From: an archaeon
Lineage (GTDB): Archaea; Thermoproteota; Thermoprotei_A; Marsarchaeales; Marsarchaeaceae
Assembly: GCA_902812505.1 (NCBI GenBank)
Contig: CADDZQ010000010.1
Location: forward strand, 1 to 33,853
DNA length: 33,853 nt
Direction: 5' to 3'
The notes under the pieces are model-generated. The model saw only the letters and a list, made by a program, of their open reading frames with translations. It had not been told where the DNA came from and searched no databases. Each line of letters begins with the position of its first letter. Within the stretch, counting starts at the first letter, position 1. Shown in pieces: positions 1-33,853 of this stretch. The position numbers and the translations under genes were made by a program.

Positions 1-50
1 CTAAACCCCTCATACTCCTTCAGAAAGTCAACAACCAAACTCCTATCCAT
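1..50 (-). CDS. N-terminal fragment of an unidentified protein (runs off the left edge)
   Basis: Reading leftwards, an ATG at 50-48 opens a frame (MDRSLVVDFLKEYEGF) that runs off the window with no stop. The start is supported by a TATA-like box about 25-30 bases upstream, which would give a leaderless mRNA. Sixteen residues are too few to name a family. Only the existence of a gene start is claimed. Confidence 0.45.
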   Translation of the reverse strand, partial: MDRSLVVDFLKEYEGF

Positions 51-73
51 CTTTCCCTATTAAAAGGAAAACT

Positions 74-88
74 TATTAAAAAAGTTTC
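74..88 (-). promoter_or_regulatory. TATA-box promoter of the left-edge gene
   Basis: On the minus strand a purine-rich BRE-like AGGAAAC leads into TTTTTTAATAAG. It is centred about 28 bases upstream of the ATG at 50, the usual archaeal spacing for a leaderless transcript. Confidence 0.4.
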
Positions 89-318
89 CTTCTTAGAGAG
101 AAGACTATAAATAGAGCCAAACAAGAGCCTCATCTAGAATCCTGCGAGAACTCCTAAGAGCTTGTCTATGTACACATTTTACTTTCTACAGCTAAAGGGG
201 AAACCGCGCACAGAGGCCATAAGGATTACAACCACTTTCGCGGCGCCATTAGATCACCCAGACCCCACTTCGTGTTGTATTCGTAAATCGACCCACACCT
301 TCAATACCTTATTATATG

Positions 319-515
319 TTAGTGGCCTCTGATTCTGAGGCTCTTGAGCAACGCGGGATTTTCCTTGTCCCTGTCTGATCTCGTGAACAAGTATACAAAT
401 GCAGCCTTGGCTCCATTCTCGGCCTTCACCCTCGCTAGATAGTGTTCAGATAACAGTTTTCCACGCTTAACCACCGCGTTCAACGCTACCTAATCTGGAC
501 ACCATCTCAGGTTGC
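319..515 (-). pseudogene. Decayed 3' part of an IS605-type tnpB gene
   Basis: The minus strand reads, with one frameshift, from a segment matching the TnpB region just before its zinc finger, into VKRGKLLSEHYLARVKAENG and then a stretch with RSDRDKENP and LLKSLRIRG. The last part resembles the RuvC-III motif DRDxNAAxNIL of TnpB, with the zinc-finger cysteines lost. Bases 438-506 match 16093-16161 at 48 of 69 positions without gaps by my hand count, and both resemble the intact tnpB at about 27241-27294. A TATA-like box and ATG (551-553) precede it, but the frame is broken. The rest of the 51-641 gap shows no gene I can support. Confidence 0.5.
438..506 (-). repeat. 69-bp degenerate repeat, copy 1 (tnpB relic)
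   Basis: It aligns gaplessly with 16093-16161; about 70% of bases agree by hand count. The outer parts (GATGGTGTYCAGATTAGG and GTGGAAAACYGTTATC) are best kept. It corresponds to the TnpB sequence around the FRRRLEW residues of the intact copy. Confidence 0.6.
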
Positions 516-604
516 TCCAAGCTTAAAGACGCCTTAAAGCACTGCGCGTGCATGTGTTTTGCATATAAGTGTTACCAAAATACGGGTGGATTTTCCGCCT
601 ACAC

Positions 605-613
605 GCTTATATT
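605..613 (+). promoter_or_regulatory. TATA box of flpA
   Basis: CTTATATTT is centred about 33 bases before the flpA ATG at 642, so transcription should start a few bases upstream of the start codon. Confidence 0.45.
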
Positions 614-641
614 TGTTGGCGGATGATTTGTTTGACGATAC

Positions 642-1322
642 ATGGCCACACCACTATTTGACGGCGTCTACCAAGTTGACGTGGAGGGATATGGGCAGCA
701 GTTAGCAACGCTAAACCTTGTGCCGGGTGTACGATCATACGGTGAGCGACTCATAAAGACCGACTTTGGGGAGCTAAGAGTCTGGGACCCCTATAGGAGT
801 AAGCTGGCCGCAGCGATAAGGAAAGGCATCCGCACAATGCCAATCACCACCGCCTCACGGGTTCTCTACCTTGGGGCGGCTGCTGGAACAACCGTGAGCC
901 ATATTTCAGACATTGTGGGCCCCAGTGGGGTGGTGTACGCCGTCGAGTTCTCGGCTAGGTCTATACGTGAATTACTCGTTGCCTGTGAGAACAGGCAGAA
1001 TGTAGTTCCAATCCTCGCCGACGCGAGACGACCCTTAGAGTACAGAAGGTACGTTGACTGTGTGGATGTGGTATACGCGGATGTGGCCCAGCCTGACCAA
1101 GCTGAAATCACTGTTGAGAACGCGAAGGTCTACCTAAGACGGGAGGGCTGGGTGGTGCTCAACATTAAAGCTAGAAGCGTAGATGTAGCCGTGGAGCCCA
1201 CAAAAGTATACGATCAGCAAAGGAGCGTCCTATTGGATGCCGGCTTCAAGATCATTGAGGAAGTCGAGCTTTCACCTTACGAAAAAGACCATGACTTCAT
1301 CATAGCCAAACTCACTCGATAA
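642..1322 (+). CDS. flpA: Fibrillarin-like rRNA/tRNA 2'-O-methyltransferase
   Basis: This is the catalytic subunit of archaeal C/D-box sRNPs, which methylate ribose 2'-OH groups of rRNA and tRNA using S-adenosylmethionine, guided by sRNAs. It is 226 residues, normal for the family. The SAM-binding loop LYLGAAAGT is at about 75-83, the acidic motif AVEFS at 100-104, ADARRP at 126-131 and DVAQPDQ at 147-153. The ATG at 642 is supported by the upstream TATA box. The usual partner gene nop5 is not next to it, as the next gene is on the other strand. The assignment is secure by family motifs. Confidence 0.93.
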   Translation: MATPLFDGVYQVDVEGYGQQLATLNLVPGVRSYGERLIKTDFGELRVWDPYRSKLAAAIRKGIRTMPITTASRVLYLGAAAGTTVSHISDIVGPSGVVYAVEFSARSIRELLVACENRQNVVPILADARRPLEYRRYVDCVDVVYADVAQPDQAEITVENAKVYLRREGWVVLNIKARSVDVAVEPTKVYDQQRSVLLDAGFKIIEEVELSPYEKDHDFIIAKLTR

Positions 1323-1431
1323 GCCTCAACAACGCTACGAACTCCATTTTAAGACCGAACAATGCATGGCTTACGCCGTGGTGTACCAAGCTCTTAATAC
1401 CTGCACGTGATTTTCGGGGGCTTGTTAGGCA

Positions 1432-2063
1432 TCACTCACGGACCCCTAGCGTCCTTCTTATACTCTTCCAAGTTGTACGCGCAAACTCTGGCAGAGAACC
1501 GGTCTTTACATAGTATTCTCTAATGAAGCGCATGGTGCGTGGGTCGCTTGGGTAGCCGCTACCAACATCGCCGTAAAACTTGTTTAGTTCAGCTATTCTC
1601 CTGTCACGTGTGACTTTTGCTACAATGGATGCCGCTGCGGTAACAGTGTATTTGGAATCAGCCTCATGCTCACTCACAAAAACTATGTTGGGCGCCCTCT
1701 TGGAGAGTTCCTCCCTGAATCTCTCCTCATCCACATCCACAGCATCAACATAAACCGTATTCACCCCAAGCCTTAACGATATCTGCGCCATCTTTATGAG
1801 CTCAAGCTGGTTGAGGTTGAGCCCATGCCTATATCTCGAATCAATCTCTTGGGGGCTTACTTCAACCACCTCTACCTTGTCGGCCACGCGCGTAATGACG
1901 GAGTAGAGCTTTTCCCTCCTGAAGGGGGAGAGCTGCTTAGAGTCCCGCACACCCATTCGCTTAAGCTCCTCTAAGAGTGAGTTTTTGAGCGCCACACCAG
2001 CAATCACAAGCGGCCCAAGGAGTGCCCCCCTACCCGCTTCGTCTATTCCACCAACACTTTCAT
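1432..2063 (-). CDS. rnhB: Ribonuclease HII with an apparent N-terminal frameshift
   Basis: It cleaves the RNA strand of RNA/DNA hybrids and misincorporated ribonucleotides. The 191 residues after the internal Met at 2007 include YVDAVDV and a HEADSKYTVTAAASIVAKV block carrying catalytic Asp residues. The essential N-terminal motif GIDEAGRGALLGPLVIAG lies upstream, in frame with 2007, but no ATG, GTG or TTG opens that frame after an upstream TAA near 2110. An ATG at 2063 reads MKVLV and then hits TAG. Adding one G in GGTGGAATAGAC would give a normal MKVLVGIDEAGRG start. So this is either a real frameshift, a sequencing or assembly error, or a non-standard start. It is transcribed divergently from trm1. 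Confidence 0.85.
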
Positions 2064-2139
2064 CAGTAGACAGGCTTTCTTCACCGTCTACGAAACACTT
2101 TGATAGGATTTAACAGTTTCGCACACATAGTGGGTTAAC

Positions 2140-3303
2140 GTGGACAGAGGGTTGTACACTAAGCAGGTAGTGGAGGGAAAGACGCTCCTATATGTCCCAG
2201 ATATAACCATGTATGCCAAGAAGGGTAAAAGGGTTGGACCGTGGAGTGCACCCGTATTCTATAACCCCAACGCCTCCGCTACGAGGGACATCAGTCTTGG
2301 GATAGTGGGTGCGTTGGGAAGCCGTCCGAATGTGCTTGACGCTATGTGTGGTATTGGTGCGCGTGGACTGAGGATAGCAGTGGAATCTAATGCGTCTGAG
2401 GTCGTGATTAACGACGTCAACCCCGATGCGTTAGAGCTTGCCTATAAGAGTATGGAGGCGAACGGGGTTGCGGGAAAAGTGGATGTTCAATCGGTTGGCG
2501 CCAACGCCCTATGCGCTGCCTACGATTATAGGGAGGGGTTCGACTACGTTGACGTAGACCCCTTCGGCTCGGTAGCGCCGTTTGTCACCACGGCTCTATT
2601 AGCGGTTAAACGCAGTGGGGTGCTCGGTGTTTGCTCGACGGATGCTGCAAACCTCTGTGGTAACAGACCAGAAGCGCTCTACAGGCTGTACTTCGCACGG
2701 AACACTTACACACTTGGGGTTAAAGAAGTTGGTTTAAGGATACTTATCGGCTACGTGGTGAGGGCTGCAGCTAGCATAGGGTTCGCTGCTTTACCGCTTC
2801 TGTGCTACCATTATGGAGACTACTTCAGATGCCACTTTAAACTCATTCGCACACTCAGCGCCGCCCAAGAGCTTATGAATCAAATAGGTTATCTCCACAG
2901 CTGCTCAGATGGAGCGAAATACTTGGATTCACCGCTCTGCAGTGAGTGTAAGCGTGGCTCAGAAGCCGGACCGCTCTGGACGGGGCACCTTTCATCAAGA
3001 GATTTTCTCGATTCGGTTCTAACAGAGCTTAAGAGAGTGGAATCACAGAGTGCGCCGGGAGCAGAGCGATTGTTGAGGACACTACGTGATGAGGATGAGG
3101 TCACTCTACCCTACGTTAACACCCACAAGCTCGTTAAGGGCTCTGATGTGAGCCCGCCCAGCACCCAAAGGTTGATTATAAAGCTACGCTCACAAGGTTA
3201 TGAGGCTAACCCTACACACTTCGATCCTAAAGCCGTCAAGACAAACGCACCACTCACACAACTCATGGAAGCCGCACGCTCAATCGGGGGCAAAACCGTT
3301 TAA
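2140..3303 (+). CDS. trm1: tRNA (guanine26-N2)-dimethyltransferase
   Basis: It makes N2,N2-dimethylguanosine at position 26 of tRNA from S-adenosylmethionine. It is 387 residues, normal for archaeal Trm1. The N-terminal part reads YNPNASATRDI. A SAM-binding loop VLDAMCGIGARGLR is at about 65-78, the catalytic VDVDPFGSVAPF near 137-148, and a Cys cluster (CSECKRG near 267) is typical of the C-terminal domain. The start is GTG at 2140, since the conserved sequence begins soon after. The AIR-synthase-like gene follows after 24 bases and is probably cotranscribed. Confidence 0.92.
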   Translation: MDRGLYTKQVVEGKTLLYVPDITMYAKKGKRVGPWSAPVFYNPNASATRDISLGIVGALGSRPNVLDAMCGIGARGLRIAVESNASEVVINDVNPDALELAYKSMEANGVAGKVDVQSVGANALCAAYDYREGFDYVDVDPFGSVAPFVTTALLAVKRSGVLGVCSTDAANLCGNRPEALYRLYFARNTYTLGVKEVGLRILIGYVVRAAASIGFAALPLLCYHYGDYFRCHFKLIRTLSAAQELMNQIGYLHSCSDGAKYLDSPLCSECKRGSEAGPLWTGHLSSRDFLDSVLTELKRVESQSAPGAERLLRTLRDEDEVTLPYVNTHKLVKGSDVSPPSTQRLIIKLRSQGYEANPTHFDPKAVKTNAPLTQLMEAARSIGGKTV

Positions 3304-3327
3304 ACCACGCTAACTGTTTGTTTTTAT

Positions 3328-4707
3328 ATGGTTGATTTAGAGTTCCTCGCAAACAGACTACTCGACTCGGATAGGGAGCTTGCCAAAACGAAGCTCGCGG
3401 AGGAATATGTGCTTGCAAAGAACATGGATAGGGAAACAGCTTCGACGTTCGCTGAGGCGGTACTAGAAGAAGTCGAACGTAGTAGGAGAAAGCCTCACAA
3501 TTCTTTTGTAAGGGATGTTCTGGGTCTCCATTCAAGCGGTGTGAGAGCCGGTGTATTCGGCGTCGGCTCGCGTGGTGAGGGTGACTTCCTAGTCCACTCA
3601 CTCATCGCACGAATCGCACACACAGCCAACAAGCACTCTAAGTTGAGGGTGGTCCTCGAACCAGTGGACCACGATGATGTTGGTGGCGTAGCCCTCAACG
3701 GGGGTGCTGTTGTTGGCTCAATTGATGGAGCCCATTCGAGGCTTAGCGGATACCCATTCCTTATGGGTTTCCACGTGGCACGTGCAGCCCTACGTGATGT
3801 TTGCGTCAAGGGTGCAACACCCCTATTCATGGTGGACGACGTCCACCTTGCTGATGACGGGGATATCTCGAAGATACTCGAGTTTGTAGCCGGGGTTGCC
3901 GCCGTGTCGGAGATAAGCGGGGTTCCACTGGTGAGCGGTAGCACCCTCAGGGTTGGGGGAGACATGGTTTTGGGTGACAGATTGGTTGGGGCAGTGGGCT
4001 GTGTGGGCTACTCGTATTCGGGGGTGAAAGTCAAGAATAGTGCTCGGGTTGGAGATGAGTTAATAATGACCGAGGGTAGTGGTGGCGGCACAATCTCCAC
4101 TACAGCCATATACTCGGGTCACCCGGATATAGTAGCCGAGACCCTGAACCTAGACTTCTACTTTGCATCGGAAGCACTCAGAGAGGCCGGGTTATTCCGC
4201 AAACTCCACGCCGTTACCGATGTGACCAACGGGGGGCTAAGGGGAGACCTTCAGACAGCGGCGGACAAGTCGTCTGTTAGAATAGTGGTCGACCAGGGAA
4301 AAATCAACTCACTAATCAACCCAAAAGTTCACAGAATGCTACGTGAACTTGGCGTCGACCCCTTAGGGTTATCGCTTGACTCATTGCTGCTATTTAGCCC
4401 CCCAAAGCTCACCGATACAGTCCTACAAGAGCTAAAACGAGCTGGTGTTAGAGGTGACATCATCGGCAGAGTCGAAGCCGGTAGGGGTTGCTATATAGTT
4501 AGGGATGGAGCAGAAAGTCCTCTTACACCACTCTTCAGAGAGTCACCCTATACGAAAATCAAAAAACTCGTAGGAACCGAGCCCCCGGAGCGCAAAAAGG
4601 AGATGGGGGAACTTCTCGAGCACGCCGCGAACGAGGCGCTTAGAAAAAAGGCAAGAGTTGTAAGACGTGTGCTACTCAAGTATAGGAAGCGAGGGCTAGG
4701 CTCTTAA
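3328..4707 (+). CDS. AIR synthase-related protein (PurM/HypE/SelD-like superfamily)
   Basis: It is 459 residues. A helical N-terminal segment of about 75 residues precedes a PurM-like ATP-binding domain with DHDDVGG near 111 and IDGAHSRL near 130. DVCVKGATPLFMVDDVHL around 160 matches the 'DixamGa.P' region of this superfamily, and a PurM C-terminal-like domain contains GSGGGTIST and TDVTNGGLRGD. These enzymes use ATP to activate an amide, acid or selenide, but the substrate here is unknown. The last ~45 residues are strongly basic (ERKKEMGELLEHAANEALRK, then KYRKRGLGS), which is unusual. The gene ends overlapping the convergent mptG by 12 bases. The superfamily is secure and the function is not. 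Confidence 0.8.
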   Translation: MVDLEFLANRLLDSDRELAKTKLAEEYVLAKNMDRETASTFAEAVLEEVERSRRKPHNSFVRDVLGLHSSGVRAGVFGVGSRGEGDFLVHSLIARIAHTANKHSKLRVVLEPVDHDDVGGVALNGGAVVGSIDGAHSRLSGYPFLMGFHVARAALRDVCVKGATPLFMVDDVHLADDGDISKILEFVAGVAAVSEISGVPLVSGSTLRVGGDMVLGDRLVGAVGCVGYSYSGVKVKNSARVGDELIMTEGSGGGTISTTAIYSGHPDIVAETLNLDFYFASEALREAGLFRKLHAVTDVTNGGLRGDLQTAADKSSVRIVVDQGKINSLINPKVHRMLRELGVDPLGLSLDSLLLFSPPKLTDTVLQELKRAGVRGDIIGRVEAGRGCYIVRDGAESPLTPLFRESPYTKIKKLVGTEPPERKKEMGELLEHAANEALRKKARVVRRVLLKYRKRGLGS

Positions 4708-5667
4708 TAGGCTCGCCCCACCCCCCCAAGGAGAGCAGATGTACTTCTTATAGGCAACATGGTCTATTCCTTCGGCTAGTCTATTGGCCTCCCTGTCACC
4801 CTTAACCAAAAAGTACACCGCTGGGCCAAACGAACTCATACCCGCTCCAGCCGCCCCAAGCCTTAACCCTTCACTGATCGTCTCCAATACAGATTGGGAC
4901 TGAGACTCGAGCTCACGCTTTTTGAAACCAGTCTGCTGAAGCATGTTTATTGCCTCACCGAACTCCTCCAAGTTACCTTCAACCACCGCTGGGAGTAGCT
5001 TGAGTAGCACAACTCTAGAAACCAAGCCCACCTCCTCCGCTGGTAGTGGTGACACCCTCTCGAAAACACTCTTCTCAACTTCCCCGTAAACCTTCTTTCC
5101 ACCCCTGGGCACCACAACCACAAATCTCCAATCGGTTGGAAGACACATCTTGACGATGGGTTTCGCCGCCTCAAACCCTTCAGAATAATCGGATGACGTG
5201 AAACCCGTTTTACCATTTGGGCCGAAACGGTGGCCACCGTCAACTATAAGTGAGCCTCCCCCCTCAAACCCGGCTACCCCTATACCCGAAGTGCCACCCC
5301 TACCCATTATGCGCGCCAACTCCCGCACAGAGTACCCGAGACCCATTAACTCTGAGAGCGACCTAGCCACGCTGAGTGCGAGCTGGGTGGTGGAGCCCAA
5401 CCCAACATGCCTCTCAAAGCACTCATCCGTCTTGAGCTCAACGCTCATCGTTCTGGGAACAGTTTGAAAGAATTTTTTTGCGAACGGGAGAAGCTCCTCA
5501 TTGATAACATCCCTACTCGCTTTGCGCGCAACCACACGCACAACTGGCTGGGAGAGGATTATACCCACGCTACCGTCCACCCTACCGATGGACCCATTTA
5601 GGTCAATCAAGCACACGTGCAGTCTCGCGTGTGCCTCGACACCCACGGAATCACTCAAGGCCAGCAC
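4696..5667 (-). CDS. mptG: Beta-ribofuranosylaminobenzene 5'-phosphate synthase (GHMP-kinase fold)
   Basis: This is the first committed step of the tetrahydromethanopterin arm: it joins PRPP and p-hydroxybenzoate/p-aminobenzoate to make beta-RFA-P. It is 323 residues, normal length. The visible family features are ARLHVCLIDLNGSIGR near the N-terminus, LGSTTQLALSVARSL (ATP-loop equivalent), and MGRGGTSGIGVAGFEGGG, a signature of this synthase rather than of ordinary sugar kinases. A glycine-rich GAAGAGMSSFGP lies near the C-terminus. It implies an organism that uses H4MPT-type C1 carriers. It is convergent with the AIR-synthase-like gene. Confidence 0.87.
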   Translation of the reverse strand: MLALSDSVGVEAHARLHVCLIDLNGSIGRVDGSVGIILSQPVVRVVARKASRDVINEELLPFAKKFFQTVPRTMSVELKTDECFERHVGLGSTTQLALSVARSLSELMGLGYSVRELARIMGRGGTSGIGVAGFEGGGSLIVDGGHRFGPNGKTGFTSSDYSEGFEAAKPIVKMCLPTDWRFVVVVPRGGKKVYGEVEKSVFERVSPLPAEEVGLVSRVVLLKLLPAVVEGNLEEFGEAINMLQQTGFKKRELESQSQSVLETISEGLRLGAAGAGMSSFGPAVYFLVKGDREANRLAEGIDHVAYKKYICSPWGGGASLLRA

Positions 5668-5770
5668 ATCCTAGTGTGAGCTAAACCCAGCCCTAAACCA
5701 TACGCACACTCAAACAACACCCAACACATTCTCACTGTGCATGCTCAACGGGGTTTCCCGCGTCTTAACG

Positions 5771-7927
5771 CTACGAGACGCCGAACCTCTGCTGGGTCTG
5801 CGTGCTACGCACAAGCTCAATAGACTTACCCTGACTAGGCTTGACGGTTTTGAGGGCCTCCAACAGGTGCTCAGCCCTAAGCTTCGGCTCTGCGCCATCC
5901 TTCTCCTTAAGCTCTATGTACTCCCTTATTGCAAGCTGCACCGCCCTGTCAACCACGCCTTTAAGGTCAGCACCACTATAACCCTCGGTTAACTGGGACA
6001 ACCTAAGGTAGTCTATATTCTCATCATGAGGATGCTTGTTCACGTAGAGTTTGATGATAGCACTCCTCGCTGAGAGGTCGGGTAACGGCACGTAGAGGAT
6101 CTTATCGAACCTACCAGGACGTAGAAGCGCTGGGTCCACTAGCTCTGGCCTATTAGTGGCCGCCATAACAACCACACCGTTAAGCTTAACCAAACCGTCC
6201 AGCTCCGTTAGCAGCTGGCTCACAAGCCTCTCGCTCACATGGTTATCCTCAGCCGACCTCACGGGCGCGAGCGCTTCTATCTCATCGAAGAATATAATGC
6301 ATGGCGCCGCCTGCTTAGCCCTCCTGAAAACCTCCCTCAAAGCCTTCTCACTTTCACCCACCCACTTAGAAAGGAGGTCTGAGCTTGTGACCGTGATAAA
6401 GTTAGCCCTACTCTCGGAGGCCACGGCGCGGGCGATAAGAGTCTTACCGGTACCCGGAGGACCATAAAGAAGAATACCCTTGGGGAGCTCGGCGTTTATC
6501 TTAGTGTATAACTCGGGATACTTGAGCGGCCACTCTATGGACTCCATAAGCTCCCTTTTAACGTCCTGTAAGCCCACCACATCATCCCACTTCGTAGTCG
6601 GTACCTCTATTCTGAACTCCCTCAGAGCCGAAGGCTCGATCTCCTTTATGGCTGCCAAGAAATCACTTCTAGTTACAGCGATCGATAGGTCGAGGTCGCT
6701 CATCCCGTAGAGCAAGTCCTGCGTCTTCCTCTTCAGCGCTTGGAGGGTTGCCTCACGCACAAGCGCCGCTAGGTCGGCGCCCACGAAGCCGTTAGTGAGC
6801 TCCGCAATCTCCTCCATATTCACATCAGAGGCAAGCGGAAGCCTCCGCGTGTGAACCCTTAATATCTCAAGCCTCGCTGGTGCGTCGGGCGCAGGTATCT
6901 CTATCTCCCTGTCAAACCTACCAGGCCTCCTAAGCGCGGGGTCAACTGCGTTTGGCCTGTTGGTCGCACCGATCACCACAACCTTATCGCTGGGGGAGAG
7001 CCCATCCATGAGTGTTAGAAGCTGGGACACGATCCTCCGCTCAACCTCTGTGGAGGTGTTATCCCGGCTGGGTGCTAGCGAATCTATTTCATCCACGAAT
7101 ATTATTGACGGCGCCGTCTTCTCAGCCTCCTTAAATATATCCCTTAACCTCTTCTCGCTTTCACCATAGTACTTACTACCGATTTCGGGTCCACTTATAA
7201 GATAAAAGTTAGCCTTAACGGTGTTGGCCACGGCGCGGGCGATAAGAGTCTTACCGGTACCCGGAGGACCATAAAGAAGAATACCCTTGGGAGGCCTGAT
7301 AGAGAACGTCCTAAAAAGCTCTGGTCTAAGAAGGGGTAACTCAACGAGCTCTCGTAGCTTCTGTATCTGCTTTGTCAGTCCGCCAATATCTTCGAATGTC
7401 ACGAGTGGGACGCCTTTCGGCTGAACCTTAGATGGCTCCCTGATCATCTCGATCTTAGTGTTATAACCAACCACAACCGCCTCCTCCTGTGGTGAGTAGT
7501 CCTCCACAGCCGAGTTGATTATCTTGCCTCCGACACGCACGCTTATTATGTTGCCTCTACACAGTGGCCTACCGCGGATCGAGATCATGACCTCCCTGAG
7601 GTCTGGTTGCCCCTTGAAGTCTTCGGGGTAGCCGAGCACTATCCTCTCAGCGGTCTTGGGCTCGATTTTGCGCACAACCACACGGTCGCCCAAGGTCACA
7701 CCCATGTTGAGCAGGGTTTCCTCGTCAACCTTCATAACCCTTCTCCCATAATCGCGTGAATCGGATGGTAAAACTATAAGGCCTGTACGTCTGTATCCAA
7801 TGGCCAAAACCGGGTCGTTGGCCGATAATCCAAGCTCCTCCATTATCTTGGGGTCAATCTGGGCAATACCCCTCCCCCAGAACTTCCTATCCAGCGATTC
7901 AAGCTTGACTAGTGCTTGTCCACCCAC
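5771..7927 (-). CDS. cdc48: CDC48/VCP-type AAA+ ATPase
   Basis: This hexameric unfoldase extracts and unfolds proteins, often for the proteasome. From the chosen start it has 718 residues. A double-psi barrel N-domain (FWGRGIAQIDP at its start) is followed by two AAA domains, each with Walker A GPPGTGKT. The Walker B motifs are IIFVDEIDSLAP (D1) and IIFFDEIEALAP (D2), with arginine-finger segments RRPGRFD and LRPGRFD. The open frame extends to an ATG at 8023, but the extra 32 residues are unlike the family and span TATA-like sequence. A GTG at 7927 (VGGQALVKLESLD) fits better. D1 and D2 share an exact 66-bp DNA repeat. Confidence 0.95.
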   Translation of the reverse strand: MGGQALVKLESLDRKFWGRGIAQIDPKIMEELGLSANDPVLAIGYRRTGLIVLPSDSRDYGRRVMKVDEETLLNMGVTLGDRVVVRKIEPKTAERIVLGYPEDFKGQPDLREVMISIRGRPLCRGNIISVRVGGKIINSAVEDYSPQEEAVVVGYNTKIEMIREPSKVQPKGVPLVTFEDIGGLTKQIQKLRELVELPLLRPELFRTFSIRPPKGILLYGPPGTGKTLIARAVANTVKANFYLISGPEIGSKYYGESEKRLRDIFKEAEKTAPSIIFVDEIDSLAPSRDNTSTEVERRIVSQLLTLMDGLSPSDKVVVIGATNRPNAVDPALRRPGRFDREIEIPAPDAPARLEILRVHTRRLPLASDVNMEEIAELTNGFVGADLAALVREATLQALKRKTQDLLYGMSDLDLSIAVTRSDFLAAIKEIEPSALREFRIEVPTTKWDDVVGLQDVKRELMESIEWPLKYPELYTKINAELPKGILLYGPPGTGKTLIARAVASESRANFITVTSSDLLSKWVGESEKALREVFRRAKQAAPCIIFFDEIEALAPVRSAEDNHVSERLVSQLLTELDGLVKLNGVVVMAATNRPELVDPALLRPGRFDKILYVPLPDLSARSAIIKLYVNKHPHDENIDYLRLSQLTEGYSGADLKGVVDRAVQLAIREYIELKEKDGAEPKLRAEHLLEALKTVKPSQGKSIELVRSTQTQQRFGVS
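6419..6484 (-). repeat. Exact 66-bp intragenic repeat, D2 copy
   Basis: It is identical base for base to 7226-7291. It encodes the Walker A segment PKGILLYGPPGTGKTLIARA plus flanking residues of the second AAA domain of cdc48. Identity includes all synonymous positions and ends abruptly on both sides. Confidence 0.9.
7226..7291 (-). repeat. Exact 66-bp intragenic repeat, D1 copy
   Basis: This is the Walker A segment of the first AAA domain of cdc48. It is identical to 6419-6484. Confidence 0.9.
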
Positions 7928-8033
7928 ACTTAACCAATTATTATAGTGTGCACCAATGTTAAATCGTTTTTGCAAGAACGCTTCAAACCTTCGTGGAAAA
8001 CAGGTCAGAAGCTTTGGTGACAATTCAGCAAAC

Positions 8034-8046
8034 TTATCTTAAACCT
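8034..8046 (+). promoter_or_regulatory. TATA box of the inositol-phosphate synthase gene
   Basis: CTTATCTTAAAC is centred about 25 bases before the ATG at 8064, in the region divergent with cdc48. Confidence 0.4.
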
Positions 8047-8063
8047 AAGAATTCTGGTAATAC

Positions 8064-9122
8064 ATGGGTGAAACCGATTCGTGCTGTAAAAACGAGATAA
8101 GGGTTGCGCTTGCCGGTGTTGGGTCTGCTGCGAGTGGGATGCTTCAAGCAATTGAACTATACTCTAAGGGTGAGGCTCAGGGCATCCTGCATCCCGCGCT
8201 ATCTGTTTATACACCCTCGAACATAAAGGTGGTGGCTGCGTTTGATATCGACTGTGAAAAAGTGGGTAAAAGCATCAGCGCCGCGTTATTCACCAGGCCT
8301 TGGAGTCTCACCAAATACACAGAGGTGCGCTGCGACGTGGTCGTCCAACCGGGCTTACTACTCGACGAGCCGCAGTTCGAAACGGACACATGTAGCTCGG
8401 AGCTGGAGAGCGTTGTGGAGACGCTTAGAAGAAGCGGCGCTCAAGTGCTGGTGAACACGATTAACAGCGGGCTCAACAGGTCAACCGAGGCATACGCTAA
8501 GGCGGCCATCAAAGCTGGTCTGGCGTTCATCAACGCCACACCTACACCTGTCGCGACGAGCACAGATATGGAGAGAGCTTTCAGCACTGCGGGTCTACCT
8601 CTACTCGGAGATGACCTGTTAAGTCAGATTGGGGGCACCGTGTTCCATGCCTATATACTATCCTTCCTTAATTCTCGCGGCGTCAGGATAAAGCAAACCT
8701 ATCAGGTTGATGTGGGAGGAGGACTAGAGAACCGCATAACAGTTGAGCAAGACGAGCTTAGGCTACACAAACGATCCATCAAGACTTCCACCGTTACAAG
8801 TACACTTCCCTACCCTGTTAAGGCGGTAACTGGTACTACCGAATACGTCGACTATATGGGCAATAACCGTGAAAGCCATTTTGAGGTTGTGGGCGTAACA
8901 ACGCTGGGGGCCGAAGTAGAAGCCGAAATAACACTGCGCACATCGGATGGCGCAAACGCCGCTGGACCGCTAATAGATGCGGTGAGGGCTGCTAAAGTGG
9001 CCCTCGACAAACACATTGGTGGAGCAGTCGAGCAGGTGAACCCGTACCTATTCAAATTGGTGCGCTCCCCCATCGACCCTATCAGCGCGCAGACCAACTT
9101 CCTAAGGTTCTTCGAGGAGTAG
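8064..9122 (+). CDS. ino1: Myo-inositol-1-phosphate synthase
   Basis: It converts glucose 6-phosphate to inositol 1-phosphate with NAD, feeding archaeal inositol phospholipids and, in hyperthermophiles, inositol-phosphate solutes. It is 352 residues, the compact archaeal form. It opens with a Rossmann-type nucleotide loop (VALAGVGSAASGMLQAIE, about 14-31). It also has NTINSGLNRSTEAYAKAA, FINATPTPVAT, and the family signature GDDLLSQIGGTVFHAY near 187-202. The ATG at 8064 is supported by the TATA box. The asparaginase-like gene starts 3 bases after its stop and is probably in the same operon. Confidence 0.92.
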   Translation: MGETDSCCKNEIRVALAGVGSAASGMLQAIELYSKGEAQGILHPALSVYTPSNIKVVAAFDIDCEKVGKSISAALFTRPWSLTKYTEVRCDVVVQPGLLLDEPQFETDTCSSELESVVETLRRSGAQVLVNTINSGLNRSTEAYAKAAIKAGLAFINATPTPVATSTDMERAFSTAGLPLLGDDLLSQIGGTVFHAYILSFLNSRGVRIKQTYQVDVGGGLENRITVEQDELRLHKRSIKTSTVTSTLPYPVKAVTGTTEYVDYMGNNRESHFEVVGVTTLGAEVEAEITLRTSDGANAAGPLIDAVRAAKVALDKHIGGAVEQVNPYLFKLVRSPIDPISAQTNFLRFFEE

Positions 9123-9125
9123 CTG

Positions 9126-10067
9126 GTGAGGGAAGTGGGCGGCGAATATGGTATAATAATACATGGAGGAGCGGGGGCTCTCAGGAACACTATTAACCCT
9201 GAGAGTTACAGTGAGGGTCTACGTCGGGCGGTGATGAGTGGATTCAGAAAACTCGAGGATGGGTGTGCGCTTGAGGCCGTCGTGGAAGCGGTGTATGTAA
9301 TGGAGGAGTCTGGCATATTCAACGCGGGTCTGGGATGCTGTCTTACCGCTGAGGGTACAGCGGAGGTGGATGCAGGTCTAATGGATGGGTCAAGCCTAGC
9401 AGTGGGCGCTGTGGCTTCACTCAAAAACATCAGGCACCCCATACTCGCAGCCAAAACAATTATGGAGAGAACAGACCACGTCCTCATGGTGGGGGAGGGC
9501 GCTATGCGCCTACTCTCACTCTACGGATTCAAACCCGACCCAGAGCTGGTCACAGAAGCTAAACTTAGAAAGCTTCACGAGCTCAGGGAGAAGTGGCTGA
9601 GTGGGGCCGACCGGAAGATGTCCAAGAACAGGGAAATAATGAAGGCGCTCTCCCATGGCACAGTGGGCGCCCTAGCGATTGATAGAAAAGGCAACTTAGC
9701 GGCCGCGGTATCCACTGGAGGCTACTGGCTCAAGCTCAGCGGCAGGGTTGGGGACACACCCATAGCGGGCGCAGGCTTCTACGCTGAGAACGGTGTAGGG
9801 GGCGCCGTCGCCACGGGGATAGGTGAGTACGCCATTAGACTAACTCTTTGCAGAAGAACGGTTGAACTAATCCGCAGCGGTCTTAACGCCAAGCTCGCCG
9901 CCGATCGGGCGATCAGCGAAGTTACGCATACATTCGGGGAGGGTACAATGGGTATCATCACAATAGATCAACATGGAGGTTACGGCTACTCCTATAACAC
10001 CGAGGGCATGGGTAGGGCGATTATGATGAAGGATTTCAACGAACCAGTAGTGGGTATTTTTCAATAA
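9126..10067 (+). CDS. iaaA: Isoaspartyl peptidase / L-asparaginase (Ntn-hydrolase, type 2)
   Basis: It hydrolyses isoaspartyl dipeptides, and often asparagine, and may help clear damaged protein, which matters at high temperature. It is 313 residues with a GTG start at 9126. IIIHGGAGAL near 10-19 is the usual N-terminus. SHGTVGALAID contains the autoprocessing nucleophile Thr179, where the precursor splits into alpha and beta chains. TGIGEYAIR and GGYGYSYNTEGMGRA lie in the beta chain. It follows the inositol-phosphate synthase with almost no gap, although the two functions have no obvious link. Confidence 0.92.
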   Translation: MREVGGEYGIIIHGGAGALRNTINPESYSEGLRRAVMSGFRKLEDGCALEAVVEAVYVMEESGIFNAGLGCCLTAEGTAEVDAGLMDGSSLAVGAVASLKNIRHPILAAKTIMERTDHVLMVGEGAMRLLSLYGFKPDPELVTEAKLRKLHELREKWLSGADRKMSKNREIMKALSHGTVGALAIDRKGNLAAAVSTGGYWLKLSGRVGDTPIAGAGFYAENGVGGAVATGIGEYAIRLTLCRRTVELIRSGLNAKLAADRAISEVTHTFGEGTMGIITIDQHGGYGYSYNTEGMGRAIMMKDFNEPVVGIFQ

Positions 10068-10212
10068 CCAAAATAGCCGCTCCATACTTTTATGCAAGAG
10101 ACTTAAACACCGTAAAGCTTGCATTCTTTCTTAAATAGAGAGGTGCGGGTATACGGTTATCGTCATTTGAATATAACTGTAGTCTTAATTTCGCAGTGTC
10201 TTGCTAGAAAAA

Positions 10213-10219
10213 CTCTTTT
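10213..10219 (+). promoter_or_regulatory. TATA-like box of the methyltransferase gene
   Basis: The A/T-rich sequence around CTTTTAG is centred about 28 bases before the GTG at 10244. The rest of the 10068-10243 gap is A/T-rich and shows no gene. Confidence 0.3.
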
Positions 10220-10243
10220 AGCTATGGGTGCCTCTTATAATGC

Positions 10244-10819
10244 GTGGGTAGTTTGGATGAAGATGAATTTCTAAGGATACTGCTTTCAGAGGAGAGGAAA
10301 GCATGGCAGAATCCGAGCGATATCCTTTTAAGGTTTGGTCTAACGCGTGGTCAAAGGTTTCTAGATGTGGCTTCTGGACCAGGCTTCTTTGCCGTTGAAG
10401 CCTCCAAAATGGTGGGTGAAAGGGGATATATCTACTGTGTGGACACAAATGCGAAAGCGGCTGACATCTGTGTTCAGAACCTGAGCCGGGTGGGTTATAG
10501 GAACTTTGAAGTTATCGCCCAACCCATAGAGGTCGCCCCGCTACCCACTGAACACTTCGATGTGGCGTTGGTTGCTAATGTGCTGCACGATTTTGGCGAC
10601 CCAGTTTTTGTTTTGCGCAGAGTCTATGAGTCACTCCGTAGCAATGGCGTGTTGGGTGTGGTTGACTGGAAAAAGATGGAGACACCATTCGGTCCCCCGC
10701 TCAGTGTTAGGCTCAACGAAGAAGAGAGCATAAGAATCATAGAGGGAAGCGGATTCAGGGTGGTTGAGGTCATAAACTCTTATCCCTACCACTATCTAAT
10801 CAGAGCTGAGAAGAGGTAG
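10244..10819 (+). CDS. Class I SAM-dependent methyltransferase, substrate unknown
   Basis: It is a 191-residue single-domain methyltransferase. An N-terminal EERKAWQNPSDILLRFGL leads into the SAM-binding FLDVASGPGFFAVEAS (about 38-53). An acidic loop CVDTNAKA and FDVALVANVLHDFGDP (motif IV, near 105-120) follow, then WKKMETPFGPPLSVRL. The arrangement matches the UbiE/COQ5-like group, which includes enzymes acting on small molecules, quinones or arsenite. Nothing nearby fixes the substrate. The start is GTG at 10244, placed by the upstream box. It is flanked on the right by a convergent transporter pair. Confidence 0.8.
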   Translation: MGSLDEDEFLRILLSEERKAWQNPSDILLRFGLTRGQRFLDVASGPGFFAVEASKMVGERGYIYCVDTNAKAADICVQNLSRVGYRNFEVIAQPIEVAPLPTEHFDVALVANVLHDFGDPVFVLRRVYESLRSNGVLGVVDWKKMETPFGPPLSVRLNEEESIRIIEGSGFRVVEVINSYPYHYLIRAEKR

Positions 10820-10866
10820 CCGCCCACCAGATATACACTTTTACAAACCATATTTGTGTGTAGACA

Positions 10867-11217
10867 TCATGAATGTATAAGTCTCGGGACGAGGAGTATG
10901 CCTATGAGCATGACGGTAAGAACCGCGAATGAGAGTAGGACGTAGAGTTTGTCCTTTTTATACACGAAGTCTAAGCCGAGCTCTAGTACGCGTATTACGG
11001 GTGTGGCTATGAGTATTATCACCCCCACAAGTATTATTGCCTCTGGTCTACCCGCAGCTAAACCCTGCAACAGTGTCGAAATAGAGTAGTAGGATGTGTT
11101 GTATACTGATTTATCATGCTCTAAGTAGTAGAGCACTAAGCCCGTGATCACGAATGCAGAGGAGAGTATTACGCCGATGCGCAGCGTCAGGCTCACTATT
11201 TTCGCTAGGTCAGTCAT
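10867..11217 (-). CDS. DUF1634 small membrane protein, partner of TauE-type permease
   Basis: It is 116 residues with three hydrophobic segments, at about 10-30, 57-77 and 92-112, separated by short charged loops (EHDKSVYN; DFVYKKDKLY). This is the DUF1634 layout. In archaea and bacteria, DUF1634 genes commonly sit directly beside sulfite/sulfonate exporter permeases. Here the ATG overlaps the stop of the upstream permease by four bases, so the pair is probably translated together. The function is presumably accessory to transport and is not established. Confidence 0.8.
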   Translation of the reverse strand: MTDLAKIVSLTLRIGVILSSAFVITGLVLYYLEHDKSVYNTSYYSISTLLQGLAAGRPEAIILVGVIILIATPVIRVLELGLDFVYKKDKLYVLLSFAVLTVMLIGILLVPRLIHS

Positions 11218-12074
11218 GGTAGGAGTCCCACCCCTCTAAGTATGAGCTCCGCGCCGAGAAGTATGAGCACAACTGTGAAGATCTGCCGAAGCCTCCTATT
11301 GAGCATTTTATTCAGGTAGCGAGCCCCCAGCAGCGAGCCGATAAGTACTCCTGGTATGGTTGACGCCACAAGTATCGGGTCAATGAAGCCAAACGACCAA
11401 TAGAGACCGGAGCTAGTAGCGGCGGTTACACCAATCATAAAGTTGCTTGTAGCAGTGCTTATCTTAAACGGAAGAGACATTGCGAAGTCCATAGCCAAAA
11501 CCTTGAAGGCACCAGAGCCTATTCCGAGGAGTCCTGATATGTATCCTGCAAGAAACATGCCCGCGACACCAAGCGGGTAGCGTCTACCCTGATACTCAAC
11601 GGTCTTCTTGAGGGCTTCATCATAGTATGTGCCAAAGAGGCTCAGCTTCTTGGTAAAGTAGTCGGGTTTAACACCCGTGGGAAGCTCGGATTTCATTCGA
11701 ACAAAGTTTGGGAATGTGGAGAATATTAGGACCGCCCCAAACAGTATACTGATTACGAAGAGGAGGTGTAACCTCTCGATTGTGTAAAGCGTTAGTGACC
11801 CGCATATCGCGCCGGTGGTGGTCCCAATCTCGAGGGCTATGCCAACCTTCATGTTTGATAACTCATCCTTAACGTAAGCGGAAGCCGAACCACTCGACGT
11901 GGAAATGGTGGATATAAGGCTCGTACCTAGCGCATACTGGATCGGCACACCCAATAACAATACTAGTAGCGGGGTAAGCACAACGCCTCCTCCGAGGCCG
12001 GTAAGGGAGCCCAGAAGGCCTGCGAGGAACGCTGCAAAAAAGATTTCAAGAGAAAATAGGGGGTTTATTATCAA
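11214..12074 (-). CDS. TauE/SafE-family membrane permease (sulfite/organosulfur exporter type)
   Basis: It is 286 residues and mostly hydrophobic, with about eight membrane segments. The family repeat GLLGSLTGLGGGVVLTPLL near 20-38 recurs as GLLGIGSGAFKVLAM in the second half. Such permeases move sulfite, sulfoacetate or related anions, but the substrate cannot be read from sequence. A hydrophilic central insert (VRMKSELPTGVKPDYFTKKL) lies between the halves. It is upstream of and overlaps the DUF1634 gene. Confidence 0.87.
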   Translation of the reverse strand: MIINPLFSLEIFFAAFLAGLLGSLTGLGGGVVLTPLLVLLLGVPIQYALGTSLISTISTSSGSASAYVKDELSNMKVGIALEIGTTTGAICGSLTLYTIERLHLLFVISILFGAVLIFSTFPNFVRMKSELPTGVKPDYFTKKLSLFGTYYDEALKKTVEYQGRRYPLGVAGMFLAGYISGLLGIGSGAFKVLAMDFAMSLPFKISTATSNFMIGVTAATSSGLYWSFGFIDPILVASTIPGVLIGSLLGARYLNKMLNRRLRQIFTVVLILLGAELILRGVGLLP

Positions 12075-12241
12075 GGTTGGCTACACCTGAGAGAGTCTAC
12101 GACTTGAAAAACGCGTTGACGATGCTCTGAGCTACCGATAGGGGCTTTCAAGGATGGTACGCTTAGAGATGTATCCCGCTTGCTACCACGCATACTAGTA
12201 TTCATGTGCTGTAACACCACGGCTTTGAGGACCCCGCCCAA

Positions 12242-12553
12242 TTGTGTGCATGCCTAAAGTTTTGCTGTCGACGAGCCTTCCTGACTGAGCATAATCCGCC
12301 AAGCCGGGCAGTTGACAAGAAGTTGTTACATAGCCACTGCCCTCCATTATCAGTCGAGGGGCGTGTAGTGGGAGCAGTTAGCATAATCGGGGTATTGGGG
12401 GTATGTTTCCCACCTCCTTCAAAGTTAGTGGGAGACGAAGAAACCCCTTCACCGCATAACTCGACACATGAATCCACGTGGAGCCACGCCAAGTCGTGTG
12501 AGACTCTAAAAAGAACTTTGGCCATACCCACCACTTTAACACCAAGAATATAA
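12242..12553 (+). pseudogene. Possible decayed tnpB 3' end in a 709-bp gap (tentative)
   Basis: The gap 12075-12783 has no convincing gene. Open frames on both strands here have unnatural composition. On the plus strand, a segment reading PLSVEGRVVGAV then SKLVGDEETPSP recalls the TnpB C-terminal order 'TPVE ... VVEAGSP'. The DNA around TTAGTGGGAGACGAAG matches the similar tail at 17174-17194 at 14 of 21 positions by hand count. This is weak, and it could be chance. Confidence 0.22.
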
Positions 12554-12681
12554 GTTTGGCCAAAAATATCAAGAGCGAGAGCTTCTAAGAAGCGTTACAA
12601 CTAAGTCGACACACCCATGATATACAATGAAAACTTAAACGTATCAAACCTCAAACATTATCACTGACCCCTGCACACCCT

Positions 12682-12738
12682 GAATGACGAATCAAAAATC
12701 ATTCTTGGGTCCGTTGTCAGCGAATACATATTTTTGAT
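12682..12738. repeat. Nested inverted repeats in the 12075-12783 gap
   Basis: GAATGA (12682-12687) pairs with TCATTC (12699-12704). ATCAAAAAT (12691-12699) pairs with ATTTTTGAT (12730-12738). These are perfect short arms near the 3' end of the deoxyhypusine synthase gene. They may be a structure at the transcript end or simply A/T-rich chance. Confidence 0.35.
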
Positions 12739-12783
12739 CCACCGTGGGGGTCGAGGCTTTCTCAACCCTATTCTCTGGGCAGG

Positions 12784-13809
12784 CTAATGGGTGCGTTTGA
12801 GTCGCGCACCGATTTTTTCCGGTAGTGCGGCGACTAGTAGAGGTAGCGTTATTGTGGCGTCACCTATTACCACGGCGTGCTTGGATGTGGGCTTTATCTT
12901 ATTCCAGCTTATGGCCTCCTTGGGCCGCGCGCCGCTGAGGCTCCCATCATATTCGCTAGCAGTGGTCAAATACACCGCGTAGTCCAACCCGTCCTTAAAC
13001 TGGTTCCACCAAATCGTGTGATGCTTGCTTATGCCTCCCCCAATGATTAGGGCGCCTGTTCGCCTAGAGTCGAACACTATGTCAGATAACTCTGACATAT
13101 CCCTGAGTATGTTGAGTGTGAAGCTATGGGTCTGCGAGAATGTGAATACATGTGTGCCCACAGCGCCATCCACGAAGCCCGGCACATACACTCTTACTCC
13201 AGCAGTGTGTGCGGCTCTAAGAATACTGTTCTCATCCATGGGTAGTTTTGAAGCGAAAAGGTCTATTAGCTCCCTTACACCCCACTCCCGCTTGGCGGCG
13301 CCAGCCTCGGCGAGCGTTGAATGGACAAACTTTTCGGTTAGGGCGCCGTAGTCCTCCACAGGTATAAAGATGTTACCGAGCCTGCTTATCCCCAGCTCAC
13401 GCAGCTCTACGTCGTCCGCATCGAATGAGCCGAATGAGTAGCGTGCACCGAGGGAGCGCGCTATGTCGTGGTCAAGTGTTCCACAGGTGGTGATAACCAC
13501 CTTGAACAAGCCGCTCCCTACGAGCTGAGCCAACACGCCCCGTAGACCAGTTGAAACCAAATCCGCCGTAAACGAGAGAAAATTGGTGGACTCTGAGTCG
13601 GAGAGCATCTCACACAACACTTTGAATGAGTCCGACAGGTGTCTGGCCATAAAACCACCCATCTTAGAGTATTCTTCTAAGAGTCCTGCAACACTCATAT
13701 TAGGTGTTATATGGGCGTCCTGAACGAGCTCCCCCAGTAGCTTAAACCTGTGACCACGTTTTTCTTCGGACAACCTGAAGCACCCTAACCACTTGTTGCT
13801 CTCCGACAC
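12784..13809 (-). CDS. dhs: Deoxyhypusine synthase
   Basis: It transfers the aminobutyl group of spermidine to a lysine of translation factor aIF5A, using NAD, in the first step of hypusine formation. It is 341 residues, as expected. NMSVAGLLEEYSKMGGFMAR is near the N-terminus. It also has SFTADLVSTGLRG, VVITTCGTLDHDIARSLG, and IIGGGISKHHTIWWNQFKDG. The active-site region KEAISWNKIKP places the catalytic Lys at about 304. An upstream start in the same frame was not needed. It is monocistronic between the decayed gap and the DUF151 gene. Confidence 0.94.
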   Translation of the reverse strand: MSESNKWLGCFRLSEEKRGHRFKLLGELVQDAHITPNMSVAGLLEEYSKMGGFMARHLSDSFKVLCEMLSDSESTNFLSFTADLVSTGLRGVLAQLVGSGLFKVVITTCGTLDHDIARSLGARYSFGSFDADDVELRELGISRLGNIFIPVEDYGALTEKFVHSTLAEAGAAKREWGVRELIDLFASKLPMDENSILRAAHTAGVRVYVPGFVDGAVGTHVFTFSQTHSFTLNILRDMSELSDIVFDSRRTGALIIGGGISKHHTIWWNQFKDGLDYAVYLTTASEYDGSLSGARPKEAISWNKIKPTSKHAVVIGDATITLPLLVAALPEKIGARLKRTH

Positions 13810-13879
13810 TTGGGTCTAGCGGTCGCTAAGCCACAGTTAAACCGCTTATTTTTGGTCGAGAGAGACACAGATAACTAAT

Positions 13880-14401
13880 TCATGGCCCGTAGGGTGAGTT
13901 TATCTCCTCGTCGTCGCTGTACTCATCCTCATCTTTCTCGGCTCTCAACTCTTCGGGTAACTTAAGTCTGTCCTTGGGTATCATTTGGCCCTCCAAACTC
14001 CTATCCACATATATCTGGCAACCAGTTCTAAGCGCGATGGCGATGGAATCCGATGGGCGGGCATCAATTTTCACCACCCTGTCAGATTTGAGCTGTTTGA
14101 GGTATATTGTGGCCGTGAACACACTCTTTATGAGCCCATCAATCTTTACTTTATCCATCTCGTAGCCAAGCTCCTCGAGCATGTTGGCTATCAGGTCGTG
14201 TGTTATCGGTCTCTGCGGTTTCACACCCTGCAGGGCAAGCTGGATTGACATGGCCTCAGGCTCGCCTATCCATATGGGTAGAACCATCCTGTTCGACTCA
14301 TCAACTAAAAACACAACATCCTCTTCCTGGTCGTTACCCTTCACCTTATATACTCCAAGAACACCAACCCTGATTTCCCCATCCTTTTCCTCCGTAACCA
14401 T
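13880..14401 (-). CDS. Bifunctional nuclease-family (DUF151/BFN) protein
   Basis: With the start at 14401 it is 173 residues. The core reads MVLPIWIGEPEAMSIQLALQ, PITHDLIANMLEELG, and ARPSDSIAIALRTGCQIYVD, the typical BFN fold signature. Plant members are reported to have DNase/RNase activity, while archaeal roles are unknown. The C-terminus is very acidic (EKDEDEYSDDEEI). The frame is open to 14482, but the TATA box at 14427-14438 would lie inside a longer gene. The predicted transcript start near 14405 favours the ATG at 14401. Confidence 0.85.
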   Translation of the reverse strand: MVTEEKDGEIRVGVLGVYKVKGNDQEEDVVFLVDESNRMVLPIWIGEPEAMSIQLALQGVKPQRPITHDLIANMLEELGYEMDKVKIDGLIKSVFTATIYLKQLKSDRVVKIDARPSDSIAIALRTGCQIYVDRSLEGQMIPKDRLKLPEELRAEKDEDEYSDDEEINSPYGP

Positions 14402-14426
14402 CAACCACATTACATTACGACACCCA

Positions 14427-14438
14427 CATATATAATCT
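14427..14438 (-). promoter_or_regulatory. TATA box of the DUF151 gene
   Basis: On the minus strand GATTATATATGT is centred about 31 bases upstream of the ATG at 14401. It argues against the longer open frame. Confidence 0.5.
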
Positions 14439-14508
14439 GTTCGCTTTGCGCCTATGGAAAACACGCTCAACATCCACGCCAAGTGTAGCTTAATTAGCGG
14501 TTAAACGC

Positions 14509-15669
14509 ATGGTATACACATTGAGCACAAGAATCCGTGAATTTATTAATTCTAGACCATTCCTCATATTGCTTGTCTCCTTTCTAATAGACCTTGGATT
14601 GAGCTCAATAAACTTCGGGGTGCCACTCTACGCATATAAACTCGGCGCACCACAGTACCTTATAGGGTTGATGGCATCAGCGTTCGGTTTAAGCTATATT
14701 CTTTCCGCTACATACTCCGTCAAGATGGTTTTCGGCAGGAACCTAGCCAAAACCATAGCGATGCTACTCATAGGTTACGCAGTCATAGCAGCCATCTACC
14801 TATTAGTGAGAAATCCCATGCTCTTCGTGGTAATAAGGTGCTGTGAAGGATTCACTCTTGGTAACCTCTACCCACTCACCGACACACTTCCAGCCCCAGA
14901 GGGAGGCGGGGAAAACCTCGTGCCATGGTACAATGCGGGGTGGGCTCTCTCATATATCGTTGCGCCACTGGTCCTAGGCTACCTAATAATAGCTTTAGGC
15001 TTCGACACACCATTCATCCTTGCGATGCTCGCATCGCTGGGCGCACTTGTGGTAATAAGGCTATCCACAGATAACCTACGCCTCAATACACTTCAAAACA
15101 AACCAAAAGCTACTTTAAGCCTCCAAAAGAACACCTTAGGCGAAATAGCACTCCCAGCTTTTATAGCTGGCTTTGTAACAGCGGTGTTCTCATCACTCTA
15201 CCCAGCCTACCTAGCAAGCAGACACTACGACTACGAGTCCATAGGGTTGATAGTAGGCGTGATGGCGGCATCAAGAACCATAGTGCTGGCTACCGCTGGC
15301 CGCATCCAATCAGCGCTGGGTCCCACGCGAATAAAACCCTTCGGCTACACACTATCAGCGCTCATAGCGATACCCACAATACTACACAGTATGCCTGAAC
15401 AGTTTATCTGCGCAGTGTGCGTCGGCGCAGGGGTCGGGCTACTATACCACGCAGGCTTAAATAACTCGTTAAGCAAGGAAGGAGAGTACCAGACGAGCAT
15501 TCTGGAAGCCTCCCTCGGCACAGGCTTTTTCAGCGGCCCACTATTGGGAGCGGCACTCAGCGACATATCACCCAACTACGTATACGTGGGTGTATCAGTG
15601 ATACCCGTGGCATCACTTCTGAGAAGCCTCAGGAGAACATCTAACGCGGAAGCCAGAAAGATAGACTAA
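14509..15669 (+). CDS. Major facilitator superfamily transporter
   Basis: It is 386 residues with about twelve hydrophobic membrane segments, beginning FLILLVSFLIDLGLSSINFG (about 18-37). GFTLGNLYPLTDTL and a gapped charged middle loop (RLSTDNLRLNTLQNKPKATL, about 184-203) divide it into two halves of six helices. The second half includes GLIVGVMAASRTIVLATAGR. The MFS fold is clear but there is no substrate signature. The ATG at 14509 is the simplest start. A TTG at 14521 is an alternative, because the nearest A/T-rich box (14488-14497) is very close. Confidence 0.85.
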   Translation: MVYTLSTRIREFINSRPFLILLVSFLIDLGLSSINFGVPLYAYKLGAPQYLIGLMASAFGLSYILSATYSVKMVFGRNLAKTIAMLLIGYAVIAAIYLLVRNPMLFVVIRCCEGFTLGNLYPLTDTLPAPEGGGENLVPWYNAGWALSYIVAPLVLGYLIIALGFDTPFILAMLASLGALVVIRLSTDNLRLNTLQNKPKATLSLQKNTLGEIALPAFIAGFVTAVFSSLYPAYLASRHYDYESIGLIVGVMAASRTIVLATAGRIQSALGPTRIKPFGYTLSALIAIPTILHSMPEQFICAVCVGAGVGLLYHAGLNNSLSKEGEYQTSILEASLGTGFFSGPLLGAALSDISPNYVYVGVSVIPVASLLRSLRRTSNAEARKID

Positions 15670-15743
15670 GAATTAATTAGCCAACTTCATCGCAACAACC
15701 TGCGAACACCCCTTAATGCGGATTTGAAACCATTACAAAAATT

Positions 15744-16163
15744 CTATACTAATTTTAATACCACCCCATCGGTTTGAGGCCTGATAGCTTCCGATTCAAG
15801 CTTTGTAAGCCCCCGCCCTACCCAGAAGGAGAAGCTCCCAGACTCAGCCACCAATCAGACTAGACCACCCACCACTAGGGGGGTTGCCGTGGCCCCTTCT
15901 AGAGGTGTCCGCAGACGTATACTCCCCCACCCCACACACCGCGTGCGGGTATCAATGAACCCACCCCGAGAACCCAGTTAAACTTTCTCGGTTTCTTTCG
16001 GGAAACACTCAGGGGGTTCTGAGAAACCTTATAAGTTGTTTTTCTTAGCGCAAACCGTAACCCAGCCTGATTACTTCTCCACGAGCTTATAGGATGGTGC
16101 CCGGATAACGGTTTTCCACACTCGGAGACCACGCCCACTCAACCCTAATCTGAACACCATCGC
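15744..16163 (-). pseudogene. Decayed 3' end of an IS605-type tnpB gene
   Basis: It occupies most of the 15670-16163 gap and starts right after the UDG stop. Read on the minus strand with frameshifts it contains, in TnpB order: sequence matching the FRRRLEW region (16093-16161); WKTVIRAPSYKLVEK then a stop and SGWVTV, like the start of the zinc finger; VGWGSIRLRTPLEG, like 'VGRGTPELTPVE'; and finally, after one TGA, LVAESGSFSFWVGRG plus LTKLESEAIRP, like the common TnpB tail 'VVEAGSP..L..EA'. The span from the LEW region to the tail (about 380 bp) equals that of the intact tnpB at 26908-28176. No target-site features were seen. Confidence 0.6.
16093..16161 (-). repeat. 69-bp degenerate repeat, copy 2 (tnpB relic)
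   Basis: It is the partner of 438-506, with 48 of 69 bases identical without gaps by hand count. It shares TTCAG, TTGAGTGG and TTATCC blocks with the intact tnpB at about 27241-27294. Confidence 0.6.
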
Positions 16164-16838
16164 CTATAGGCCACTTAGCTTTTTAGCCTGAATAAATACG
16201 CTGTCCAGCATCTCTGGTTTCAGTAAGCCTGTCTGCGTGTTTCTCCTACTAGGGTGATAAGACGATATGAGGTAAAGGTCACCCTGCCTTAGGATGGCCC
16301 CATGACTAAACTTCTCCCCAGCTGGGAAGCCCAATAGACGGACACATGAATTAAAGGCTACACCGCCAAGCGCCACAACAACCCTTAGCCTCTTTAATAA
16401 CCTGAATTCCCATTTAAGGTAGATAGAGCAGTTTTCAAGCTCTTCTCTGAGGGGGCGATTCGCTGGGGGAGCACACCTCAAAGCAGCAGTTATGTATACG
16501 TGCCAAAGCTTTAAACCATCATACCTATCGTTTGAAGTGGGCTTACTTGCCAAACCAACACGGTAAAGTGAGGCCATAAGCGTGTCTCCAGAGGAGTCGC
16601 CCGTGAACATCCTACCAGTCCTGTTCCCCCCGTGTGCCGCTGGCGCTAAACCCACGATGAGTATCTCCGCATCAGCGTCTCCGAAGCCTGGGAGAGGTTT
16701 ACCCCAGTACTCCCACTGCGAGAATCTCTTGGTCCTAACCTGAGCGACACGTGCGCGGTACTCGACGAGCCGCGGACACTTATCGCACGCTATAATATAC
16801 TGATTGAGCTGCGATAGGCTTTGAAAATTCAACTCCAA
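16164..16838 (-). CDS. udgB: Uracil-DNA glycosylase, family 5 (UDGb)
   Basis: It removes uracil, and in this family also other deaminated bases, from DNA to start base-excision repair. It is 224 residues. The family 5 motif GLAPAAHGGNRTGRMFTGD follows EILIV in the first third. It has Ala where other families carry a polar catalytic residue. The second motif is SSYHPSRRNTQTGLL near the C-terminus. Cysteines at 18 and 21 (CDKCPRL), plus RCAPP and ENC, fit the four ligands of the 4Fe-4S cluster. It is typical of thermophilic archaea and bacteria. It is followed directly by a tnpB relic. Confidence 0.92.
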   Translation of the reverse strand: MELNFQSLSQLNQYIIACDKCPRLVEYRARVAQVRTKRFSQWEYWGKPLPGFGDADAEILIVGLAPAAHGGNRTGRMFTGDSSGDTLMASLYRVGLASKPTSNDRYDGLKLWHVYITAALRCAPPANRPLREELENCSIYLKWEFRLLKRLRVVVALGGVAFNSCVRLLGFPAGEKFSHGAILRQGDLYLISSYHPSRRNTQTGLLKPEMLDSVFIQAKKLSGL

Positions 16839-16865
16839 ATTCAGCTCAATGGCATTGGTTTAGAA

Positions 16866-16878
16866 TAGTGTTTAAACG
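16866..16878 (-). promoter_or_regulatory. TATA-like box of udgB
   Basis: The minus strand has CGTTTAAACAC about 30-35 bases upstream of the ATG at 16838. It lies at the left end of the 16839-17324 gap. Confidence 0.4.
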
Positions 16879-17139
16879 TTTTGATCTTACTCTAAACAAC
16901 TCGCGGATGGGGGCACATTATAGAATAGACTCCCAAAAGCCTCATCACTACTGAAGGGTCGGGGTTTGCTACTGATAGCGTCCCAGAGTGGGCAGTCACC
17001 AAACTTGAGCGCCCACGCCTGAGAAGCATTTATTCGCACACCGCCTTGTAACACGGGGAAGTTATGCTGATATCCAATTCAGGGTTACCGGTACCAGTCT
17101 TATGAGGGTGAAACCCACGCTTCTTGTAGCCGTGTGAAG

Positions 17140-17240
17140 GATCATCGTAACCCCTTCGAAGGTGGGAGGTGAACTTTGTGGTTGACGCGGGAAACCTTGT
17201 CCTCCAAGTAGTGGAGTGGCCCATTTTGAGCCCACAATAA
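17140..17240 (+). pseudogene. Probable tnpB C-terminal relic upstream of gatC
   Basis: In the otherwise gene-free 16839-17324 gap, the plus strand reads (one frameshift) VTPSKVGG and then EVNFVVDAGNLVLQVVEW, ending at TAA (17238-17240). This mimics the TnpB order 'TPVE ... FVVEAGxx'. The DNA TTTGTGGTTGACGCGGGAAAC matches the tail of the 15744-16163 relic at 15 of 21 positions by hand. I could not place a zinc finger or LEW region upstream, so the relic may be short or the match partly chance. Confidence 0.33.
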
Positions 17241-17292
17241 ATTTTTGTTTTAGCAAAACGCCAAATCTGGGCTTGAACCTCTCTAGTGTGAT

Positions 17293-17302
17293 GGCTTATA
17301 TC
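17293..17302 (+). promoter_or_regulatory. TATA box of the gatC-gatA-nnr-gatB operon
   Basis: GGCTTATATC is centred about 27 bases before the ATG at 17325. This supports a leaderless gatC start there rather than at the GTG at 17319. Confidence 0.5.
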
Positions 17303-17324
17303 TTGGAGTATCCATGATGTGTTG

Positions 17325-17612
17325 ATGGTTGGGGAGAACCTGGATTACTCGAAAGTGATCGAGTTGGCGCGTCAGCTCAGAGTCGGCGTCACCGAGGAGG
17401 AGGCCAAGATTATAGCGAAAGACCTCTCCAAGGTGCTCGAATACGTTAGGAGACTTGGAGAACTGGACCTAGAAGGCTATGAGCCCACCTATAGCGTGAC
17501 CCCGGCAAAGAGTGTTTTAAGAGATGATGTAGCAGAGGAAAATCTTCCCGTGGAGGAGGTGTTCGTGAATGCTGTGGGTGAAAAGGGCTTCATCAAGGCG
17601 CCCAAGATCTAA
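17325..17612 (+). CDS. gatC: Asp-tRNA(Asn)/Glu-tRNA(Gln) amidotransferase subunit C
   Basis: This small subunit stabilises the GatA-GatB interface in the complex that converts mischarged Asp-tRNA(Asn), and possibly Glu-tRNA(Gln). It is 95 residues. VIELARQLRVGVTEEEAKII is the typical helical N-terminus. LGELDLEGYEPTYSVTP and LRDDVAEENLPVEEV are the 'l-d..gv.P...v....lReD' region that wraps GatA. The start at 17325 is preferred over GTG 17319 because of the TATA spacing. It is the first gene of the gat operon, 10 bases before gatA. Confidence 0.9.
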   Translation: MVGENLDYSKVIELARQLRVGVTEEEAKIIAKDLSKVLEYVRRLGELDLEGYEPTYSVTPAKSVLRDDVAEENLPVEEVFVNAVGEKGFIKAPKI

Positions 17613-17622
17613 GTGATTAAAC

Positions 17623-19101
17623 GTGGAAGCAGTTTTCAAAATGGGGGCAAGCCGTATAGCTTCGGCTGTGAACGCTGGTGAGCTGAGTGCTAAGGAGGTT
17701 GTGGCCGCATATCTTGAGAGGATCGCAGAACTCAACGGTAAGCTCAACGCATATCTCCACGTTGACTCTACGGGAGCTAGAAGGGCGGCTTCAAGCGTTG
17801 ATGACTCAGTGGTTAGGGGGGAGAGGCTGAGCCTAGCTGGTGTGCCAGTGGCTATAAAGGATGTTATATCGGTTAGGGGTCTACCTATAACGTGTGGGAG
17901 CCGTGTGCTCAGAGGGTATGTTGCCCCCTATGATGCGACTGTGGTGGATAGGCTGAAGAGGGCTGGCGCAATAGTGCTTGGAACAACCAATACTGATGAG
18001 TTCGCCATGGGTAGTAGCACCGAGAACAGCGCCTACGGTGCGAGCCGTAACCCTTGGGCTGAGGACAGGGTTCCCGGTGGCTCTAGCGGTGGGAGCGCGG
18101 TCGCCGTCAGCGGTGGGATGGCCACAGCCGCCCTTGGTACAGATACCGGTGGCTCGGTCAGGTTGCCCGCGTGTTTCACTGGCCTGTTCGGTTTAAAGCC
18201 CAGTTATGGGGCGCTTAGTAGGTATGGTTTGGTGTCGTATGCCAACAGTCTAGAGCAGGTGGGCGTATTCGCTAGAAGTGTGGACGACCTTGCGCTTGTG
18301 TACTCAGCGATGCTTGGTGCAGACCCTAAGGATGGGACGACGACCAACTTTTCTTGGAGTATACGTGATGCACCGTCGAGGGGTGTTGAGGGTTTAAGGT
18401 TGGGGGTTGTGGCAGAGATGGCCGGGGAGGGCATACATGAGGCTGTGTCATCCGCCCTGTCTACGACGTGTAAGGAGCTTGAAAGAAATGGTGTTAGCGT
18501 AGGGGAAGCCAGCATCAAACACATCGGCTACAGCTTAGAGGCCTACTACCTGATAGCCATGAGTGAGGCCTCAAGTAACCTCGCTAGATTCGATGGCGTC
18601 AGGTATGGCGAACACCCCGCGTTTGAGGGAGACTGGAACGAGGAGTATTCTCGTGTGAGAAGTCTATTCGGCTTAGAGGTAAAGCGGAGAATAATACTTG
18701 GCGCCTTCGCGCTGAGCGCTGGCTACCAGGAAATGTATTATGGTAGGGCTTCTAGGTTTAGAACAATGCTTATACACGAGTTTAGAGAGGCCTTCAAGCA
18801 GTTCGATGTTCTCATAGCGCCAACTTCACCTACACCCCCATTCAGATTCGGTGAGAAAACCCAGGATCCGCTCACCATGTATCTAAGCGATGTTGACACG
18901 GTACCCGTTAACCTAGCTGGGCTACCAGCGCTCAACGTGCCAGTCGGTACCTTCACTATTGACGGAACAACCCTACCCTTAGGCGTACAGCTCATAGCCC
19001 CCTACGGGAGGGATGAACTTCTTTTCACGGTGGCGTCCCAACTTGAGAGAAGTGGTCTCAGCATCGCAAGGGTGGTGGAGCCGTGGGGGAGAATCGTGTG
19101 A
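17623..19101 (+). CDS. gatA: Asp/Glu-tRNA amidotransferase subunit A (amidase)
   Basis: This is the amidase-signature glutaminase subunit that releases ammonia for tRNA amidation. It is 492 residues with a GTG start. The Ser-cisSer-Lys triad is in place: Lys79 in PVAIKDV, Ser154 in PGGSSGGSAVAV and Ser178 in GTDTGGSVR. LFGLKPSYGALSRYGLVSYA follows. The C-terminal PVNLAGLPALNVPVG is also typical. Its stop overlaps the next gene (GTGA), so translation is probably coupled. Confidence 0.95.
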   Translation: MEAVFKMGASRIASAVNAGELSAKEVVAAYLERIAELNGKLNAYLHVDSTGARRAASSVDDSVVRGERLSLAGVPVAIKDVISVRGLPITCGSRVLRGYVAPYDATVVDRLKRAGAIVLGTTNTDEFAMGSSTENSAYGASRNPWAEDRVPGGSSGGSAVAVSGGMATAALGTDTGGSVRLPACFTGLFGLKPSYGALSRYGLVSYANSLEQVGVFARSVDDLALVYSAMLGADPKDGTTTNFSWSIRDAPSRGVEGLRLGVVAEMAGEGIHEAVSSALSTTCKELERNGVSVGEASIKHIGYSLEAYYLIAMSEASSNLARFDGVRYGEHPAFEGDWNEEYSRVRSLFGLEVKRRIILGAFALSAGYQEMYYGRASRFRTMLIHEFREAFKQFDVLIAPTSPTPPFRFGEKTQDPLTMYLSDVDTVPVNLAGLPALNVPVGTFTIDGTTLPLGVQLIAPYGRDELLFTVASQLERSGLSIARVVEPWGRIV

Positions 19102-20651
19102 GCGCAATCACGTCAAGGGATATGATGAGGCTTGAACACAACTCTGCATGGATCGGCGTCGACAGCTTCCTACTCATGGAGAACGCTGGAAGAAGGGTTG
19201 CCGAAGAAATTGGTAGGCGGTATTCTGGGAGTATAGCTGTAATAACGGGCTCGGGTGGGAAGGCTGGCGACGGCTACGTGGCGGCAAGACACCTTAGCTC
19301 CATGGGATTCAAGGTCGGGGTACACTATTTGGTCGAGCCAACCCTCAACGAGAATACAGCTGCACGTTCGCACTGGGAGATAACACGCAGACAAACAACG
19401 ATAGGTGTTTCCAGGTTTCAGGGTCAAGTAAAGGCGGATGTGGTGGTTGACGCACTGCTTGGCACAGGCTTCAAGGGTAGACTCAGAGAGCCATATAGAT
19501 GGGCGATTCAAACAATCAACTCATCCAGCGCTAAGAAGGTATGCATAGACATTCCGAGCGGTCTTGAGGCCGACTCAACAATTCTTGGTGGAGAGTATGT
19601 AAAGTGTGATTTGGTTGTAACCATGCACGGGCCCAAACCATGCCTCCAGGGTTTAAAGGATGTAGAAATCGTGGTGGCCAACATAGGCATACCCCGAGAG
19701 GCCGCTGTCTTCGCCGGTCCTGGAGACATTGAAGCCAACTACCCCCGCCGCCAACCACTTATGAAGAAGGGGGAAGGGGGAAGGGTTGTAGTGGTGGGGG
19801 GTTCGACCAAGTACACTGGCGCCCCAATACTAACAGCTCTTGGCGCATTCAGAGGCGGCTCAGACCTAGTGCACTTGGTGGCTCCGAAGCCAGTGGTTGA
19901 GGCCGCGCGGAACCAGGTACCGGAGCTCATATGTCACGAGTATGGAGGCGACAATCTGAATCCCGGCTCACTCGAAGCTGTGAAGGATGTGCTGGGTAGG
20001 GCTAATTGTGTAGCGATTGGGCCGGGTCTAGGCTTCGATGAAGAGACTGCAGAGGGCGTGCGTATAATAATCGAATCGTGTTCAGAGTTTGGGATTCCCA
20101 CAGTGGTTGACGCCGACGGGATTAGATGCGTGGCCCATCTTATGAGCAAAGGATGGCTTCCTCCCCGCGGCATCATATTCACACCTCACGCTGGAGAGTT
20201 CGAGTACCTAGCAGGCTTCAAACCCAGTGTTGACCTGACTAGGAGAGTGAGGGAGACAAGTGAACTAGCGCGTAGGCTGGGGTCAACTGTGCTACTCAAG
20301 GGTCCCTGCGATATTGTCGCTTCTCCATCAAAGGTCAGGCTCAGCGCGACGGGCACACCCGCAATGGCTGTAGCTGGTACAGGCGACGTGCTCACAGGTT
20401 TGACTGCGGCTATACGCGCTAAAGGTGTGGATGACTTCGACGCGGCGCTCACCGGCGTGTGCGCTCTAGGATTGGCTGGTAGCCTAGCGTCGAGCGTGAT
20501 GGGCGAGCAGCTTATAGCACGAGACATCGTGGAGTATCTGCCTAAGGTCTTGGCGGACCCACAAACATCGGCTGCCAAGGTTGGTGTGAGAAGGCTTCCC
20601 GATGAGGTTTTGGGTGATATGGGTTGGCTGAATCTGATCACAGGGTTATGA
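19098..20651 (+). CDS. nnr: Bifunctional NAD(P)H-hydrate repair enzyme (epimerase plus dehydratase)
   Basis: It restores damaged NADHX/NADPHX. The N-terminal YjeF domain epimerises the R form and the C-terminal ribokinase-like domain dehydrates the S form using ADP or ATP. It is 517 residues from the GTG at 19098, which overlaps the gatA stop as GTGA and has GGGGGAG a few bases upstream. A GTG at 19083 would add five residues. The epimerase half shows ENAGRRVAEEI, GSGGKAGDGYVAARHL, DALLGTGFKG and DIPSGLEAD. The dehydratase half shows VVVGGSTKYTGAP, AIGPGLG, TPHAGEFEYL and VAGTGDVLTG. It sits inside the gat operon, an unusual position with no obvious biochemical link. Confidence 0.93.
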   Translation: MSAITSRDMMRLEHNSAWIGVDSFLLMENAGRRVAEEIGRRYSGSIAVITGSGGKAGDGYVAARHLSSMGFKVGVHYLVEPTLNENTAARSHWEITRRQTTIGVSRFQGQVKADVVVDALLGTGFKGRLREPYRWAIQTINSSSAKKVCIDIPSGLEADSTILGGEYVKCDLVVTMHGPKPCLQGLKDVEIVVANIGIPREAAVFAGPGDIEANYPRRQPLMKKGEGGRVVVVGGSTKYTGAPILTALGAFRGGSDLVHLVAPKPVVEAARNQVPELICHEYGGDNLNPGSLEAVKDVLGRANCVAIGPGLGFDEETAEGVRIIIESCSEFGIPTVVDADGIRCVAHLMSKGWLPPRGIIFTPHAGEFEYLAGFKPSVDLTRRVRETSELARRLGSTVLLKGPCDIVASPSKVRLSATGTPAMAVAGTGDVLTGLTAAIRAKGVDDFDAALTGVCALGLAGSLASSVMGEQLIARDIVEYLPKVLADPQTSAAKVGVRRLPDEVLGDMGWLNLITGL

Positions 20652-22069
20652 TAGGCCTCGAAGTACACGTACAACTCAACAGGTTGAAAACCAAGCTCTT
20701 CTGTGGATGTAGGGCGGAGTATCAGGGCCTGCCGCCAAATACCAACGTGTGCCCAGTCTGCCTTGGACTACCCGGCTCTTTGCCGGTGTTAAATAAGTTG
20801 GCGGTGAACCACGCTATCATGGTGGCCAAAGCTCTGAACTGTACCATCTCTAGGAGTTTTAACTTTGTCAGAAAGAACTATTTCTACCCAGATATGACGA
20901 AGAATTTCCAGATATCTCAGTATGAGAAGGCTGGTGGGGTACCCGTGGCTCACTCTGGCTGGCTTGGCTTTGCAAATGACTCTTCAGAGAGGAGGATTCG
21001 TATACGCAGAATTCAGATCGAGGAAGACCCAGGCAGGCTTGAACACCCAGAGGGTATAGGGAGCTCTAAATATGTTCTTGTGGATTACAACAGGGCTGGT
21101 GTGGGCCTGCTTGAAATAGTCACTGAACCAGATTTGGCTTCACCTGATGAGGCTAGGGTGTTCATACAGAAGCTTAGAAGCGTCCTTGAACACTTAGGCG
21201 TTTGTGATACCTCTCGTGAGGGTGCTATTAGAGCTGATGCCAACGTATCTGTAGATGGGGGAAACAGGGTTGAAGTCAAAAACATATCCTCTTATAAAGA
21301 GATCGTGAAAGCCATAGAGTTCGAAGTATTGAGACAAACTAAGATAATCGAGGCCGGGGGCTCTGTTATCAGAGAGACAAGGCACTGGGTCGAGGCCAAA
21401 GGAATGACTATAAGCTCGAGACAGAAGGAGGAGGAACAGGATTACAGATACTTCCCCGAGCCAGATATCCCCATCGTAAGCCTAGACGAGGATACCCTAC
21501 AGAGAATACTCGACTCGATGCCGGAGCTACCAGATGCGAGGGCAAAAAGATTTGTAGAGCAGTACGGGTTAAAAAGTTATGATGCAAACGTGCTAGTGCT
21601 GGATAAAGGTCTGGCTGACTACTTTGAGGAAACGGTAAGGCTCTACACTAACCCCAAAACCGTCGCGAACTGGATCCAGTCAGAAATCCTGAGGCAACTC
21701 AACGAGAAGAAAATCGAAATAAACCAACTAGCGGTTACACCGGGTTACCTAGCTGAGATGCTACACATGATTGAGACGGGGGAGATAAGCGGCAAGATAG
21801 GTAAGAGGGTTTTAGTAGAGGTCGCCAACACAGGTCTTCCGCCGAGGGTTGTAGTTGAGAGGCTCGGGTTAACCCGTATAGCGGATGTCGAGTTCATAAG
21901 GAGGGTTGCCGAGGAGGTGTTCAGGGAGAATCCTGAGGCAGTTGAGGATGCAAAGAGAGATCAGGAGGCTGTGAACTACCTTATCGGTCAAGTTATGAAG
22001 AAAACGCGTGGAAGAGCAGACCCCGACGTAGCTAATAAAGTTGTCCGCCAACTACTCAACGGAGGCTGA
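20624..22069 (+). CDS. gatB: Asp/Glu-tRNA amidotransferase subunit B
   Basis: This is the kinase/amidotransferase subunit that activates the mischarged tRNA carboxylate and accepts ammonia from GatA. It is 481 residues with a TTG start at 20624, overlapping nnr by 28 bases. The ATG at 20648 would leave only one residue before IGLEVHVQL, shorter than usual. Zinc ligands lie in FCGCRAEYQG and NVCPVCLGLPG. The signature VDYNRAGVGLLEIVTEPDL and YRYFPEPDIP follow. The C-terminal YqeY-like tail ends YLIGQVMKKTRGRADP. It is the last gene of the operon. Confidence 0.95.
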   Translation: MAESDHRVMIGLEVHVQLNRLKTKLFCGCRAEYQGLPPNTNVCPVCLGLPGSLPVLNKLAVNHAIMVAKALNCTISRSFNFVRKNYFYPDMTKNFQISQYEKAGGVPVAHSGWLGFANDSSERRIRIRRIQIEEDPGRLEHPEGIGSSKYVLVDYNRAGVGLLEIVTEPDLASPDEARVFIQKLRSVLEHLGVCDTSREGAIRADANVSVDGGNRVEVKNISSYKEIVKAIEFEVLRQTKIIEAGGSVIRETRHWVEAKGMTISSRQKEEEQDYRYFPEPDIPIVSLDEDTLQRILDSMPELPDARAKRFVEQYGLKSYDANVLVLDKGLADYFEETVRLYTNPKTVANWIQSEILRQLNEKKIEINQLAVTPGYLAEMLHMIETGEISGKIGKRVLVEVANTGLPPRVVVERLGLTRIADVEFIRRVAEEVFRENPEAVEDAKRDQEAVNYLIGQVMKKTRGRADPDVANKVVRQLLNGG

Positions 22070-22084
22070 CCTCCGCATCTTTTT
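22060..22084 (+). terminator. Stem-loop plus T-tract at the end of the gat operon
   Basis: CGGAGG (22060-22065), loop CTGA and CCTCCG (22070-22075) form a perfect six-pair stem, followed by CATCTTTTT. It overlaps the gatB stop codon and lies between convergent genes. The T-tract alone may suffice in archaea. Confidence 0.55.
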
Positions 22085-22577
22085 AAGCTTCTAGCACGCT
22101 CCTTTTGGGTCGTTTGCGTGGTGGTTCTTCGGGTAACGGTATATCAAGGCTACGCTTAATATCCATGAGTATTAGGCGTGTGTTGGTGCGTAGTATGTTG
22201 GGATTAGAGAGCATACCCTTCACAAAGCTACTCAACTCCTCACGTGTCCTAAAGCGCGCAAGTATAATTACGTCTGTATCACCTGTGACATCAAACACAG
22301 CGTAAACGTTTGGGTACTTTGCTAAGGTTTGCTCCACTTCAACTATGTGGCCTCCCTGCACACTCACCTCTATTAACGCCTCGATCGTGAAGCCGAAGAC
22401 ATCAGGGTTGATTATGGTTGCGAACTTTTCAATCACGCCGCTCTTTACCAGTTTATCGATGTGCATCGACACGGTCACGGGTGAAACCTTAAGTCGCTCC
22501 GAAAGAGCCTTCTTACTTATTCTCGCATTTACTTGGAGTTCCCTTAAAATTTTTAGGTCCAGTTCGCTTAGCTCCAT
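22083..22577 (-). CDS. Lrp/AsnC-family transcriptional regulator (1)
   Basis: It is 164 residues from the ATG at 22577. An N-terminal helix-turn-helix (LDLKILRELQVNARISKKAL, then KVSPVTVSMHIDKLVKSG) precedes an RAM/AsnC effector domain (EALIEVSVQGGHIVEVEQTL, VFDVTGDTDVIILARF). The C-terminus is basic (RKRPKRSVLEA). The effector is probably an amino acid or similar small molecule, but it is unknown. It is divergent from a second Lrp gene across a 112-bp region, so the two may control each other. The convergent gat operon ends just downstream. Confidence 0.9.
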   Translation of the reverse strand: MELSELDLKILRELQVNARISKKALSERLKVSPVTVSMHIDKLVKSGVIEKFATIINPDVFGFTIEALIEVSVQGGHIVEVEQTLAKYPNVYAVFDVTGDTDVIILARFRTREELSSFVKGMLSNPNILRTNTRLILMDIKRSLDIPLPEEPPRKRPKRSVLEA

Positions 22578-22649
22578 AAACAAAACTATGAATATCTACC
22601 TAAAATCCTTACGGAAAAAGTCTTCTAATCCATGGTGCTAACACGCAAT

Positions 22650-22658
22650 GTTAATTAG
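22650..22658 (+). promoter_or_regulatory. TATA-like box of the second Lrp gene
   Basis: GTTAATTAG is centred about 35 bases before the ATG at 22690. It lies within the longer open frame that starts at 22648 and so argues against that start. Confidence 0.4.
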
Positions 22659-22689
22659 ATGGTTAGATGGTGTAGCACAGAGGCAATTT

Positions 22690-23169
22690 ATGAGTGGAGA
22701 TAAAGCCGGCTATACGCCAGAGGTCGACGAATTGGATCTGCAGATCATCCGCTTCCTCCTGCAGGATGGTAGAACCCCATTCGCCCAGCTAGCAAAACAA
22801 CTAAACATCAGTGAAGCGACCGTCCACGCTAGGGTGTCGAAGCTAGAGGACGGCGGGATTATAAAGGGGTTTACTGTAATAGTCGACCCAGACAAACTCG
22901 GCCTAAGTCTCACGGCGCTAGTACTGATTAAGACAGACCCCAAACGCACACAGCACGTCTTCTCCAGGCTTGCTGAAATGAACGAGGTCATCGAGCTATA
23001 CGATGTGACAGGGGACTATTATGGTGTAGCAAAAATCTTAGTCCGCGACCACCATGAACTGGGTAGATTCCTAGACAAGATTGGTTTACTAGACGGTGTG
23101 ACATCCACCAATACGCTGGTGGTGCTTAGGAAAATAAAGGAAACCAACATAATTAGGGTTGGATACTAG
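22690..23169 (+). CDS. Lrp/AsnC-family transcriptional regulator (2)
   Basis: It is 159 residues from the ATG at 22690. The frame is open to an ATG at 22648, but the TATA box lies between. The HTH region is VDELDLQIIRFLLQDGRTPF then NISEATVHARVSKLEDGGII. The effector-binding domain includes LTALVLIKTDPKRTQHVF and ELYDVTGDYYGVAKILV. It is a distant paralogue of the divergent neighbour. The target genes are unknown. Confidence 0.88.
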   Translation: MSGDKAGYTPEVDELDLQIIRFLLQDGRTPFAQLAKQLNISEATVHARVSKLEDGGIIKGFTVIVDPDKLGLSLTALVLIKTDPKRTQHVFSRLAEMNEVIELYDVTGDYYGVAKILVRDHHELGRFLDKIGLLDGVTSTNTLVVLRKIKETNIIRVGY

Positions 23170-23172
23170 ATT

Positions 23173-23538
23173 CTATCTAACACGTGTTCTGAGAGCTCTT
23201 TCCCTTAGGGGGCATGTGTGTGAATACTGTGCACATCTTTGAATTTCGAACTGCATGAGTTTCCTATGCATCACCCTGCATTCTCCGTCACCGAAGAATT
23301 CACAGTCAACCTCTATATTCAATGATGGTTGCTCCTGTGATGTGTATGATTCCATCTTGTGCTCAACCACTTCTTCTGAGGGAGCCCTGTCTGAATTCGC
23401 GGCGAATATTGAACACGATTTATACTCATACATACATCTCTGCCGACTGGTGTACAGTTTAGCGAGGCGTAGGTCTTTAACGGCACTACACATGTCCATT
23501 TTATAGAAAGGGCAGGGCAAAGCGTAGTCTTTATGCAC
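23173..23538 (-). CDS. Small eight-cysteine protein of unknown function, downstream of herA
   Basis: I do not recognise a family. It is 121 residues with a GTG start at 23538, overlapping the herA stop by eight bases, so it is the last gene of the nurA-herA unit. Cysteines 9, 17, 35 and 42 and cysteines 79, 87, 102 and 109 form two similar modules: C-x7-C-x17-C-x6-C and C-x7-C-x14-C-x6-C. Both begin 'C-x-F-aromatic' (CPFYKMDMC; CEFFGDGEC) and end with (Q)RC-x6-C. A polar linker of about 35 residues joins them. The pattern suggests an internal duplication and metal binding (zinc or Fe-S). A role with HerA/NurA is inferred only from position. Confidence 0.75.
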   Translation of the reverse strand: MHKDYALPCPFYKMDMCSAVKDLRLAKLYTSRQRCMYEYKSCSIFAANSDRAPSEEVVEHKMESYTSQEQPSLNIEVDCEFFGDGECRVMHRKLMQFEIQRCAQYSHTCPLRERALRTRVR

Positions 23539-25321
23539 TCAGCTTTTTTAATGTTTCTATAACGGTTTCCTCATTATTCGGTGTCCTGATGAACATGGGC
23601 ATGTTTCTCACACCGGTGGCGCTATAGCTGGAAAGAAGCCACTCTCCACTCTGCAACTCAAGCGTCTTATCTACAATGGTTGGGTCCACCGCGAATTGGT
23701 CGCTTATAGTTGTGCGGTCATAAGGTCGTGGGAGGGTTCCGACGAAATACGTATGAATCTGCTGCAACACGTTGGTATTCAGATAGGCAAGCCTCTGGGT
23801 TGCTATGAGCCCACCCAAGCCGTACTTTCTACCCTGACGTAGGAGTTGCTCGATGGCGTACGAGGAGTACCTTGTACCATCATCATCTCGCGCTTCTTTG
23901 GGTATCAACTCTTGTGCCTCATCGAACACGAAGAACACTGGTGGGTCCTTTCTAAACCTTGATTTCCTGAATTGCAAAACACGTGTGCACACATTAGCGG
24001 CGAACCTCCTGAGCCTCGAGACATCTGTGAAGGAGACAACTACTAAGCGTACACCTGCGGCGTCATTGAGTAGATTGACGAGCTGGCTATCAGAAAACCC
24101 ATCCCAGTAGGCTTCTCTGTCTGGTTGGCGGTTCACTGAATCAGCGATTACTCGCATGTCGGTCATTAGGTTCTGCATTGGCTTCTGGCTGAGGTCGACG
24201 TTAAGACCCTGTATAAACTCACTCAACTCTGCACCAACAGGGCTTTCCCACTCTAAGCTTCGCTGTTTTAGGAACGAGCTAAGCTGGGCGAGCACACCTA
24301 TGAGCAACACTTTAAGGGTGGCATTTTTCTTATCAGCATAATAGTCTATCTTCTCACTTATCATCTCGGCAACATCGTTGTAGGTCACCTTTGTCTCGAG
24401 ATGGCGTGCATAAAGCTTGTGTTCGGCTACCTTAGAAACCCTTTTTCTCCGAATGAGTGCATCGGCGAACGTGTTTACCGAGGCGGCAACCTCCCCCATG
24501 AATCCTTTGGGTAGAGTGAATCTCGAAGAGAGTTGGTCTGCGCTTAAAACCTCTTCCTCGATGAGCAAAAGCGAGCCGTAGGTTTCTGACAGCATAATGT
24601 CAGCTAGATTCACTGAGTATTCCCCCGCAACATCGAAAACCACAATTTTAGTGGTGGGTGTACTATTTATCACCGTTCTTATTAGGTGGGAAACAAGGTT
24701 GGATTTACCACCCCCCGTGTACGCGAAAACCCCCACGTGATAGCTGGTGAGAGCATAGGCATCCACCTTGACGTTGACCCCTTCATGTGAAATCAGTTTT
24801 GCAATAGGCGGGGATTCCGTGGGTAGCCCATTGTTAATAAGACGGGATATGGAGCTCTCGGTTAAGAAGCTCACTTCGCCACCGAGCAGTGGGTAACTCC
24901 ACCCTCGCTCAAAACTGTACTCTGAGCCGTCAACAATTAGGTCGTAGTTAATAGGGTTCCCTGTGAATTGTATGTAAGCGGCTTTGGAACCCTTTACCCA
25001 CTCGTATCGAACCTTCTCGAAGACCTCCCTCCTTATCTCAGGCAACGTGTCCGCTGTTATAGCAGCAGCTCCAAAATGAACGGGCCTGAAACCAACTAAT
25101 TCAAAAAGTGTGTATCTCTGCTTAGAATCAGATCTAAAATTGGGCACAGCGAATATCATTCCGGGCAGCAACCTACGCATCACTTGGATGTTATATGTGG
25201 CAGTGCAAACCCCTATATAGTGTGAGGATGTGTAACGCTCGAACTCAACAATCGAGTTATCAAGCCTTTCAAGACGGGCATCAAGCGCCCCATCAAAGTC
25301 TGTTAACGCGTCTGTTCCCAA
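23531..25321 (-). CDS. herA: HerA-type DNA translocase/helicase ATPase
   Basis: This hexameric FtsK/HerA-family ATPase drives DNA through the NurA nuclease during end resection for recombination. It is 596 residues. An N-terminal HAS-barrel-like region precedes a Walker A loop at about 199-207 (FAYTGGGKS). KIVVFDVAGEYSVNLAD and the Walker B FFVFDEAQELIP follow, then GGLIATQRLAYLN, a sensor-like segment. The start overlaps the nurA end by 19 bases, and the Cys-rich gene overlaps the end. The operon order nurA-herA is common in archaea, where they often adjoin mre11-rad50; those are absent here. Confidence 0.92.
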   Translation of the reverse strand: MGTDALTDFDGALDARLERLDNSIVEFERYTSSHYIGVCTATYNIQVMRRLLPGMIFAVPNFRSDSKQRYTLFELVGFRPVHFGAAAITADTLPEIRREVFEKVRYEWVKGSKAAYIQFTGNPINYDLIVDGSEYSFERGWSYPLLGGEVSFLTESSISRLINNGLPTESPPIAKLISHEGVNVKVDAYALTSYHVGVFAYTGGGKSNLVSHLIRTVINSTPTTKIVVFDVAGEYSVNLADIMLSETYGSLLLIEEEVLSADQLSSRFTLPKGFMGEVAASVNTFADALIRRKRVSKVAEHKLYARHLETKVTYNDVAEMISEKIDYYADKKNATLKVLLIGVLAQLSSFLKQRSLEWESPVGAELSEFIQGLNVDLSQKPMQNLMTDMRVIADSVNRQPDREAYWDGFSDSQLVNLLNDAAGVRLVVVSFTDVSRLRRFAANVCTRVLQFRKSRFRKDPPVFFVFDEAQELIPKEARDDDGTRYSSYAIEQLLRQGRKYGLGGLIATQRLAYLNTNVLQQIHTYFVGTLPRPYDRTTISDQFAVDPTIVDKTLELQSGEWLLSSYSATGVRNMPMFIRTPNNEETVIETLKKLSA

Positions 25322-26904
25322 CTTCTTCTACCCCTCTCAAATTCACTTCTCTTCTGCCTGAAGGGTTTAATAATTGAAAGATACTCACGGTAGGCTGGAT
25401 CAGTGATCAGCAGTTTTTGATATCCTCTGACTATGCTTCTCAACCCGGACACAATGTGTTTAACGTACTTATCAACTTCGAAAAGCGGATATGTGTGACC
25501 CAGCGCCTCAGGTATAGAGCCTGTTGGCTGCGAAAGGGCTTGGAGCAGTCCTAGGGTGTACTCTTGGTCAGGGTCATCCGTCTCGGAATATGGATCAAAC
25601 ATATCGACTGCGTGTCTTTTCAATCTCTCGCACACAAAAACATCGGAGCGGACGCCTTCACTGACCATAAGCTGAACATAGAACCTAGAAAAAACACCTC
25701 GCATAGGGGGCTCATTATTCGTGGAGCTCAACTCCGAAAGAGGGTCATATTCAAGCGTGCTCCAAGGCTCGTTGATAAGAGTGGGCTCTTTAAGAGCCGA
25801 GTAAACCTCCAGTGCGAGCTTATCGGGTAAGATGAAGCCCCTGTTAGTAGGACTCATTTCCCTGAAGATTAGTTCCTGCAGGCTCGTGGATGTGCTATCC
25901 TTCGCAACACCAATCAGTAGTTTTCCCAAATATTTTGCTTTAAGTAAGATGCCAATGAGTGCATAGGCTCTAAGCAGGTTTATGTCATCCAAACCAAGCG
26001 GTCTATCTAGGATCACCAGAGGGTGAGAGCCTCTGTAGAGTGTAATGTTCTGTTTTATCAAATTAAGGGTTGCCGTCAGCCTATCCCAGCTTTTCATCGC
26101 ATCCTGAGATAGCGTTAACGTGTGGGTATCCAGCTGTATTTTATCCGGGTAAGCCGCAGCAAAAGCTTGGAGCTGCCTAACACAATTCACATCTAAGCCA
26201 TCCAGAACAGCTGTTCCACCATTCCTTTCAGCGCTGAATATCAACGCGAATGGGTTTAGAGGCCTCACGGCTAGTAAATCTAAACCCCTGTACAGGTTTA
26301 TTAACAAATCATACTCATCAAGCCCACCCCACGCCGTCTTTAAGCCATTGAGGCTTGTCTTTTTGTACAGTTTTTCGTTAATGGACGTGCTTACAGATGT
26401 CTTATAGTCCATAGAGAGGGAGCCATCTGCTAGCACAATGTCCGCGATACTCATGGTATCGGCGACAGTTAGAAACTCCAAAAGCTTCATGAGGTTTGAG
26501 GCCAAGTTTACAAAAGGCGAAGAGCTATCAGAGGATTCAGCGTCTGCTTGATGGGCTAAGACAGGCAGGATGAATGAGTACTCAACACCTTGCTCAGGCC
26601 ACTTTTCAACCCAAACCGAGTCGGATACAACCATTTCGTACATGAGCGAAGCAGCTACAACGCTGATAAAAACGGTGTCGCCGAAGACATCAACACTGCA
26701 ACTACCATCAACCGCTCCAAGCGTAACACTTGGTTTATCCATCAAACTTCGTAGTCTATCAGGTCTATAGCTACCTATTTTGCGAATTACTTTTCGTCCA
26801 CCCACCACTACGTTGAATTGTGTGTTGTTGGCCTGCTTTATCGACTCTGTAATAAGTGTTAGAGTCGAGGCTTTGAGTCGTTCGAACTCTCGTTCATAGT
26901 CCAC
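25303..26904 (-). CDS. nurA: NurA-type 5'-3' nuclease
   Basis: This is the nuclease partner of HerA in DNA end processing. It is 533 residues, longer than the roughly 340-450 often seen in archaea. VTLGAVDGSCSVDVFGD near 81-97 contains the first catalytic Asp of the NurA domain. DIVLADGSLSMDYK and VILDRPLGLDDINLLRAYAL carry further acidic residues. EYTLGLLQALSQPTGSIPEAL and HTYPLFEVDKYV near the end are NurA-like. The start is GTG at 26904, only three bases after the tnpB stop. GGGGAG inside the tnpB end is a possible ribosome-binding site. The family call rests on these motifs plus adjacency to herA. Confidence 0.85.
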   Translation of the reverse strand: MDYEREFERLKASTLTLITESIKQANNTQFNVVVGGRKVIRKIGSYRPDRLRSLMDKPSVTLGAVDGSCSVDVFGDTVFISVVAASLMYEMVVSDSVWVEKWPEQGVEYSFILPVLAHQADAESSDSSSPFVNLASNLMKLLEFLTVADTMSIADIVLADGSLSMDYKTSVSTSINEKLYKKTSLNGLKTAWGGLDEYDLLINLYRGLDLLAVRPLNPFALIFSAERNGGTAVLDGLDVNCVRQLQAFAAAYPDKIQLDTHTLTLSQDAMKSWDRLTATLNLIKQNITLYRGSHPLVILDRPLGLDDINLLRAYALIGILLKAKYLGKLLIGVAKDSTSTSLQELIFREMSPTNRGFILPDKLALEVYSALKEPTLINEPWSTLEYDPLSELSSTNNEPPMRGVFSRFYVQLMVSEGVRSDVFVCERLKRHAVDMFDPYSETDDPDQEYTLGLLQALSQPTGSIPEALGHTYPLFEVDKYVKHIVSGLRSIVRGYQKLLITDPAYREYLSIIKPFRQKRSEFERGRRSWEQTR

Positions 26905-26907
26905 CTG

Positions 26908-28176
26908 TTAACACTCCCCAAATAGTGTATGGATGTGGACGATGCGAGCCACCCCGCCCTCACGCACGGAGCCTCCTGCCTCAGCGACCCATATCTGCCT
27001 GTACGGGTAGATTCCATACAAGCACGAAGTAGCAATCTCCACAGGCGTGAATTCGGACCGCACCAGCCCCACATTGACGAGACCTATTCTCCTTATGTTC
27101 TTTGAGGCATTATAATCCCTGTGTATGACCAGACCACATGTAGCACAGCGGTACACACGCTCCGAGAGCTTCATGTCATGTTTCACGCTTTCACAGTTAG
27201 CGCACAGCTTGGAGGACGGATCAAACCCACCAATTAGGATAATATTCTCCCCATATTTGTGAGCCTTCCACTCAAGCCTCCGCCTGAACGCATAGAATGA
27301 GGCATCCGCAAGACCCTTTGAGACGTGTTGGTTCTGCACCATCCCCCGGACGTTGATGTCCTCCAAGACTATGGTGTCGTGCCGCTTGGCTATCGCGGTC
27401 GACACCTTATCCAAGAAATCTTCATGCATGCTACTGAGCTTCCTGTATTTCTTCTGCAATTTCAATATAGGGTTCCTCCTCTTGTTTGACCCTTTTCGCC
27501 TCTTTAATAGTTGCCTCTGAAGCCGCCTTATCCTATTCTCAACCCTCTCCATGAATCTCGGATTCCCTATGATTGTTCCATCCGACAGTGTAGCGAACTT
27601 CTCCACACCCAAGTCGATACCAACCGAATTCCCGACGGATATTGACACCTTCTCTGGTAGTTGCTCTCCGGTTTCTTTTATTATCAAACAGTAATAGTCC
27701 CCCACATCCTTTGTTATAACAATGTGATTGACCTTCTTGACCCTGCATAGTTTGCCCTCGGAACACCTGAAGTATATACTCTCAGAGAAATTTGGGAAGC
27801 ACACGCTATTCCCCTCTATCATTATGTGCTGTGGAACCGCGAAGCAATCATTCTTACCACTCCTCTTGAATTTTGGGTGCTCCGCGTAACCGTGGAAGAG
27901 GTTTTTGAATGCGCTATCCAAGAAGCGCACAGACATCTGTAGTGACTGGGAATTGATTTCGTACAGCAATGGGTACTCCTTTTTCAGCTCAATCAGCATA
28001 CTCTGTGTACCAAAATAATTTAGGGATGATTTCTCCGCACCCCTATTCGCTATGTAGTATTCATCCCTCTTCGACAAGAAGTAATTGGAGACAAACCTGC
28101 AACCACCAAAGTGCTTCTCCAACAAAACCTGCTGTCTCTTATCAGGATAGAGCTTCACCTTGGTGGATGTCAGCAT
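26908..28176 (-). CDS. tnpB: IS605-family TnpB RNA-guided nuclease (OrfB), apparently intact
   Basis: It is 422 residues. TnpB proteins are transposon-encoded RNA-guided nucleases related to Cas12. The N-terminal YPDKRQQVLLEKHFGGCRFV is the usual helix-turn-helix start. RuvC catalytic residues are present: Asp188 in GIDLGVEKF, Glu272 in VLEDINVRG and Asp354 in HRDYNASKNI. The zinc finger has Cys325, Cys328, Cys344 and Cys347. The tail contains FTPVE and WVAEAGGSVREGG, as in relatives. No tnpA lies beside it. The stop is three bases from nurA, leaving no space for a standard right end with the omega RNA. The start is supported by a TATA box at 28202-28209. Confidence 0.93.
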   Translation of the reverse strand: MLTSTKVKLYPDKRQQVLLEKHFGGCRFVSNYFLSKRDEYYIANRGAEKSSLNYFGTQSMLIELKKEYPLLYEINSQSLQMSVRFLDSAFKNLFHGYAEHPKFKRSGKNDCFAVPQHIMIEGNSVCFPNFSESIYFRCSEGKLCRVKKVNHIVITKDVGDYYCLIIKETGEQLPEKVSISVGNSVGIDLGVEKFATLSDGTIIGNPRFMERVENRIRRLQRQLLKRRKGSNKRRNPILKLQKKYRKLSSMHEDFLDKVSTAIAKRHDTIVLEDINVRGMVQNQHVSKGLADASFYAFRRRLEWKAHKYGENIILIGGFDPSSKLCANCESVKHDMKLSERVYRCATCGLVIHRDYNASKNIRRIGLVNVGLVRSEFTPVEIATSCLYGIYPYRQIWVAEAGGSVREGGVARIVHIHTLFGEC

Positions 28177-28201
28177 TATTGGTTATACCTATAATAATAC
28201 A

Positions 28202-28209
28202 TTTATAAA
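28202..28209 (-). promoter_or_regulatory. TATA box of tnpB
   Basis: TTTATAAA is centred about 29 bases upstream of the ATG at 28176, an ideal leaderless promoter. It may also serve nurA, herA and the Cys-rich gene. Confidence 0.5.
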
Positions 28210-28218
28210 CCATTCTGA

Positions 28219-28272
28219 GGGAAGAGGGGGTGTATTCCCGCCCTCTCCCTGATCGGTAGGAGCCTTCCGCCC
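28219..28272 (-). repeat. Second copy of a tnpB 3'-end-like segment with a hairpin, upstream of tnpB
   Basis: The minus strand reads GGCGGAAGGCTCC, a spacer, then GAGGGCGGG. The tnpB tail (26953-26980) reads GGCAGGAGGCTCC, a spacer, then GAGGGCGGG in the same order and orientation. GGGAAGAGGG (28219-28228) pairs with CCCTCTCCC (28241-28249) with one bulge. It may be the right end of a lost IS605 copy or a structured left-end element. Confidence 0.4.
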
Positions 28273-28362
28273 CCAAACCCCCACAAAATCCAAAATGATT
28301 AGGTGTAGGCATGCATGTGGGAGTCAGCTGGGTGTTTGTTGGAAGGTTTTTCGATGTTTCTC

Positions 28363-28375
28363 AAAGTTAATTAAT
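28363..28375 (+). promoter_or_regulatory. TATA-like box of pgk
   Basis: AAAGTTAATTAAT is centred about 27 bases before the GTG at 28397. It supports that start over the longer open frame from 28295. Confidence 0.45.
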
Positions 28376-28396
28376 GGCTATAGAGTGGGATTCTTG

Positions 28397-29692
28397 GTGT
28401 TAAGCTTGTCGGGCAAGAAGCTAAGCGTTCCCGAGTATGTTGGCATGGATGAAATGAGGTTTGGGGGCTTGGTGACTCTGCTTCGAGTCGACATTAATTC
28501 CCCCATTGACCCTTTAACAGGCAAAATAATTGACTACACGCGTATAAAGTCCCATATACCCACCATCAAGAGTCTTATTGACCAAGGAGCGAAGACGGTT
28601 CTCCTCGCTCACCAAGGCCAAAGGGGGTCACAAGACTTCGTCTCACTGAGAACTCATAGTGAGATACTATCAAGCATCTTAGGCACCGAGGTCAAGTTTG
28701 TCCCGGAGGTTTATGGGAAGCACGTGGATGAGGAATTGCTTCAACTCAAAGAGGGAGAGGTGCTTATGCTTGAGAACACACGTTTTATCGATGATGAGAC
28801 ACGTGAGGTATCAGACGAGGAGCATTCTAAATCACCATTCGTGAGAAGCCTTTCGTCGAGGGCGTCAGCTTATATCAACGACGCCTTCGCCGCAGCACAC
28901 AGAAACCACGCCTCCCTAGTAGGGTTTCCCTATATTCTACCAGCCTTCGCGGGCGAGCTCATGGAAGCCGAGCTCAACGCCCTGAACAGGGTTGTGGGTG
29001 GTAACCTACGTCCAACCGTCTTTCTAATAGGTGGAGGAAAAGTTGCTGATTCTATAAAGATAATCCTGAGGATACTAGAATCAAACTCGGCTGACAAGGT
29101 GGTGGTCACAGGCCTTGTTGGAAACATCTTCCTACTCGCTTCGGGGGCCAGATTAGGGAAAAAGATGAGTGCTTATATAGCTGAGAAAGGTCTCGAAGAC
29201 GCGCTTATAACCGCGCGTAAGATCCTCGCCGAATACAGCTCTAAGGTCGTGTTACCCGTTGACATCGCTGTTGAGAGGTCTGGAAAAAGGGTTGAGGTGG
29301 ATTTACACAGCGTTGCCGAAGACGACAGCGTTATGGATATCGGCGAAAGAACCATCAGCGTAGTACGCGACGAGATAAGTGGGTTCAGAACAGCGTTCAT
29401 GAGGGGGCCGGCAGGTGTAGTGGAGAAGCCTGGATTTGAGGTAGGCACATCCAAACTACTCCAGCTATTGGCCGACCTTAAAATTTACACGGTAATAGGT
29501 GGGGGGCACACGAGAATCATGGCTGAGAAGATGGGTCTGGTGGAAAAACTGGGATATGCGAGCACCGGAGGTGGAGCACTCTTGACGTTCCTAAGCGGCG
29601 AACCACTGCCAGCCCTCATAGCGCTAAGTCAGGCAGCGCAGCGTACAAGGCTATTTGTGAGGAAACTCGACGCACGCGTCGAGAGGCCATAG
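28397..29692 (+). CDS. pgk: Phosphoglycerate kinase
   Basis: It interconverts 1,3-bisphosphoglycerate and 3-phosphoglycerate with ADP/ATP in glycolysis/gluconeogenesis. It is about 431 residues from the GTG at 28397. The frame is open upstream to 28295, but that part is unlike the family and spans a TATA box. LLRVDINSPID is the N-terminal signature. VLLAHQGQRGS, EVLMLENTRF, AYINDAFAAAHRNHASLVGF and FLIGGGKVADSI follow. FMRGPAGVVEKPGFEVGT and VIGGGHTRIMAEKMG form the nucleotide site. The ending EYAST-like STGGGALLTFLSGEPLPAL is typical. A sugar nucleotidyltransferase follows after two bases. Confidence 0.93.
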   Translation: MLSLSGKKLSVPEYVGMDEMRFGGLVTLLRVDINSPIDPLTGKIIDYTRIKSHIPTIKSLIDQGAKTVLLAHQGQRGSQDFVSLRTHSEILSSILGTEVKFVPEVYGKHVDEELLQLKEGEVLMLENTRFIDDETREVSDEEHSKSPFVRSLSSRASAYINDAFAAAHRNHASLVGFPYILPAFAGELMEAELNALNRVVGGNLRPTVFLIGGGKVADSIKIILRILESNSADKVVVTGLVGNIFLLASGARLGKKMSAYIAEKGLEDALITARKILAEYSSKVVLPVDIAVERSGKRVEVDLHSVAEDDSVMDIGERTISVVRDEISGFRTAFMRGPAGVVEKPGFEVGTSKLLQLLADLKIYTVIGGGHTRIMAEKMGLVEKLGYASTGGGALLTFLSGEPLPALIALSQAAQRTRLFVRKLDARVERP

Positions 29693-29694
29693 GG

Positions 29695-30738
29695 GTGACG
29701 GTGGGTTTGAAGGCCGTTATTCTAGCCGGCGGATTCAGCACAAGGCTAAGACCAGTGACTAACTACATCCCCAAGCCGCTTGTTCCAGTGGTAAACAAAC
29801 CCATAATTGAGCACGTAGTAGAGCGGCTCAAGGAAGCCAACATCCGAGAGATCGTCTTTACCCTCTATTATAGGGCGCAGGAGATAATAGACTACTTCGG
29901 TGATGGCTCAAGTCATGGGATAAACCCTGAGTATAGGGTGGAAGAGAAACCGCTCGGCACCGCTGGTTCAGTCAAGAATGTAGAGGACCTACTGGACGAC
30001 GTCTTCCTAGTGGTTAGTGGGGATGTACTTTTCGACTTCGACCTTAACTCTGTGCTAAAAAATCATGTAGGTAACGATAATGCAGCCACAGTTGTTCTGA
30101 ACCAAGTAGAAAACGTGCAGCACTTCGGTGTTGCCGAACTCGACCACGACAACAGGATAGTGGGGTTCGTGGAGAAGCCTAATCCAGCAAGGGTTAAGAG
30201 TCGGCTTGTTAACACGGGTATATATATCCTAAACAAGAGTGTGCTCAATCTCATTGAAAGAAACACTAAAACAGACTTCAGCCTAGACGTGTTTCCCAAA
30301 CTTGTGGAAAAGGGTCAGCTCTACGGTTTTGTGCCAAGCGGCTTCTGGTATGATGTGGGTACATTCCAGGGTTTGATTAAGGCCCAAAAGGAGGTGTTAA
30401 GCGGTAGGACTAGGATAAAGATTCCCGGCAAGCGTCTGGAGGAAGGCGTGTACATTCAAGGTGAGGTTGAGATTGAGGACCTGGAAAGACTTAGCGGCCC
30501 GACCCTAATAGGTGATGGGTCTAAGGTACGAGCCGGCGTAGTAGTCAAGTATTCATCGATAGGCAGACGCGCAAAACTAGAGGAGAGGTCCTCGCTTGTG
30601 GAATCGGTTGTCATGGATGACTGCCTAGTCGGTGTCGAGAGCGTTCTCGCGGGCGTCGTGCTTGGACGCCGATGTGTCGTGTCGCCGCATAAGTCCCTGC
30701 TCGGACCAGTTGGCTTCGGTGACGATTCACACATCTGA
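29695..30738 (+). CDS. Sugar-1-phosphate nucleotidyltransferase
   Basis: It forms NDP-sugars from sugar 1-phosphate and NTP for glycans or lipids. It is 347 residues with a GTG start. The signature VILAGGFSTRLRPVTNYIPK sits at the N-terminus, and KPLVPVVNKPIIEHVVERL follows. EEKPLGTAGSVKN, VVSGDVLFDFDL (metal Asp), FVEKPNPARV and FWYDVGTFQGLIKAQ define the catalytic domain. The last third shows short hexapeptide-like repeats (left-handed beta helix; IGRRAKLEERSSLVESVV). It could be a glucose-, mannose- or GlcNAc-1-phosphate enzyme. Base and sugar cannot be told from this alone. It is probably cotranscribed with pgk. Confidence 0.88.
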   Translation: MTVGLKAVILAGGFSTRLRPVTNYIPKPLVPVVNKPIIEHVVERLKEANIREIVFTLYYRAQEIIDYFGDGSSHGINPEYRVEEKPLGTAGSVKNVEDLLDDVFLVVSGDVLFDFDLNSVLKNHVGNDNAATVVLNQVENVQHFGVAELDHDNRIVGFVEKPNPARVKSRLVNTGIYILNKSVLNLIERNTKTDFSLDVFPKLVEKGQLYGFVPSGFWYDVGTFQGLIKAQKEVLSGRTRIKIPGKRLEEGVYIQGEVEIEDLERLSGPTLIGDGSKVRAGVVVKYSSIGRRAKLEERSSLVESVVMDDCLVGVESVLAGVVLGRRCVVSPHKSLLGPVGFGDDSHI

Positions 30739-30748
30739 ATTAGGATTC

Positions 30749-31624
30749 TTAGCGGTATCTGGCTATGAGCTTTTTGAACTCCTCTATTTTTCCAGCTGGA
30801 GTCAAGTCCTGTGTGGCTATAGGTGAGGCTGGGTCTTTTAGCTGCATTGACTCGAAGGAGGGGCTCTCACCTTTATAGAGTAGACCCGTGGGTATCTTGC
30901 CCTCTTGGAGTGTGTTCAACACGCGTTCGAATACTAGAGCCCTATTCGTAGGGTCGAAGGATTTATCGGCATTCATATCGACGGTTGACTTTCTCCACTC
31001 AGCATATGTGTCATTGTAGGTTACACAGGGGCTTAGCACGTCGAGGAAGGCAAACCCCTTACCAGCGTTGGCGTGCTGGATGGCCTCTTTGATTACAAAC
31101 TGGAGTTGAACCTGATTGCCTGAGAAACCTCTCGCCACAAATGTTGTCGACCTAATCGAGAGGGCGGTAAGGATGGGTTCAAAGGGTATTTCCTTGGTTC
31201 CTTCGAAGCCTATCTGAGCGGTGGGTGAGGGTTGACCCTTAGTGAGCCCGTAGGTCCCGTTGTTCATAACGAGATAGACTATGCTGGGGTTGCGTCTAAG
31301 TGCGTGTAGGAAGTGGTTTCCACCGATAGCATAGCCATCCCCGTCACCCCCCGCAGCTATCACTGTGAGCCGAGGGTTGGCGAGCTTAATACCTATTGCT
31401 GTGGGAAGGAGCCTTCCGTGCAGGGAGTGGTAGCCGTATACCAATAAGTCGTTGTGTATGTGACCCGAGCAGCCTATCCCACCCACCAAGATTGTTTCGT
31501 GAGGAGGAATCTCCAGGTCATTAAGCGCCTTTTTCAATGCGGCGAGAACACCGAAGTCACCGCAACCAGGACACCATATAGGTGTCTGGGGTGTGAAAAC
31601 TTTAGGCACTTCACTCACCCCCAT
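30749..31624 (-). CDS. korB: 2-oxoacid:ferredoxin oxidoreductase, beta subunit
   Basis: This thiamine-diphosphate subunit decarboxylates 2-oxoacids with CoA to acyl-CoA and passes electrons to ferredoxin. It is 291 residues. WCPGCGDFGVLAAL near 17-30 and VGGIGCSGH supply cluster cysteines and the TPP site. IAAGGDGDGYAIGGNHF contains the GDG metal-binding motif, and VMNNGTYGLTKGQPSPT is typical. Its start overlaps the end of the upstream alpha gene by 14 bases. The substrate could be 2-oxoglutarate, pyruvate or a broad range. Confidence 0.92.
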   Translation of the reverse strand: MGVSEVPKVFTPQTPIWCPGCGDFGVLAALKKALNDLEIPPHETILVGGIGCSGHIHNDLLVYGYHSLHGRLLPTAIGIKLANPRLTVIAAGGDGDGYAIGGNHFLHALRRNPSIVYLVMNNGTYGLTKGQPSPTAQIGFEGTKEIPFEPILTALSIRSTTFVARGFSGNQVQLQFVIKEAIQHANAGKGFAFLDVLSPCVTYNDTYAEWRKSTVDMNADKSFDPTNRALVFERVLNTLQEGKIPTGLLYKGESPSFESMQLKDPASPIATQDLTPAGKIEEFKKLIARYR

Positions 31625-33404
31625 TCCTAGGTAGCTGGCTCAGGGTTTGAGACACAATATCGCTAGGCCTGAAAACCGATCCGTCATACTTGTTTATCCT
31701 CACTATTTTATCAGCGTAGCCATACTCACGCCTTATGAGGCCGGCTAACTGCCCGGTCAAATTCGACTCGACCACGAAAGCTGTGTTCACCGATTCAAGG
31801 AATTCCTGTACCTCCTCAAGAAGCGGATAAATCGAACGCAACAAGAGGAATTTGGTCTTAACCCCCTGTTTTCCAAGTTGCTCCATAGCTTCAAGTATTG
31901 GTCCAAGGTTTGACCCATAAGAAATGAACCCTACCCTAGCATCCTGATCACCGTAGACATGACCACGCGGCATATCCTTTTTGGCTGCTTCAACCTTAAG
32001 CATCCTTTTACGCATTATTTTAGCCCTATTAGTCCTGTCAACAGATACGAAACCCCATTCATTATGTTCGTTACCCGTAACCTGGAAGAAGCCATCGGGT
32101 GTACCAGGTATAGTCCTAGGCGAGACGCCGTCCTCAGTGAATTCATACCGTTTATACACGCTAATCCGGTTCAGGTCTGCCTGAGTAAGTAGCTTCCCCC
32201 TGTCTATGTTAACCCTTGAAAAGTCAAACTCTGGGACCGTCTGAGTGTTCTGGCCGAGGGCTTGATCCATAAGTATGAACACGGGTAACTGGTATTTCTC
32301 GGCTAAGTTTAGCGCGTCCACAGTCAGATAGAAGCAGTCTGACGCGTCCGCGGGTGCTACAACCAGTCGTGGAAAATCACCGTGGCCCGCGAAGACCACG
32401 TGGTTTACGTCCGATTGTTCGTGCTTTGTGGGCATCCCCGTGCTTGGTCCAGCCCTCTGAACCTCGACTATCACCAAGGGTATTTCGGCCATACCAGCTT
32501 GCCCCAAGCCTTCCGTCATTAGGTCTTGGCCGGGGCCAGAAGTTGCAACCATGGCCCGTGCGCCCGCTAGTGAAGCCCCTAAAGCCATGTTTATCGCGGA
32601 TATCTCATCTTCTGCTTGGAGGGCTACCCCGTTGAATTTTGGAAGATTTGCTTGGAGGTACTCGAGTATCTCGCTTGCGGGTGTGATGGGGTAACCCGCA
32701 TAGAACCTTCCCCCGCCAGCTATGAAGCCCATGCCCACAGCCTCATCCCCAGTTATCTGTATTAAGCCCTGTTTTGGCTCAGTTTTAGGAAAACTAATGG
32801 AGGGTTTAACACCCAACTGGTCAGCCAGTCTAAAGCCGATCTTCAACGCCTGCAGGTTGCTTTGGAGAACATCCCCACCACGCCTAGCGTACCTCCAGTT
32901 TATGGCTTCCTCCGCCAGTTGATCAGCGAGCCCGAGCGCCCTGCACAGCACGGCGAAGCTTACGGTGTTCTTAAGCAGCGTTTTCTTAAGCTCAAGCCCA
33001 GCGATCTCACTGAATTTCGCACTGTAAACCTTCACAGTGGGTTTGAGAACAGTTTTGAGCTGCGAATGAGAGTTATCATATATTACAACAGCGTGGTCCA
33101 AAAGCTGCTCTCTTGCCACTTCGACTGCTTCCTCGTCGAAGGCAACAAGCACGTCCAACCCGTCCCCTATGCTGAGTATGGGTCGAACACTAGCTCTTAG
33201 AACACCGTCAGCGTGCCCGCCTCTTATTCTAGATAAAACGTTTCGGGTATCATACGTATATGCGCCTATCTGTTTGAGCGCGTGTGAAAGCAGGTTTATC
33301 ACGGTGAGCGTACCGTCACCACCCTGACCACCCACCATTACCTTTAGGTCCTCAAGGTGTACAACACGCGGCTCACTCACCTCGGTTGTTTGAGTCGACG
33401 ACAA
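31611..33404 (-). CDS. korA: 2-oxoacid:ferredoxin oxidoreductase, fused gamma-alpha subunit
   Basis: It is 597 residues. The gamma domain comes first (LKVMVGGQGGDGTLTVINLL, then RIRGGHADGVLRAS), and the alpha domain follows from about 215. The alpha domain starts with ITGDEAVGMGFIAGGGRFYAGYPITPASEILEYL-type sequence (at about 215-250). The YPITPAS motif is the usual marker of archaeal fused enzymes. ATSGPGQDLMTEGLG and PSTGMPTKHEQSD are also conserved. The start appears to be TTG at 33404, with GGTGGTGA upstream as a likely ribosome-binding site and a TTTAAAT box at about 33458-33466. It is cotranscribed with korB. Confidence 0.93.
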   Translation of the reverse strand: MSSTQTTEVSEPRVVHLEDLKVMVGGQGGDGTLTVINLLSHALKQIGAYTYDTRNVLSRIRGGHADGVLRASVRPILSIGDGLDVLVAFDEEAVEVAREQLLDHAVVIYDNSHSQLKTVLKPTVKVYSAKFSEIAGLELKKTLLKNTVSFAVLCRALGLADQLAEEAINWRYARRGGDVLQSNLQALKIGFRLADQLGVKPSISFPKTEPKQGLIQITGDEAVGMGFIAGGGRFYAGYPITPASEILEYLQANLPKFNGVALQAEDEISAINMALGASLAGARAMVATSGPGQDLMTEGLGQAGMAEIPLVIVEVQRAGPSTGMPTKHEQSDVNHVVFAGHGDFPRLVVAPADASDCFYLTVDALNLAEKYQLPVFILMDQALGQNTQTVPEFDFSRVNIDRGKLLTQADLNRISVYKRYEFTEDGVSPRTIPGTPDGFFQVTGNEHNEWGFVSVDRTNRAKIMRKRMLKVEAAKKDMPRGHVYGDQDARVGFISYGSNLGPILEAMEQLGKQGVKTKFLLLRSIYPLLEEVQEFLESVNTAFVVESNLTGQLAGLIRREYGYADKIVRINKYDGSVFRPSDIVSQTLSQLPRNGGE

Positions 33405-33535
33405 CTAATTAATCACCACCAACAAATCTTTTTACGTAGTTAAGCCGCCTCAGGTTTATTTAAATCTTGGTTAAACCGTAAACATCGTTCACGGCCAATA
33501 CCTGAGGTCGGAAGCCTTAATTCACCCAGTTTGAC

Positions 33536-33545
33536 CTACTTATAG
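33536..33545 (+). promoter_or_regulatory. TATA-like box of the FrhB-like gene
   Basis: TACTTATAGG lies about 75 bases before the ATG at 33616, so a leader of roughly 50 bases is expected. GAGG just before the ATG could be its ribosome-binding site. Confidence 0.3.
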
Positions 33546-33615
33546 GGGATAGGAAATCAGCTCACCTCAAAAGACAGAGAAACCCGTATTCCCAAAGCTC
33601 GGATTCGAGGACAAA

Positions 33616-33853
33616 ATGAAGTATGTGACACTCCCAAAGGACTCATTGGGGTTCGGTGAGCTAAAGTATAACGTTACAGATAAAGGCACATGCTGTAGGT
33701 GCGGTGCCTGTGTGGCTGTATGCCCGGTTAATGTATTAGACATTGACAGAGTGGACTCGGGAGTGCCCGTGAACACGGGTAAATGCATAACCTGCTCGTT
33801 GTGCACATGGGTGTGCACGGGTATAAACAGGTGGGAGGGGCCAGCCTCTAAAC
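33616..33853 (+). CDS. FrhB-like iron-sulfur flavoprotein, N-terminal part (runs off the right edge)
   Basis: Seventy-nine residues are visible with no stop. Two 4Fe-4S motifs are present: C26-x2-C29-x2-C32-x3-C36-P (CRCGACVAVCP) and C57-x2-C60-x2-C63-x3-C67 (CITCSLCTWVC). LGFGELKYNVTDKGTC before them matches the N-terminus of coenzyme F420 hydrogenase/dehydrogenase beta-family proteins, which carry FAD and often exchange electrons between F420 or another partner and ferredoxin. An upstream in-frame TAG leaves the ATG at 33616 as the only ordinary start. It is divergent from korAB, so a role in re-oxidising ferredoxin is possible but inferred. Confidence 0.72.
   Translation, partial: MKYVTLPKDSLGFGELKYNVTDKGTCCRCGACVAVCPVNVLDIDRVDSGVPVNTGKCITCSLCTWVCTGINRWEGPASK

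What the first reader, a model, noticed from the sequence alone, without database searches (positions are those of the whole stretch)
26893..28176. Intact TnpB butts directly onto nurA with no transposon right end
The tnpB stop (26908-26910) and the nurA GTG (26904) are separated by three bases, and GGGGAG inside tnpB may be the nurA ribosome-binding site. All RuvC and zinc-finger residues look present. IS605 elements normally carry a right end with the omega RNA beyond tnpB, and there is no room for one here. Inference: the gene may have lost mobility and been captured as the first gene of the nurA-herA operon under its own TATA promoter, linking an RNA-guided nuclease to DNA end resection. 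Alternatively the omega RNA lies within the last ~150 bases of tnpB.
Basis: partly seen in the sequence, partly recalled or inferred. Interest (0 to 1): 0.68.

Follow-up and report, generated by a model that had tools for sequence, protein, structure and literature searches.

The report
Old tnpB insertion upstream of nurA
A small, old jumping-gene remnant carrying an RNA-guided nuclease gene (tnpB) sits in front of a DNA-repair operon in a hot-spring archaeon; its right end and guide RNA are hidden inside the tnpB gene, and a sister species has lost most of that gene, so it is an ordinary insertion and not a conserved repair partner.

Summary
The geometry is right: tnpB stop 26908-26910, nurA GTG 26902-26904, three bases between, intact nuclease. 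The key claim, no right end and no room for an omega RNA, is wrong. In this element family the right end overlaps the tnpB 3' end. Here the scaffold stem (27070-27055; strong covariation across 16 sequences), the conserved core GAATTCACGCCTGTGGAG (27054-27037) and the terminal hairpin (26976-26944) lie inside the ORF, which overruns the right end and stops in host DNA. Bases from 26943 on, the old nurA leader, would be the guide. A degraded IS605-type left end lies at about 28288-28224. The sister species (Marsarchaeota G2 ECH_B_1) has the same insertion with 314 internal codons deleted in frame: no RuvC, no scaffold stem. Its remnant loses family-typical residues faster (18 sites vs 5, p=0.011). 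Two same-family genomes have pgk and nurA-herA adjacent without tnpB. So a solo-tnpB IS200/IS605 element inserted about 40 bp upstream of nurA in the genus ancestor; tnpB stayed intact, probably under selection, in one species and collapsed in the other. A functional TnpB-NurA-HerA partnership is not supported. Promoter takeover of nurA is plausible but untested.

The parts
28270..28288 (-). Start of the left end (LE), TTTTGTGGGGGTTTGGGGG; the sister species has TTTTAACTTTGTGGGTG... here, so the TTTAA motif has been lost in this genome
   Evidence: LE consensus TTTAAC...GGGGGTTAAGGGGGCGGAAG in elements of other genomes; pair alignment
28224..28288 (-). Whole left-end region with imperfect palindromes, GGCGGAAGGCTCC...GGGAATACACCCCC; inner limit approximate
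28202..28209 (-). TATA box TTTATAAA, element-borne promoter of tnpB (leaderless spacing, 25 nt to ATG)
   Evidence: sequence, conserved in G001
26908..28176 (-). tnpB ORF, 422 aa, intact RuvC and zinc finger; the last 11 codons and the stop are host DNA beyond the right end
27055..27070 (-). omega-RNA scaffold stem GGGGCTGGTGCGGTCC (5-bp stem with compensatory changes in relatives)
27037..27054 (-). conserved omega-RNA core GAATTCACGCCTGTGGAG (also encodes EFTPVE)
   Evidence: 20-21 bp exact matches in distant genomes
26944..26976 (-). right-end terminal hairpin GGAGGCTCCGTGCGTGAGGGCGGGGTGGCTCGC (canonical ...GGGCGGGGTAGTTCAC); inferred last base of the element 26944
26924..26943 (-). predicted guide (host nurA leader) ATCGTCCACATCCATACACT; single match in the genome
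   Evidence: position next to RE
26914..26919 (-). GGGGAG, likely nurA ribosome-binding site, in host DNA beyond the right end
25303..26904 (-). nurA, GTG start
   Evidence: Pfam NurA, homologue alignment
23531..25321 (-). herA, TTG start, overlaps nurA end
   Evidence: Pfam HerA central domain

Best explanation
This is an old solo-tnpB element of the IS200/IS605 family, about 1,345 bp (28288 to 26944). It inserted in the intergenic region between the divergent pgk and nurA-herA genes, about 40 bp upstream of the nurA start, before the two known Marsarchaeota G2 genomes of this genus split. As in its relatives, the right end and omega-RNA scaffold overlap the 3' end of tnpB; the ORF runs through the right end and stops by chance in the host nurA leader. 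The predicted omega RNA carries the nurA leader as guide, so TnpB would cut the empty site, not the filled one, which favours keeping the insertion (inferred from known TnpB biology). In this genome the ORF has stayed open, probably under selection; in the sister species it collapsed by an in-frame internal deletion between CAGAT repeats. nurA now lies downstream of the element's TATA promoter and may be co-transcribed with it (inferred).
For: Same site in G001 with a deleted tnpB, N 81 aa plus C 27 aa, identical 3-nt spacing. Same gene order without tnpB in G004 and G005. Right-end motif at the tnpB stop in siblings, and ORFs overrunning it in L017 and L025. Scaffold stem: 92.5% of cells paired, 33 compensatory cells, 0 of 500 shuffles as high. 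Left-end consensus with TTTAAC in siblings and in G001. TTTAA/TTTAT motifs and omega RNA at the 3' end of tnpB in Sulfolobus (PMC10640517); reRNA matching the tnpB 3' end plus RE in ISDra2 (PMC8612924). Neutral simulation: the 422-codon ORF stays open in 0.2% of runs at 0.2 substitutions/site. Relative-rate count 18 vs 5, p=0.011.
Against: The right-end terminus is CTCGC, not TTCAC (one relative, L028, also has CTCGC), and the hairpin has a G.G mismatch. The left-end boundary is inferred because the TTTAA motif is lost here. A fold of the whole 152-nt putative omega RNA is not significantly stable (z -1.54), and no Rfam family matches. Only two genomes carry the insertion, both metagenome assemblies.
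Confidence: 0.87

Rival explanations
1. tnpB was domesticated as a functional nuclease partner of NurA-HerA, co-expressed as the first operon gene and acting in DNA end processing.
For: Adjacent, same strand, 3-nt gap, conserved TATA box and SD; intact catalytic residues; ORF probably under constraint in this genome.
Against: Sister species lost RuvC, zinc finger and the scaffold stem but keeps nurA-herA; same-family genomes lack tnpB at this site; no TnpB match in eight other fetched nurA neighbourhoods; element ends are recognisable.
Confidence: 0.04
2. What was captured is the element's promoter and 5' leader, not the nuclease: nurA depends on the tnpB TATA box and is translated by coupling to the upstream ORF, so promoter, SD and frame are kept while the nuclease is dispensable. 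(Compatible with the best explanation; an addition to it rather than an alternative origin.)
For: TATA box, ATG, in-frame ORF, stop position and SD are kept in both species even after the 942-nt deletion, which was in frame. No run of T between the genes.
Against: In-frame deletion has a 1 in 3 chance; the 108-codon remnant would stay open by chance in 8-24% of neutral runs at 0.1-0.2 substitutions/site; nothing on transcript starts; nurA could have its own promoter in the 39-bp leader.
Confidence: 0.35
3. The adjacency is an assembly or annotation artefact.
For: Both genomes are fragmented metagenome assemblies.
Against: Two assemblies of different species show the same junction with flanks on both sides; ORFs and ends are coherent.
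Confidence: 0.02

Closest known systems
IS200/IS605 solo-tnpB elements of thermophilic archaea (Saccharolobus islandicus type, PMC10640517)
   Same: TnpB family, left-end palindrome with TTTAA-type motif, omega RNA at the tnpB 3' end, conserved right end
   Different: ORF overruns the right end into host DNA; right-end terminus CTCGC; TTTAA lost; no close copy elsewhere in the genome
ISDra2 TnpB and reRNA (PMC8612924)
   Same: RuvC triad and zinc finger; guide RNA comprises the tnpB 3' end, the RE and about 16 nt of flank
   Different: No tnpA here; 422 aa with a C-terminal tail that carries the RNA scaffold
TldR, TnpB-derived RNA-guided repressors (PMC13418256; abstract only, nuclease-dead status from own knowledge)
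   Same: TnpB-like protein next to a host gene
   Different: TldRs are nuclease-dead; here the RuvC motifs are intact and the guide is simply the flank

Membership tests
IS200/IS605 TnpB | TnpB protein domains (HTH_OrfB, OrfB_IS605, Cas12f1-like TNB) with RuvC D-E-D and CxxC pairs | tested here: met
   Pfam all over cut-off; NCBIfam guided_TnpB 258.9 bits vs cut-off 100
IS200/IS605 TnpB | omega-RNA scaffold at the tnpB 3' end | tested here: met
   covarying stem and core shared with relatives
IS200/IS605 element | palindromic right end at or near the tnpB stop | tested here: met
   26976-26944; 7 of 8 terminal pairs form, terminus variant CTCGC
IS200/IS605 element | left end preceded by a TTTAA-type target motif | tested here: inconclusive
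   present in the sister copy, lost by a 6-bp gap in this genome
IS200/IS605 element | Y1 transposase in cis or in trans | tested here: inconclusive
   none in cis; none in G000 (79% complete); two matches in G001
IS200/IS605 element | RNA-guided cleavage of the empty site | not testable with these tools
   needs biochemistry
Domesticated TnpB (host gene) | conserved as an intact gene at the same site across species | tested here: not met
   internally deleted in G001, absent in G004 and G005
TldR repressor | inactivated RuvC | tested here: not met
   D, E, D motifs present

The most novel reading that the evidence does not exclude
TnpB matures its omega RNA from a tnpB-nurA co-transcript, so that omega-RNA processing about 20 nt downstream of the right end also sets the 5' end of the nurA-herA mRNA just upstream of its ribosome-binding site. 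An RNA-guided nuclease would then tune expression of a DNA-resection operon, and the intact state in this genome would reflect that.
Probability: 0.07. Interest if true: 0.55.

Novelty: new member of a known kind. Interest (0 to 1): 0.22.

Why it matters
It shows a trap in reading tnpB loci: the right end and guide RNA can be wholly hidden inside the coding sequence, so a tnpB that abuts a host gene is not by itself evidence of capture. It also gives a neat natural pair: the same insertion kept intact in one species and reduced to an in-frame stub in its sister, next to an operon for DNA end resection.

Tried and rejected
The genome-contig scan with nurA found only three relatives, which gave names (G001 = Marsarchaeota G2 ECH_B_1, G002 = Marsarchaeota G1 BE_D, G004 = archaeon YP4.bin50) but no further congeners. 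Rfam had no match. Folding the whole putative omega RNA gave z -1.54, not significant, so I rely on covariation instead. A second genomic target of the guide was sought and not found in G000. No close full-length TnpB relative turned up in 398 genomes drawn from the phylum; best plasmid relative 39% identical. dN/dS of the shared 81 N-terminal codons (0.52, against 0.18 for nurA) is ambiguous alone because one copy is a remnant, hence the outgroup count. I first took TTTGT next to the GGGGG run as the target motif; the sister copy and siblings show TTTAAC a few bases further out, so that was dropped. A paper search for TnpB with NurA and HerA found nothing relevant.

Full report
Observation. 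The nurA start agrees with homologues. TnpB passes the Pfam and NCBIfam cut-offs, and the RuvC motifs GIDLG (186), LEDIN (271) and HRDYN (352) and both CxxC pairs are present. A TATA box, TTTATAAA (28209-28202), lies 25 nt before the tnpB ATG.

Where the right end is. In sibling elements of other archaeal genomes the tnpB stop codon is itself part of the right-end motif...GGGCGGGGTAGTTCAC, and the element ends five bases after it; in some (L017, L025) the ORF is out of register with that TAG and runs on into host DNA. The window does the same: terminal hairpin 26976-26944, GGAGGCTCCGTGCGTGAGGGCGGGGTGGCTCGC, then 11 more codons of host DNA and the TAA. Seven of eight terminal pairs form in this genome, five of eight in the sister species. 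One relative, L028, also ends in CTCGC.

The guide RNA. A DNA search with the last 186 bases gave 20-21 bp exact matches at GAATTCACGCCTGTGGAG in genomes whose TnpBs are otherwise distant. Just upstream of this core is a 5-bp stem that swaps G-C for C-G and others among relatives: 92.5% of cells paired, 33 with changes on both sides, none of 500 shuffles as high, and sliding the partner destroys it. In the window this stem is 27070-27055 and is within tnpB coding sequence. The omega RNA therefore overlaps the 3' end of tnpB, as described for Saccharolobus (PMC10640517) and ISDra2 (PMC8612924). The guide would begin at 26943 in the nurA leader; it has a single match in the genome. The fold of the whole RNA is not unusually stable.

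The left end. Siblings share TTTAAC...GGGGGTTAAGGGGGCGGAAGTCCCC. The sister copy has TTTTAACTTTGTGGGTGTTTAGGGGTGGAAG; the window has lost six bases including TTTAA. With no Y1 transposase found in this incomplete genome, the copy is probably immobile.

Comparative test. G001 (Marsarchaeota G2 ECH_B_1; named) has the same insertion, same flanks, same stop and spacing, but its tnpB lacks the stretch between two CAGAT repeats, leaving 108 codons in frame: the N-terminal 81 and the C-terminal 27. RuvC, zinc finger and the scaffold stem are gone, yet nurA-herA is intact. G004 and G005 of the same family have pgk and nurA-herA side by side with no tnpB. Among fetched nurA neighbourhoods of other genomes, no TnpB match was seen except in G001. 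The simplest history is one insertion after the split from the G004/G005 genus and before the split of the two species; loss in G004/G005 cannot be excluded formally but those intergenic regions show no element.

Selection. nurA dN/dS is 0.18; the shared tnpB N-terminal part 0.52, the tail 0.89. At positions where the two copies differ, outgroup TnpBs support the window residue at 18 sites and the G001 residue at 5 (p = 0.011). A neutral 422-codon ORF would stay open in 0.2% of simulations at 0.2 substitutions per site. The simplest reading: the window copy has been under constraint, the sister copy is a decaying remnant. The remnant's open frame alone is not significant (8-24% by chance).

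Mechanism. Shown: element ends, scaffold, same-site comparison. Inferred: TnpB with this RNA would cut alleles that lack the element, which keeps it in place; the element promoter may now drive nurA; TnpB processing of its own mRNA (shown for other TnpBs, PMC10278001) would release a nurA mRNA with its ribosome-binding site intact. None of these was tested.

Verdict. Ordinary kind of element in an eye-catching place.

Noticed in passing
23173-23538 (-): 121-aa cysteine-rich protein overlapping the 3' end of herA, with no Pfam match, conserved as the third gene of the nurA-herA operon in G001 (98%), G004 and G005 (55%) and G002 (48%); conserved cysteines in two groups suggest a metal or Fe-S binding protein tied to end resection.
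   Followed up: partly
28349-28408: Block of about 59 identical bases between this genome and G001 just upstream of the probable pgk start, far above the general divergence; possibly a shared promoter or leader.
   Followed up: no
L064, L065, L066, L071, L081, L095, L097, L110: Copies of the omega-RNA core and right end, apparently without an intact tnpB, are common in the relatives.
   Followed up: no
G000 contigs C6, C20, C22, C23, C26, C28, C33, C83: The other tnpB copies in this genome are mostly broken by stop codons; the nurA-linked copy is the best preserved match.
   Followed up: no
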